From Chaetoceros tenuissimus (taxonomy: Eukaryota > Bacillariophyta > Thalassiosirophyceae > Chaetocerotales > Chaetocerotaceae): a stretch of 64,000 nucleotides of DNA. The notes beneath the pieces are model-generated. The model worked only from the letters and a program-made list of their open reading frames with translations. It made no database searches and was not told where the DNA came from. A program made the translations under genes and the position numbers. Below are positions 1 through 64,000 of the stretch, piece after piece; position 1 is the stretch's first letter; every line of letters starts with the position of its first letter. The stretch lies in the NCBI GenBank assembly GCA_021927905.1, contig BLLK01000029.1, positions 806,001-870,000 on the forward strand, in the 5' to 3' direction.

Positions 1-2262
1 TGTATCTTGCACAGTTTTTGAAACATTAGTTTTCATAGTTTTAGAGATAGTTTGCTCAAGAGTTTGGGAAACTGTCTTGTTCAAAGATGGAACAAGGCCT
101 GACTGCACCTCATATCTGACAGCCTTTTGGATTTGCCCAGTCACGAAACTCTCATGTTTTTGGAAATGTGAGGCAATGCTCTTTTTCACAATTTCTTCAA
201 TCTCTTCCTTCGTAACGCCAACTGCAGGTGCAGATGATACCTTTGTTTCCATTGCCGGTGACGGAGTAGGATTGGGGTTGGCAGCTGTGCTTGGTTCTTC
301 GCGTTTGAGAATCTTAATTTTTTTATCCTCGTTTGAAGGTTTGCTTTTCTTCTCGGACTGCTTTGGAGGTCTTTTGTTACTCCCTGCTCTAATAGGAGCA
401 ACGATTTCATCAGCTTTCTTTACATTCATACCTAGAATTTGCATAGGAGAAAGTAGTTCGCTCTTTTGTTGCTTTGGTGGAGCGCTTGTTGCACGAACAT
501 CAATCTTTGGAGCTTCAGGTAGAGGCAAACTACTTAGATCAATATCTGATTTTGCACTAGGCATTGATTCTTCCTCTTCTTTCTTTGATACCCCTGCAAG
601 ATTACCAAGCCAATTTGAAAATGCTCCTTCACCTTGACCACCCAGAAATGATGGCATAGAAGAAGCAGCTGGAGGAACAGGCACAGTCTCATTTGTTAAA
701 GTAGGTTCATCACCATCACCCTCGCCCTCTTCTTCATTCGACTCATAGGATTCATCCAAGTCCTCATAGTCTTGAAACTCGACATTACTGGCTGCTGCAT
801 CTTCAGTTGTGATTGGAATCATCACTTCAACTTCTCCAATAGAGACTCCATCAGCAACTACTCCAGCTTCGAGTGCAACGGGAGGTGCGAGCATAGATGG
901 AGACAGAGTCAATTTTTGCACTGCTTTACTTTGAACGCAAAATAAATCTACATTAAACTGCTTCGCATCAGAGTCCTCGTCAAGTGACGACAGTACGCTT
1001 TGAGAAAAAATAGGTTGAAGAGATTTGAAAACAACAATGTAGTCAAACCCGATGACAGCTCCAACCTTTCTTGAAGGTGTTGATCCAGAAGCAGGAATTT
1101 CACGTAGTTGGCTTGCAAGATGAAGAGCGTACACATTTCCTTTCTCATCACTTAAAATTACAAAAGTAGACGGTGCTTCTTCTTCGTCGCTTACAGATGG
1201 AATATCACATACAGATATATTTGAAGGAGTTGGACTCTCATTACCTAATTTGAATGTTCTGACAACACTTGGTGGGGAACCAGTCATTGTGAAAGGTGAC
1301 CACAGAGTAACTTCTCCATCGAAAGTATATGAAATGAATGGACTAGTCATGTAAGAGCATTCTTCCATTCCAGTAGTACCACCAGCTCGGAACATGGAAC
1401 ATGCATCTTCGAACGCAGACAAAAAGAATGCCTTTTGTACTGAATCACCGCTAGATACTCGCACTGTCTTAACACATTTTGCAGACATGGTACAAGCAGA
1501 CAAATCTGATGTAGTAGCATCAACTTCCTTTCCATTTAAAGTATAAACTGTGTTTCTCAAGTCCCACAATCTCACTGCTCCATCATTGTGTGAAGTCAAG
1601 ACATGTCTAGCATCAAGATTGGACCAAGTCAAATCATTTATGCCACAATCACTAGAAAATGCATCAGTTACCACAAATTTCAGCATACCATCGACATTTT
1701 GGTCATCTTTCATTTCGCATACAGCATGAGCTTGTCCCTCTTCGGTGCTTGCGGTAGTAAGTAACCTAGTGGTCTCTACAAAGGTAGCTACACTGTTGCC
1801 CTTGTGCAAAAGAATAAACTGATTTGGATTGAATGGATGCCAAACCACTCTTTCCAAAGTCCCTTCATTATTTTCATCTTTCTGGATTTCCAAAAGCATT
1901 TCACTTGAAAGTTCATCTTCTCTGCCGAAAACACGCCAAACTCTGCAGTCACTTGGACATACAGATGCAAGGATATCACTGCTACTTCCGAAGAAACTAA
2001 CGTCTGTTATTCTTTCCTTATGTCCTCTCAACAAAGTACGAAGAGAGGATGAGCGATCCATGACACGAATTAACCCATTCTTTACTGCATAAACAATGTA
2101 ATTGTCATTGAGGCCTAGTAAGGATCCAGTTGCGATGGTATTTGGAGTAGAGGCTAAATTTGTGATCGGGTCTGTATGCGGTTGAGTTGGACTCTTGCCA
2201 CTTGTGTCGAAAATCACCTTCGTAGGATTCGATGCATTAGGCAAAGGCGTTGTTGAATTCAT
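1..2262 (-). CDS. EDC4/Ge-1-like mRNA-decapping scaffold, C-terminus beyond left edge
   Basis: An uninterrupted frame of 754 codons starts at ATG 2262-2260 and runs off position 1. Residues about 50-480 read as a WD40 propeller: GHKERITDVSF, WHPFNPNQFILL and DLTWSNLDARHVLTSHNDG carry the expected H-x-x-x-I-x-x-V, WHP and DG-x-V-x-LWD spacing. An acidic linker and a Ser/Pro/Lys-rich low-complexity region follow. The last visible residues, with spaced V/I-x-K-T repeats such as LEQTISKTMKTNVSKTV, resemble the helical start of the EDC4 C-terminal region. EDC4 (Ge-1, plant VARICOSE) is a P-body scaffold that links DCP2 to DCP1; that role comes from the family. The layout (N-terminal WD40, disordered middle, regular helical tail) fits, but the tail is cut, so another WD40 scaffold is possible. 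No intron is needed. Confidence 0.72.
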   Translation of the reverse strand, partial: MNSTTPLPNASNPTKVIFDTSGKSPTQPHTDPITNLASTPNTIATGSLLGLNDNYIVYAVKNGLIRVMDRSSSLRTLLRGHKERITDVSFFGSSSDILASVCPSDCRVWRVFGREDELSSEMLLEIQKDENNEGTLERVVWHPFNPNQFILLHKGNSVATFVETTRLLTTASTEEGQAHAVCEMKDDQNVDGMLKFVVTDAFSSDCGINDLTWSNLDARHVLTSHNDGAVRLWDLRNTVYTLNGKEVDATTSDLSACTMSAKCVKTVRVSSGDSVQKAFFLSAFEDACSMFRAGGTTGMEECSYMTSPFISYTFDGEVTLWSPFTMTGSPPSVVRTFKLGNESPTPSNISVCDIPSVSDEEEAPSTFVILSDEKGNVYALHLASQLREIPASGSTPSRKVGAVIGFDYIVVFKSLQPIFSQSVLSSLDEDSDAKQFNVDLFCVQSKAVQKLTLSPSMLAPPVALEAGVVADGVSIGEVEVMIPITTEDAAASNVEFQDYEDLDESYESNEEEGEGDGDEPTLTNETVPVPPAASSMPSFLGGQGEGAFSNWLGNLAGVSKKEEEESMPSAKSDIDLSSLPLPEAPKIDVRATSAPPKQQKSELLSPMQILGMNVKKADEIVAPIRAGSNKRPPKQSEKKSKPSNEDKKIKILKREEPSTAANPNPTPSPAMETKVSSAPAVGVTKEEIEEIVKKSIASHFQKHESFVTGQIQKAVRYEVQSGLVPSLNKTVSQTLEQTISKTMKTNVSKTVQDT

Positions 2263-2576
2263 ATTAGCTGTATATATCTGTGTATGCAGGTTCCACAATA
2301 TGAATAGATGTTTACTTGACCTTTTCAATAGTAACAATGTATCTTTCATCTTCATCACATCGATCATCGATAAAGGTTCAGGTTCCTCCAAAGAAGAGAG
2401 GGGGGAGAGCCACAAGAAGCTTTGGCCTGTCTGTCGTCCGAACATTCAACATGGGACCAAAATATGGGACTGAGGATTTCTATTTTCATTTAGGTGAAAA
2501 GTAGACTAAGGTAAGTAGGAATAAATAACAATCAATTCATTTCCTATTATTATTATTATTATAATGTATCAGTAAA
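2263..2576. other. spacer between EDC4-like start and ABC transporter stop
   Basis: This 314-bp stretch lies upstream of the EDC4-like ATG and downstream of the transporter stop, both genes being on the minus strand. It must hold the EDC4-like promoter and 5' UTR and the transporter 3' end. A TTA/TAT-rich tract near 2545-2565 is the only low-complexity sequence. Nothing else is recognisable. Confidence 0.5.
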
Positions 2577-5500
2577 TTATGCTAGCAGAGGTTCTTGCAA
2601 TTCTGTCGAGGAATTTCTGTTGGTCGATGCTCCCTTTTTCTTATTGTGTAAATCGGCATCCACCATGGTTCTCAATTGCCCGTTATTTATCTTGAGCAAA
2701 TCTGATGGTTTACCATATTCAATGACTTCACCATCACCCATAACTACAATCTTATCCGAATCAAGAACTGTATCCAGTCTATGTGCTACAATAATCACTG
2801 TGGCTCCCTTTTCCACAAATTCCTTCTTGATTGTGTTTTGGACTTGAGCATCTGTATTCGCATCAACAGAAGAAGTTGCTTCATCGAGAACTAAAATTTT
2901 GCTTTTTCGAAGTAATGCGCGTGCCAAACAAATGATTTGCCTTTGTCCTGCACTAATGTTTTTGCCTCCTTCAGAAATCATAGAATCTAGCCCATCAGAC
3001 GAGCGATATTGACGAGCGAGGTCGGGTGATGCTTTTTCCAGTGCCTGCCAGCAATCCTCGTCAGATGCATTTCCAGTGGCATCCAGGTTATACTTTAGAG
3101 TTCCTTCAAAGAGAACTGGGTCTTGGGGAATAATGGAAAGAGACTTTCTCAAACTTTGAAGGCTTAATGATCTAACATCCACACCATCAATTTCGATCGT
3201 TCCTCCTGATTCAATTTCGACCAATCTGAAGAGAGTCAATAATAATGTGCTTTTCCCGGATCCCGTTCTTCCTACTATTCCCAACGTAGACCCTGGTTTG
3301 ATTGAAAGATTCACATTTTTAAGAGCAAGTGGAGCAGATTCACTGTATCTCATTGAAACATTTTTAAAGTTGATGGAACCTCTCCACGGCCATCCACTGG
3401 AAATCAGCCCAACATCATTTTTTGGAGTCGTAGGAAGTATGATCTTTTTGGTTTGATCCAGTTCACGCAATGCTTCCCCGATCTTGCTTTTTTCTTGAGG
3501 AATATTGTCGGGCAAGTTATCTTGGCTTGGTCCAGAGCCAGAGTTAAGATCCGTGATTTCTGTAACTCTCTGAACAGAAAGCATCTGGCTTTCTAAATCA
3601 GTCAGTACTCGCACGGCCCAAGTAAGCAAACCCGTGATTGCCAATGATTGTGTAAGGCCCCATCCAGCACTTCCACTTTTCATTTTACCCATTCTAGTCA
3701 AAAATACAGAAGCAAACGCAGCAGTTAATACAACTACATTTCCAAGTGTCTCTAATCGTACAGATAGCCATCTATCTAAAGACTTCACGGTATAGATAAC
3801 ATTGAGATTGTTATCTGTCAGCTTTCTCAATCCATTTGACCAACGTTTTGGACTTTGTGGGATACTTCGTATAGTTTCAGCACCCTTCAACGCTTCTTGG
3901 AATTGAGTGTAGATGGGACTGCGGCTCTTGGACTCAAAACGCTTCAAGTCACGTGCTGCTGGTCTAAATTTGGTCATAATATTTGTGTAAAAGATGGAAA
4001 TGAATAGCAGAGGAACTACCATTCCTGGTGTCATGAGCGAAGTGAGACCAGCAACAGTGATGGCGATATTGAGGAAACAGAAAAGAACGGATCCTATGCC
4101 ATCAGGTACTCCACGATCTACGGTTTCGAGCTCTTTACCGAATCTTGAAAGCAGTTGGCCCGATGGAGTTGAGTCGAAAAAAGTGACAGGTGCATTAAAT
4201 ACAGAAGCGAGCATTTTGTTGTGAATGAATTCTGATGCTTTGGAGCCAACTTTCATCAGCAAGAAACTCCTTAACCATAAAGTAACGGAGACCACGCCTG
4301 CCGCGTAAACCAATGATTGTAAGTATTTACTTCCAAGCGCTGATGCTGTTTCGACTCCCAATTCAGTCCATTTTGCAACCGTATATTGCTGAAAAAATTG
4401 GGCACTATTAGATAGTAGGTAGCATCCCAATGCCGTAGAAATCAAAAGGGGATTTCTGACACTCTTCAAGTAAGTCATATAAGTTGCGATAGGCACAGCT
4501 CCTTCTGACATTTTGTCATCAATTGTCTGAAGAGCTTTTCCATCCTTTTTCTCCGACTCAGCCTCTTTATCGTCCACAACCTTTGACGATGTATCACTTG
4601 CAACAGTAGAATTATTTAATTGGGTCACTGTACGTGGGCTGTCACGAGTATTGGATTCTTCAACCATCACATTTTTCATTGTTGACTGAGATACAATATC
4701 CTTCTCCTTTTCCAATGTTGCATCTATTTCTTGATTTTCATCAGACTTCAAATGCTCAGAGTCAATAGAGATGCTTCGGAGATCATGTCCTCTCGAAATA
4801 AGGTCGTCGTATGTACCAACATCAACAATTTTTGAGCAGTCCGATTTCATTTTTCCCATCAATACAACCTTGTCACATCTTCTTGGTAAAGAGACATCAT
4901 TTGTAACAAAAAGAACTGCTGCATTTCTCTCTCTCAACCTTTTTGACACTCTATCGAAAACCAATGCAGATACTTTCACATCAAGTGCAGACAGCACATC
5001 GTCCAAAATATAAACTCCTGCATCTTCATTATACAAAGCCCGTGCAAGTTGTACTCTAGCCCGTTGACCACCTGATAAACTCGACCCCCCTTCACCAACA
5101 TCAGTGCTAAAAGAAAGCGTGCCTTGACTTATGTCTTCATCCAAGCCTGCGTCATATAATGCGTTTTGGAACCTCCGTTCATCAAACTCCCTTCCGAACA
5201 AGATAGCGTCTTTCAATGTACCCTTTGTCAACCAAGCCTCTTGAGCACAATATGCCACATCACCATTGAGTGCAACCCTTGTGACATCAGACATGGAGCC
5301 TTCTATTGCGGATGGATCTACAACTACTCTAGGTACAGGTTCTAATTCACCCAATAATGATCGAACAAGGCAAGATTTACCAGATCCAACAGGCCCAACA
5401 ACAGCTACGATCTCTCCACCATTTACGGTTAAATTAGCCCCACATAATGCTGGAGATGGTATGGAAATTGTTTCTCCATTCTTTGCTCTTGTTGGTTTTG

Positions 5501-7213
5501 CCCATAAAAAGTTTCCATTTTCTAATGTAATTTTTCCTCCGCCATTTGTCTTTGATAAATGAGCAACATAAGGTGTCAAGTCCTCTTGACGGAGATATTT
5601 CGAGAGTCTTCTTAATGCATTTTTCCCGTTTGCAATAGAGTCAATCACCATGGGATAAAATAGCAGTGGAAATCGAAGTTGATTGAACAAAGAAATTGCT
5701 GTAAAAATTGTACTTGCGACTATAGGTCTGCCTGTTTTTTGATATGCTGTAAGAGTTACAACAAGTACAATAGCTGGTACTGCATTTGAAATAGCTTGGT
5801 TGAGCGCACGAAAAGCACCACGTGCAATGTGACGCTTGATTTCTTCTTGCCTTGCATCCTCAATTTTCTTTTCAAATTCCCTTTCCCATGCTTGTAGTTT
5901 TAATAATTTCATATTGGTAATTGCTTCCACAGTTTTCCGTGTTCTCACATCTTTAGCCTCACTTTCATATTTACTCAATCTGTTAAGAACTCGTAAGCAA
6001 AGGGCGTTGGTAGGAATTGTAAGTAACAAAACCGATACACCTAAAGAAAATATTAGAAATTTCTAAAAAAGGCCATATCATGTAAATATTTCTCAAACAT
6101 ACCTGCAAATACGCTAGGACCTAAATACTTGTAAAGTAGGGAAGAATAGATACAAAATTGTAATATTCCATCCCACAATGTATGGATTTGTAAAGATGTC
6201 ATTTCAATGGTAGAGACATCTGACTGCATCAAGTTCAACACACTACTTGACTCTCCAACTGACTTTTTCTTCTTGTCATCTTTTTCATCTTTCTTCGAGC
6301 TATCACTTTCTATATTCTGTCTCGATGAAACTCGCAAACTTTTATCAAATATCAAACCTGATAGAGACCCCCTCACCATAGTCGAGCACTTTACAATGCT
6401 GTGAAAGTAAGCGTTCTCTATAACCATTTTGATACTTAAAACAGCCACAAGGTCAAAAGCTGCTCGGATAGCTTTTGACGGATGATGCATATCTCCAGAC
6501 TCAATTAGTTTCAATAACCTAGAAACTAAGATAGCAGGAAATGCCTGAATCAAGGTGTTTAACAAACGAAGAATACCAGTCTTGGCCACATTTCCCTTTT
6601 GATGTATAAATAGTGCTTTGGCCAATGTCAAAGATTCTGAAGTAGACAATTTCTCTTCTATTGAATCAGCCAATGATTTATCCGATGCATTCGCAGAATG
6701 GGATCTCAACTGCTCAAGTTTTCGCTTAGCTTTGGATTTACATTTTGAATATATTTTCTCTAATTCAGGAACTTGATGATCCATTTTGATTGCATCTTTT
6801 GAAGGAAAGATGTCACCTTCTTCCAACTGACGTTTTTTTGATATCTTGAGTAGCGGATCAACATAATTATAAAGCATACGCGATAAAATACTACTTTGAT
6901 ATTCCCCACGCAAATGACCTCCATTATTACTGTCACTTTCAATTACAGCTGATGATTGAAGCCGTGTAGAAGATTCATTGGATGCAGCAGACTTTGGCAC
7001 CTCTAAAGGATTCCTTGTCCTTGACGGTGAAAATTGCGAGTGACTGCTATGCTTGCTTGGTGCTATAGCTGCAGATACTGTCGTCCTTCCAATTCCGTAG
7101 GGTGAAGCAAGAGGTAAAATCACAGCATAAGCAATAGAAAGCCAAAGCGTTGATTTTTTTGTCCTCATTTTGTAATGGTACTTGTCTCGAACAAAATATT
7201 CCTTTCTCTTCAA
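2577..7213 (-). CDS. ABC transporter, ABCC (MRP) subfamily, full-length, two exons
   Basis: Exon 1 is 7213-6103 and exon 2 is 6040-2577. The 62-bp intron (6041-6102) has donor GTATGT and acceptor TTTAG and restores the ABCC-like string LGPSVFAGVSVLLLTIP across the join. The spliced protein has 1524 residues: TMD1, NBD1 (Walker A GPVGSGKS about 586-593, signature LSGGQRAR about 692, Walker B VYILDD about 713), an acidic linker, TMD2, NBD2 (Walker A GRTGSGKS about 1295, ISAGQRQ, ILVLDEATSSVD). An Asp in place of the catalytic Glu after Walker B of NBD1 is the normal asymmetry of ABCC proteins. Family members export glutathione or other conjugates and organic anions, often across the vacuolar membrane; the substrate here cannot be told. 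A second ATG at 7168 (MRTKKSTLWLSIAYAVIL) begins a signal-like segment and may be the true start. Confidence 0.92.
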
Positions 7214-8432
7214 TTCAAGTCAAGATCTGAACTCTATGTGATTGTAGAGCATCCACTATGTTATTGAATCCAGTCAGTTTAGGTATGTAAAATGGAAGAA
7301 TACTGAGTAGAACAAAGCTGACCAAGAAACTTCCAGTTTATAATGGTACTTAGTCAGAAGAGAAACATCACAACCAACCTGATTTGAGTGATGCTTTTTT
7401 GCTCCTCCTGTTCCTCGTGTCGTGGTCAGATTTGCTTGGATGAGAACCTCGCTTCAAGGTTTAGAGTATCCCTTTACAATCAGTCACTCTATTAATAAAA
7501 GCAAAAGGATACTCTACTTTTGCTTTGATAGAAAAGAGTGTTTGTACCAAAAGAAGAGGACTTCTTCAGCAACGGGTTTCAAACGAGGAGACACAACTAG
7601 TCTAGGTATTCGTTTATTGTACCGGAACAATTTAGGCTGAAAATGGAACAATCGGAACAGGAACAATTGGAACAACGGTCAAAATAACGGTTATACTTAT
7701 AGTCATTTATTACTGATTCTTCTACGTTACTGATTCCTCATGTACATCTACTAATGGAAACTACAATGCTTTGATAAATATACTTTCCAGCCATTAAATA
7801 GTGCAAAAGATCTACTTCAAGTTTATAATTTACCAAATCATTATCATTACATGTGTCGCGACAAGCTTGAATTGAGAAAATATTCTTAATAACATCACAA
7901 TGACTTGAATAATTCTGCTTTGTTCTATATGAAATAATAATGGAGATGTCTGTGTATTTATCTTCTAGCTTAGTGGTGATAATACTGATACTTGAGTATC
8001 TGAAGGAGCAACCTTCATTGTTGTTAGGAAAATCGTCGGTAGCCTTTTGGATTCTATGTAGAAGGATTTCTACCAATATTTTCGAGGGAATGGGTTATTG
8101 TTAAAACAAATTAAATAGATCTAAAGTGAGAGTTAATAAAGAACTACAATAGTGACAACAGCCACAACAATAGTAGTGCAAACGAGCATTTTGCTGGGTT
8201 GCCAATGATGAAAGGAGAGACGGACAGACGATGTATAAGTGGTGTATACTAGTTATAATAGGGTCATATTTGTTGTGGGTTATGAACCGGAACACTAACC
8301 GGAACAATTGGGCCACCCTCACGGAACACTGGACGAATACCTAGACACAACCTACTTTTTGCTTTTTCAAAACACATCAACAATACCTTCACCTATCTCT
8401 TCGTTTCATAACTAATAGAAACTAAGAATACA
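7214..8432. other. gene-free divergent spacer with candidate short element
   Basis: This 1.2-kb stretch separates the 5' ends of the divergent transporter and CASP genes. No frame in it looks like protein. Most of it is taken up by the candidate inverted-repeat element at 7598-8344; the remainder must hold both promoters. Confidence 0.5.
7598..8344. mobile_element. candidate MITE-like non-autonomous DNA element
   Basis: The 13-mer TCTAGGTATTCGT at 7601-7613 recurs as its exact reverse complement at 8333-8345. The similarity continues more weakly inward, both arms reaching a CCGGAAC-like motif. Just outside lie direct copies of ACACAAC (7591-7597 and 8345-8351) that could be a 7-bp target-site duplication. 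Subterminal GGAACAATT/GGAACA motifs are repeated at both ends (7623-7677 and 8287-8330), a common layout for transposase binding sites. No transposase is inside, so the element would be non-autonomous at about 747 bp. The exact ends are uncertain because the left arm has a few extra bases before the repeat. Confidence 0.4.
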
Positions 8433-10924
8433 ATGGAATCGGAACTTGCTTCAAACCTGTTGACCTTATCCACAGCATGGGCGACGTTTGGCTGGGATAG
8501 CAAAAAGGCTTCTCTTGAAAAGGCTGCCTCAACCGCAAAAGCAAATAATACACAAGCCCAAAGCGCTAGAAAACTACTCGCTGAATCTACAAAGGCGTTC
8601 AAAAAATCCCTCAAGTCTACAGAAGCCAGTATAGTCACTACCGATGAGCAGAAGGAACATTTTCAAAAATTGTCAACTGCTTCCAAAGGAATTGTAAAAT
8701 CATATCAAGAAGAAATTGATAAACTTACCAAAAGATGTAAACATTCTGACAGTGCCTTGATGGAACTATCAAAAAGTATGACAGCAGTAAATGATCCTTC
8801 CATGTTATTGCAAAACGCTGCTGAGCATTTAAACAGCATGTCTGGACAAGTATCACACCTACTCAAAGGTATGGAAGAGATGCAAGTTGAATTAAATGCA
8901 CAAAAGAAGGAACATTCCAAAAGTAGCAAAAATACTAGTGGGGAATTAAATCAACTAAAGAAGCTTTTGGATGAAGCAAATGCAAAGAATAAAAAACTGG
9001 AACAGGACTTGGCTTCTGCGAAAAAAGCATCTGCTTCTTCACAGAATGAAAAGTCATACATGAGTAAAGAAGAAAAGGAGGAATTGATTGAACTTCGAAG
9101 TGAAGTTGCAGAATATGAAGTTGAATTTAAAACGCTCAAGAATCAAGATATTACTATCAAGAAGTTAAATGCAAAAATTGAGGACCTTGTTCTAAATCAA
9201 GAAGAGGAACTACAGAGGGAATTGAAGTAAGTAAACTTTTGAATAGCAGGCATCCATTCGGGTAAAATCTATTTCTAATATTTCTACAGAAAAGCACAGG
9301 AACACTTGGCTCAGACTGAGGGTAGGAGAGCAGCAGAGGCTTTGGAGCGTGAGGCTATTATGGAGCGAAAGCTTGCATCACTCGAACTTGAATTGAAAGC
9401 TGAGCGCGCGGGATCTGAAGCGACTCAGGCTTCTTTGCTCGAAGCAGATGAAGGTTTAAATGAGAGAGAAGCAGCATGGGAGGCTCAAAGACAAATTTTA
9501 GTAGATGATGCAGATAGATTGAGAGAACAACTACATTCAGTAAAGAGAGAAAGAGATGACTTGAAAATTAAGGCAGAAGCATTGAAAAATGACGACATTG
9601 GTTCAAAGGATAAAGATATCGAACTTTCTTCGATGCAAATGGAAGACATGCTCACCGAACGAAAAGCTTATGAAGCTGAAGTAAGCGAGTTGACGGTGTC
9701 TGTCAATGCGATGCGAGAAGAAATGAGATTAAAGGATGACGCCATGATGACATTGGAGAGGTAAGTTCGATTATTTGCATGAATCACCGTATATTTTGGC
9801 GGCGTGTTTTCTAATGTGATATTCTCGAATCCAGTCAAATGCAAAGAACTGTCGAATCTCTTGATAACGAAAGATCCTTACTTGCAAATCGTGTAAGTGA
9901 ACTCGAGTCAGAACTTGCTCAGGCTCCATCTAGAGAAATGATTGAAAAGATGCGTCATGAATTGAATATATTGAAGAAGTTGGAGTTTGGTGTAGATCCA
10001 GAGAAAGAAGAAGAGCCAGAAATGACAAGTGCTGATGATGTCAATGAGTTGGAAGCAGTTTTGATCAGTAAGCTGAGAAAGGTGGAAGCAGATCTTATCA
10101 AAGAAAGACGAGAAAAAACAGATCAATACGAGGAATGCGATCAACTCAAAAAGCAAATGAAAGCACTTGAAGAGTCGAAAAGGGAGACAGAGTTACTTGT
10201 CGAAAGGCTAGAATCTGACTTGGATAGAATCACAACTTCCCAGAAACCAAAGGTTGAAGGGAAACCTGAAGAATTTCAGATACATCAAAGCTCGGATCCA
10301 GCAGATCTTGAGCATATTTTGGATCCTTCAGTACCGCCACCAGATCCTGCTTCTAAACCGCCACCTACGGAAGAAGAGAAGAAACCAGATGCCACTGGAA
10401 ATGAAATGACTGACATTCTGATGGCTATGAAGGAAAGACTCACAGCAAAAGTAGACAAGCTTCAGGCTGAAAGAGATAGTTTCAAACAAGAACTACAGCA
10501 ACAAGTCAGTGTTGCAGAGTCACTGAAGACAGATAATACAAAACTCTATGAAAAAGTGAGATACCTTCAAAGTTACAGAAACTCATCTAGTAATCATGTA
10601 CGTTCAATGGATAACACAGATCTAGACCTCGAAGCTCTAGAACAAAGATATGAGGCATCTGTCGACCCATTCAAACAATTTAGTCGCAATGAAAGACAAC
10701 GAAAAATGAATGAAATGTCTCCTATGGAACGAACAGTATTTTTTGTTGCAAGGACAGTGCTAGGGAGTAAAGAAATGAGGACTGCTTTATTCTTTTACGT
10801 CATTGGAATGCACCTTCTCGTGTTCGGTACTACCTATCATTGGTCTCATGGTTGTTCCAGCGTTGCCGCTCATCCTTCACATATTGATGCTATGCATGCA
10901 GGATTACCAGAGATGGAAGAATAG
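8433..10924 (+). CDS. CASP-like Golgi coiled-coil tail-anchored protein, three exons
   Basis: The exons are 8433-9226, 9290-9760 and 9835-10924. The introns (9227-9289 and 9761-9834) start GTAAGT and end CAG. The product has 784 residues. Almost all of it is heptad-rich coiled coil with a short Pro-rich break (PSVPPPDPASKPPPTEEEKK). The last 100 residues are diagnostic of CASP/Coy1: a VRYLQSYR-like motif, then DPFKQFSRNERQRKMNEMSP, then a single membrane span (ALFFYVIGMHLLVFGTTYHW) near the C-terminus. CASP proteins are tail-anchored golgins of the Golgi rim that act in intra-Golgi retrograde transport. The length is close to the usual 650-700 residues. The ATG at 8433 is the first in frame and lies just after a short AT-rich leader. 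Confidence 0.92.
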
Positions 10925-11222
10925 AATACCATTCCACTTAATAATCATCATACAACATGAACATATTGAATATGAGTAGTCTAGGTAAAAATTGATAAAA
11001 GTTTGTATTTTTCAATTGTTATTGTATAAGTATAAATAGTACCCCTTTGAATGGAAGGTGGGGACTGCCCTCTCATTTTTGGCTTGCTTGCTTTGTGTAT
11101 CCACTATTATCCATCTTTTAGACAATCTATGCACCATACCATACCTTACCTTTTTAATAGTGGAGCTGTTGGGATATCTATTTCATTTTCATACTCATAG
11201 TTTATAGGGGAGGGGAGAGGAA
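10925..11222. promoter_or_regulatory. spacer and presumed promoter of MED14-like gene
   Basis: This 298-bp stretch lies between the CASP stop and the MED14-like ATG, both genes being on the plus strand. It is AT-rich at the CASP end and ends with a purine-rich leader (GGGGAGGGGAGAGGAA) directly before the ATG at 11223. No defined motif is claimed. Confidence 0.3.
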
Positions 11223-13983
11223 ATGTCTTCTGCACAAAACAGTGACGATAAAGGTAACGAAAAGCCAAAGCCACAAACCCGATTGGAGCTCTCGGTGAAT
11301 CCAGCCGATGGCACTCTCCTAAATGCTCCCTTGGCAGTAGTAATCAATGCAGCAACAGATGCACTTTACAATGACTTACAGAACATGTCGACGGGTCAAC
11401 CAATGAGCATGTATTTACCAAGTTCAGACGACAAACGAATGCCATTTACTGAGAAATCAGAAGCTATGGCAAGTTTATCTTTCCAGGAGAGAAGACATGT
11501 AATTGCTTCTAGGATTGCGAGGCACTTACAATCCTTATCTCATGTTAGTGCACTTGTTGCATCAAATCTTCCTACAAGTGGCTGCAAAACAGATACAGTT
11601 GTTTCGTCGCAACAACCAAACATTTACGCCTTGGCTCAGATTCCACCTGAAAATGAATTATCGCAAATTACACAAACTGCATCGCAAGCTTTGGAACATG
11701 TTACAAGTTCCTGGGTTTCGGCTGATACAGCACAAGATTCTCTTTATTTTCATCATGATTCTTTGTGGAAGGTGAGGCATCATCCTCATGATATATTAGG
11801 TAGCATGGAAGTTTTGTTAAAGGGGAAATGGTCAGGTCTAAGTAGAGATCTTATGCTTGGAGATAAATATAAAGACAGCACCGAAAAATCCTGGGATGAA
11901 GAAGAAATGAAACAAAGATTAAAGGCTGTGATTCGAAGAAAATTAGTGTTGGGTGAAGTGGGAAATAAGTTAGATCAAGACAAAAAGTTTAAATGGAAAA
12001 TAGTCTTTGAGAAAGATTGCACAAGTGTTCGATTGTTACACGGTAAAGCAAGACTAGAAGGAGATACAAAAGTGTACCCGATTGAAGCCAGAGTGACTGT
12101 TTTATCAGAGGATAATCCAGCTCCATGGACTTTGCTCTCAATAAGGACTAGAACTGCAGTAAAAACTGGAGAGTCAAATCATCAACTTGAACTATCAAAG
12201 GAACAAATGTTCACGTTACATAAAATATGCGAACGAGCAATGATGCAAGAAGAAATACAAGCCAAAAAGCAAAATGAAGAGAGTGAAGACAAAACTAAAT
12301 CAAAATGTATTCCAAGACCTCTTTCGAAGTTACTTGAAATAAGTCATGTCTTTAGTTTGAGTTGGCAGATGGAAGTATTGTCAGCTCAAGCTGACAAATT
12401 ACGCAAGACTTCTTGGCTCAACATGATCAATGTCACTCCGGTCAAGTTTATACCAGAAGGCGAGCAATTTCATAAAGAAAATGGTGAAAGAGTGCAACCA
12501 TTGGCAATATTAATAGTTCACTTTTGGGAAATAGACGATAGAAATGGATATCCTAAGATTACTTCTTTGTCTCGGTCGGAAGATACGACAGACTTATCTC
12601 ATCTGAAAGGAAAACGAAATAATTTTCATGACAAAGAGTCAAGTAAAATGCTCAGTATGGAGGTTACTGCTACGCCGCAGAAAGGAATCGAGGTGTCACT
12701 TAGCGGTGGAAATAATATGGATGGAGATAGCCCTGTTGTAAGGTCGAATATTGCGAAGCTATTGTCATCTTTGCAAGATCCATTCCAGTTATCTGTCAGT
12801 GACGCATTACTTTCAGCAGTGTTAATATCCGCTGAGAGACGGTGTCGTGCTATTCGAAATGCAATCCTGAGGTTCCAAGATTTGGATGGAATTGACAAGA
12901 GCAAATCTTTACCATCTTGGATCCATCTCACAGTCGAAAGTGGATCGATTTCTGTCGGTGTCGATGTCAATTACAATGGTAATGACAAGGAAAGTGATAG
13001 AAAGTCATCTAGGTCACCTATTGTGGTGTTTCGTTTATCTTGTGATTCTAGGACAGGGCAATTCATTCCAACATTTCACAGTTCATGCTCATTACTACGG
13101 CACCTATCATGTAATGATCCAAAATCTAGTGAAATGCAAATGCTAAGACAAGTGAAAGCCAGTTCCATAAGTTCCAACGCATCTTTTGAGAAGTCCAAAT
13201 TAGTAGCTAGAGGACGAGATTCTACGGGGCGTATCACTAGAGACGCATTCGTAGCTTTGGAGAGGTCAATTGATGTGTTGGGTAAACGAGTAGGAATAGG
13301 TGGGGATTGGGTGGATAAAGACCCGTCATTTTCTCCTGTTATCCGTGAAAAATCAATCAGAGAAGCCTGTGGTGATGTCTGTATTGCCTTGAGATCGTGT
13401 GCTGCTATTAGCACAGTTTTTGGAATAGGTGGACTTGCATTAGGAGTTGTCGGGGGTACAAATGCAGTACCTGATATTAGTGGAGGTTCCTTACTTTCTT
13501 CTGAATGTAACTTGTCTCTTGTACCTACCCCACCTTTGTCTACCATCATGAGTCAACAGTTAATTACAGAGAAGGTGAAGGAACTGAATGGAGACACGAC
13601 CACAATCATGAAACTGGAAAGAGAACTTTGCTGTGTTACTACTAGCGCGACAAATGAATCTTTAACTTTACGCCTATTCTGCATAACAACAGTAACCGAT
13701 TCTGCAATTGCACGTAAGTATTGTCACCATCACCATTATTACAACAAAAAAATTGAAAACAACTGACATTTTTTTCATAGCTCCATGCAGGCAATCTTGC
13801 GAAGAGTTGATATTGGAGGGGGCAATAGTTGACGAAGTTGTCGATTCTGATGCAGAGATGAATAGGAATACAAAACGAAGAAAGCTTTCAGATGTAACTG
13901 GAACTGGATTCGGATCAATTTTCGACGAAGTTAACCATTTTGCTCATAGGATCAAAGCGACCTGGGATTCGATATATGAGTAG
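11223..13983 (+). CDS. Mediator tail/backbone subunit MED14-like protein, two exons
   Basis: The exons are 11223-13713 and 13781-13983. The 67-bp intron has a GTAAGT donor and TTTTTTCATAG acceptor. The product has 897 residues. The N-terminal segment (about residues 35-115) matches the start of MED14: a helical hydrophobic stretch followed by RRHVIASRIARHLQSLSHV. Residues near 240-330 hold the RRKLVLGEV helix and the PWTLLSIRTR motif, the counterpart of the conserved PWRLLDI of MED14. Near 365-400 is PLSKLLEISHVFSLSWQMEV, matching the conserved helix preceding a variable C-terminal half. MED14 is the backbone joining Mediator head, middle and tail and would act in RNA polymerase II transcription in the nucleus. 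The protein is shorter than animal MED14 (about 1450 residues), as in other protists. The call rests on motif order, not on a search. Confidence 0.7.
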
Positions 13984-14159
13984 ACAAAACAAAAAACTAA
14001 AATGGTTTTATAAGGAAGTTGTGCTTTTAACTTCAGAATCCAATGAAATAAATTTCTTTAGTAAAAATAAATTCAAATATTGAAACGTTGGCTATGAGCA
14101 TAGGATTTTCAGGCATTGTCCTAGTCCATGCGGTAATAAGGATACTCGGCTTTGATTTT

Positions 14160-15071
14160 CTAAACTTCAGATGCTGCATCAGGTCTATCCTGGACAATCT
14201 CACAGACTAGATCTCCAACGGAGTTTGCACGTCTTCTCAAGAACCCATCACTTCGTCGTTTATTTGGAGATTTCACAAATGTCACTTGGCCTTCAGCACA
14301 TCCATCGCAAACAAAGTTGGTACAGCATTTGACATCTCTTACGGAATATTTTGCTCCCAAGTTGTTCTGATCAGGTGGGACGAAGGATGAATTCTTTGGC
14401 ACCATCGAGCTAGTTCCTAGAAAGGCGCTACTTGAACTGGCAATTAAGGAATGTATATTGGTTTTATCGTCATCGTCTTCATCAAATGACGAAACCTCTT
14501 CAGCACTACTATTCGAGATATTACTCTTTCTCCTCTTTGTCACAGCCAATAGTAGCAAAAACGCCAAAATTCCTACAAGAGATCCCAAGACGCCAAGAAG
14601 AACTTTCATTTCATTGGTAGCAGCACCCTTTGAACTAGGGTCATCAACGATAGCATTGCCAATTACAGATCCAGATGTAGCAGATGGGGAACTAGTCGGT
14701 CTCTCATCGCAGAGGGTGAAACATGTTTCAGGGCAGTTAATTTGAACAGCTTTGATACTACAACGCTGAATGGTGTTTAATCTTGCCGCCCAAGAACATG
14801 TCCTCATTCCGTTATTATTAGCTGTTTCTTCCACATAAAATCTGGATTCATTATCAAACTCCAAAACTTCATCACAGAATGGTTTCGAGATATTCTGACA
14901 GCCACCGCAAGTAGCTGGACACATCTCATTCACATTTCTGTAATTACACCAGATCCATTGTTCTTGTGGTCTGTGTCTCACCCAGTCGCATGAAATGGTT
15001 CGCTCATTCAACGGTTCTTTTAGAATGAAATTATCACCACTATCAGGAATTGAATCACAACTTGAGGCCAT
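14160..15071 (-). CDS. ShK-like cysteine-rich single-pass membrane protein
   Basis: A 303-residue frame. Two related cysteine modules lie at about residues 5-58 and 65-125. Each has the pattern C...(C-x-W)...C...C-P-x-T-C...C, seen as CDWVRHRPQEQ...MCPATCGGC and CSWAARLNTIQRC...NCPETCFTLC. This is the ShK-like spacing common in diatom extracellular proteins. A membrane span follows (VLLGVLGSLVGILAFLLLLAV, about 160-180), then a Ser- and Asp-rich cytoplasmic tail with its own CCTNFVCDGC cluster. No N-terminal signal peptide is visible, though it would be expected. An upstream exon may be missing: the bases before the ATG contain TTTAG that could act as an acceptor in frame. The function is unknown; a surface receptor or adhesion role is a guess. 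The next gene on the same strand is a paralogue. Confidence 0.65.
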   Translation of the reverse strand: MASSCDSIPDSGDNFILKEPLNERTISCDWVRHRPQEQWIWCNYRNVNEMCPATCGGCQNISKPFCDEVLEFDNESRFYVEETANNNGMRTCSWAARLNTIQRCSIKAVQINCPETCFTLCDERPTSSPSATSGSVIGNAIVDDPSSKGAATNEMKVLLGVLGSLVGILAFLLLLAVTKRRKSNISNSSAEEVSSFDEDDDDKTNIHSLIASSSSAFLGTSSMVPKNSSFVPPDQNNLGAKYSVRDVKCCTNFVCDGCAEGQVTFVKSPNKRRSDGFLRRRANSVGDLVCEIVQDRPDAASEV

Positions 15072-15837
15072 GTTGCAATCAGATATCTAAATAATGTTTT
15101 GAGATTTGTAATGTTGCTTGGAGATGAAGATTGGAGAAAGAGAGATGAAAAAGAAATCCAATATTTTATTTTACTCAGACTGAATTCAGCGAAAGCAAGT
15201 TCCATAAATTTAGTGTCAAAAAGTCTCATTCCCGTATTCAAAACAATTGCCCCACAACCCACAAAATTTCAATTTGAGTTGAGATCTGACCTCATTTTGC
15301 CTATTAATTTATTCATAGGTAAGGTTGTCTAAATCCAAGTTTTCTTGAAACATCATATTTCTTCTAATATGAAATTCAATCAAATTCAAAATGATATGCA
15401 CAATTACACTATGGCCACAAAATAAGAAGAATTATCTGTCGATCTTGCTATGCATGGCTCATGGCACTGCTATTCTAATCAAAAGAAAAAAATCGATAAC
15501 ATGGCTTTTAACTAAGGACCTTGAGATCTATTATATGGATACCATATGTTTGCAAAGGGTAACTTGAACATGTTTGGAAATTTTGAACATTACTATACAC
15601 ATTATTAACATGAAAATTGTGTATGGAAATGATCCAATCAATCATGATCAAGGTAGGTAATACAAACTACTTATTCAATCAGTGCTTAGAATAGTCTAAT
15701 AAATATTAAAATTATGGAGACTTATAGCTATCTGAAAACTTTTCTAATCAAACGAGAATCAACTTGAAAAACAATTGATCAAATTACAATTTGTGAAATT
15801 ATTCAAATTATTAGTATTATACACTTTCTCTTATTGT
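15072..15837. other. AT-rich gene-free stretch between the two ShK-like genes
   Basis: This 766-bp stretch is very AT-rich. It contains no frame that looks like protein, no RNA gene and no repeat I can define. A missing 5' signal-peptide exon of the 14160-15071 gene could lie here, but none with good splice sites was found. Confidence 0.4.
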
Positions 15838-16614
15838 CTATACTTCAACATTATTATTTCCCCATAGACACCATGTCGATGTATATCCATTATCTGCTGG
15901 AGCGTCATCAGTTTTGATCGGATTCAGCTCTCCATTCCACTTGACTTTCTTTTCTTCGGCCTTTTGTTCAGTTTTATGAGTAGCATATGCAATAAGTGCC
16001 AATCCTGCAACAACACCAGCAGAAACCCAGAAAACGCCATGAGGAAAGCCCTTCTTCTTCTCTTCTGGCTCTCCAGAGTTTGCTCCTGCGAAAACAAGCT
16101 CGTCATCATCTGGCTTTTGTGTACAAGGGACTTCACACAATGTCATACAATTTTGTCTAACTTCATCGATCTTACAACGGAAGACTGTGTCGCGATTTGC
16201 TGCCCAATCACATGATTTCATTTCAGTTCCTTGGGTTCCAGGAACCTGAAACTTCTCGGTACTATCAGCTTCGCAGTACACTGGAGTTGGTGCATTTGAA
16301 GGTGCGATTGTCGGTGTTTTGGAGATCGTAGGAGATGAAGATGGAAACTGGTATTCTGGAGTAGGAGCAGCAGACGGAGCCTCTGAATGACATGGAGTTC
16401 CACATGTATGCGGGCAGTTTTGAAGAACTTCAGGATGCTGGCATCTAAAGGTTGTATCTTTTCTTCCTGCCCATTCACATGTTTTATCAATTAGAAAGCC
16501 GTCTACAACAAATCTTCCATCCGAATCAACAAGGTCTTTGCAGTCTGGAACGCTGTGTGCTGCTACAAGAGGCGATACTGCAAGAAAGAAGGCAACTACT
16601 CCAGATGATTTCAT
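15838..16614 (-). CDS. secreted/membrane protein with two ShK-like cysteine modules
   Basis: A 258-residue frame beginning with a good signal peptide (MKSSGVVAFFLAVSPLVAAH). Module 1 (about residues 24-76) reads CKDL...CEWAGRKDTTFRC...NCPHTCGTPC. Module 2 (about 113-167) reads CEAD...CDWAANRDTVFRC...NCMTLCEVPC. A Pro/Ser/Thr-rich linker with repeated SAAPTPEYQ/SNAPTPVYC pieces joins them. A membrane span (VFWVSAGVVAGLALIAYAT) and a short cytoplasmic tail follow. The C-x-W-A-x-R-x-(D)-T-x-x-RC core is shared with the neighbouring gene at 14160-15071, so the two are paralogues. The domain type is the ShK-toxin-like fold used in many non-toxic extracellular proteins. Ligand and role are unknown. 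Confidence 0.8.
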   Translation of the reverse strand: MKSSGVVAFFLAVSPLVAAHSVPDCKDLVDSDGRFVVDGFLIDKTCEWAGRKDTTFRCQHPEVLQNCPHTCGTPCHSEAPSAAPTPEYQFPSSSPTISKTPTIAPSNAPTPVYCEADSTEKFQVPGTQGTEMKSCDWAANRDTVFRCKIDEVRQNCMTLCEVPCTQKPDDDELVFAGANSGEPEEKKKGFPHGVFWVSAGVVAGLALIAYATHKTEQKAEEKKVKWNGELNPIKTDDAPADNGYTSTWCLWGNNNVEV

Positions 16615-16950
16615 GATTCTCTTATATGTGTGAAGCTAGAAGGAAATGAATGATAAGTTCTTGTAATAGGATTAGTAAAATATCAATGCATGAACGAAAA
16701 CAGGTGAACTAAAACTGTACTTTTATTGCCTGATTGTGAAATCAGCGATGTTGACAAGAACGTATGAGCTATTCTGATTATAATTTCTGAAATATTTAGC
16801 CTTTATTATCCCTTTCGACAAGGGAGATTAGTCTAGGGTTCGCATTGGTAAAAAATCGGATTCTCTTTCATTTTTGAAGAGTAACACCTTCCCTCAACGA
16901 TTTTTACAATGTTGTACATATGATATTCACAATAATAGATGAAATAAATT
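16615..16950. other. divergent intergenic region
   Basis: This 336-bp AT-rich spacer lies between the divergent starts at 16614 (minus) and 16951 (plus) and presumably holds both promoters. I see no distinct motif or repeat. Confidence 0.4.
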
Positions 16951-17967
16951 ATGATCATGACTGCTTTGTTTACACTTTTCGCTCTAGTCCTACCTATGGA
17001 TAGTGAAGCATCCTTAATGTCTCATTTACGAAAGAATAATGGTGACTCTAGTGAAATAGACATTGCGAATTCTCATGATTTCAACGAAAGGATGATGCAA
17101 GAAGATAAATGTGCATGTCTCACAGGAATATTTCAGCCTACATGTAAAGATCTTGAATTTTGCAGCAAGGCTTTGTCACATAACTGCTTCGATCAAAATG
17201 AGGATGTTCAAACCGTGTACTCGTTCCACATACAACACTTGGCTTCTATTGCAAATATGGTTTCATTCGACTCGGAGACATGCCTCAAAGATTTCTTCGA
17301 TAGTATAGCTGGGTATATGGATGAATCGTGTTCAGATGGATACTCTGAATTATGCGCGACAGGGGAAAAATCTATATGCGCTTCTATCAATACATCTGAG
17401 GGTGACATCATTATCGATAACTTATGCCTCTCTTCTGGTTGTTTTCAAAACAAATATTTTTTAGACATTGCCCTTCCAGAAACTATTCAGCTTGTATCGC
17501 AAACAAATGGAAAGGATCTAACGTTGCCATCTCCATCACAAATTATGTATGAGAAATGTGAATGTTTCAACAACATTCGTGATTCCTTCAGAAGAAACGC
17601 ATGCGATGATTTCTCAAAGTGCGAAAATGTCAAGATTTTTATTGTTGAAATAATGCGTAACCATTTTACATGGATCTACTCCTTTCGCCTCCCAATCTGT
17701 GCAGATGGTTGTACTGTCGACGAAGTAAGTCTGACGTCAATTCTACAAAGTGAATTCGATAGACTTGGATCAAATCCATTCTGCCTTGATGAGAGTGATG
17801 AAATCAAAGTCTACAAATCTAATCAAGATGAGTACAGTGATTTATTTTGTCTGCAAGAATTGGAATATGCCAGAAGCTTTCTGTGCAATGTTCAAGATGA
17901 GCATTATCCATCAAAATCATCAAAATCTACTAGAAGAAGAAGAATAGAGCAATTCTGTTATGTTTAG
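16951..17967 (+). CDS. secreted cysteine-rich protein of unknown function
   Basis: A 338-residue frame that starts with a hydrophobic signal peptide (MIMTALFTLFALVLPMDSEA). About 20 cysteines are spread over the whole length, with two short similar motifs, DKCACLTGIFQPTCKDLEFC near residue 52 and EKCECFNNIRDSFRRNACDD near residue 200. This suggests an internal duplication of a C-x-C...C...C module. The C-terminus is basic (SKSTRRRRIEQFC). No membrane span other than the signal peptide is visible. I do not recognise the family. It sits inside a run of secreted or membrane cysteine-rich genes (14-20 kb), which favours an extracellular or cell-wall-related role. Confidence 0.7.
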   Translation: MIMTALFTLFALVLPMDSEASLMSHLRKNNGDSSEIDIANSHDFNERMMQEDKCACLTGIFQPTCKDLEFCSKALSHNCFDQNEDVQTVYSFHIQHLASIANMVSFDSETCLKDFFDSIAGYMDESCSDGYSELCATGEKSICASINTSEGDIIIDNLCLSSGCFQNKYFLDIALPETIQLVSQTNGKDLTLPSPSQIMYEKCECFNNIRDSFRRNACDDFSKCENVKIFIVEIMRNHFTWIYSFRLPICADGCTVDEVSLTSILQSEFDRLGSNPFCLDESDEIKVYKSNQDEYSDLFCLQELEYARSFLCNVQDEHYPSKSSKSTRRRRIEQFCYV

Positions 17968-18026
17968 GAAATGCAATCTATATGTGATGAGTTTTTGGAA
18001 TAGGGGTTTAAGTTTACATAATATTT

Positions 18027-19823
18027 TTAAGAAATTTCTGCGAGCTGGATCTCAGTGTCGAGTACTAGATCATTAAGATGTTCGTTTTCGGACATTGCTG
18101 GTTGATATCTTCTCCTTTTCATTATTCCTTTGTAGATGGAAACGAGTGCGACAACGGCAACCAAAATGCCAGCACCTATCACGCCATTCTTACACATGTC
18201 GTCGCATGTAAAGCCATCTTTGAATCCAGCTGTAACTGGCTGATCTGGATCATTCTCAAGTTTTGATTCCTTTTCGTCATAGTAGTCATCAGTTTTTGGT
18301 TCTACGGTTTCTGGTAGATTGACTCCAATCAATTCTTTGTAGTCACAATCACTCTCTGCAAATCCTATTCTTCCCGTATTCTTGATGTCGAAGAAAACAT
18401 CGTGACCTCTCATTGTATTCGCTCCGATGACACTACCGCGCCCTTCGGTCATTGAAAATCTACCTACGTATTGTTTTCTCTGACTGTCATATTCAATGTA
18501 ATGTGCAGGAGGGATTGCAAGAAGAATATCATTTGGATTCTCAGGATCAATTGCTCCAGCTGATCCTGGATGATTCGCATTGTTTCCCGTTCCTTCGAGT
18601 TGAACAAGAATTGTAGGAAGCTTATCTACCTGTTCCTCAGAAAGGTTCATTCCATTTTCGTTGTAATTGAATCCTGTAATTTCTTTGAACAATTGTTTGA
18701 AAGGGGACGCAAGATTTCTAGTGAAATAAGTATCTGTTGTTCCACTGTCAACAATCACCGATCCACTATTCAAAGAGGATTGCTGAATAGCCACAGTCTT
18801 GGTGTTATCTGTGGTTGCATTTGTAGATCGGTATTGTCCGGCTTCCATAATGTGAATTGCGCGAATAGCGACTCCATGCATAACACCCTTTGTAGCGAAA
18901 CCTCTTGCAAACAACATTGGTGATGCATGAAGTTTGGTATCAGTTCCTCCCATGGTCAAAGCACCTGCGGTGGTACCGTCCTTAGCCGCCTCTTCTCCCC
19001 TAACAAAGCAAAGTGAAAAAGATGGATTATTGATGACTTGTTGATCATACATTTGCTGAAAAAGAGCTGAACTCTTTAAGCACATTCCTGCAATACCATC
19101 AGCTAGCTGAGTCTTGAATAAACCAGTAATTTTTGTCTGACAACCGAATACCATGTCAAATTCAAAGAGTGCAGCTTGCATTGGATCTTCCCCATGAATC
19201 TGTCCCCCCAATTTACTACCTTCTTCCTTCATTTTGAGAGATCCATCATGAGGACCACCAAGATATGTTCTGTCTTTTGCTTCATATGCCGACCACATAC
19301 TCCCTTCTTGATAACTGACGGATAAATAACAATACTCGTTGTCTCCCGAACCCCTACTTCTACACGTAGCTGCTACACAATTATCACAATTCATTTTTTC
19401 AAAAGATTGAGATTGAGACTCAATAAAGAACTCAGACGCGTGATAGTCATGACCACAATCGGTACATCCTGAACATGGAAATGCTGTGATTCCAGATCCT
19501 GTGTCTACAATGACTGTTTGTCTCTGGGGAGTCGGGTAACCGATCCATAGGTCAACATAATGTGTTCCATAGCCTTGATATAAGCCGCCTACTTCTAGAG
19601 TATCAAATTCGTGATCCAAGTCTTCTTCAATTCTACGTTTGATTGGAATGTTTTTGTTAGTGACTCCAGGAGTCGGGAACATTGTATGGAGATTACGCCG
19701 TTGGAGCATATGATGATGTGACAAAAGTGGCAACGTGCTGAACTTTTGCACTACATCTGCAGCCACAACGCCCAGACAGCTAATTGCTGAGAGTGTAGAT
19801 ATGACTGATGAGTTGAATTTCAT
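18027..19823 (-). CDS. membrane-anchored pepsin-like aspartyl protease
   Basis: A 598-residue single-exon frame. It has an N-terminal signal-like segment, then a catalytic domain with both active-site motifs: DTGS at residues 107-110 and DSGT at 359-362. Directly after the first motif comes a cysteine-rich insert (CSGCTDCG ... CDNCVAATC ... CYLSVSYQEGS). It is reminiscent of the nepenthesin-type insert and of plasmepsin V-like and BACE-like membrane proteases. A span near residues 548-568 (GVIGAGILVAVVALVSIY) and a short cytoplasmic tail would anchor it in the secretory pathway or at the cell surface. The family cleaves peptide bonds through two aspartates; the substrate is unknown. It is convergent with the secreted protein at 16951-17967. 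Confidence 0.9.
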   Translation of the reverse strand: MKFNSSVISTLSAISCLGVVAADVVQKFSTLPLLSHHHMLQRRNLHTMFPTPGVTNKNIPIKRRIEEDLDHEFDTLEVGGLYQGYGTHYVDLWIGYPTPQRQTVIVDTGSGITAFPCSGCTDCGHDYHASEFFIESQSQSFEKMNCDNCVAATCRSRGSGDNEYCYLSVSYQEGSMWSAYEAKDRTYLGGPHDGSLKMKEEGSKLGGQIHGEDPMQAALFEFDMVFGCQTKITGLFKTQLADGIAGMCLKSSALFQQMYDQQVINNPSFSLCFVRGEEAAKDGTTAGALTMGGTDTKLHASPMLFARGFATKGVMHGVAIRAIHIMEAGQYRSTNATTDNTKTVAIQQSSLNSGSVIVDSGTTDTYFTRNLASPFKQLFKEITGFNYNENGMNLSEEQVDKLPTILVQLEGTGNNANHPGSAGAIDPENPNDILLAIPPAHYIEYDSQRKQYVGRFSMTEGRGSVIGANTMRGHDVFFDIKNTGRIGFAESDCDYKELIGVNLPETVEPKTDDYYDEKESKLENDPDQPVTAGFKDGFTCDDMCKNGVIGAGILVAVVALVSIYKGIMKRRRYQPAMSENEHLNDLVLDTEIQLAEIS

Positions 19824-20179
19824 CGTTGTAGGGATTACTGCAATGTATAAGACCTATGGAACAATTAGTTCTTCATGAAAGAAGGGGTCATGTTTATGTC
19901 TTTGTTTTTATCGTTACATCGTTCCTCTCTCTTTCCCTGCACTGCAGTCGTCCGTCGTCGTCGTGACCAAAATGTCTAGAGTAGCTAGGCAGCAGCAGCT
20001 AGATATTTTTGTTTGGCTAGCTAACTAAATGTCACTTTCGCCTTTCCTTTTCTATCTTTATCACTTTTCAAAATTTTGAACGCATTTCAATACCTTCGTC
20101 TTTCATCATAGTATCATCATCCACACTTCTTGGTAAACATTGAAGTCATTAGTCTAGAAAAAAATCAGCTACAAACACC
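19824..20179. promoter_or_regulatory. divergent promoter region of protease and unknown gene
   Basis: A 356-bp spacer between two divergent starts. It contains a CGTCGTCGTCGT-type run and a cluster of AGCTAG/GCTAGC words (about 19977-20025) that are locally repeated and palindromic. No known factor site is claimed. Confidence 0.35.
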
Positions 20180-22492
20180 ATGTCCTCAGACAAAAGCAGT
20201 GAAAAGCGCTTTAAAGAAGCCTACGCGAAGCAGCTAGCAGAAGCTTTATTAAAAAAAGAAAAACAAGAAAAAGAGGCTCTTCATAACCCAAATTCACGCT
20301 ATACTCCAGATGAAATTGAAGCCTCCTATTTGGCTTTATGCTATGATGACCCAATGCTCAAAGAAGATGGAATATGTAGAGATATTTCAGCTTGTCTACT
20401 TGGAAATTTTCCAAATTGTAATGTTCCTAATGCAAAACCAAAGTTGCAATTGGGTTTAAGTGATCGTTTCATAAATGGAGTATTGCATACGACTGCCAAT
20501 ATAAAGGATAATGTCGTAAATACGAAACCGGACTCCTCTGCAAATCAAGTAGACAAGATGAATGAGGAAGGAGAACTTCCAAAAGAGTACCATGATGAAC
20601 ATTTGGTTTCCATGAATTCAGCTTCGAAAGGATATGCTGAATTAGCATTCTCATGTTTTGTACTTGGGCCTTTGTATGCATGTAAAACTTTGAGGGAGAA
20701 TAAGGGTGTATTGAAATGTAAAAATGTACAGAAATTTCTAGGGACCTATAAAGGAATAAGTCAACAGTCAGAAGTAGGATCTACATTTGGGCAGGATAAG
20801 CAAGTGACCACCGACTTATTTCTACGATCCATGGCTGACATGAACATGTCCCATGATGATATTGCTAATGCAGAGGACGAAAAGAAAGAAGCCCTAGATA
20901 AGCATTCTACTGCACAAAATAATGCAAGTGACGATGACGACTCCATGAAGGAAATATTTGCAGAGGAATCTGATCCAGATGATTTCGACTACGGAGATGA
21001 CAGATACAGTAATGGCGCTGCTCAAAATGTTCAAAGTGCTCTTGATATCATTGACTCCTTTGATGTGAAGAAACTGTCGCAACATAGTATGCTCACGTTG
21101 GATGAGATGAAAACAAAAATTGAATCGTTGCTTTCGAATTTATCTTATCATAGAATTACCATGGGATGTAAATCGTGGAATGATTGGAATGCTTCGATAT
21201 ATTTGTCTGAATTAACCATTGAGCTTCTGAAGTGTTTGGGAAATGAGGATTTAGATTCTTTAGGGATGAAGTTTCATCAATCTCTCACTGCTCTAAGAAT
21301 GCGATCAATTGATGGAACTTTTGGGCATGATTCTTTGGATAGATATCTTGATCTCATACAAATTTTGCTCAAATCCAAGAGTCAAGATGTTGGTGAATAT
21401 GCATCCATGAACAATAAGGAGGGCCATGCATTGAGTCCTTCAAGGTTGGTAGGACTGAGCTCATTAGCTGCGCTTTGTTCTTGTCAGGATATTCTTGGAT
21501 TGACAAAGAAAAAGTACAGAGAGAAAGTAAGAGGGACTATTCGGTCATGTATGGATGAGCTTGTTGATTGTATAGACTTTGTGAGACCCAAAAAGAAAAG
21601 CATAAAACAAATAGATCAAGAAGAGTATAGCCCCTCTTGGCTGCGTGTGACCATGGGAGTTACTCAAATCCTTGAATTTTATGTTGGTGTCAAAAGCAGC
21701 TCTGATTGTGGAGTACAGGGTGAAACAGTTCTCACTCCAACTGACTACCAAAATATACTTCAGAGTGGTCTATATCGTGATTTAATTTTGTTATACAGCC
21801 TCACAAACGATTTCAACAGAGATGGAAAAATTCAAAATGCTGATGTTTCAGCCCAATCTATTGTGCGAGAACAATTACTTCGACTTATTCTTGTCTTGTC
21901 TTCTCAATCGAAGATATTAGGAAAATACGGAAGTAGAGTACCAGAGCTAACAAATATCATCTATTCTGATAAGTTCCGAGAAGATAATGTATCAGACTCT
22001 ATATGCTGGTATATTTTGCTTGTTAATGTTCTATCGGAAAGTGGAGTACCTATGTTACGAATGAAAAAGGCTGTCACTTTGAGTTGTGATGAGATGAAAA
22101 GGCTTTCCAAAACGCAATTTCTGTCATTGTGTGCACAAACGAAGGATGCACTCAAAGGAAACAATACACAGATGTCTGCGACATATGACTTTGTTCGAAT
22201 CACAAACCTCGTGAATGAAATACCTTTATTTGCAGAGTACTGGAAGTCAATAATGTTCACGGACAATGAAGTCAAAGTTGCGGTGAAAGAAGTAATGACA
22301 AATATTCCAACAAACACAGTAGCAGAATCAAAATCTGGTTCAAATAATGACGATAAGGAGAAGAACGAAAGAGGCTTGGATCCCAAAATAATTGCATCTT
22401 TGCGAAAAGGTTGCAAATCTCTTCTTCTCATGTCAGAAAATCAAGGAAGTAGTATGAATCAATTTACAAGAGTTTCTTCTAAAACAGACTAA
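20180..22492 (+). CDS. hypothetical protein, 770 residues
   Basis: A single uninterrupted frame with ATG in a good A-rich context (ACACCATG). It is predicted mostly helical. A Lys/Glu-rich N-terminus (AYAKQLAEALLKKEKQEKEA) is followed by a globular stretch, an acidic Asp-rich segment near residues 250-270 (DDDDSMKEIFAEESDPDDFD) and a long leucine-rich helical region to the C-terminus that looks like an armadillo/HEAT-like solenoid. There is no signal peptide, membrane span or catalytic motif. I do not recognise the family. It diverges from the aspartyl protease and converges on the kinase gene. Confidence 0.65.
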   Translation: MSSDKSSEKRFKEAYAKQLAEALLKKEKQEKEALHNPNSRYTPDEIEASYLALCYDDPMLKEDGICRDISACLLGNFPNCNVPNAKPKLQLGLSDRFINGVLHTTANIKDNVVNTKPDSSANQVDKMNEEGELPKEYHDEHLVSMNSASKGYAELAFSCFVLGPLYACKTLRENKGVLKCKNVQKFLGTYKGISQQSEVGSTFGQDKQVTTDLFLRSMADMNMSHDDIANAEDEKKEALDKHSTAQNNASDDDDSMKEIFAEESDPDDFDYGDDRYSNGAAQNVQSALDIIDSFDVKKLSQHSMLTLDEMKTKIESLLSNLSYHRITMGCKSWNDWNASIYLSELTIELLKCLGNEDLDSLGMKFHQSLTALRMRSIDGTFGHDSLDRYLDLIQILLKSKSQDVGEYASMNNKEGHALSPSRLVGLSSLAALCSCQDILGLTKKKYREKVRGTIRSCMDELVDCIDFVRPKKKSIKQIDQEEYSPSWLRVTMGVTQILEFYVGVKSSSDCGVQGETVLTPTDYQNILQSGLYRDLILLYSLTNDFNRDGKIQNADVSAQSIVREQLLRLILVLSSQSKILGKYGSRVPELTNIIYSDKFREDNVSDSICWYILLVNVLSESGVPMLRMKKAVTLSCDEMKRLSKTQFLSLCAQTKDALKGNNTQMSATYDFVRITNLVNEIPLFAEYWKSIMFTDNEVKVAVKEVMTNIPTNTVAESKSGSNNDDKEKNERGLDPKIIASLRKGCKSLLLMSENQGSSMNQFTRVSSKTD

Positions 22493-22562
22493 ATATGGCC
22501 CAATTATATTCCCCTCTCCAAAATTTATTAGTATTATAAATACAGTATTGTGATTCTGATAT

Positions 22563-23792
22563 TCAATTTGCTGATTCTAATAATTCAATGTATTGTCTCA
22601 TTGAATCTCGTGCTGTTTTGATATTTGTGATACCAAGACCTAGGAACCAGGGCGACTTCAACAGATTCTTTGCTGGAATTCTCTTATCTGGAGATGTCTG
22701 TAGAGACCATCTAATGATCTCTTTGAAACAATCTTCTCCTTTCTCCTCTGTCGACCACCTCACTGCATCCTTGATACTATTTAGATCTTCGCGAGTAGCA
22801 AGTTTGTTCAAAACGTTTTCAACTTGAAATTCACTAACAATCATTGCTAGTTCTACGATACTACTGATACTTCTAAGATGATGTGTTTCATTCTTTTTCT
22901 GATTCGTTTCATTTTGAGACAATGGGCACCAACCACCAGTGGATGCCTCAATCATGATTAATCCAAAAGACCATATATCAGACTGTATCCCATATGATTT
23001 GTCCAACAAACGTTCTGGACTCATGTACTTTGTAGTTCCGACTGTTGTATGGTTTAAAGTTTGATCGTTCTGTGCAAAAGCTGAAATAGTAGATATTCCA
23101 AAATCTGATATCTTCACTTGACCTTTCGAGTTTAATAATATATTCGCTGGCTTCAAATCACGATGTATGACATTCTCATGATGTAAAAAACTTAACCCCC
23201 ATAGTATTTGATAACTTATTGCAGCCATAGCTCGTTCAGTAGGTATAATTGGAGTTGATGAATTAAAATGAAAGTCGTCATCATGACCTAAATGTAAAAA
23301 ATGTTCTAAGCTGCCGCAATCCATGTATTCCATTGCCATCACAACAGTACTTGGTGCATCATAAAAAGCACCAACTAACTCAACGAGACAATCACATCGC
23401 AACGTACAAAGAAACTTGATTTCTTGAACAAGCATACTAGATGAGTTCAATTTCTTTTTCTTGTCGTTATAAGAAAATGTATCTTGATTCCAATTATGAT
23501 CCAAGTGAAATTCTTTCAAGGCATATTTTCTTTGAGAGTCATCGTCTTTCATTGTGGCATAGAAAACTTTACTAGAAACACCTCTACCGATCAACTTCCC
23601 CACACAGAAACTATCAATGGATATTGATTTTGCAATCGTTTTACCTTCAAATCGGAGGTAGTCTCTTCCAATGGATAGACCTTCAGCTCGATAAGTAGAC
23701 TCCATCTTTGTAGCTTGGTTCATGTTGTCCTCATCATGCTCATATTTGTCATTTACAGTTTCAACGTCAATTTTCAGATTGGGTCTCTTCAT
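22563..23792 (-). CDS. MAP kinase kinase-like (STE7/MAP2K) protein kinase
   Basis: A 409-residue frame with a complete kinase core. The glycine loop is GRGVSSKV (about 69-76), the ATP lysine is K93 in YALKEF, the catalytic loop is HRDLKPAN (catalytic D213), the magnesium motif is DFG at 231-233, and VGTTKYMSPERL closes the activation segment. The VGTxxYMSPER form and the preceding Ser/Thr-rich loop are typical of MAP2K enzymes, which phosphorylate MAP kinases on Thr-x-Tyr. The β3-αC region carries a Lys/Asn-rich insert of about 20 residues. The N-terminal 55 residues are acidic and probably disordered, and no MAPK docking site is obvious. It would act in cytoplasmic stress or developmental signalling. 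Confidence 0.85.
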   Translation of the reverse strand: MKRPNLKIDVETVNDKYEHDEDNMNQATKMESTYRAEGLSIGRDYLRFEGKTIAKSISIDSFCVGKLIGRGVSSKVFYATMKDDDSQRKYALKEFHLDHNWNQDTFSYNDKKKKLNSSSMLVQEIKFLCTLRCDCLVELVGAFYDAPSTVVMAMEYMDCGSLEHFLHLGHDDDFHFNSSTPIIPTERAMAAISYQILWGLSFLHHENVIHRDLKPANILLNSKGQVKISDFGISTISAFAQNDQTLNHTTVGTTKYMSPERLLDKSYGIQSDIWSFGLIMIEASTGGWCPLSQNETNQKKNETHHLRSISSIVELAMIVSEFQVENVLNKLATREDLNSIKDAVRWSTEEKGEDCFKEIIRWSLQTSPDKRIPAKNLLKSPWFLGLGITNIKTARDSMRQYIELLESAN

Positions 23793-23912
23793 GGTAAATC
23801 TCTGTAAGATTATGCCACAATTGGGGGATTGCCCGTCGTTTGTAGAACATTGAAAGGGACTTTGTGTCCTTGAATATTGTTTTGAAGATTACTTACTTCT
23901 TTACTTTAGTTT

Positions 23913-23982
23913 GAGCTATGAGCTATGAGCTATGAGCTATGAGCTATGAGCTATGAGCTATGAGCTATGAGCTATGAGCTAT
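23913..23982. repeat. perfect heptamer tandem repeat (GAGCTAT)10
   Basis: Ten exact copies of GAGCTAT fill 70 bp between the kinase start and the tRNA gene. Perfect copies imply recent slippage. No function is implied. Confidence 0.97.
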
Positions 23983-24049
23983 GCAACGAAATATGTTACA
24001 GATAGAATTAGAGAGTTTGATCTCAAGTAGCGCTGATCTCAATAGCCCT

Positions 24050-24121
24050 TCTCCTGTAGTGTAGTGGTTAACACTCTTGACTTTGAATCAAGCATCCGAG
24101 GTTCGAACCCTCGCAGGAGAA
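24050..24121 (+). tRNA. tRNA-Gln (anticodon UUG)
   Basis: A full cloverleaf can be drawn. The acceptor stem TCTCCTG (24050-24056) pairs with CAGGAGA (24114-24120), with A at 24121 as discriminator. The D-arm is GTGTAGTGGTTAACAC. The anticodon stem CTTGA/TCAAG closes the seven-base loop CTTTGAA, giving anticodon TTG. The T-arm CGAGG-TTCGAAC-CCTCG includes the B box GGTTCGAACCC. No intron is present and CCA is not encoded, as is usual in eukaryotes. Confidence 0.95.
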
Positions 24122-24124
24122 TTG

Positions 24125-24130
24125 TTTTTT
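24125..24130 (+). terminator. RNA polymerase III T-tract terminator
   Basis: A run of six T lies four bases after the tRNA-Gln 3' end, the standard Pol III stop. Confidence 0.8.
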
Positions 24131-24237
24131 GTTTGAATATCTTTTGTTTCTGTTCCCTCTTCACTAGTCTACTTCTATTTTGTTCATAATATTTTATGAA
24201 CTGACAAGAATTGATACAACAGGGGATTGAATGCAAT

Positions 24238-25086
24238 ATGGGATCTACATTTTCTCGGAGGCTCTATGTTGCCGCATCTAAGAATGAAATACCTTCGCAT
24301 CTTTTCCCCCTCATATCAAAATCGCTTCAAAGCGCACTTGAATCTTCGTCTGAATTCTATATCGCACTGAGTGGAGGATCATTACCATCTTTTCTATCAA
24401 CGCTACCAGAATATTTTCAGGAGCGTAATATTGATCCACAGTGGGGGAAATGGCACGTTGTATTGGCAGATGAAAGATTGGTACATTCTACTCATGCAGA
24501 TTCTAATCTCAAAGCTCTCAGAGATTCCTTTTTAGACAAGGTACCGATTCCTAGCAGTCAAATATATGGTATTGACGAGAGTCTTCTCGATGGTGAAAAA
24601 ACACGACACATCAAAGTGGCTGAAGAATATCAGAAGCGAGTTTTTCCTCGATCCGACAAACGTGAATACTTGATTGATTGTTGTTTACTTGGTTTTGGTC
24701 CAGATGGGCACACGGCTTCATTGTTTCCATCACATGAATTGATGAAAGAAAAATCGCTCTTAGTGGCTGGTATAGCAGATTCTCCAAAGCCACCACCAGA
24801 AAGAATTACTTTGACTATGAAAGTATTTGATGAATTGTCAAGAAATATCATTTTTGTAGGAGCAGGTGAATCCAAAGCTCCTATTTTAGAAGATATATTT
24901 GAAAGTAATATTCGTATCACAAAAGTATCCGGTGGAGATAAGGAATGTGTAGTACAAATGAAGCCTTTGTCAAAGCAGCAGTATCCATGTGGATCTATTC
25001 GGCCAAAAAAGGGTGGATTGTATTACATCACTGATGCTTCAGGTGCAGAATCTTTGCAATATGCAAATCAGTGCTGTAGTTTGTAA
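24238..25086 (+). CDS. 6-phosphogluconolactonase
   Basis: The frame from ATG 24238 gives 282 residues; an in-frame TTG farther upstream is not needed. The order of motifs is that of the glucosamine-6-phosphate isomerase/6-phosphogluconolactonase fold: IALSGGSLPSFL, WHVVLADERLVHSTHADSN and LLGFGPDGHTASLFPSH, the last holding the conserved G-x-x-x-DGHT-x-S-LFP signature. The enzyme hydrolyses 6-phosphoglucono-lactone to 6-phosphogluconate, the second step of the oxidative pentose phosphate pathway, which supplies NADPH. No clear plastid or signal sequence is visible, so a cytosolic location is likely. The length fits the family. Confidence 0.93.
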   Translation: MGSTFSRRLYVAASKNEIPSHLFPLISKSLQSALESSSEFYIALSGGSLPSFLSTLPEYFQERNIDPQWGKWHVVLADERLVHSTHADSNLKALRDSFLDKVPIPSSQIYGIDESLLDGEKTRHIKVAEEYQKRVFPRSDKREYLIDCCLLGFGPDGHTASLFPSHELMKEKSLLVAGIADSPKPPPERITLTMKVFDELSRNIIFVGAGESKAPILEDIFESNIRITKVSGGDKECVVQMKPLSKQQYPCGSIRPKKGGLYYITDASGAESLQYANQCCSL

Positions 25087-25242
25087 ATATAGTAAATAGA
25101 ACATTTCCCTAATACAGCTCGATAAAAAAGAATAATAAGGTTTGATTGTTCAAACGCCATGATTATGATTTAGCTTTTTCTTGTTCATGAAAGTCAATCC
25201 GAAATAAAATCTAAATATGTTTACTATGTTTAGTAAAGTTTT

Positions 25243-28024
25243 CTACTTCTTACTTTTTACACGATTAGGTAATCCTGAGCGTGGAGAAAATCTAAAGACA
25301 ATATCTCCAATGTTGAAATCTACTTCCTCAACTGATCTACCAACCACCCATTTTGGGTCTTTAGCTGGAATTGTGTCTTGAGTTGTGAGGTATCCTGCTA
25401 GTCTGTTTTGCAAGTTAGACTGAGCAGCACTAACTTGATATTCTCCTCTGTCTTTATCCTCCAAGAACGCCACTGCCTTTGCAAGATATGGAAACTTCTC
25501 TACCTCCCCAATCTTTGTCAACTTTCCAGTGATCTTTGACAATTCTACTCTTTGCAAGTAGATTGTTTGATAAGTTATTCTATCATCAAGCCTTGGAAAA
25601 TCTTCATTTGATTCAACAGTTCGTATAAAGAATTTTTCTTCTCCACGGGTCACTACCCCACGACAACTACCCACCCTACGCAAGTGTTTACAAATAGTCG
25701 ATATGTCATATTTCAAAAACAAAGCTAAAGCTGTAATTGAAGGAAACAATACGAATGTCGCACCATCTTGATGCGTTTCGTCGTCTTTCAATTGAATGCA
25801 CTCACAAGGAATCATTGTAAAGTCTGCAAAACTAAAGTAATCACGAACTCGATGGTAATCACGCTCCACAGCTGCTTCATCCTTCCAATCTTCTCCTTTC
25901 AGAAAGAGAATGCTCTTGACATACACTCTGACAAAATGATCAATTGCGTCTGCTCGTGGAAAGTAGAAAAATGCAGCCGTATGCATACAAGATTCAAAAT
26001 GGACTTGAGCATGCTGTAGAAGGTCACCAAAGAATGCTAAAACGTAATACTTGACATGGTTTCCGTATCCAATCATGAGGAGTTCGAATTTAAATTCCTC
26101 TGCAAGAAGCCAATAGAACATAGGAATAGCAGCACGGTATGCCAGCATGACTTTCTTCCAATCAGCTTTTGATCCTTTCCAATCCAACGGAGTGTCTGGT
26201 ATTGTGTCACAAGTCTCTTCCTGGCTCATTTTGCTACCGCCCTTTTCGTTATAGGTTTTGGTATCGTGTCTACCAGGCACCATTTCAGTCTTGGCCGTGT
26301 TGAAAAGAGGACAGTGCTCAATACATTGCTGACAAACTCCGGCCACAACAAAGACAGCAAAAAAACATTGGTAATGGAGCCAAAATGTGGGACTGGCCAA
26401 CATGAGACCTGCAAGAACAATTTTCATGCAGAAACCTGAAAAGCTAAAAGAGGAGATTGGAACATAATGCCATATTGAGACTAGCAGTCTACCAGGTTTC
26501 TCGAGATCAATAACACCAGATCGAAAATAGGATAAAAATCCCTGCTTCACTGGTGGATACATTACTGCGGCTTCTTGAAGATCATCCCAAATTGACCCAA
26601 CAATGTCTCGGCGATTTTCTACTCCCCTTTTGAAGACTTCCTCGACAATGTTCCAAGCTTCTTCTGCTAGTTGTTCTCGGTATTGTTGGTATCTCATTGG
26701 AATCTCAGCAATCCCACTAGCAATTTCACAAACAGTAGTAGTAAACTTTTCAAGAATGCGATTGGCACAACCTTTGACAGTAATCCAAAACCTTGGCGAT
26801 GATGGAGGTGATGAAGCATTTGTAGTAGGGGATGGACTAGAAGGCGCAGGTGGTGATGGCGATGATGGAGGTGGTGAGGCATTTGTAGTAGGGGATGTGC
26901 CAGTAGCTGTGCCAGTAGCAGCACTGGTTGCTCTACCGGTTGCTGTGCCAATAGCTATGCCAGTAGCAGCACTGGTTGCTGCACCAGTGCCAGTAGAAGA
27001 TGATGGAAGTGGTGATGCATTTGTAGTAGCTGAAAAGTCTGGAAATAACTCTTCTGCATCAGGGAATGTCTCCTTTACGGTTTCTTCTTCGAAAACGTCT
27101 TCAACTATTGGTTGTTGAGCTGACGAAGCTGGTGGTGGAGAAGGCACTGATTGTCCTGTAGGACTAGAAGGCGCAGATGGTGATGAAGACGAAGAAGGTA
27201 GTGAGTCGAGAATCAATGCATACTTAAAAAACAACAAAAGATGAAAGAGAACTTACAACCCAGCTTCATCATCGGATGGTTGCTCTAAAGCATCCCAAAA
27301 TTGATCTTCTAATGGTTTCTCTGAAGCATCTAAATATGATAACTCTTCCAAATCCTTGCAGCTTTCTTTGGTATGTGAAAGAGGCGCAGGTGGTCCCGAA
27401 GATGAAGGCGCAGGTGGTCCCGAAGGTGAAGGTCCCGAAGGTGGTGGCCCAGATGATCCCAAAGGTGAAGGCGCAGGTGGTGATGAAGGTGAAGGCGCAG
27501 GTGGTGATGAAGGTGTAGGCGCAGGTGGTGATGAAGTTGCCCTAGAATAAACCAGACCATGTAAGTATCAAGTGGGTATTTCAAAAGTAAGAAAGAAGGA
27601 TAGGTACTTACACTGCATCTGAAGAATTATGAATCTTGGTCAGTCTTGCTTTTGGACATTGTCCCTTTGTTCGATGCAACGCTTCTACTCGAATGGAATA
27701 TCCATTACCCTCAGGGAAAAATGTAATCCCCCACTTGACAACTTGACTCTTTGTCCATGATTTTGGGAAAACAATTATAGTTCTTTCTCTATCGCTTGAT
27801 AGGAAGTAATTGACTTGGTCTCCATTCTCCACACTCCGTGGAAAGTTTGCATCTCGTTCCCATGATACTCCTGTTTTCGATTTCTTTGCTGTTCGTGATG
27901 AAGAGGGAGCAGATGAAGAGGAGTCATTGTTCCTCTTACCACGACGTGTTGAAGATGAAGATGAGGAGGAGTCCCCATTTCCACTGGTGGATCCGTTTAA
28001 CCACGCAGTAAGGACACTTTTCAT
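25243..28024 (-). CDS. low-complexity repeat protein with unknown C-terminal domain, three exons
   Basis: Exon 1 is 28024-27612 and exon 2 is 27541-27257; the 70-bp intron (GTAAGT...CTAG) joins them in frame as V-A-T-S-S-P-P. Exon 3 probably starts at 27163 (acceptor TTCTAG), giving 872 residues. The nearer AG at 27238 would create an early stop. Exon 1 codes for a Ser-rich start and a compact domain with VVKWGITFFPEGNGYSIRV. Exons 2 and 3 code for Pro/Ser/Ala-Pro and Ala-Thr-Gly repeats built from minisatellites. Two hydrophobic stretches follow near the middle of exon 3 (FCMKIVLAGLMLASPTFW and FFAVFVVAGVCQQCIEHC), then a soluble domain of about 400 residues. I do not recognise any part. Repeat instability suggests fast evolution. 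Confidence 0.6.
26811..27000. repeat. coding minisatellite in exon 3 of the repeat gene
   Basis: Imperfect direct repeats of GATGGAGGTG-ATG-GCATTTGTAGTAGGGGATG (near 26800-26850 and 26865-26900) and of GTGCCAGTAGCAGCACTGGTTGCT (near 26895-26985). They encode TTNASPPPSSP and ATSAATGTATG strings. Confidence 0.8.
27405..27538. repeat. 24-bp coding minisatellite in exon 2 of the repeat gene
   Basis: A 24-bp unit close to GAAGGTGAAGGCGCAGGTGGTGAT is repeated about three times in tandem, with degenerate shorter copies next to it. On the coding strand it gives PAPSPSSP-type repeats. Confidence 0.85.
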
Positions 28025-28390
28025 TCTGCTTTAAGCAATTCGAATGCTTTGCTAGAAGAGAGTTGCGACTTTTTGTTTCTATTGCAGTGAAACTGTTAGA
28101 GAGATGAATTGAGCATTCAAATCGAAATCTAATGTAAAAGACTTACTACTTGAAGCACTAGTTTGGCTGAAATACAATGGAATCGATTTGATTTGAATTG
28201 ATTCGATTCAATCTGCAAAAGTAGTGGTTCAACTTTTGCAGTTTGCAATTTATGAACAGAGCAAGTGAAGTGAAGAAGTGAGCAAGAGTAAAGAAAGTTA
28301 CAAAATTTGAATTTGAATTTGAATTTTAAATTAAAATTGTAGCATACAATTAGGATTAACATGTATCACATTGCATTCAACATTATTTGA
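28025..28390. other. intergenic spacer with short hexamer run
   Basis: This 366-bp spacer contains a short (TTGAAT)n run near 28306-28325 and TTCAAGTAG/GATTCGATTC-like repeated words. No gene, RNA or element is seen. Confidence 0.4.
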
Positions 28391-29155
28391 TTAATGTCCC
28401 ATGTCTGCGTTTGGATCTGTCGCAACTAGAACAATACCCCCAGATATCATCGCAACTCCTATCCAACCTGATAGAGATAAATTCTCGTCAAGAAATATTT
28501 TCCCCAGTACAGTGCCAAAGAATACGCTCCCTCTGTGATTTTTGGTAAAATTAGTGTATGAAGAAATAAAGCACAATCTCTACAACAATACTCGAGATAC
28601 TTACCCGATGATAATTGGAATTGACTGTGTTGCTTGGACTCCCATTCCACTGACTGTAAAAGAGATAATCTCTGCCATCCCTACAGAAGCACCCGCTAAA
28701 ACTGCATAAAAGATTCCATTACTATCATAAAACATTTCCTCTTGAGTGGGACCGTAAGCCAAGAAAACGCACAAGATTAGACCTATGATTGCAGCAACAA
28801 ATTGTAAAATAACACCACCAAGAATAGGATGAATACTAGCTGATCCTTTCTTGATAAAAATATTGTAAAGTGCATATGCCAATGCACAGAGAAGAGCAGG
28901 TACAATCCAATGGCTTAACTCAGGAGGTTCCTCGCTTGGAGCAAACATACTTGACGTTTTCGTGACATATGCAGGTTTCAATTGTCTTCCATATTCTCCA
29001 GGTGAATTCTGGATTAAAAATGTTCCTTCGGTTGGATATCCACTTGCAGTATCAACAGATTTTACTTTTCTCAATCCAGTATCTTCATTCAACTCTCTTC
29101 GCTTTCGTCGAAGTGCAGCTGGTGAATTTGATGATAAGCTAGGAGACTTTCTCAT
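28391..29155 (-). CDS. EamA-type drug/metabolite (DMT) transporter, two exons
   Basis: Exon 1 is 29155-28605 and exon 2 is 28532-28391. The 72-bp intron (GTAAGT...CACAG) gives IPIIIGGGSVFFGTVLGK at the join. The product has 230 residues. About 80 basic, Ser-rich N-terminal residues precede five hydrophobic helices that form one EamA-like repeat: a first helix VPALLCALAYALYNIFIKKG, then GVILQFVAAIIGLILCVFLA, then IFYAVLAGASVGMAEIISF, and the final GWIGVAMISGGIVLVA. The last helix and the G-x-x-L-G-E/D pattern in VLGKIFLDENLSLSGWIG are typical of the family. A single-repeat protein would need to dimerise. The substrate is unknown. Confidence 0.75.
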
Positions 29156-29545
29156 TCTTGCAAAGTGGTAAGTTTACTTGTGATGATGCTCAATTTTTGG
29201 GAAGGGAATGAAATGAAATACTATAGTAATATGTCGGATGGTCGAGATGAATTGAATGGATGAGGCTTTGAGATTGAGATCGAGGTTGATGGTTGATGTC
29301 AAACAAATTCAAGATAAAATACGGAAGTTGTGACGTGTAGCTTGAACGTTATTGTAAGTTAGGGTCATGTTGTGGACACAGATGGAGAATAAAGCAATCC
29401 CCCTACCCCTCTTTTTATTGCTCTCATTATTACTTTGATGTTCATTTTTCTCGATTAATGATGTGTAGATATGATTCCTTGGCAATTGTAATCATTATTC
29501 TATCATTTATGCGAAGAAATCTACTTCATGTTGAATCAGTAAATA
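29156..29545. promoter_or_regulatory. divergent intergenic region
   Basis: A 390-bp spacer between the divergent transporter and the 29546 gene. It has GAGATTGAGATCGAGGTTGATGG-like purine repeats near 29270-29300. Both promoters should be here; no specific site is claimed. Confidence 0.35.
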
Positions 29546-30823
29546 ATGATGGGAAGATATAGGGTCGCTCTAGTGGTAACTTTTCTCATGGCATGGCAAA
29601 GTCATAGTTTCATGATAAAGATCAGCAACAATTTTTGTACAAGAAAAAATAATGTTCGACATAGTTTTACTGAAGGTAATGTTCAAACAGTTTCGGATAC
29701 CGACGAGAATCTAGAGGTAGAAAAAATATCAAATAACATTGGTTTAGATGGGATATATCTAGTGTCACTACCGCCTCTTTCGGACGATGCTCCGAAAATA
29801 GTTCGAGATGTGTGGAAGTGGAAAGGTATGTGAACTGTTGAACACAATGTATTGCAAAAAGTCCTCAACTAACCACATGGATACATAGATATTGTACTGG
29901 GTGATGGGAGGGACTATTTCATTCCTAGACCAAGAGCATTGAAGGCATTGAGTGGTTTAATAATAAATACGCAAACTGCAAATGTGAAAATAAAAGAGTG
30001 TGCAATTTTATCCAATTGCGCCAGATTAGATATTTTGGTGTCTTTAGATTCAGGTGAAGAAGAGGCGGATGTAAAGAGAATAATATCAGCGGTTGTGTCC
30101 TCGCAACTTGAAGTGTTTCAGGCGAAAAAGACTGAGCGAAATGCTTTCATAGAAGGAGTATCTTCACTTCTTGATTTACCTGGAATGGTCGATGAAACTA
30201 TTGATATCTCCGTCGACATCACAACAGAATTAGAGAGTCTTTTGGAAATAAAGAGTGAGGTGGATGATATACTAAGGCATTTCAGCTTTGTCGCAGCGGG
30301 TTTAGCGCAGAGAGCATCAAGGCCAGACAGAGATGTGGTATTTCGTCCCTTTTCAAGTAGAGACGCACACATCATGTTACAACTGAAAAGAACTGCTGAA
30401 GTTTCGAAGGAGTTTACGACAATGAAAACTATTTTTGACACTGCGTTGTCTTCTGGAAAGGGGGCTAGGAATCCAAAGGAATGTCCATCCTTGAACAAAC
30501 TAAAAGGTTATGATGGTGAAGGGAAATACAGTCAAGCAGCACCTCCGAAATTAGCACGCGAGGTCGCAGATGATGTAGTTGATTTGATTATAGAGCCACA
30601 AGTACAAAAGGGATTACAGCGACTAAGAGCCAATGCTGCAGCATCATCCATCACTTATTTGCGTTCGCAAGCAGAGCTCCTCTACAATTCTGATGACAAG
30701 GATTCTGCAAAAATTGTGAATAGACTTCTTCATGAACCTACTATGAAACTAAGGGATGGAGTTGAAGTTGATGTGGTAAAGATTATATCATCAATTCAAG
30801 AAGAGCTAGAAAGCAAGAAATAA
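29546..30823 (+). CDS. conserved-looking protein of unknown function, possibly plastid-targeted, two exons
   Basis: Exon 1 is 29546-29825 and exon 2 is 29889-30823. The 63-bp intron (GTATGT...CATAG) joins WKWKDIVLGDGRDYFIPRP cleanly. The product has 404 residues. The start is a signal peptide (MMGRYRVALVVTFLMAWQ) followed by S-H-S-F-M and a basic stretch (KISNNFCTRKNNVRHSF). This resembles a diatom bipartite plastid presequence, with Phe at the cleavage site, but is not a perfect match. A conserved-looking motif (YLVSLPPLSDDAPKIVRDVW) opens the mature part. The rest is soluble and helical, with no catalytic motif I can name. It could act in the plastid stroma; the family is unknown to me. Confidence 0.6.
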
Positions 30824-31187
30824 ACCGTACAGTAGTTGAAATTAATTTGAAATCATGTTGAAGACAGAAAATCTCTATAAATTTAGTTTTAATTTTGGCT
30901 AAATTGGAGCTGTTCTGGACGAGAGAAGCTTCCTTCCTTCATCGGTCATCCTCCGTTGTTTTCTTTTCCTTTTGTTTGTTACTTGTTGATGAGATACGCG
31001 ATTACTCGTAGTTCCTTTTTACCTCTGTTGCATACATTGTTCTCAAGACAATCAGCAACTACAAAGGCAGTCAGAACAAAGAAAGTTCCTAGTCAAGAAG
31101 AGGAGAATTACAACTGAAACCAGCCGAGCAATTTTTTCTACCGAAAATACATAACGTTTTCGTGTGTCGCCAAAAGGGAATTCAATC
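30824..31187. other. intergenic spacer
   Basis: This 364-bp spacer precedes the coiled-coil gene. It is AT-rich near 30850-30905 with a pyrimidine-rich patch (TTCCTTCCTTC) near 30930. Nothing else is recognised. Confidence 0.4.
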
Positions 31188-31790
31188 ATGTCAATTGTCA
31201 AGACCTTTATCTCACGAATGGGAAGCTCCATGAAGAGCATCTCCAAATCAGATATATCTGAATCTACTGCAAATCTACCCTCAGTCACTAGAAATCATAT
31301 GGCTCATCAGGTAGAAGACGTTCTTGATGAACGACCGGTCCTAGCACAACTCCAAGAAACGATTGAAAGCACAACAGAAAAGCTTGAGAAAATGGAAGAA
31401 TCAGAGCGCTTTCTATTCACAAGGATAAGCAAATATCGAACAATGCTAGCTGAGGAGGAGATGAGAGTACACAATGGAAAAGATATATCAAATGAAGAAA
31501 AAGAGAGATTAATAAGGCAAAATGAGAAATATCAGCAACAAATATATGATGTTATGGATATACATAAGAACATTTTAGTGAATGTAGAGCTATTACGACG
31601 AAAACTAAAAGATTTAGAGGAGAAGAAGGCAGATATGCTGGGAAAATTTGAGGAGTGCGAAGAATTTGTAGTAGCTTCTGCGAAATTTGAGTTAGAGAGT
31701 CCAAGTGATGAAAGCATGAATCAAGAGGAGCATTTAGAAATGGGCGTTTTGAAGCGAATGGATTCTGATGAAGATCGTCATGTATTGTAG
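31188..31790 (+). CDS. small coiled-coil protein
   Basis: The frame from ATG 31188 gives 200 residues; an earlier in-frame GTG is unlikely as a start. The N-terminal 40 residues are Ser/Lys-rich. From about residue 55 to 165 there is a continuous charged heptad pattern (QETIESTTEKLEKMEESERF; LRRKLKDLEEKKADMLGKFE), so it should form a long coiled coil. The acidic C-terminus ends MDSDEDRHVL. No signal peptide or membrane span is present. The family is unknown. It converges on the SLBP gene. Confidence 0.6.
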   Translation: MSIVKTFISRMGSSMKSISKSDISESTANLPSVTRNHMAHQVEDVLDERPVLAQLQETIESTTEKLEKMEESERFLFTRISKYRTMLAEEEMRVHNGKDISNEEKERLIRQNEKYQQQIYDVMDIHKNILVNVELLRRKLKDLEEKKADMLGKFEECEEFVVASAKFELESPSDESMNQEEHLEMGVLKRMDSDEDRHVL

Positions 31791-31924
31791 GCTTTGCATG
31801 GCAACAGTATTTCTGGCAAGATGCAATTAGTATATGTTTATAATATAAATTTGTGTAAAATATATAATGAAACTATACAAATTTACGTTTTGTATTCCCG
31901 AAACAACCCTACAGATGAAGATTG

Positions 31925-32688
31925 TTACAATAGATCATCGTCACTATCATCAAAATCAATTTGTTCTTCGATATTTTCCCATTGGTCAATTTCTTTATCT
32001 GCGGCAAATGTGCAGTCCACAACTCCTTCATCAGCTCCCTTTTCTGCTTCCCCTAGTGTGTCATTAGATGCGAAATCAACAAGTAATCCTTCCGATGTTG
32101 CCTTTGCTATTTGAGAATCTTGTACAGTATCTGAAGACTTTTTCAATTCCTGTTTTGGTGGTTCAGCTGTCTTTTCTTTTACTTCTTCCATTTGAATATC
32201 AGATTTTAAATCTTCAGGATCAAACTGATGTAATGCGATTCTCCTACGCAATGAAAAAGACACATATTCCGTGAGTGCAAAGGTAAGTTTCCTAAATATG
32301 CAAAATTGTCCAGACTAACTTACCATGCCTTGACTTGCCCTTGCCATCTTCTATTCGGCAAATCCAAAGTATGATCTGGAGTCATGGGATGCTCTTTGAT
32401 TCTTTTTCTTTGATGTTTTGGAACTTTGCGGATATATTCATCATAACCAGCTGTATTTTTACCCTTTTGAATCATCTTCAGGCGAGTCTTGATTCTTTGT
32501 GCTTCTGCAGGCACAGCTGGGTCAAGCTTTTTGATTTCACTGTCATTATTTGTGTATTGCTTTCCAGTTGCATTCTTGAAATTGGTCTTTCTACGCTTTG
32601 GATTTTCGTTTAGGCCACTTGGAGTGTCTGTATGCGTTCGCTTTTGAAAGTTGACGCTGTTGGGAGAAAGAAAGGTACGCTTAGCCAT
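31925..32688 (-). CDS. histone RNA stem-loop binding protein (SLBP), two exons
   Basis: Exon 1 is 32688-32324 and exon 2 is 32243-31925. The 80-bp intron (GTAAGT...CGTAG) joins the RNA-binding domain as QVKAWRIALHQFDPED. The product has 227 residues. Residues about 60-131 match the SLBP RNA-binding domain: RLKMIQKGKNTAGYDEYI, then KVPKHQRKRIKEHPMTPDH, then NRRWQGQVKAWR-I-ALH. SLBP binds the 3' stem-loop of replication-dependent histone mRNAs and directs their processing, translation and decay. In animals the central motif is TPNK, with a phosphorylated Thr; here it is TPDH (103-106), keeping the Thr. The C-terminal 100 residues are acidic and disordered, ending DFDDSDDDLL. The N-terminus has a basic KRRK patch. 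Confidence 0.9.
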
Positions 32689-33117
32689 GCTTTTGTTATC
32701 TATATCCAGTCAATTTGAGTTGTGTTGATGTTGTCGTTATTATGAGGACACAGCGACACAGCTGGGTCTACGTGATCTTTAGAAGCACATAGAAGAAGAT
32801 AGGCCAGTACTTTTTGGCGGCAAAAATGAAAATGAAATGAAATTTTAGTCTTGTAGAAAGTATCGGTTATTGAACGGTTACAATACTATCACGATTCTAA
32901 ATTTCGATCTATTGATAATTGACAATCTTTGAATATGCTTTCCATAACTTGTTGAATCAGCTCTACAATACATATGATTGAAATTGGTGAGATTTTTAGT
33001 AGAATTTACTTACAAAGGAATATTCATCGTAATCAACAAACTCCCCCTTGAGTCAGTGTATTACTAAATGCTGTAAAAACTATTTATTGCAGCCCAATAG
33101 ATCGCTCCCAAGTCAAT
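32689..33117. other. intergenic spacer
   Basis: This 429-bp spacer lies between the SLBP start and the first ankyrin gene stop. It should contain the SLBP promoter. I see no gene or repeat. Confidence 0.4.
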
Positions 33118-34830
33118 CTACTGTGGACACCCAACACATCTCAGCCAACTTGCAACATTCGATCTACCGAGTCGCTCAGCACAAGAGATAATATCTCTAC
33201 TCCAAGGGATGCCATAGTCATGAATCTTTTGTAGCATTTTGATTATTTGCGCATCAGTTACATTGGCCATTTTCTTCTGGTTAGAATTATTCATTGTGTT
33301 CATTGCAAGCACGTATATATCAGCATCTGTTGGCGAGAGACGCTCCAAGCAATACTCTACCATAGGCATATTGTAGGATTTAAATGCTTCTTTGAGTATA
33401 TCCTCATGCCAAGGGCAACCATTCTCTATCGCCCACATCAGGTTTACCAGATGACCCTCTTTTGCCGCTGCCAAACCAGCTTCGTCATCCCATGGAATTG
33501 AGTGTTGATGAAGCCACTTGTATACTGCCAATGATCTTTCTTCCAACTTAGGGTTTGTAGGGTTAGGGAGATGTCGATCTTCATACGCTTCATAATAGGG
33601 ATAATAATAAATATTTTCAAGATTGAGAGGGCAGTCATTTTCGAAGCAGTAATCTAAAATATCGGTATGTCCATATTGTGCAGCGTCATTGAATGTATAC
33701 GTCCTCCATGGGCATCCGTTTTCTCTTGCCCACTTTAGTGCTTTCAAGTTCCCATATGCTGCAGCTTGTTCACAGACACGTTCATCCCAAGGGACATTCT
33801 TCTCATGCAACCACTTCAATGCAGTGAGTGCTGCTTCCTTATTCTTATTCACCATAGCGCCTGCGCAAATATATTCTTCATCCGGAGGACAGCCATTCTG
33901 GAGACACAGTTCCATCATTGGAATGCTCCCACTTTCTGCAGCACTTGAAAATAAATGCGAATCCCATTCACAAACATTTTTTTGTAATAACCAATTCATA
34001 ACTTCAACATTACCACCCTCTGCACAAGACATGAAGGTACACCCATGTACAAGATGAGAAGAAGTTTCGTAACTATCTTTCAAAATATCAATTTCCCCGT
34101 CATGTACAAGATAACTGAAGATATGATTTTTCCAAGAGGAGGAGATGATTCCTTTAGAAATCATCCAATGAAGACTACTTGCTTTCCCGCTGCCTCCTAC
34201 TTCCGTCACAATATATTCATCATCTAGATGTACGCCTTGTTTGTGAAGAAACTCAATGACATCTAGATGGTCGTTCGCAACTATCTCTGCAAGTTGATCA
34301 AAAGTATCACGACTCAATTTACCATCCGCATTATGTTTTGGAAATACAGATTCCATATCTACCCCAATAGCAACTGCACACTTTAGAATATCAAGTCTAC
34401 CACCGAAAGCGGCTTGACAACAAACTTCTTCTTGGAATGATTTCGGAGCTTTGAGAAAACATTCAGTAGCCAATCTGAGTGAACCTGTTGCTACATCTCT
34501 AGCAGTGGTTCGTCTATTGCTGCCTTGCTGAAGGATGACATCGACGTCGATCACATTATTCTTCATTTCTACGCCAAGATTGATGTAATTCCAGTAGAAA
34601 TGTTTCGATACAGGAGCAACAAATGCGAAGTTTCCTTTTCCAACAAATTCTAGACAATGACGAAATACATCATCTGGAAGACCTTGGATATTTTTGATGT
34701 TGTTATCACTAGCTGAGATCTTATCTTCGCTACTCTCATCATGAGCTACTTTGATTCTTTTTACTTCTTCATTCGACATGTGATTCATGTCTCTTTTTCT
34801 TGAGATAAAGTTCAAGATTTTTCCAAGCAT
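33118..34830 (-). CDS. F-box-like/ankyrin repeat protein, copy 1
   Basis: A 570-residue single exon. Residues about 48-90 form an F-box-like helix set (GLPDDVFRHCLEFVGKGNFA, then FVAPVSKHFYWNY). It is followed by about twelve degenerate ankyrin-type repeats, recognised by the recurring A-A-x-x-G-x-x-x-x-L-x-W-A-R-E-N-G-C-P-W pattern, as in KALKWARENGCPW and HTDILDYCFENDCP. Proteins of this layout form very large families in diatoms and other stramenopiles; individual roles are unknown, with protein-protein interaction or substrate adaptor as the usual guess. The gene at 35022-36836 is a tandem paralogue with the same layout. The start lies in the only long frame and is preceded by an upstream motif shared by both copies. 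Confidence 0.85.
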   Translation of the reverse strand: MLGKILNFISRKRDMNHMSNEEVKRIKVAHDESSEDKISASDNNIKNIQGLPDDVFRHCLEFVGKGNFAFVAPVSKHFYWNYINLGVEMKNNVIDVDVILQQGSNRRTTARDVATGSLRLATECFLKAPKSFQEEVCCQAAFGGRLDILKCAVAIGVDMESVFPKHNADGKLSRDTFDQLAEIVANDHLDVIEFLHKQGVHLDDEYIVTEVGGSGKASSLHWMISKGIISSSWKNHIFSYLVHDGEIDILKDSYETSSHLVHGCTFMSCAEGGNVEVMNWLLQKNVCEWDSHLFSSAAESGSIPMMELCLQNGCPPDEEYICAGAMVNKNKEAALTALKWLHEKNVPWDERVCEQAAAYGNLKALKWARENGCPWRTYTFNDAAQYGHTDILDYCFENDCPLNLENIYYYPYYEAYEDRHLPNPTNPKLEERSLAVYKWLHQHSIPWDDEAGLAAAKEGHLVNLMWAIENGCPWHEDILKEAFKSYNMPMVEYCLERLSPTDADIYVLAMNTMNNSNQKKMANVTDAQIIKMLQKIHDYGIPWSRDIISCAERLGRSNVASWLRCVGCPQ

Positions 34831-34931
34831 GCTAGACTAGTTCTATCTATGTTTCTTGATATATAATTGCTTTCTGTTCTTATTTTCATTTATGTTTCAT
34901 ACCGGTACTTATCATCAATGAAATTGCTTTT

Positions 34932-34974
34932 GGCAGAGACACAAACAGAAGTTGGAATTCATGGAAACAAGACT
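34932..34974. repeat. conserved upstream 43-mer, copy 1
   Basis: GGCAGAGACACAAACAGAAG followed by TTGGAATTCATGGAAACAAG and ACT. It recurs at 36972-37013 with one base missing. This copy lies about 100 bp upstream of the 34830 start. Confidence 0.95.
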
Positions 34975-35021
34975 CAATAAATTAGCATGACGACGTCATT
35001 GCTATTTTTTGTCATTGCTGT

Positions 35022-36836
35022 TCAATCATCTACTATCTGCCAATCGCTAGCATCTGGCTGTGGACAGTTGTTCTCTCGAAGATAATTGAAGATTTCGTCG
35101 TGACGTGACTTATTTGGTATCTGTTGATATACTCCTCCAAGCCCATTCTCAGAGAAACAATATGCAAAGGTCTCCTTTGTCCATGGACATCCATTCTCGT
35201 GTGCGTAGACCAACAAATTATAGTTATAGCCTTTCACAGCTTCGTGGCAGATTCGCTCATCCCAAGGGCAACCAATATATCTCAACCATCGAAGAACTTT
35301 GATATCACCTCTGAAACCTCCAGCAGCAGCAGCAGCAGCACAAGCATCCTCTGTCAATTCATGTCCATTCTTCTGAAGAAGCTTCAAGATACGAACACTA
35401 TTTTTGCTTTGAGAAATAATATCTTTGTAAATTGCATTATCAAATGGGCATCCATTCTCGATGCAATATTGAATAGTTGTAATGTCTTTGGATCGAAGGG
35501 CACTTTGAAATGTTTCTTCGTTCCAAGGGCATCCTCGAGATCTGGCAAATTTCAATGCCTCGAAATATCCATTCATAGCAGCTCCAGTACATGTTTTCAC
35601 GTCCCATGGTACAGAATATTGCCGGAGTAATTTCAGCATTTTTAATGCATTGCAACAATCCAAATAAAGTACTGCATTCGTACAAGCAGAAGTTCCAACG
35701 GGGCATCGATTTTCTAGACAGTACTTGACAACATCAACATGATTGTTTTGCACTGCATCAGCTAGAGTACGGCCATCCCAAGTACAGCCATTGTTTCTTG
35801 CGTAGATCAATGCGTCGATAATACCGTTCGCAGCTGCAGATGAACAAGTCGTTTCATCCCAAGGGATACCAAGTTGGTGCATATACATCAGAGACTCAAG
35901 TGCAATTTTCTTATCAACATTGACCACAACAGCTCGACAAATTCCAAGTTCAATGTTACAAAAATCTCCATGAAAGAGCAAATATTCAATCAATTCCTTG
36001 TTTCCGCTGTGAACTGCATTCATAAGAGTTTCAAAGTGCCATGAAATATTTAGCCTCCTAAACCATTTTACTAGCTCTAATTGTCCGCCCTTTGCAGCAT
36101 TATTCATGTAATCATACATAAATGCTTCAAAATCAAAATGATTGGTTGCCCATTGAATAATTTTTAGATGGCCATTTTGTGATGCCTTCTCAAATAATGA
36201 TCTTGCCATACCATTCTCTGTCGAAAGCTTTTTGCTTTTATGAAGCCATTTTAGAATGTCCAAGTGACCATGAAGTGCAGCACAACCAACTATTTCTCCA
36301 AGTGAAAATGTACCCCATGGAAGATGATCATCTTCTAGAAGCTTCAACATTTCCAAGTCACCTTTTTCCGTAATATGTTTTAGTGAATCCTTAAAAAAAC
36401 ATTTGAAGTCTACACCCAAAGAATCTGCCATTGTTACTATATCTTTCCTTCCTTTCGATGCAGCTTTTGCGCAGAGTTCTCCTTGGAAGGAATCAGGTGC
36501 GTAAAGGAAGCAATGCTCTGCTGTTTCAGATGAAGTTGAAGCAGCTTCGGTCGTTGTAATCCTGTTGCGTTGAGTCGCAAGTAGATAATCCATTCTATGG
36601 TTACATGAATCTTCAATTACATCCATTGTTAGATAGTTGTAGCAAAAGTCTTTGGATACCGGTGCAATGAAGCAGTAATTTCCTTTGCCGACAAAGTTGA
36701 AAATGTTCTTCATTACTTCCGATGGTAGGCTTTCGATCGAAGCATTCGGTGCAAAGGTCTCAAGCCTCATTCTCTTTCTAGCTGGTGCAAAGGTCTCAAG
36801 CTCTGCTTGGGGCCTCATTCTCTTTCTAGCTGGCAT
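35022..36836 (-). CDS. F-box-like/ankyrin repeat protein, copy 2
   Basis: A 604-residue single exon with the same layout as the gene at 33118-34830. An F-box-like region (SLPSEVMKNIFNFVGKGNYC, then FIAPVSKDFCYNY) sits at about residues 35-75. About fourteen ankyrin-like repeats of the A-x-x-N-G-x-x-x-A-L-x-x-A-R-x-x-G-C-P/T-W type follow, for example IDALIYARNNGCTW and EALKFARSRGCPW. The first 30 residues contain a duplicated basic unit (ARKRMRP...LETFAPARKRMRLETFAP), probably a nuclear targeting patch. A CAG run at 35320-35342 gives an Ala tract (ACAAAAAAGG) inside one repeat. Role unknown. Confidence 0.85.
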   Translation of the reverse strand: MPARKRMRPQAELETFAPARKRMRLETFAPNASIESLPSEVMKNIFNFVGKGNYCFIAPVSKDFCYNYLTMDVIEDSCNHRMDYLLATQRNRITTTEAASTSSETAEHCFLYAPDSFQGELCAKAASKGRKDIVTMADSLGVDFKCFFKDSLKHITEKGDLEMLKLLEDDHLPWGTFSLGEIVGCAALHGHLDILKWLHKSKKLSTENGMARSLFEKASQNGHLKIIQWATNHFDFEAFMYDYMNNAAKGGQLELVKWFRRLNISWHFETLMNAVHSGNKELIEYLLFHGDFCNIELGICRAVVVNVDKKIALESLMYMHQLGIPWDETTCSSAAANGIIDALIYARNNGCTWDGRTLADAVQNNHVDVVKYCLENRCPVGTSACTNAVLYLDCCNALKMLKLLRQYSVPWDVKTCTGAAMNGYFEALKFARSRGCPWNEETFQSALRSKDITTIQYCIENGCPFDNAIYKDIISQSKNSVRILKLLQKNGHELTEDACAAAAAAGGFRGDIKVLRWLRYIGCPWDERICHEAVKGYNYNLLVYAHENGCPWTKETFAYCFSENGLGGVYQQIPNKSRHDEIFNYLRENNCPQPDASDWQIVDD

Positions 36837-37251
36837 GTTTTCGTAATGGTAGAGATGAATATAGTAGACTGATTATGTTCCGTGATGTTTGCTTCCTAAA
36901 GAGTAGAGTGGTAATGACATACTCCATCATGTGTCATGTTGAGATCTTCTGCTTTTGATGCTTTTTTTTTCGGCAGAGACACAAACGAAGTTGGAATTCA
37001 TGGAAACAAGACTAAAGCAGTAAAAATGTAACGGTAGCCGAAACGGTTTCTTTTACACTCACGATTCACGATAACATCTCTTTGAAATGAATACAATTTA
37101 TATTTTATTTGACACAATTGTCAAAAACAGCTTCTAATGTCTTTTGATGAGAACAAAGAAGCTTTCAAATATTTTGAGAATAACTCTATTGAAACATGTC
37201 AAATAGTAAACTCTTTTGATGGTTGTAATTCTTAGTAGATTCAATTCTACA
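36837..37251. other. spacer upstream of ankyrin copy 2
   Basis: A 415-bp stretch that holds the copy 2 upstream 43-mer and otherwise AT-rich sequence. No gene is visible. Confidence 0.4.
36972..37013. repeat. conserved upstream 43-mer, copy 2
   Basis: Matches 34932-34974 except for one missing base. It lies about 136 bp upstream of the copy 2 ankyrin gene start. No other copy is seen in the window. Confidence 0.95.
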
Positions 37252-37849
37252 TTATTCCTTTCGTACATAATGCTCTTCAAGAATAGCTGTAATGAACAAA
37301 TAATCACTTTGTTTACGTTGCACTAATATATCTTGAAAGATTTGGACAGCTGTACTCTCATTCTTGATTACAAAACCATTCAATAAAAATACGGAACGCC
37401 CTCCCTTGTGTCTACGATAAGCTTCTGCAATTTTAGAACACGGTAAGGAGGGTTTAGCCTTCACTACCTTTGCTACATTTAGGTTTTCTATTGATACTCT
37501 TTAATGAGGAAGTACAAATAATGACTTTCAACATGATCGAGGATAGCTTTCACTCTGATTAACCCCTTGCTTCTAAAGAATGATGTTCCTTGAATGATTT
37601 CAGATTTCTTCAATGGAATCATCATTGTCAGCAATCAAATGGTCTCCAAGAAGAAACTTTATGCGGTCCTCGCACATCAATTCACGATATGCCTTTGCCA
37701 CTTTGCGAAATGGAGAAGATGATAAGACTCGGAAGATATGATCTGCAGTGTAGTGATCGTTTACAATGCAAACGTTTATAGAACCTCATGATAACAATCA
37801 AACAAGAAATGTGCGTAGAATAAGTATACTTACTTTGTTTTAGAGACAT
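37252..37849 (-). pseudogene. tandem SUMO/ubiquitin-like domain gene, frame broken
   Basis: ATG at 37849 with a 16-base first exon, a 49-bp intron (37785-37833, GTAAGT...TGAG) and an exon from 37784 read SSINVCIVNDHYTADHIF then SPFRKVAKAYRELMCEDRIK and FLLGDHLIADNDDSIEE. This is the β1-β2-α-β pattern of SUMO-like folds (compare I-x-V-x-V...K-K-L-x-x-A-Y...F-L-F-x-G-x-R-I-x-D). A stop at 37600-37602 ends this frame, and the sequence continues in the next frame for about 37 codons. A second, similar unit lies in a third frame at 37252-37500 (CSKIAEAYRRHKGGRSVFLL, then NGFVIKNESTA). Two SUMO-like domains in a row recall the Rad60/NIP45 C-terminus. Unless undetected introns repair it, the gene looks degenerate. 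The shortest reading is a 66-residue protein. Confidence 0.5.
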
Positions 37850-37950
37850 GCTGAAGAATAAACCAGATACTTATAAAATGTCTCTAAAAATGAGATGAAA
37901 ACATTTCAGATCAAGATAAGTAAAAGAAGTATTTATGTTTAGTTCTAACT

Positions 37951-38796
37951 TCAACTTGCCCCAGCCTTGCCCCCTCCAAACTCTGGCTTGAGCTGCCATT
38001 TTCCTTTGTTTTCACCACTCTTGACGTATTCACCAATTTCTTGCAAACATTCCCTAATTTCTTTTTCTGGTCTATTACCGCTCTCAGCTTTGATTTCTTT
38101 TATGCTCCAGCATGGTCTCTGACCGTAAAGCTCAAACAAAATTGATCGTATAGGTTGAGTTTCGTCAAACTTTCTTTTGCGATTGGTAGTCAACATTGCA
38201 CTTTGAGCGACCTTTTGAGCTTCAATAACCTTCTTTCCAAAGTTGGCAATTGTACTTCCAAATCCACTTCCGATATTTCCCATATTGACGAGACTAAGAT
38301 CTGCATTCTGGACTGGTTTCACGTGTCTTTTGTCCTTTCCAGCGATTGCAAGCAATCGGCTTTTACACATTTCCCTGTAACGTTCAGTTCTTTCCATTTG
38401 CATATTACAAGATCTAGATATTTGGCCATGAATCTTGACTGTACCATTATCAGCTCGAGTGTATGGGTGATAGGTAGGAATTTTAGTTGTTAGGTTTGTG
38501 AGTGTGTAATCTAATGGCAAATCCGGCTGATTCTGTGCAAGGTCTTCTGGAACCGAAATTGCAAGTTTCTGAGGAATTGGTTTAGAGCCTTTTTGCAAAG
38601 ACTGTTTCGATGTTCCTTTTGTAAAAGTTAGATGGCCTAAAAGAGTTCCCTCTGGTGCACTTTCCCATACTTCCAAAAGCTTGGGAGGTAATCTTGTAAG
38701 CCACAACTGCTTGGATGCTTCGGAAGCGTCAATTTTCCCATAGGTATTCCATGAAACTCCACCCTTTGCAGCTTTCTTCTTTGGATTAGCTGACAT
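37951..38796 (-). CDS. transcription factor IIF subunit beta (RAP30/TFG2-like)
   Basis: A 281-residue single exon. The N-terminal dimerisation region contains KQLWLTRLPPKLLEVWESAP and GHLTFTKG, the RAP30 hallmark. The C-terminal winged-helix domain is RKRKFDETQPIRSILFELYG, then QRPCWSIKEIKAESGNRPEK, then EIRECLQEIGEY and KGKWQLKPEF, closely following the human F-E-x-x-x-x-Q-P-x-W-x-x-K-x-L pattern. TFIIF binds RNA polymerase II and stabilises the preinitiation complex with TFIIB; the beta subunit winged helix contacts DNA upstream of the start site. The length matches the family (human 249 residues). Confidence 0.92.
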   Translation of the reverse strand: MSANPKKKAAKGGVSWNTYGKIDASEASKQLWLTRLPPKLLEVWESAPEGTLLGHLTFTKGTSKQSLQKGSKPIPQKLAISVPEDLAQNQPDLPLDYTLTNLTTKIPTYHPYTRADNGTVKIHGQISRSCNMQMERTERYREMCKSRLLAIAGKDKRHVKPVQNADLSLVNMGNIGSGFGSTIANFGKKVIEAQKVAQSAMLTTNRKRKFDETQPIRSILFELYGQRPCWSIKEIKAESGNRPEKEIRECLQEIGEYVKSGENKGKWQLKPEFGGGKAGAS

Positions 38797-38996
38797 GTTT
38801 CTTTTCTTGGTTATTCAATAGAAGTTGATATATTTGTAATGATTAAGTAGTACTCTGATGATGCATTCAATCAAATCATCACTCTCTCACAGTTTCAAGT
38901 TTGTCTAGATCTTGTTTCTTTTCGGATCTTTCCAACTCTCCTTCCCCTTCTTTTCTCTTTCTGAAATGAAAACAATTTCAATTTCACAAAAAATCA

Positions 38997-39362
38997 TCAA
39001 CAAATTGTTTTCAAATGCAAAGGTGCTTTCTCATTACTTGGTTTTTTCTTGCATTTTTCATATATTATATAATCTTTAGTATTTGTAGGTAGCTCGCCAA
39101 AATTAGACTCAATGTGTCCATACCAAACTTTCTTCAATTGTGTTGGAGCCGCCTTTGCCTTTGAATAGAATGCGTTTTTATCAAATGCTATTCTGTCTCT
39201 TTTGTTTGCAATTGTCTTTCCAGTAGACGTCTTCTTTCCATTGACAGGATCATTCTTTGCTGTTGAAGCTTTTGATTGAGGTATGCGTGGTTGGTGACAA
39301 GAAACAAGAGATTCATGATTCGGTTCCAGTCTTCTTGTCTGAAAGGAAGGTAGAGCAGTCAT
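38997..39362 (-). CDS. small basic protein of unknown function, 3' end uncertain
   Basis: A 121-residue frame: Lys/Thr-rich N-terminal half, then FDKNAFYSKAKAAPTQLKKV and WYGHIESNFGELP, which looks like a short folded motif. A likely intron may replace the last codons: a GTAATG donor near 39043 and a strong TTTTCATTTCAG acceptor near 38960 would switch to a Lys/Glu-rich tail (REKKGKESWKDPKRNKI). No homologue is recognised. The next gene (39560-40777) is also Lys-rich and of unknown family. Confidence 0.4.
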   Translation of the reverse strand: MTALPSFQTRRLEPNHESLVSCHQPRIPQSKASTAKNDPVNGKKTSTGKTIANKRDRIAFDKNAFYSKAKAAPTQLKKVWYGHIESNFGELPTNTKDYIIYEKCKKKPSNEKAPLHLKTIC

Positions 39363-39503
39363 GACTTAAAAATCCCCTTTTATCTAATTTTACATTTTTT
39401 GGATTTTATTAGATGTGATTGAGGCATCAGTTTCACATTTCAACTAGTGACATGCAATCACAAGACTTGGATTCACGCAGAACAATTCAACGGGTTTTAT
39501 CAC

Positions 39504-39649
39504 AGACATCACCGAAATGACCAAGACCAGCGTCTTTCAACTGTTATTTCAACTCTTGATTATTCTTGTCGAGGTTTCTCGTAGACATCAACGAAATGAC
39601 CAAAACCAGCGTCTTTCAGTTTTTGTTTTGACTCTTGGTTATTCTTTTC
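39504..39649. repeat. two-copy 67-bp tandem duplication at the 3' end of the 39560 gene
   Basis: Copies at 39504-39570 and 39583-39649 have a period of 79 bp and are about 85% identical by eye. The right copy encodes KQKLKDAGFGHFVDV of the 39560-40777 gene. The left copy overlaps its last codons and reads as a decayed version of the same peptide. Confidence 0.9.
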
Positions 39650-40777
39650 GATGATTTTTCCTAGTTCTTGGCCTATTTGTTTCGTTCCAATATCACCTTC
39701 TAGAATACCACCTATTAACTTGTAATCCTTTACATACGCCCAACCAATGGAACAATCCTTCAGCTTATTGTTGTAAATTTTCTTAACGCGTTTTACTTTG
39801 TGATTTTTTGGTAGCAAAAATCCACCTTCCATGGTGAGGCATATATCACTATGATCTCTTATCCTCGCATTGATTTTTTGGATGACACCTTGTTTAAGAT
39901 CTTTACCTTCTCCATGCGTTGCATTCGGCTCGTAAAATTGCAGTATATCTCCCACCCTCAATGTTCCCTTTTTTGCTCCAATGATTCGCTTTGTGATGGT
40001 GTTCTCGTCATCAGAGGCTGCACCATAGTCATCTCCTTCTTCGACTTGAGAAACGATTGCTGAACCATGGGAATCTGCATCATCTTTACCTGAATTGTAA
40101 TCACTAGGCGGTGGCTTACTAATCAATTCGTCAAAATCAATATGATCATGTGACTTTTCCCTTTCTTCAAGTTCCTTCATCTTTTCCACAGCAGTATCCA
40201 TTACTTTCTCTAGATATAATTCTGCTTCCAAGATACCTACATCATCATCATAATCTTTTTTCTTTGAATTCTTACACTGTTTTCTAAATTGTTGCAAAAG
40301 TTCTGGCGACCACTTGTACTCTACTGATCCTTCTTTCATGTCAGTCTCTCTTTGACCGTGATATGGCACGAGATTACCCAGTGGCACTGGTTCCATTTCT
40401 ATATCTTTATCTAAATATTCCACCAAATTCTTTTTGGTCTCGTCGAAGTCCTTGACCCCTCTGTGTTCCCCTTCGCTTTTATCACATTTTCGACACGGAA
40501 ACAATTTTTGGGTGCCTTTCCTTCCTTTGCTCTTCTTTATGTACCAAAAGAGCTGATTCGGGTGTTTAATTTCAGGTGGAACTGTTCGAACATCAACTCT
40601 CGTCTTAGCCTTCTGCCTATCTTTTGCTTCTTGATCTTCCTTGACTTTTTCAGGAGAAATGTCGATATTTGTCACGGTGGTAGTTTCGGTCCGTGGTCTC
40701 TTTTTTGCAGACGCTGTCGTCTTAAAGTTTGAATCGAAATCTAACAAAGAATCTTCGTCTGAGTCAGTATCCATCAC
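39560..40777 (-). CDS. acidic/basic nuclear-type protein of unknown function
   Basis: A 405-residue single exon. It begins with an acidic patch (MDTDSDEDSLLDFD) and a basic one (SAKKRPRTE). A central putative zinc knuckle reads FPCRKCDKSEGEHRG. A C-terminal domain of about 130 residues has a β-rich pattern (GTLRVGDILQFYEPNATHGE; KQGVIQKINAR; CLTMEGGFLLP). This could be a small barrel that binds peptide or nucleic acid. Charged low-complexity regions suggest a nuclear chromatin-type protein, but I cannot name a family. The last exon bases lie in a local tandem duplication. Transcription diverges from the V-ATPase gene. Confidence 0.6.
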   Translation of the reverse strand: MMDTDSDEDSLLDFDSNFKTTASAKKRPRTETTTVTNIDISPEKVKEDQEAKDRQKAKTRVDVRTVPPEIKHPNQLFWYIKKSKGRKGTQKLFPCRKCDKSEGEHRGVKDFDETKKNLVEYLDKDIEMEPVPLGNLVPYHGQRETDMKEGSVEYKWSPELLQQFRKQCKNSKKKDYDDDVGILEAELYLEKVMDTAVEKMKELEEREKSHDHIDFDELISKPPPSDYNSGKDDADSHGSAIVSQVEEGDDYGAASDDENTITKRIIGAKKGTLRVGDILQFYEPNATHGEGKDLKQGVIQKINARIRDHSDICLTMEGGFLLPKNHKVKRVKKIYNNKLKDCSIGWAYVKDYKLIGGILEGDIGTKQIGQELGKIIEKNNQESKQKLKDAGFGHFVDVYEKPRQE

Positions 40778-41131
40778 TAAGTATTTTTTTTTTACTTTGG
40801 AGTCTATGGTACCTTAGGTTTGTTATGTAATGAATTTGAATACGACGGAACAAAATCGTTGCTTGACTATTTGATTGCTCTCTCTCTCTCTCTCTCCTCT
40901 GTCTCCTGTCTCTCTCTCTTGATTGATTGCTTTTTTTGCTTTTTAATGAGGAACTAATTTCAGAAAACAGGTTCCGAACCCTTTCCGTTTCGCCATTCGC
41001 CATTGACATCTAATTTGATGCTTTTTAGCAAGAAGAGGATTGCCCTCCTTTTCCTCTCCAAAATTTGGAAGAAGAGATGCAGCAAGTTCAACCAACACCA
41101 ACACAGCCATAAGCTTTAGGTTTTTGCTAAG
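40778..41131. promoter_or_regulatory. divergent promoter region with CT tract
   Basis: This region between the unknown gene start and the V-ATPase 5' UTR contains a pyrimidine run of CT repeats at 40877-40920. Such tracts are common near start sites; no factor is claimed. The V-ATPase transcript start probably lies just after it. Confidence 0.45.
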
Positions 41132-41359
41132 GTGAGTACTGTTCAGCATTTCGCAGCTCTTCGCACTGCACCTACTTTATCCTTCTAGACAGGATGAGGT
41201 GGCCTTGGAAGGATAGGAGAAGAATGGACTTTGGAAGAGATTTTGTCCGCATTGGAAATTTTAGGCGAGCCGTTAGATCTTACACAAGATATGTTTTTCA
41301 ACTTTTTAGCCAACATCTCGGTATTTTGCTAACCCATCACACCCTTCTCTTTTACACAG
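41132..41359 (+). other. probable 5' UTR intron of the V-ATPase subunit A gene
   Basis: The donor CTAAG|GTGAGT at 41131/41132 and acceptor TTTTACACAG at 41359 bracket 228 bp just before the ATG at 41373. This is more than twice the length of the other introns in the window, as is usual for leader introns of highly expressed genes. No good ATG-led frame occupies it. Confidence 0.6.
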
Positions 41360-41372
41360 AGTATAATACAAA

Positions 41373-43247
41373 ATGAGTTACGTTGATGAAGTAAAGGAGT
41401 CCGACTACGGATTTATTTTCAAGGTATCTGGACCTCTTGTGGTTGCAGATGGAATGAGTGGATCTGCGATGTACGAGCTTGTTCGTGTAGGACACTCCAA
41501 GCTTGTAGGAGAGATTATTAAGCTTGAGGGAGACACTGCTTCCATTCAGGTATACGAGGATACCTCCGGACTTACCGTTGGAGATCCAGTTTTGAGAAAG
41601 AAGCAGCCTCTTTCTGTAGAGTTGGGACCTGGTATCATGGGAACCATTTTCGATGGAATTCAGCGTCCTCTTGAGCAAATTTTCCAGGAAACTGGAGATG
41701 TATACGTACCAAAGGGAGTTGATACTCCATGTTTGACTCGTGATGTTCGTTGGACCTTTACCCCTGCTGATGTGAGCGAGGGACAGCCAATCTCTGGAGG
41801 AGATATCATTGGAACTGTTTTCGAGAACGAAATCATTGACTCTCACAAGATTCTTTGTCCACCAAACGTATACGGAACCATCACTAAGATCCACACTACT
41901 GGAACTGATGGACAGGAGACCTTCCTTGTTGATGATGTTGTAATGGAGGTACACAACGAAGCTCAGAACAAGACCCACATGCTTACCCTCAGCCACTTCT
42001 GGCCTGTACGTCGTCCACGTCCAATTGCTGAGAAGCTTCCAGGAAACACTCCACTTATCACTGGACTTCGTGTTATTGATGGACTTTTCCCATCTGTACT
42101 TGGAGGAACTTGTGCTGTACCAGGAGCTTTTGGATGTGGAAAGACTGTTATTTCCCAATCCTTGTCCAAGTTTTCCAACTCCGATGCTATTGTATACGTA
42201 GGATGTGGAGAGCGTGGAAATGAGATGGCGGAAGTACTCTGTGATTTCCCAGAGCTTACCATGACCATTAAGGATGAACAGACTCAGGAAGAACGTGAGG
42301 TTGGAATTATGAAGCGTACAACTCTTGTAGCAAATACTTCCAACATGCCTGTAGCTGCTCGTGAGGCTTCTATCTACACTGGAATTACTCTTGCTGAATA
42401 CTTCCGTGATCAAGGAATGAACGTATCCATGATGGCTGACTCTACCTCCCGTTGGGCAGAGGCTCTTCGTGAGATTTCTGGACGTCTTGGAGAGATGCCT
42501 GCTGATTCCGGTTACCCAGCGTACCTTGGAGCTCGTCTTGCTGCTTTCTACGAGCGTGCTGGACGTGTATCATGTCTTGGATCTCCTGACCGTGAGGGAA
42601 CTGTTTCTGTTGTAGGAGCTGTATCTCCTCCTGGTGGAGATTTCTCTGATCCAGTTACTGCTGCTACCCTTTCCATTGTGCAGGTGTTCTGGGGACTTGA
42701 CAAGAAGCTTGCTCAGCGTAAGCATTTCCCATCCGTGAATTGGCTCATTTCTTACACCAAGTACATGCAGGTACTTGAGCCATACTTCAACACCATGGAC
42801 CCAAGATACTCTTACCTCAGAAACCAGGCACGTACTATCCTTCAGCAGGAGGATAACTTGTCTGAGATTGTACAGCTTGTAGGAAAGGAATCCCTTTCTG
42901 AGGATCAAAAGGTTGTTATGGAGGTTGCTAAGCTTATCCGTGAGGATTTCCTTGCACAGAACGCTTTCACTGAGCACGATTACACTTGTCCTCTTCCAAA
43001 GTCTGTTGGTATGCTTGGATGCATTATTAAGTTCTATGATTTGTGTCAGAAGGCTATTGCTGATAGTCCAGCTGACTCCAAGCTTACTTACGCACACATC
43101 AAGACTGCTCTTGCACCAAGTATCCAAAAGGTAGTTGATGCTAAGTACATTGATCCAAAGACCCCAGTAGAAGAGATCAACAAGTTCTACGCAGACTTGA
43201 ATGCTGACCTTGAGGCTGAGTTCGAGACTTTGAGCGATGGTATGTAA
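41373..43247 (+). CDS. VMA1: V-type H+-ATPase catalytic subunit A
   Basis: A 624-residue single coding exon. The P-loop GAFGCGKT is at residues 251-258 in the context [18 protein letters not shown], followed by [17 protein letters not shown] and [20 protein letters not shown], all diagnostic of the catalytic A subunit. It hydrolyses ATP in the V1 head to drive proton pumping into vacuoles and other acidic compartments (in diatoms also the silica deposition vesicle, by report). Length matches the family (about 615 residues). Codon use is strikingly biased (GGA, CTT, TCC, CGT, GTA), unlike neighbouring genes, pointing to very high expression. A leader intron probably precedes it. Confidence 0.98.
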
Positions 43248-43592
43248 ATATCAAGCTTGACCGGTGTTGTGCACTTGAATGTATGAGAACAATTTTAATA
43301 AAGCTTATTCCTTAATTTTACAAATAAAAAAAATCTATTTTAAATTCATTCTTTGTTGATTTAGTAATAAGAAATTCATGTGAGAACCGATCTACTTCCA
43401 TGAAAACGAGAGCAAATCTCGTTTTGAGTAAAAAAACAAATTCGCAACTTTGTGCAGGCTGAACAAAAGAACTACAAAAGTATTCCAGAAGTCTAGTCTA
43501 AATGATCTACTGATAATGAAAATAAATAGAAAAACAATTTTTATAATAATAATATATTTAGAATACTAGCTATGTTCATGTACGAAAAACAC
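43248..43592. other. convergent 3' spacer
   Basis: A 345-bp AT-rich spacer between convergent genes. AATAAAG at about 43297 is a candidate polyadenylation signal for the V-ATPase gene. An ATAATAATATAT run lies near 43545. Confidence 0.45.
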
Positions 43593-45695
43593 CTAATGTC
43601 TTGTGATCCAAATGAAATCTAACTTTGAAAGTTTGTCGATTCTTTCATCACTAAGACTATTTCCGATTCCTCTAAACATTCTTTCCTTGTAGAGGTACCT
43701 TTGTCTACTAACAAAGGAATAGAGTGTTGGATCTCCTGTATAACTAGGAGGAACGTTGGAGTGGCCATACATTGCATAGAATTCTGAAAGTTTTGCAAGG
43801 TTCTGCTCAAACTTGTATTCATGAACATTGAATACAAATCCAAGTCTATCAAGCTTTTCCAACTTTTGTAAATCAAATGGATCAACCATTTCGTTATCGC
43901 GTAATCTCTTCATTACTGCACGGAAGCGTCTTCTTTGGTGATTCACCCATCGGAGAAGTTCTTTTTGTGCTTTGTCTGGACTATTCTTTACAAAGCAGTG
44001 TCCATGCTCGTCTCTAAAACTCTGTAACTGCTGAAAGTAGTAATCCCATGAGTCATCATCAAATGATGATGCAGTTCCACTTGAAGGAGCATTAAAAGTT
44101 TCTTCGTGTGGGACACGGCTTCTGTAGGGATCTCTTGGGACTGAATCATATACATCAGAGATAACTTCTTCATCGTGTGTGTAAATCTCTTCTTGTACAG
44201 ATGGAGTAGGAGGTGCATTCCAAGCATCAAATCGTGCAGACATATCCCATGATCCGTAAGGATCATTATATTCATGTCCAACTGGCTGAGAAACTTCTGG
44301 TTCTGGAGCGTATTCAGGTGGAGGTGGTGGGCTTTCACCATTCTTCACTTGAGTCCATTTTCCTCCAGTGAAATAGGAACGATAGAAATTATCTACAGGT
44401 TCTTCATGAACTTCAGTAGGCTCAGATGGCATTTCAGCTTCTGGTGAAGGATAAGTAGCTTTGGTATTCTCAAAGAAATCGACAGTTTCGACATCCTCTG
44501 CAGCTGGTTCAGGAGTAAACTCAAATTTGGTCTCAGGCTGCTTCTTTACAGGTTCAGCCTTAGTGTCATGCTTGTATCTCGTATGAATTCCATGCTTGAC
44601 GTATTTGATTTCAACAAAACAACTCATGGTCTCTGAAACATCAACATTAACCATTGATTTGTAAACACTCGACACTCTTCCACTATTTCCAGCATATTCT
44701 CCTTTCATGATTGTCACGACATCACCCGTCTTGAAATAGTTCTTGGTCTGTCCATATGATGAATCATTGTTTGCAGTTTTGAAATGTTCCTTTTTTGCAT
44801 TCATTGGTGAAGGTGCTGAAGAAGGTGATGCATAAGATGGGCTTCCGCGAGAATTTGCTGAGGTCGCAGTTCGCCCGTAAAAGGATGTATTACGCTTTGG
44901 AGTTGCTGAAGCAGTTCTCCTTGCTCTTGTTCTCTTTCCAGTACCATAGTAAGAACCTGTACCTGAATATCCATTATTAGGACGTTGAGTAGAGTACGCT
45001 CTTCTATTTCTTGGGCCTGTAGATCTTGCAGTTTTGTATCTAGAACCTACAGGATTTCCGCTAATATCATATCCTTGCACATCATTCACCCACACTTTTT
45101 GGGTTGGGTCCTCAGACTTTCTTTGGCGGTGGGATGGAGTTCTATAGTGATGAGATGCTCTTCCAGCAGTTCTTCCAGCATAGCCAGCATGACGGTGTGC
45201 TCCGTATGGACCAGTTTTAGCTGCTCTTCGTCCCACACGTTGCTCGTGTCTCTTTTCTGATTCAGTAGCCTCTGGTTTATCCTCTGATTTGCCAGTCAAG
45301 AAAGCATAAGCAGCATTAATTCTTGCAAATTGATCGTTAGCCATTTGCTTCTCGTCTTCTGAAGCATCAGTGCTAACACGAGTATCAGGATGATATTTCA
45401 TAGCCATTTTCCTATAAGCCTTTTTGATCTCACTGATATCTACGACATTAGGCTCGAGATTCAAGATTGCCAAAGGATCGGATGTGTCTGGTAAGCCAGA
45501 TGCATAGTTCAATTGAGTAGATTGCTCTCGATTGTACTGTGGTGCGAATGTAAAGCTAGGCATTTGCTGTTCATTTGGGTAAATCTCTTGAGTGGGGAAC
45601 GGTGAATTATTTTTCTGTAACGGTGGAGCAGTAAGAAATGCATTTGCACTTGGAACAATCAGTATATTGACTGCTGCTAATTGAAAGAATTTCAT
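43593..45695 (-). CDS. plastid-type J-domain protein with KOW motif and helicase-associated domain
   Basis: A 700-residue single exon. The N-terminus is a signal peptide ending S-A-N-A-F-L-T-A-P-P, a good fit to the diatom plastid A-F-A-P cleavage motif. Residues about 70-150 are a J domain (KKAYRKMAMKYHPDTRVSTD with HPD at 102-104), the HSP70-stimulating module. After a basic Gly/Arg/Ser-rich stretch, a KOW-like motif (FKTGDVVTIMKGEYAGNSGR) lies near residue 325. The C-terminal 140 residues match the helicase-associated (HA) three-helix repeats: FQQLQSFRDEHGHCFV, then LLRWVNHQRRRFRAVMKRLR, then LSEFYAMYGHSNVPP. The protein may recruit HSP70 to a nucleic-acid or ribosome-associated site in the plastid; that is inference. 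The gene at 50687-53389 is a paralogue. Confidence 0.8.
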   Translation of the reverse strand: MKFFQLAAVNILIVPSANAFLTAPPLQKNNSPFPTQEIYPNEQQMPSFTFAPQYNREQSTQLNYASGLPDTSDPLAILNLEPNVVDISEIKKAYRKMAMKYHPDTRVSTDASEDEKQMANDQFARINAAYAFLTGKSEDKPEATESEKRHEQRVGRRAAKTGPYGAHRHAGYAGRTAGRASHHYRTPSHRQRKSEDPTQKVWVNDVQGYDISGNPVGSRYKTARSTGPRNRRAYSTQRPNNGYSGTGSYYGTGKRTRARRTASATPKRNTSFYGRTATSANSRGSPSYASPSSAPSPMNAKKEHFKTANNDSSYGQTKNYFKTGDVVTIMKGEYAGNSGRVSSVYKSMVNVDVSETMSCFVEIKYVKHGIHTRYKHDTKAEPVKKQPETKFEFTPEPAAEDVETVDFFENTKATYPSPEAEMPSEPTEVHEEPVDNFYRSYFTGGKWTQVKNGESPPPPPEYAPEPEVSQPVGHEYNDPYGSWDMSARFDAWNAPPTPSVQEEIYTHDEEVISDVYDSVPRDPYRSRVPHEETFNAPSSGTASSFDDDSWDYYFQQLQSFRDEHGHCFVKNSPDKAQKELLRWVNHQRRRFRAVMKRLRDNEMVDPFDLQKLEKLDRLGFVFNVHEYKFEQNLAKLSEFYAMYGHSNVPPSYTGDPTLYSFVSRQRYLYKERMFRGIGNSLSDERIDKLSKLDFIWITRH

Positions 45696-47685
45696 GGTTT
45701 ATTTGTTTTGATTCCTCTATGAAGAGCTGGGCTTTCGATCGTTGGTGATATGCAGGTAGAGGTAAAGTTTGTGGTGTAGAGTTGTACCAATATGAACAAG
45801 ATAATGCTGATTTGTGTGTAGAAAATCTATAATTTCAGTTTGATATTTCGTTTTGTTCTTTGATAGAATTTGTTGAAGAACAAAAACGGATTTTGTCGTT
45901 GGTTCATTTTTCTCGTTAAAAGCAGATTTTTGGCACACAATTCAAAAAAATACCGTCAATAATGAGGGAGGCCATTTCGAGAGGGCTTAAGTAAAATGCT
46001 AAATAGCTAAAAGGAATTCTTGTTTCATGACATCTTCAGTTATATAGACGTTTGACGTTGGTGTTAATGTGAAGAAAAAACGTTGATGAAAAAACACAAG
46101 ACATGTCGTTACCTAGAGTACCTATGTGTGAGTTCTATGGTTTTTCGTTGCTATCTACGAGGGTCTACCGAGTTGTTGTTGCAACCTCCTCAACTAGTGA
46201 TATGTAATTTGGAGGCATATTGACTTGCCTTGGTAAATTGATACCTCAATGTGTTGTTCCCCATTTAATTTTTGTTTGTAGTGTGCTTCATTTTTTTGCA
46301 TTTTGTTCATTTGTACCGATTTTCATCTAATCTCATAAAGACATATGTTAACTTAGGTATATCATGGGAAAGGTTCGTGATAATTGAGACTAGTACAGCA
46401 CTTTCTTTTGTTTGTTACTTATTTAACAATTATAGAATACTCGAATCAGATATGGAAAAATCATCGTTTTGTGTCACAGAATGTTCTTAAAGTTGATTGA
46501 AGTTATTACATATTCAAAAAGCAATACACACTCTTTTAGTGAGATATGTGCCTTACCTTCAAATAGTGAATGACATGATACATCTTAATTATTAATTGGC
46601 TTATGAAAAAAGCGTCCCTCCAGTAAGATGTAGCATTGCTGCAGGTAGTTAGACGTAGTTTTGCTGTCAACGGGCTGTAGACATTCTTGTTCTAGTAAGA
46701 ATCTCTCTTTTCGAGGAAAACAATAAAATGTAAAATGGTAAATATTGTAAACGATTTAGATTATTCAACGTTGACCATTGCTGAACCCAAAGTCTGTGAA
46801 TTCGGAATTACACTTCGTTGCAAGGAGGCAACAGTGGATGTCGAGCAGTAGCTATGTGAGTCATGTAGGGACGAATTCTCTACCAAACATTCGGCATAGT
46901 CGCCTTCGTTGCATGGTGAATAAGTTGAAATACGTAGTGCTTCTTTTTGTTTGATCAAATTGCTCATTTCTTTTTACAACCTCCTGTCTTACCCAAAAAA
47001 ATGAATGAGGTCAGTCATCGATGAATCACTTCAACAAAAGGTGTATGATTCACTTTGAAAAAACTACCGATACAGTGAAAGACTTGCGCATTATGTAAAG
47101 AATCACAGCGTCCTTTCTTGCATGAGAGGGACTTTCTTTTGTATCAGAGTTGACGAAAGATCAATGAATGTAGCGATCAACAGAAATCAGATTTGCACTA
47201 TTAGGTGAGGTAGATAACTGCCACAAGTGATTAGAAAATAATGAAGGTTATTGGCATGGATAAAAATAGAAGATCATTAAGATTGCATGGATTTGCAAGT
47301 ACTAAGATCTCTTACATAGTCAAATCTTAATTCATTCAATTCTCACCGTTGGGAGCAACTGGGATAGATGAAGTTAACAGTTGCGCGTTCAGAAAGGAAA
47401 TGATGTACCTAGATGAAAACTACATTGGTGGAAACCCTACCAACAATTAATGAAGTAATATGTATAATATACTTAACTTAAGCGGAGGCGAGTCAAGAAG
47501 AGAAAAGAGACTAGATCAAGACAAGATGTGCCTCGACTCAATAAAGAAGTAGTCATTGTATGTTCGACTTCTTAATCCAGCATATTTCTATATATAAATA
47601 TTATTATATTTGTGTCGATTTGGTTGGACTTGTACATGACAAAAGAAGAAAGGAAAATATCAAGTATGAAATGTGACATTGCTGA

Positions 47686-47834
47686 ATCAACGGTTTGGAA
47701 TTCTCTCCTTTCCTTAGGAGAGCAAGTAAAAAGGCTATTCTTCTTAGGAGCTGTAGATGGGGTAGCAGCTGAAGAATCTGCTTCTAGTGCCTTGTTAAGT
47801 CCATTGGCATTGAAGATATCTCAAGTAGATTGAG
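47686..47834 (-). pseudogene. remnant of the repeat region of the 50687 J-domain gene
   Basis: About 150 bp closely follow 51734-51872 in the J-domain gene at 50687-53389. On the minus strand it reads IFNANGLNKALEADSSAATP, then STAPKKNSLFTCSPKE, matching IFNAKGLN...EAEPSSPSPAPK-NSLFTWSPHGKE. The SIPRQSTQDIF unit just before it has a stop at the Gln position, and the frame is lost on both sides. It is a host-gene fragment in the same orientation as the two intact paralogues, so a third tandem copy probably once stood here. Confidence 0.8.
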
Positions 47835-50244
47835 AAACTTTTCCTTTCTCACCCCGAAAAAAATGAAATTTAAAAGCACTTGCTATTCCTTCGGAGGGTG
47901 ATGGTCAAGGTTAGGAGGTCCTTTTGTGAAAGGGGCAGTTTCAGTGACTTCTGGTTTTTGAGGAAAAGGGAGTAATGAGAAACGCTAAAAGGAAATCGTT
48001 TACTTGTCGAAAACATTCATTATATTGAAAAGTGAGGCTAGATTATTCGACTCCATGTTACATTAACTTCGCAAGTAATTGTGGTCCTGGACAGTGAGGT
48101 TTCTATGAACAAGTTCATAAAGCAAATAGGTATGTCACATTAGTAAACCATATCAACAACAAGTTCCAAAGAATAACAGAGTAACTTTCCGAAAATTCGA
48201 CAGGTCTTGAGGAGTAAATGAGGGAGACAATCTATATCTACTCCTACGAAAGATAATAGACAGCCATGTTTAGAAACTTCTAATTGACATTTTAGTTTCA
48301 TCTTCTTCTAGAACTTTCGTGGGTTCGAAATCTCATCTCTGCGAAACTACACCTCGTTCAAGAACTCAAAGTTTTTACCTTGAATGATTATATCAATAAG
48401 TATTCTTTAAAGATGTTTCCCATACACTCTTCCATGGATTGTCATGCAATGCCTTGAATACGAATGTAAGACGCATGACCTCTACAAGCGCTAGACTAGC
48501 AAACAACATTTTGCGGATGGAATCACTTCTTGACTAGCGATGAGGATAGTGAACGAAAGAGCTCTAGCTCCTGTCATTTTAATTTTCTTCCAGTGACGAA
48601 CAATCTGGCAAATAGCATAGATGCTACTAATTCACAGCAAGATTTTGTTCTACACTCCATAGGGGTGGAGATCACACTGACCTCCAAATATAAAGATAGT
48701 TTGTGGAAGCTCGGTGGGGCTTAGCTTTGAGTGAACTTTACGAAGAGGGCAAAAATTAGCTTTGTTATCAAAATGATAAACTATACTCTATACGTTTTAT
48801 GCACAAATCTTTGTGTCTACCTTTAAAGTATTCCATGTCTTGGGCGTCTTCGTACGTGCATTTGCTACGAAACTTTAATTCAAGTGGTAACAAAAAGTGA
48901 CTGAATAGATATCGCTCAGGCTGAGAACAAACTAGAATTACTGAAAACTTGCGAAAGAGATATTTATTTTCAATTCATATCTCTTCTCAATGTGGGAGAG
49001 ATCGAAAGGCTGAAAAGGGACATGCTACTTTAAAATATGGAGCTTAAGATTGTTAGACATCAATGATTTCAGATTACATAATTCTATATTGCAAGATTAT
49101 TGAAGTACTAGAATATGTTGTACCGCTATTGATTACAGTAAAACTAAGTACAATTTCGTTCACCGTTAAGTAGGAAAGACATGCCTACACGTACCTCACA
49201 AGTGTCTGCGACAAGTATGTATACAGAGTATAAGATTGTTCAAGTTGTTTTGTTTTAACTACTTTTCTCAGAATGGACTTAACAGTGCAAAACTTGATAG
49301 GATGAAATGTATAGAAGGATATTGGTACTTAAATCTCACGGTGGACAGATTCAGTTAAAACAAATTGCGAATTGCGTCTAAAAGTTAAAGGGAGAAGGAA
49401 AATGCTCATAGGATACATATAAGTATGCAGGCCTGCCTTTGTCAAATAATCTGCAATCACTGAATTGAATAGTCTCTCTCCATCAAAGAGAAACATTGTT
49501 GGTACTGATAGGTATGACAATGATCTCTCGAACTTTGCAAAGCAACTTCACTTCTTCAATGAGTAGGAATGATAAACAGTCATAAAGAAGTGTGTTGGAA
49601 TATACTTTGTTAAGTCCAGAAGAGACGATTAATCGCGAAGAGTCCCATGATAAACTTTGAGATGTTTTGAGATGAAGTTATCTGAAACTTGTGGAATACA
49701 ATACGTTCTTTACTTTCCTGCTGTACAATTTCCTAACGAGGAAAGTCAGGGGATGAAATGGTTGCTACTAGGAAGCCTTGAACAATTCTCTTGAAATGTA
49801 TTCCGTTTTTATCTCACTCTAAGTTACTCCCCGAGAATTTTGCTTTACATTGTCATCTTACTTCCGTTATTTTTGTTCAATCTATACATCTTCTTATTAG
49901 AGCATAGAGTCAAAAGTAAGCACGAGAACAGTCGCCAATTATGGTCCTTACCTTGACTTACATTTGAACTCTACATGTTTAGCTGCTTTAGTAGTGCCCT
50001 CCAAAGGAACTTACTTCTCATTGTCGGTCTACTATGGCTTTCTAATTTATAAATTGCTTTTTCAAAGTAATTTTAAAATTGATTGCTTTCAAGTTCGAAT
50101 TCTCATTCCCTATATCAAACATACGAACTGTAATTGTGAGAAGATATTGATGATCATCAATAAGTCCTCCGTTAGTATGAGTTTTTCATAAAATGATGTT
50201 GGAAAATTGATTGGAGCAGGAGCAGAACGTACCAATACTCTTTT

Positions 50245-50505
50245 CATACAAAGCGTCAGTCTTTCAACATTGACAAGGTTGTCATGAATGAGTTCATTGT
50301 AAATGTCTGGAAGAATCATGAGCCGTTACCCTATCATAATTGGTACCATGCTGTTGGAACTACGAACACTATCTTCAATTACTTAACCCTGGCTGGAGCA
50401 GAGGCTTATGCTACAGATTTAGAAATATTTGCCATGTTGATTGGGGGGCTTGCATTCATAGAGACCTCCGAAAAATATACACATCAATCGTCTACAGAGC
50501 TGAAA
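50245..50505 (+). pseudogene. cyclic-nucleotide phosphodiesterase fragment
   Basis: The frame through 50284 reads SFNIDKVVMNEFIVNVW, then LPYHNWYHAVGTTNTIF, then AGAEAYATDLEIFAMLIGGL. This matches the class I PDE catalytic start (F-x-I...F...V-x-x-x-Y...Y-H-N-x-x-H-A...A-G...T/S-D-L-E-I-x-A-L-L-I-A-A-L). The following metal-binding C-H-D-x-D-H stretch is missing in this frame; CIHRDL in the neighbouring frame may be its decayed form. No other part of the enzyme is seen, so this is a decayed fragment or a lone exon. Confidence 0.7.
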
Positions 50506-50686
50506 TAGATGACGCAAAAAAGTAAGAATCTTTTCATTTGATTGACTTTTTAGGTGCTACTAAGGCGTGATACAGTAGTTGAAAGTGATATGTATACAAC
50601 GACTTCAAGATGAAATCTCTTTCAAAAGTAATTTTGATTTTAATAATAATATACAACTAGCCTAAAAAGAAGTAGGAATCCACTTC

Positions 50687-53389
50687 TCATCCTCTAATAA
50701 CTCTGGCCATGAGACTAGCAATTCCTACATAGGTAACCGCCCTCTTCACTCTAGAGAGAATCTTTTTCCTGCGACTCATTTGTCCCTTCTTGAGGTTAAG
50801 GACAACATTGTTGCTTCCTGTGTCTAACATTTCCTCTTCATCGTTGTTTCTGCTGCTTCTTCTTGAAAATGGATTGAGTGAACTTCTGTCCGCCTTTTTA
50901 AGGTTGTAAAGAATTTTGTTCTTATTGCCTTCTCCTCTCTTTAGTTTGAGGACAACTCCGCTCTTGTTACTTGTGCTTTTCCTCACATTACCTACAGTCT
51001 CATCAAGTCCAAAGGCACTAGCATGAGAATTGCGACTTGAGTTATGTAATGTATTTTTGTACACATGACTCTTGATATGAGTGTCATTAGCCATAGTCCT
51101 CTTCATGCTTCCACTCTTATTTGGGTTCAATTTCTCAGGAGTTGCCCAGAAGTTTGGAGGCAAAATCTTCTCATCTGTTTTTTCACCAGTAAGTACAGAT
51201 TTCTTTTCCTCGATGTATGCTGCCATGTTATCGCTAATTTTCTGTTTCCTAACAGAATCAATCTCTTTTTCACTTTCAATTGAATTCGAGGTCTTTGCAA
51301 AATCTGATGCTTTCTTTTCAACTGTTTCTTCCTTCTTGATAACATTCTTATAATTTGTTGCAAAAGTAGATCGTTCATATTCAGAAGATAACTTCTTTTC
51401 ACGATGAGTCTCAACTTCCGATTCATCAGATGGGTATGCAATAGAGATTCCATTTATCAATACAGAATCTGGATGCCAGACATCCTTCTTTTCTTCACTT
51501 GAATTTGCACTCTTGACATTATTCTGTTCTCTCGAATTGATATCGTTCAATTCCGCATTCTTCATTGTAGACGACGAGTCAGTATTTTGTCCTGTAGAAC
51601 CGTCAGCATGAATATTATCAGACCACGAGAATGATCCAGTACTCGAAGCTGTGCTCTCTTTGGAAGTGAAAATATCCTGAGTAGATTGACGAGGAATTGA
51701 TGAAGCTACTGGTGTATTCTTCTGTCTTGGATCAACGGATGGAAGACTCTCCTTTCCATGAGGAGACCAAGTAAAAAGGCTATTCTTAGGAGCTGGGGAT
51801 GGTGAAGATGGCTCTGCTTCTACTTCCGTGTTAAGTCCCTTTGCATTGAAGATATCCTGAGTAGATTGACGAGGAATTGATGAAGCTACTGGTGCATTCT
51901 TCTGTCTTGGATCAACAGATGGAAGACTCTCCTTTCCATGAGGGGACCAGTTGAATAGACTGTTCTTCTTAGGAGCTGGGGATGGTGAAGATGGCTCTGC
52001 TCCAGATGGAGTGTTAAGTCCCTTTGCATTGAAGATATCCTGGGTAGACTGACGAGGGATTGACGATGCAACAGTTGGCTTCTTCTTCTCCTCAATAACA
52101 GTATTTTGAACATTTTGTTTTTCCTTTGCATTGAAGATATCCTGAGTAGATTGACGAGGGATTGACGATGCAACAGTTGGCTTCTTCTTCTCCTCAATAA
52201 CAGTATTTTGAACATTTTGTTTTTCCTTTGCATTGAAGATATCCTGAGTAGATTGACGAGGGATTGACGATGCAACAGTTGGCTTCTTCTTCTCCTCAAT
52301 AACAGTATTTTGAACATTTTGTTTTTCCTTTGCATTGAAGAGATCTTGAGTAGATTGACGAGGGATTGACGATGCAACAGTTGGCTTCTTCTTCTCCTCA
52401 ATAACAGTATTTTGAACATTTTGTTTTTCCTTTGCATTGAAGATATCCTGAGTAGATTGACGAGGAATTGATGATTTTCCTTCATTGTTTGAAATCCTCT
52501 CATTAATGGTCTTTGCATCATATTTTTTCTGCTCTTTCTTATCAAAAATATCTGTGGTACTTGTTGTATCTCTTGGAGTATTTGTTTTTGTTCCAGCATT
52601 TGCATGATTTTGTGCTGCTTGATCATTTCTAGGTTTTCTCTGAGTTGTAGAAAACTTAGCATTATATCCAATATCATCTTTCTCTACTTTGCCAGCCGTG
52701 GTTGATTTTGGAGCTGCACGTTTGTGAGCCTTGTAGGTTGAAGTTCTTTGGTACATGTTTTTAGCAGAATATGAACTTCTTTGAGAATCAGGAGATGCAG
52801 GTTTATGACGGTTTCCAACTCGGTTTCCACTCATATCAAAGCCTTGCACATCATTATGCCAGACTTGCTGACTTTGTTGTTTTCTCTCACGGTGGTTAGG
52901 GTATCTGCGACTGTGATTGTTATACCTTTTACTTGCCCTTGCATAGCCCTTCTTTTTACTCTGTTGCTTCTCAGACTCGGACATTTCAGGCATATCCTCT
53001 GACTTCCCAGTCAAGAATGCATAAGCAGCATTGATTCTCGCAAACTCATCATTTGCCTTTTGTTTTTCTTCCTCAGATGCATCAGAACTTGTGAAGGTAT
53101 CAGGATGATATTTCAGAGCCATACGCCTGTAAGCCTTTTTGATTTCTTTGATGTCAACTACATCAGGTTCTAGGTTTAGAATTGCCAAAGGGTCGGATGT
53201 ATCTGGTAGACCAGAAGCATAGTTCAGCCTTGTGAAACTATTTCTTGGAAGTTGAGGTTCTTCATAAGTAAAGAATCCTTGCTGAGTGAAAACGGATTCA
53301 CCGTTTGACATCGGAGTAGGAGCAACTAAGAAAGCATCAGCTGTCGAGATCAGCAATATTTTTGCTAGGGCAACTTGAAAGAACTTCAT
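50687..53389 (-). CDS. plastid-type J-domain protein with tandem repeat array
   Basis: A 900-residue single exon. A signal peptide ends T-A-D-A-F-L-V-A-P, a diatom plastid-type junction. The J domain (residues about 62-140, HPD at 95-97) is nearly the same as in the 43593-45695 paralogue. The KOW and HA domains of the paralogue are absent. Instead there are seven copies of SIPRQSTQDIF. Four sit in 34-residue units with NAKEKQNVQNTVIEEKKKPT; the last ones alternate with NSLF(N/T)WSPHGKESLPS. The C-terminus has two basic motifs of the same type (VVLKLKRGEGNKNKILYNLK; VVLNLKKGQMSRRKKILSRV) and ends in a hydrophobic segment. The protein should be mostly disordered. Role unknown; a scaffold is a guess. 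Confidence 0.8.
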   Translation of the reverse strand: MKFFQVALAKILLISTADAFLVAPTPMSNGESVFTQQGFFTYEEPQLPRNSFTRLNYASGLPDTSDPLAILNLEPDVVDIKEIKKAYRRMALKYHPDTFTSSDASEEEKQKANDEFARINAAYAFLTGKSEDMPEMSESEKQQSKKKGYARASKRYNNHSRRYPNHRERKQQSQQVWHNDVQGFDMSGNRVGNRHKPASPDSQRSSYSAKNMYQRTSTYKAHKRAAPKSTTAGKVEKDDIGYNAKFSTTQRKPRNDQAAQNHANAGTKTNTPRDTTSTTDIFDKKEQKKYDAKTINERISNNEGKSSIPRQSTQDIFNAKEKQNVQNTVIEEKKKPTVASSIPRQSTQDLFNAKEKQNVQNTVIEEKKKPTVASSIPRQSTQDIFNAKEKQNVQNTVIEEKKKPTVASSIPRQSTQDIFNAKEKQNVQNTVIEEKKKPTVASSIPRQSTQDIFNAKGLNTPSGAEPSSPSPAPKKNSLFNWSPHGKESLPSVDPRQKNAPVASSIPRQSTQDIFNAKGLNTEVEAEPSSPSPAPKNSLFTWSPHGKESLPSVDPRQKNTPVASSIPRQSTQDIFTSKESTASSTGSFSWSDNIHADGSTGQNTDSSSTMKNAELNDINSREQNNVKSANSSEEKKDVWHPDSVLINGISIAYPSDESEVETHREKKLSSEYERSTFATNYKNVIKKEETVEKKASDFAKTSNSIESEKEIDSVRKQKISDNMAAYIEEKKSVLTGEKTDEKILPPNFWATPEKLNPNKSGSMKRTMANDTHIKSHVYKNTLHNSSRNSHASAFGLDETVGNVRKSTSNKSGVVLKLKRGEGNKNKILYNLKKADRSSLNPFSRRSSRNNDEEEMLDTGSNNVVLNLKKGQMSRRKKILSRVKRAVTYVGIASLMARVIRG
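52051..52458. repeat. 102-bp coding tandem repeat, four near-identical copies
   Basis: The word GACGAGGGATTGACGATGCA starts at 52051, 52153, 52255 and 52357, a strict 102-bp period. A fifth, diverging unit begins at 52459. The copies differ at only a few positions, so the expansion is recent. Confidence 0.97.
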
Positions 53390-53888
53390 GATTGATATGG
53401 GGACTTATTTCTCATATGCAGATTAGACTTTGAGCTTTTTCTATCCGGTCTAGGGATCCAACAGAATAGAAAACGTTTATTTTGTGAAGAAAAATGAATT
53501 GAAAAAATGAAAGAATTTGTGAGCGTCAACGATCTTTTTTTGAAAAAGTACTGTTAGTGTCTTTTGTTCGTTGAGCTTCTCTCTTCTCTCTTTCTTCCTT
53601 TCCCTTTCCTTTCTCTTATATATTTTAACTTTTTAACGTCGTGAATTCTTCTCACTATTCTATTATCTCTTATCCAAAGAAAACAAAAAACAATGATGAT
53701 GCAAGCATTAAACACAGAAATATTACGTAACGAAAAACAATGGATTTTTCTTGTTCAACACTTCAAACTTGAACAGCACTATGTTTCTTCAGCAATCTCA
53801 TCTTCACACCACAAAATAAAAAAAATGCGAATATGTATGCTTTATTTAAATCAATTTCTTTACTTTTATTACTACGTCACCATCATTT
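53390..53888. other. intergenic spacer
   Basis: A 499-bp spacer upstream of the repeat-bearing J-domain gene and downstream of the methyltransferase. It has a pyrimidine-rich TTCTCTCTTTCTTCCTTTCCC tract near 53580-53610, probably promoter-proximal for the J-domain gene. No gene is visible. Confidence 0.4.
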
Positions 53889-55159
53889 TTACTCAGACTT
53901 CTTGGTTGCAGCAAACATTCCATATTGCATCAAACCACGGTCAAAAGCACGATGCATTCTCTCCAAGCAATAACCGTCTCTTAGACACTTCAAATACTTG
54001 TGAGGCTTGAAGATAAATCCACGTGGGTCATATACTCCAACCCAAACAGAATGACGCCAGGAAGCGATAGTCTGCTCATTCCAATCATCAGTGGTGACCT
54101 CATTCATCAATCCAGTAGCATCAATAATTTCTTTGTACTTTTCAATTGAGATAAAGTATGGGTGTGTCCTGTTCGAGAAAAGATGGTTAGGAAGAGGGTG
54201 TAAAACATTGATATAATGATCCATGTTCTAATTGTTGTTCACAGCAATGAGACTGCATCGTACTTACCATTCCTCGTACAAAAATTTCAGATCTCTTTCA
54301 TCTTTTTCGTCAAATGGTACTTCTCTATCATCACGTTGGCACCAGGTTGCCATAACAAACTTTCCACCTGGTTTCAATACACGCATCATTTCATTGATGT
54401 ATGCCTCTTTATCAGGCATATGTTCTCCAGACTCACAAGCCCAAACTATGTCAAAAGAGTTATCTGGAAATTCCATCTCCAAAGCATTCATGACAGTGAA
54501 TTTTGCGTTTGGTACATCCTGCTCTACTGCAAGCTCAGTAGCTCTCTTCACCTGATTTGGAGAAAGAGTAATTCCAGTAACATCTGCATTCTTTCCAAGC
54601 TTCTTTGCTAGATATCTTGATGTACCCCCAACACCGCATCCAACATCGAGAACCTTTGCGTTTGCATCATCCTCTGGATTGATTCCTCCAAGTTTCATCA
54701 TCTCATCCACAAAATCATATTTTGCCTCAATAAAATTCTTCTTTTTGTATCCATTTTTCATCCTTTCAAATATAAAATTAGACCGATTCAAAAATCTCTT
54801 ATTGAAACAGAAAGCTGCAAAAATACTTACTCTTCTTCATTGTAATATCCTAAATGAATGTGTTCACCCCAGTAGTACTCAAGGATTCCATCTCTAGTCC
54901 ATGCGTCATATTCACGTGCTACAGATCCATCTTCATATTTTCTAGATGGTCTGTCAAGCACAGCCTTTATTCCAACAGTTCCAGCAACAGCTGCTCCCGC
55001 GATTGCAACAGCTGCAGGTGCACCAATCTGTTTAATTGTAGATTTTACAGCTTCAGTCTTGATTCCCATGTTGAGTTCAGTAGACTTAATGGTTTGTGAA
55101 GGTGATGGCGCAAACGCCGACACCAAGGACAATGTTGAAAACAAGGCAAGGAACTTCAT
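53889..55159 (-). CDS. gamma-tocopherol methyltransferase-like enzyme (VTE4-like), plastid-targeted, three exons
   Basis: Exons are 55159-54831, 54762-54268 and 54168-53889. The introns of 68 and 99 bp start GTAAGT and join EEEMKNGYKKK and FLYEEWTHPYFISI. The product has 367 residues. The start at 55159 (MKFLALFSTLSLVSAFAPSP) gives a signal peptide with a perfect ASAFAP-type plastid cleavage site; an ATG eight codons upstream would spoil it. The catalytic part carries WGEHIHLGYY, SAM-binding VLDVGCGVGGTSRYLAKKLG, GITLSPNQVKRATELA and ACESGEHMPDKEAYINEMMR, the signature of tocopherol and related methyltransferases. It would methylate gamma- to alpha-tocopherol in the plastid; a related quinone or sterol-like substrate is possible. 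Confidence 0.85.
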
Positions 55160-55389
55160 TCTATTTGTTAAATTGAATTGCAATCTATGAAAATAATTAC
55201 AATGAATGGAGTATCGAAAGCAAAGTGGATGTTATGCACTGTTGTAGTAGAAGCATGCATTCAATTCATCATTTGTCAGTACGAGTATCTTTCTGAACAC
55301 GTCATAGTAGTGGCTCGACGATGAGTGGATCTCTCTTTTGATCTTGACTCAGATTTACCGTACATCAATATCCATATCCAGTTGGGCTG

Positions 55390-55430
55390 CCGTCGGGGCG
55401 GTTTTCGCGCCAAAAACCCCGCCCCGACGG
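55390..55430. repeat. GC-rich hairpin at the outer left arm
   Basis: CCGTCGGGGCGG (55390-55401) and CCGCCCCGACGG (55419-55430) are perfect complements around a 17-base loop. The right arm keeps only one half (61144-61155). The stem is far more GC-rich than the surrounding DNA. Confidence 0.9.
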
Positions 55431-55780
55431 GAAAAGAAAAAACATCAAATTTCCAACGAAAAAACTTACATAAACTAGACATGAGTTTTTATCTGAACTA
55501 TTCATTACTTTACACAACAACCAACCATGTTTCACCTTCCATATTTTATCAAGATATACAATAGGTGACAATCTAATAGAATCGTGATCGGTAAGTTATA
55601 GTTTTGCGATTTGCAGCCAAACGATAAATTTGAAAGTGATGACTAATTTTTCCTTTACAAAACGATTTTTCTAGAAGCTAGGCGAGAATTGGGGTCATGG
55701 AGGTGGTGTAGAATAGTGTTGCAACGGTTCAAGAGTTGATTTGGGGTCTAATGCGGATATGCGCAAGGTTGGATTGGCGA
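55401..55780 (+). repeat. left terminal inverted repeat of the transposon
   Basis: 380 bp, reverse complement of 60794-61173, with about six mismatches by eye (98%). Short frames inside it are not genes. Confidence 0.95.
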
Positions 55781-55878
55781 TTCTAAATAGATTTAAGAGT
55801 AAACAAGAAATTAAATATTTTCATTTCTACGTAAATTAATTTCCACTCGATCATGCTTCCTTTCTACACCTGTACTTC

Positions 55879-56475
55879 TTACAAAAAATCGTGAGTAGGC
55901 CAGCTTTGACTGTTTGGGCCGTCACCGTCCACATCGTACTCAACTTCATCAGTTTCCTCCTCAATTTCCTCTTCAGCTTCCTCCTTCAATTCTTCCTCTA
56001 AATTTTCTTCAGCATTTTCTTTCTCATCAACTTTCTCAGTGATCTTTTTGGTCTTGGCCAAAACCTTCAATTGGTGCATGAAATTATAAACATCAAGAAA
56101 GTTTCTTGCGGTCATTTCTCCGTCTTTGCTATCCTTGAATGATACGCAAAAGTTACGAGGAAATCCTTCGCGAAAAATGGAAACATCAAACGCATTGAAT
56201 ACAACCGTATCCTTGCGCAACTGGTGGAACTTGGCTGGCAAATCCGAAATGCAGCTATTAAGAACAAGCTGATGACCAACATAAGCGACCACAAAAGCAT
56301 GATTTGAATTACTTCCTTTCTTTTTAAGAATATAAATTTTGAGTCTATTCTCTTCACGATCCTGCTTACCCCCCTTTCGGTAGGTGTCTCCATTCTTCCT
56401 TCCGATACGAAACATGTATGAAAATTCGCTTTGGTAAAGCACAGCGAAGTTTTCGTCTTTGATTGAGATTGCCAT
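55879..56475 (-). CDS. transposon accessory protein of unknown function
   Basis: A 198-residue frame inside the transposon, transcribed away from the transposase gene. Residues 1-135 look like a compact β-rich domain ending in a helix (FCVSFKDSKDGEMTARNFLD then VYNFMHQLKVLAK), a pattern compatible with a PH/EVH1-like fold, though this is only a guess. Residues about 145-185 are almost all Glu/Asp (EENLEEELKEEAEEEIEEET), then a short DVDGDGPNSQSWPTHDFL tail. No catalytic motif is seen. A 268-bp spacer (56476-56743) separates it from the transposase and should hold a two-way promoter. Confidence 0.7.
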   Translation of the reverse strand: MAISIKDENFAVLYQSEFSYMFRIGRKNGDTYRKGGKQDREENRLKIYILKKKGSNSNHAFVVAYVGHQLVLNSCISDLPAKFHQLRKDTVVFNAFDVSIFREGFPRNFCVSFKDSKDGEMTARNFLDVYNFMHQLKVLAKTKKITEKVDEKENAEENLEEELKEEAEEEIEEETDEVEYDVDGDGPNSQSWPTHDFL

Positions 56476-56743
56476 TGTTATATTTACGTATTTGTTTTTA
56501 TGAGAAAGTGATTGCAGTTTTTAGTCTTGTTCCATCGGAATCACTTATGGCAGTAAGTCATGGATATGATTTAAAAATCAGTCCCATTTTGAATAAGGAT
56601 TCTTCTTTTCCATAGGCAAAGACTTCGTAAACTCGAAAGTTCTAAAGTGAACATACATTCTAAAGCAATCAGTAGAAAAATGTTTCAATCAATATGGACA
56701 CAAGTACTTCAAGATTACTCTTACACTATATGATTTCTGCGAA

Positions 56744-59700
56744 ATGGCTGGACCAATTCAGCAATCGTTTGAAGAAATAGACTGGACTCTTATCAAAGAA
56801 ATTGAAGAGTCAGAGTTGTACTTTGATACTCCAAATGAATTTGAGGATTGTATTTTGAATGCAGAAGAATTGAAAGTTTTTTTAACTCCTCCTGCTGCGG
56901 ATGAATGGAAAGACTTCTCCAGCAATGAAAATGCCACAATTTTTAATATCGACGATGCAAAAGAAAGACAATGGCAGATGGGAAAAGTCGAGATAGAACA
57001 TCTACGGAATAAGTTGAAAACAACTTTTGGTATTGATTATCAATCTCTATCCTTGGAGGATCTTGCATCATCTATTATCTTCACAACACTTGGTCCAGAA
57101 AGTAAATTTGGTTCGTTTTTCGCTGAGGAACTTTCGTTGAGTAAAATGGAATATGCGGCTTTTATGTGCACTCTTTTTACTCAAGCTGCCTATCGAGTTA
57201 GTGTAACCGAGCTTTATTTGCCTCAGTCTAGATTGAAAGTGCCTATGGAAGAAGAGGATTATCTCAAGGTGTGGGAGAATATGGCAAAAAAAAAGAAGAT
57301 TCCAGAGTTTGAAATGCGCACACCTATGTCACCTATTCCGCTTTGGAAAGGTGTTGAAGAAATAGTAAATACACTCTTGAGAACTGTATCTATTATCGAC
57401 CGAAGGGAAATCATTTCTATATCGCTTGATGATGATAAAGTTTGGTTTGGTTCAACAAAAGCGCGAACAACAGATCAATTTGATATTAAGTTTACAACTC
57501 ATGTCAAACCGAATAGAAAAGGCATCGTGGTACATACTGCTGTAACTACAGGGGTAATGGTTCCTGTTGCTGCAACTGTACAACAGACCAATGATGATAG
57601 TGTGAGCTGCTTTGAAAGAATTTTTACCTTTCTTTTTGGATCTGGAGGAAAACTTGATTTAAGAAATGTTGAAGTTCAATCAGATAGAGGATATATGCTA
57701 CCAAATCTTGTGTTTGATTTGATTCTTCGTCACGGAGGTAATCTTGTTGGCACATGTAAAAGAATTGCAAACTGTTGGCCATTTACACACAACCAAAACC
57801 TCGCTGACAACGATACTCGCACACTCATAGAAACCAAAGGAGCACCATCTTTGTTCTTGAAATATTTCAGTGTCGATCGTGGAGAGAAGACAATTTTTGC
57901 TTCTTCATTTCGAAATGGATCTGGAGCTGTTGCAACTGCACTTTCAACTTTGCATGGAAATCATCAATGGGAGGGCATTGCATTAAAACCATCTGAGAGA
58001 ATTTTATATAACAAAGATTCAACTTTTTTTTCTTCCAAATTCCTTGTTGGGATTGATATTGATGACGGTGTAAATAAATTTACTGACGACAATATTGAAA
58101 TTTCTTTGCGAAATGATATTATGAACCAAATAAAGCCATTTACATTGCGACAAGGTAAGATTGTGAAATTGAATTCGCTTTTAAAAAAATGAAATGATTG
58201 GCTCATTTTTCATTCATAGGAACTGCAGATTGGTTTTGGTTGCGCAAATTTAGCCTGACATCTTCCCAAGCACATGGAGCCTTCCTAAAGTTACTTCCTG
58301 ACAAGACAGATAATGATGATTGGATTAAAGTTGCAACTTACCTCTATGGTGAAGATTGGGCTGAAGTCCTTGGTCTAGGAGCTCAGGAACAAGATAGTTC
58401 AGATACAACTACTACAAATGATGACCTAAAGTCGTTTCTTCAAGAGTACGACGTTGGATCGTCGGAGTGCAAAAAATGCGCTGTCAGTTTTTTGCGTGAA
58501 TATGTTGAAAGCGAGATTGTGCTTAGCAAAGAAAATGCAAAGACGATTTGGACAGGCATCAATTTTGAAAATGTAAATCGAGCAGAAATCAAAAGAGACA
58601 TCAAGGCGATACTAGCAGAATTCAATCCAGAAATGCTTGGAATGAAAAATGCAAATGATACCTTGATGCAAGAATGGCTATCATCTTGCAATTCAAAACG
58701 AGAAATTTTATTTTACAAGATCCAAAGTCTAAAAGAAATCATGAAGAGAAGACACTTGAAGAAGAGACAGGGCGTTTCAAATCTTAATGCGTCCGACATG
58801 ATTGATGGAATTTCAGGTTCTGACAGGACAAAGATTGTTGAAGATGTTTCTCTTGAACGCGATGTAGATAACTTATCAAGCAGGGAAAAAGCTGTTCTAG
58901 AAGTTTTGAAAAAAAGCTTTATGCCGCACCAGAAGGGTAAGGATCGGGAGTATTGTCAAATTGGACATCGACTAGAATTACCAATACTAAAGAAGTTTGT
59001 GGAGCTCATTCCAAGAGTCCGAGAATACTCAAATGTCAAAGTGAAGAATGCGTACACTGTAGGACTCGCTGCCAAGAAAGATGCAGTGTACGCAAAGGAC
59101 TCTATTGACTTTCTTTTGTCAGTAGAGGAGAATAACATGCGTTCAATCTGGGGTTTTGAATGCAAAGGTCGAGTCACTCACTCAACAGAGGAAGAGGAGA
59201 GGCAAAACTTTACTCTGAATCAAAACCCACATCTTCGTATACAATCGAGAGATGTCTTTGAAATGATTCAGCGTGTCAGTGAAAGATTCCAAGTCTTACA
59301 GCATGTGTTTGTATACGATCTAGATACTGTTGTTCATGCCATAGGAAACTTGAATGCTTCGCTAATCCGAACATGTATCATTGATTTTGACAATGACATC
59401 AAGGATAGTTTTGGAGCTGTGCTTGACGACATCAAGCATGAAACCTTAGAGTGGGCTTATCCTACTGTTCTGACTGGTAGGAACGAAGTTCTACCCATTC
59501 CAGATGAGATAGTTGATATTGCTGTCAAATTTATACCAGAGATAAACGATGAAGAGACTCTGCAAGGTGCTGTAAACTTGTGGCACGTTCTACGTCAACA
59601 AGTTTTGCCAATGCCATCTTTCCGAAGATTGATCCCAGCAGTATGTGCATATTGGAATGCAACAAAAGGAGGTTCAGACACGATCACCAAACTGATGGAT

Positions 59701-60405
59701 AGCTGTATCCTCCGCATTCCTAAAGCATGGATGAATAATGAAACAGTTGCAATTACTCGCCTTGTACAACTTTTGACGACTTTAAATCATCGCCTTCTTC
59801 AGTGCGGAACTGGCTCCGAAAATCTCAACTATCCAAGCCTCTTACATTGGCGACATGCTGCAAGTGAAAGAACATCATATCATACAACACTCCTTTTCCA
59901 TGTAACTGCGTTTCAAAAATATATAGATGAATGCAAGACTTCTGAAGTTATGCCAATGACACGAGTAGAACCTCCTCGTCGTACTGATCGAAGAGCACGT
60001 GTTGACGGAATATTGCCTGAGAAAATTGACTTTGCTCCAACTGCCCCAAATATTTGTACTCCGCCAAGACTTGCATCAATGCTTGAAAGCGGCAATGAGC
60101 CAACAGAGTACAAAACAATGGCTAGGCGCTGTATGGGTTCTATTATGCAAGCTTATCCACCAAAAGCAAACAAGTCTTGCGCACTTTGTAAAAAGAGTAC
60201 AGGTTACTATTGTACTGGTTGTAAACGTTGGTTTTGTTTCGCAAAACAGAAAAAGAATGCAGAGAATCTTTATTCTCACACTGTGCAAGGAACAGAAATG
60301 TCATTCATCAAAACTTGTTTCCATACAGCACACGAAGACTGTTGGAACGAATACTACACTGAGTCGATCAGAGAAGATGAAGTTCCTTGTGTTTCACCAT
60401 CATAA
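56744..60405 (+). CDS. piggyBac-like DDE transposase fused to a PD-(D/E)XK nuclease-like domain and Zn cluster, two exons
   Basis: Exon 1 is 56744-58154 and exon 2 is 58220-60405. The 65-bp intron (GTAAGA...CATAG) joins TLRQGTADWFWLRKFSLTSS. The product has 1198 residues. The catalytic part has ISISLDDDKVWFGS (D229-D231), then VQSDRGYMLPNLVF with GTCKR after it (D314), then D474 in ADWFWLRKF. This layout recalls the piggyBac D-D-D core and its D-N-F-F...G-T-x-R element. Residues 710-860 read GHRLELPIL (E723), KDSIDFLL (D767), GFECKGR (E784, K786) and RIQSRDVFEMIQRV (Q812), as in YqaJ/lambda-exonuclease nucleases. The end has a Cys/His cluster (C1124, C1127, C1135, C1138, C1143, C1170, H1172, H1175, C1178), like the C-terminal cysteine domain of piggyBac proteins. 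The frame is intact. Confidence 0.75.
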
Positions 60406-60793
60406 AAATTGCAAACGAAGATTCAAAGAGGAGAAATTGATGTATTTTTAGAATTATTATAACTATTTAATTTCTTGTTCACTCTGAATTTCTTTTTATG
60501 TACAGAAGATATTGTATTAAATATTTGGTATTGACCGTCAGAGAAAACATCATATTCGGAATTCATCATCGTTTTACTTCGGTTCCATTTTTTGCCACCA
60601 CAACATATACCATACTCTAATGGACTATATCGTTATTAGAAACAAATATTGAAATGTTCAAATGATTCATGCCAAGTAAGTACCATAGAGATCAACGGTA
60701 ATCAATTCAGAAAATCCTAAAGCCAAATTCATTATTTTCTTCAAATTCGTTTGGTCGACATCCATGTCATAAATGAGCCAATTGAGCTTGAAG
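60406..60793. other. transposon internal 3' spacer
   Basis: This 388-bp stretch lies between the transposase stop and the inner edge of the right arm. It is AT-rich and without a gene; AATAAA-like polyadenylation words are not distinct. Nothing else is seen. Confidence 0.5.
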
Positions 60794-61173
60794 TCGCCAA
60801 TCCAACCTTGCGCATATCCGCATTAGACCCCAAATCAACTCTTGAACCGTTGCAACACTATTCTACACCACCTCCATGACCCCAATTCTTGCCTAGCTTC
60901 TAGAAAAATCGTTTTGTAAAGGAAAAATTAGTCATCACTTTCAAATTTATCGTTTGGCTGCAAATTGCAAAACTATAACTTACCGATCACGATTCTATTA
61001 GATTGTCACCTATTGTATATCTTGATGAAATATGGAAGGTGAAACATGGTTGGTTGTTGTGTAAAGTAATGAATAGTTCAGATAAAAACTCATGTCTAGT
61101 TTATGGAAGTTTTTTCTTTGGAAAGTTGATGTTTTTTCTTTTCCCGTCGGGGCGGGGTTTTTGGCGCGAAAAC
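60794..61173 (-). repeat. right terminal inverted repeat of the transposon
   Basis: 380 bp, reverse complement of 55401-55780. It differs from the left arm at about six positions, and its outer edge lacks the second half of the hairpin. Confidence 0.95.
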
Positions 61174-61195
61174 GCAAAAAACCTGGATATGGATA

Positions 61196-61590
61196 GAATA
61201 CTACGTACAATAATAGGTTTTTATTCTTTTAGTTTCTTTTTAGTTTCTTCGGCTTTTTCCCGGTCATTTCGGAGCCTGAAATAGTCATTGTTGTACATTT
61301 GGCACACATGTTATGTTGATAGATGGACTTCTTGGGAAAGTATGGTGTACTGCTTCCAACCAACCACTCCCAGTCTCGACTCTCATAATTGTGTTTCTGT
61401 TCAAAACAGTAGTGGTGATTGCGTATTGCAAGGTGCAACAAAAGGAATACTTGTCTGCTGTTGAGTTCACTTCATTGCGCACTCATCAAGAAAAGAGGTT
61501 GACCTCATCTATAAGATAGGTTTCCAAAGAATATCCTCCACAGTAGCTTGTTCATTCATTTCTTTCAATCCAGAAAAACTGTCACAACAA
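61196..61590. other. spacer upstream of the sulfotransferase gene
   Basis: A 395-bp stretch outside the transposon that should hold the sulfotransferase promoter. No gene or clear repeat is seen. Confidence 0.4.
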
Positions 61591-63549
61591 ATGTTTAGAA
61601 CCCAGGAAAAGCTCCAAAGGATCCTCAGCAGGAGGGGTGTTAAAGCCTTTGAAAGTCCTTGTATCCACTACTTCAAATCACATCAGAATCATTTTTATGG
61701 AGCACTAATGGCTCTCACGGTCTTTCTACTCATTCTTCCACAAACCTTTATCAAGACTCGAGAAAAGTTGCATGAAATACTTCCTGTTGGAGGCGAATTG
61801 AAAGAATATAAAGAATTTCATGAAATGATTGAGTCAGGAACAGACACTAGTACACCATTTGGAAACTGCAAAATTCATCAACCAAGGCATCCACAGGAAC
61901 CGTTGAACCCTATCATGGTGGCAACATTTCCTGGATCTTCATCTGATTTGATGCGCTTATTGATTGAAACAATGACGGGTACTTGGACTGGAGCTCGGAC
62001 ATTTCGAGATGATGTTATTGCAATTAAAACTCATTTTCCTGTCTACGATAATCATATCAACATGAAGCAACTTCTGACAGAGTTGAAAGGAGATCCTGCA
62101 AGGGTGATTTTGATACTGAAAGATCCAATGTATTCCATAAAGGCTTTTTATGATTATATCCGTCTTACGTCGGAACAACGAGGCGATCCTCCTCCCGAAG
62201 AATGGACAGAATGGTGTGAAATGAATTTTGATAGTCACATAGAAAAGTGGGAAATATTCACAAAGTTTTGGTTGTCACATCCTGTAATAGAAGAGGGTAA
62301 CAAACATGTGGTGGTGTATGAAAGTTTGGTAGATCCAAAAAGTGGCGTGCAGGAAGCAACTGATATCATGGATTTCATGAAAAGAGTTACACGTATAGCA
62401 GAAGATCGATCGTCAGAAATAAGCTGTCTTTGGTCGCGTGTGGTGCAATTCAATGTGAAAGCGGACGAACCAGCACCTAGACGGAGATTACAGACTTATA
62501 ATATAGGAAATGATATGACCAAAGCGGAAGCATCACCTAGACGGATACTTCGGCGAAACGCTTCCAACGTGGAGACTGATTCGAAGAACAATCTATATAC
62601 ATTTGTTCAACTCAATAAGATTGCTGGTATTCTGACTCAACTCATTGACGAATTATCTTTGGAAGATCACGTGTTACAAGCTCTATTGAAGTATCGTATG
62701 TCTGCATTAGAAAGTATGAAAAATTTGATGAATGACGATCCAGTTCTTGTGAGTAATAGTCACGGTACATGCATGGTTACAACACCACAATATGAGCCCA
62801 TGATCCCAATGTTTCAGGCTTCTTATCCTGGATCTGGATCTGAAATGATGAGAGACTTATTATCTGCAATAACTGGAGTAAAGACTGCAGAGACAAAGCG
62901 CAGAAATGATGTGGTGGCAGTAAAAACTTTTTTCCCATATCGGTCATTTGATATCCATCCGAGTTTCTTAAATAGCGACATGAAAAAGTTGGTGCTCTTG
63001 GTGCGTTATCCTCTTCATGCAATATCTTCCAACTTCAACCACATTTACTGGAAGCAAAATCACCTTCAAGCACACAGCGTCCAGCCACCAAAAGAAGCAT
63101 GGGAAGACTATAGAGATGCTCATTTTGACGAAGAGCTTGATGCATGGATAGAACATACTGAATACTGGATTAGTCATTTCAAGGGACTCAACCGACTTGT
63201 GATATCTTATGAAAGTTTAACCAATGAGGAGACTGGGCCTCAGGACGCTATGAGATTAAGTCTATTCATTCGATCGATATATAATGAAGGAACTCTAAAC
63301 CCTGCTCCAGTATTTACTCTTCCATGTCTATGGTTCCGAGCAGTAAGAATACTGGACGAATCAAATAGTGACATGTTCCAAGATAGTAGCAACCATTCAG
63401 GAGGTGTATACCGACCAGCATTCACAACCATTCAGCTGGAGAAAACTGCAACGAAACTAAATAGCTTACTTACAAAAATGAAAAACGAGAAACGCATAGC
63501 ACCGATATTGCAATCTTATTGGGAACACACAGTAAATCAAATACACTGA
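61591..63549 (+). CDS. type II membrane protein with two tandem sulfotransferase-like domains
   Basis: A 652-residue single exon. A membrane span at about residues 36-54 (FYGALMALTVFLLILPQTF) follows a basic N-terminus, giving the Golgi type II layout. Domain 1 (about 105-370) has MVATFPGSSSDLMRLLIETM, the counterpart of the 5'-PSB loop (T-Y-P-G-S-G) that binds PAPS, then RVILILKDPMYSIKAFYDYI and HVVVYESLV. Domain 2 (about 405-640) repeats the order: QASYPGSGSEMMRDLLSAI, KLVLLVRYPLHAISSNF, RLVISYESLTNE. The Arg of the 3'-PSB motif is kept in domain 2 (LVRYP) but is Lys in domain 1 (LKDP), so domain 1 may have weaker or no activity. Such enzymes sulfate sugars or proteins with PAPS in the Golgi; acceptor unknown. 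WSCD-like proteins are the closest resemblance I can suggest. Confidence 0.75.
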   Translation: MFRTQEKLQRILSRRGVKAFESPCIHYFKSHQNHFYGALMALTVFLLILPQTFIKTREKLHEILPVGGELKEYKEFHEMIESGTDTSTPFGNCKIHQPRHPQEPLNPIMVATFPGSSSDLMRLLIETMTGTWTGARTFRDDVIAIKTHFPVYDNHINMKQLLTELKGDPARVILILKDPMYSIKAFYDYIRLTSEQRGDPPPEEWTEWCEMNFDSHIEKWEIFTKFWLSHPVIEEGNKHVVVYESLVDPKSGVQEATDIMDFMKRVTRIAEDRSSEISCLWSRVVQFNVKADEPAPRRRLQTYNIGNDMTKAEASPRRILRRNASNVETDSKNNLYTFVQLNKIAGILTQLIDELSLEDHVLQALLKYRMSALESMKNLMNDDPVLVSNSHGTCMVTTPQYEPMIPMFQASYPGSGSEMMRDLLSAITGVKTAETKRRNDVVAVKTFFPYRSFDIHPSFLNSDMKKLVLLVRYPLHAISSNFNHIYWKQNHLQAHSVQPPKEAWEDYRDAHFDEELDAWIEHTEYWISHFKGLNRLVISYESLTNEETGPQDAMRLSLFIRSIYNEGTLNPAPVFTLPCLWFRAVRILDESNSDMFQDSSNHSGGVYRPAFTTIQLEKTATKLNSLLTKMKNEKRIAPILQSYWEHTVNQIH

Positions 63550-63628
63550 GGTTCCTATTAGGTATGAGTTGTTCTTGATAAAATACTTATTATTTGTTTT
63601 ATAAAAATATCTTTTTACTTTGATATTT

Positions 63629-64000
63629 TTAAGGCGATATTAGATTATCAAACCACGCACCGATGTAATACGCAAATATGCCTCCTACCCCTGTAAATAG
63701 CAAGTTCTCTACTGCAGAAATATACCACAACTCTTTGGTTGCAAAGGTTTTAACGAATCCAACGGCGAATAGAGCGATACCTGTACAAAAGCTAGCAATA
63801 CTTAAAGCTCTGTATGGATCATTCACAAAAAGATAGGGCAGAGTCGACGGCATAGCACCACTGAAAAATAAGAGTCCAGATGTTACTCCTGCCCAAATTG
63901 GTTTTCGTTGTTCAGATTCCAAAACTCCAAACTCTAGCGCAACCATAATTTTGAGCAATGCATCATCATCATTTCCATAGTATTCGACGAGACTAGCACG
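63629..64000 (-). CDS. VIT/CCC1-family vacuolar iron (or manganese) transporter, N-terminus beyond right edge
   Basis: The open frame enters at 64000 and stops at 63629, giving 123 C-terminal residues. It reads LVEYYGNDDDALLKIMVALE, then three hydrophobic helices: IWAGVTSGLLFFSGAMPSTL with PYLF, ALSIASFCTGIALFAVGFVK, and ENLLFTGVGGIFAYYIGAWF. The P-x-x-P-Y turn, the G-x-x-K-x-x-x-T loop and the final G-x-x-x-A-Y-x-I-G helix are typical of VIT1/CCC1 proteins, which move Fe2+ or Mn2+ into vacuoles. The N-terminal helices with the metal-binding Glu residues are outside the window. Confidence 0.87.
   Translation of the reverse strand, partial: RASLVEYYGNDDDALLKIMVALEFGVLESEQRKPIWAGVTSGLLFFSGAMPSTLPYLFVNDPYRALSIASFCTGIALFAVGFVKTFATKELWYISAVENLLFTGVGGIFAYYIGAWFDNLISP

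Follow-up and report, generated by a model that had tools for sequence, protein, structure and literature searches.

A multi-copy piggyBac-like DNA transposon with an apparently embedded lambda-exonuclease-like domain in the diatom Chaetoceros tenuissimus

The element, its target site and its copies

The window analysed here, a 64,000-nucleotide stretch of contig BLLK01000029.1 of Chaetoceros tenuissimus, harbours a DNA transposon whose body (55372-61192; 5,821 bp) lies between 4-bp repeats (Table 1). As a preliminary description made from the sequence alone had reported, it contains two open genes on opposite strands. One encodes 198 aa and the other, a transposase gene of two exons, 1,198 aa when spliced. 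These genes are bracketed by arms of 380 nt each that are 98% complementary, and our count of 6 differences in 372 aligned columns agrees with the earlier figure of about six. The outer coordinates given before, 55368..61195, are likewise almost exact: all seven copies in the genome have the start base in common, and the six complete ones end at or next to the equivalent of 61195. The termini read 5'-CC ... GG-3' in both families of such elements found in this genome (see below for the second). A palindrome near the left end is predicted to fold as single-stranded DNA with z -3.33 (0 of 200 shuffles were as good), compared with z -1.76 at the right end (10 of 200 shuffles); the outer half of the left-end palindrome is missing from the right end, and the two ends are thus asymmetric.

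Two divergent genes start on either side of the element, one for a methyltransferase (53889-55183, minus strand) and one for a sulfotransferase-like protein (61591-63549, plus strand), and the element may have separated or altered their promoters. Other repeats in the window are tandem arrays of 180-bp and 102-bp units (51667-52475; 89% and 97% matching) and the perfect heptamer TGAGCTA in about ten repeats (23912-23983 and 24049-24122), just ahead of a tRNA-Gln gene.

Table 1. Features of the transposon, in window coordinates.
Feature	Position	Strand	Basis
Left target-site repeat, ATAT	55368..55371	.	ATAT at the left end of 7/7 copies; single ATAT at empty sites of L012
Left terminal inverted repeat tip, CCATATCCAG	55372..55381	+	Comparison of copy ends
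GC-rich palindrome near left end	55390..55430	.	Single-strand DNA fold
Left long arm, 380 nt	55401..55780	+	Inverted-repeat comparison
Accessory gene, 198 aa, acidic C-terminal tail	55879..56475	-	ORF open in 7/7 copies
Transposase exon 1: N-terminal helices, RNase H strands, proposed catalytic Asp 1 and 2, further strands	56744..58154	+	
Codon of D229, proposed first catalytic Asp	57428..57430	+	Placed by hand; invariant in 55-sequence alignment
Codon of D314 (SDRGY), proposed second catalytic Asp	57683..57685	+	Invariant in 55-sequence alignment
Intron, 65 nt, GTAAG..AG	58155..58219	+	Length change in copies with frame kept; gene predictions of relatives
Transposase exon 2: nuclease domain, proposed third catalytic Asp, helices, zinc finger	58220..60405	+	
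Lambda-exonuclease-like (YqaJ-type) domain, about residues 463-930	58220..59598	+	First few residues encoded in exon 1
Codon of D957 in N-x3-GGSD, proposed third catalytic Asp	59677..59679	+	Kept in 34/35; piggyBac-like spacing
Core of C-terminal cysteine-rich motif C1124-C1143, probable zinc finger	60178..60237	+	Conserved cysteines
Right long arm, 380 nt	60794..61173	-	Inverted-repeat comparison
Right terminal inverted repeat tip, CTGGATATGG	61183..61192	-	Comparison of copy ends
Right target-site repeat, ATAG at the window copy	61193..61196	.	ATAT at the other 5/6 readable right ends

A search of the C. tenuissimus genome (41.0 Mb, 68 contigs) with the left end as query returned 13 matches, which resolve into seven elements, one of them without a right end. 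Both a single copy and arms missing elsewhere had been named beforehand as outcomes that would speak against a transposon, and the search excludes the two alike. Comparison of the copies together with their flanks revealed that they occupy unrelated sites and that the shared sequence breaks exactly at the element ends; because several copies occur in unrelated flanks, a chance origin of the repeat structure is excluded. One copy (L010) is identical to that of the window across 5,828 bp, and L015, whose sequence stops at a contig end, matches L010 without a difference across 3,511 bp. L011 and L012 form an identical pair with 99.76% identity to the window copy, and L013 and L014 another with about 97%, so that there are three graded subfamilies at 0, 0.2 and 3% divergence. 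Both genes are open in all six complete copies. The transposable-element section of the C. tenuissimus genome paper names retroelements only (PMC8613185).

Left ends read ATAT-CCATATCCAG in all seven copies, and right ends read CTGGATATGG-ATAT in five of six, the exception being the window copy with CTGGATATGG-ATAG. The target is ATAT, and the earlier statement that there is no TTAA duplication is confirmed; a target duplication does exist, 4 bp of ATAT, imperfect (ATAT/ATAG) at the window copy. The comparison of occupied and empty sites proposed earlier was possible for L012, which is inserted within another repeat, a multi-copy family of which five or more copies are nearly the same along about 289 bp (L042-L046; contigs C14, C16 and C29). 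Eight paralogues of this insertion site were compared: five (99.7-100% identity) read CAGTAC-ATAT-GGATTC, with one ATAT, and represent paralogous empty sites, a sixth (89%) also has ATAT, and two others (84% and 79%) read differently at this place. Empty sites were found for L012 and for L062 of the second family only, and none for the window copy; the repeats around L010 are too diverged for the junction to be read.

This distant second family was detected in the same genome by protein similarity of 29-35%. Its element L062 (G000:C34:779000-788999, positions 3726-7445) has the same domain order as the window transposase, in an ORF at 4099-6738 and a C-terminal part in another frame, the break lying at a short direct repeat. 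Its ends read CCCACTCC...GGG, and no further ORF of at least 150 aa occurs between them. Non-autonomous relatives of about 950-965 bp (L073, L074, L075) and one with extra internal sequence (L076/L077, counted as one element) belong to the same family. The empty site of L062 (L072) contains a single ATAT, and ATAT stands on both sides of L073, L074 and L076/L077; L075 is flanked by ATAA on both sides in the same orientation, its ends being otherwise inverted. Among the five second-family elements with both ends read, four have ATAT and one ATAA. Since L075 repeats ATAA in the same orientation, the duplication is 4 bp long, and a 2-bp TA duplication, as the ATAT/ATAG of the window copy might suggest, is ruled out. 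The ATAG itself is either a later change or the trace of an insertion at an imperfect target; we lean towards the latter because the window copy matches L010 in 5,828 of 5,828 bases.

The preliminary description had taken the near-identical arms as a sign of recency. Within a copy, however, the arms differ at few of the 372 columns (6 in the window copy, 3 in L011 and 3 in L013), whereas the arms of the window copy differ from those of L013 at 15-18; moreover, there are 11 positions at which the two L013 arms agree with each other but differ from the base common to the four arms of L009 and L011. The arms within a copy thus evolve in concert, by gene conversion or a similar process. Because they change together, their likeness gives no insertion date, and any argument about age must rest on the identity between copies, which is strong evidence for recent movement. 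On these grounds (seven copies, three of them identical over the shared bases, open genes, and paralogous empty sites of a sister copy) the view that this is a two-gene DNA transposon, intact and recently moved, is upheld.

The accessory protein and the transposase

The accessory ORF is open in all seven copies, including the truncated one, and its dN/dS between the window copy and L013 is 0.11, from just 6 synonymous and 3 nonsynonymous changes. Two relatives of the protein occur in the database, at 94% and 81%. Its structural model, built from 3 sequences, was unusable (pLDDT 36.5), and we claim no fold for it.

The copies L011-L014 possess 67 nt at the intron site of the transposase gene, compared with 65 nt in the window, and both of their exons are open and in frame; as intron length varies while the frame is kept, there is strong evidence in the sequences that the intron is spliced. 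In several relatives the gene prediction starts at the junction (e.g. P0008, P0011, P0014) or reads through it, and that of P0004 has an extra stretch exactly at the intron position. A first protein search (E <= 1) yielded 35 proteins and a profile search (E <= 0.01) at least 61; the closest match is P0001, the 'hypothetical protein CTEN210_09822' of Chaetoceros tenuissimus, with 97% identity and equal length. Nearly the whole transposase is spanned by P0001-P0005 and P0007, P0006 reaches to residue 809, and most others cover one exon. In viral contigs, two peptide patterns matched 25 stretches, none of which encodes a relative. When the window copy is compared with L013, the transposase as a whole has a dN/dS of 0.36, with 0.12 in residues 1-440 and 0.61 in residues 441-930; from residue 931 to the end there are 0 synonymous and 6 nonsynonymous changes, hence no ratio. 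Isolated fragments akin to the nuclease part and the zinc-finger part (31% and 33%) lie elsewhere in the genome (G000 C17:1307918-1309051 and C34:3299857-3300153) and are probably remnants.

In the predicted structure, the best fold match of the transposase among those in the VIA-align list is piggyBac, whose last helices would be placed after the nuclease domain. Relatives match the Pfam families DDE_Tnp_1 and DDE_Tnp_1_7, and PF13843 was detected in 6 of 55 relatives at E <= 0.1 (best E 1e-4) and in none of the window exons; a Pfam scan of the window's own proteins gave nothing above the cut-off. Searches of PDB sequences produced no match at E < 0.1 (the best being a NAM7/UPF1 zinc domain at 0.12), and two canonical diatom piggyBac proteins remained unmatched in profile-profile comparison, whether whole or without the nuclease columns. 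Genes of the canonical piggyBac type (PF13843) also occur in this genome (C27:2126494, C27:851040, C39:443774, C16:3476517, C32:2111675 and C16:274820), two of them in equal-scoring pairs.

D229, D230, D314 and E410 are invariant in an alignment of 55 sequences, from which these counts were taken because the columns of exon 1 are blurred in a mafft alignment of 90 sequences, some full and others partial (D229 71/87, D314 67/83, E410 74/90). Behind the nuclease domain, D957 is kept in 34 of the 35 sequences having a residue at that position, and the motif N950-x3-G954-G955-S956-D957 has the spacing of N440, G444, G445 and D447 in piggyBac, although G954 is replaced by Ser in P0007 and L062. In piggyBac, D447 is the third catalytic aspartate and follows an insertion domain at residues 372-433 (PMC7351741). 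Given this spacing and the conservation of D957, we read D229, D314 and D957 as the putative catalytic triad, with the nuclease lodged at the place of the piggyBac insertion domain; a D-D-E triad ending in E410 is the alternative.

The model of the nuclease domain matches the PD-(D/E)XK fold of lambda exonuclease and YqaJ, including a candidate catalytic Asp and Glu-x-Lys. Where aligned, E723, E784 and K786 are kept in 35/35 sequences, D764 in 36/37 and D767 in 35/36, and we take these conserved residues, D764, E784 and K786 among them, to correspond by analogy to the catalytic residues of lambda exonuclease. Pfam recognized YqaJ in one of seven sequences, weakly (E 0.21). The conserved cysteines C1108, C1124, C1127, C1135, C1138 and C1143 in the C-terminal motif suggest a probable zinc finger; that of piggyBac is of the cross-brace type. 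According to these predictions the unusual feature of the element appears to be the embedded lambda-exonuclease-like domain, which the preliminary description lacked. That description had also set the element apart from piggyBac; this stands with regard to TTAA, but in predicted fold and active-site motif the kinship is closer than it held.

Relationship to known transposon families

The best structural match of the element is piggyBac, with which it also has in common a proposed third Asp in N-x3-GG-x-D, a 4-bp target of A and T only and a C-terminal cysteine-rich motif, as well as asymmetric ends with a palindrome near one of them (for piggyBac see PMC7351741). It differs in its target, ATAT with ATAA tolerated as opposed to TTAA, in the predicted lambda-exonuclease-like insertion of about 470 residues, the 380-bp arms and the second gene, and in the detection of PF13843 in only the six relatives mentioned above. 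The Tn5/IS4 family is bacterial and is not known to carry an embedded nuclease. Among the titles returned by a literature search, none concerned a piggyBac-like transposase with an embedded YqaJ nuclease.

Other groups combine a transposase with a nuclease of this kind, and they provide the main rival readings. KolobokE elements of the Kolobok superfamily encode a DDE-type transposase with a downstream lambda-exonuclease-like nuclease and use a 4-bp target of A and T only; a nuclease of this kind is encoded with the transposase here as well. If the window element belonged to them, E410 would complete a D-D-E triad, to be followed by the lambda-exonuclease-like domain and an unrelated C-terminal tail. 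The invariance of E410 speaks for this, but we regard it as unlikely. The TTAA target, 5'-RR...YY-3' termini, C/DxxH signature and zinc fingers described for Kolobok were not found: the duplications are ATAT or ATAA, the termini are 5'-CC...GG-3', E410 (in WEG) is preceded by SxxH in 7/7 aligned sequences, with the His kept in less than 90% of the 55, and inspection of the intervals D229-D314 and D314-E410 revealed no four Cys/His for a CCHC finger. Moreover, the best fold match is piggyBac, with its last helices behind the nuclease, the Pfam matches are DDE_Tnp_1 and DDE_Tnp_1_7, and the nuclease, reported downstream of the transposase domain in KolobokE, would here be situated within the catalytic fold.

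That the element is ISL2EU-like (PHIS), with a transposase and a YqaJ nuclease fused to each other, is very improbable. This group is known to pair a DDE transposase with a YqaJ exonuclease and has an AT-rich target, A|AT|T (PMC4482050), but its YqaJ gene is separate, its duplication is the 2-bp AT instead of 4 bp, and its transposase bears a THAP domain, which is absent from our Pfam scans; in the window a single fused gene is present, with a piggyBac-like predicted fold and IS4-type Pfam matches of its relatives. Even less credible is an origin as an artefact of assembly or segmental duplication, or as an old immobile element. An assembler could generate identical copies such as some of those seen here, but mutually unrelated flanks that break precisely at the element ends, the graded subfamilies with open genes in the complete copies and the paralogous empty sites for one copy stand against it. 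Because piggyBac, KolobokE and ISL2EU each fail at least one defining feature (KolobokE on the basis of its description), we file the element outside these three families, as a piggyBac-like lineage with an embedded nuclease.

Proposed mechanism and implications

The several copies have precise ends, a 4-bp ATAT-type duplication and open genes wherever complete. The structural model and the conserved motifs suggest that about 470 residues of YqaJ type with PD-(D/E)XK fold split the RNase H core at the site of piggyBac's small insertion domain, and that the third aspartate, helices and the C-terminal zinc finger come after them. We consider it probable that the element is an autonomous cut-and-paste transposon with a DDD core of piggyBac/IS4 type interrupted by a nuclease, that it moves like piggyBac and that the nuclease processes ends. 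PiggyBac forms a hairpin on a 4-nt flank and its donor site is repaired seamlessly (PMC7351741). By analogy, the transposase would nick the element ends, form a 4-nt hairpin with the flanking ATAT and excise the element; the hairpin would then be reopened and the element inserted into another ATAT with a 4-nt stagger. The palindromic ATAT would allow both the 4-nt hairpin and a matching donor overhang. The least certain step concerns the built-in nuclease, presumably acting 5'-3' like lambda exonuclease, which most likely acts, once cleavage has occurred, on the ends of the donor or of the transposon: it could trim a 5' flap left after integration or, alternatively, resect the donor break, leading to repair from a homologous copy. 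Such resection would favour homologous repair, by which the element could be recopied and the arms could convert each other. The concerted arms and the identical copy sets agree with this resection model, although other explanations exist.

With DDE transposases, mending the donor break usually falls to the host. A bolder and rather doubtful reading is that the element represents a new lineage which captured a phage-type recombination exonuclease within its catalytic fold, so that excision and resection are united in one enzyme, homologous recombination recopies the element at the donor site, and gene conversion, as a by-product, keeps the arms identical. At least two lineages described so far, ISL2EU and KolobokE, combine a eukaryotic transposase with a lambda-exonuclease-like nuclease (for ISL2EU see PMC4482050), and the PHIS paper, in a passage on such extra proteins, states their role as unknown (PMC4482050). 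With the nuclease apparently belonging to the transposase core, conservation at its likely key residues, and intact, near-identical copies present in the host, the role of such nucleases becomes directly testable. Similarly, the targeting of ATAT and ATAA by what appears to be a piggyBac-like fold offers a natural contrast for the choice of TTAA by piggyBac.
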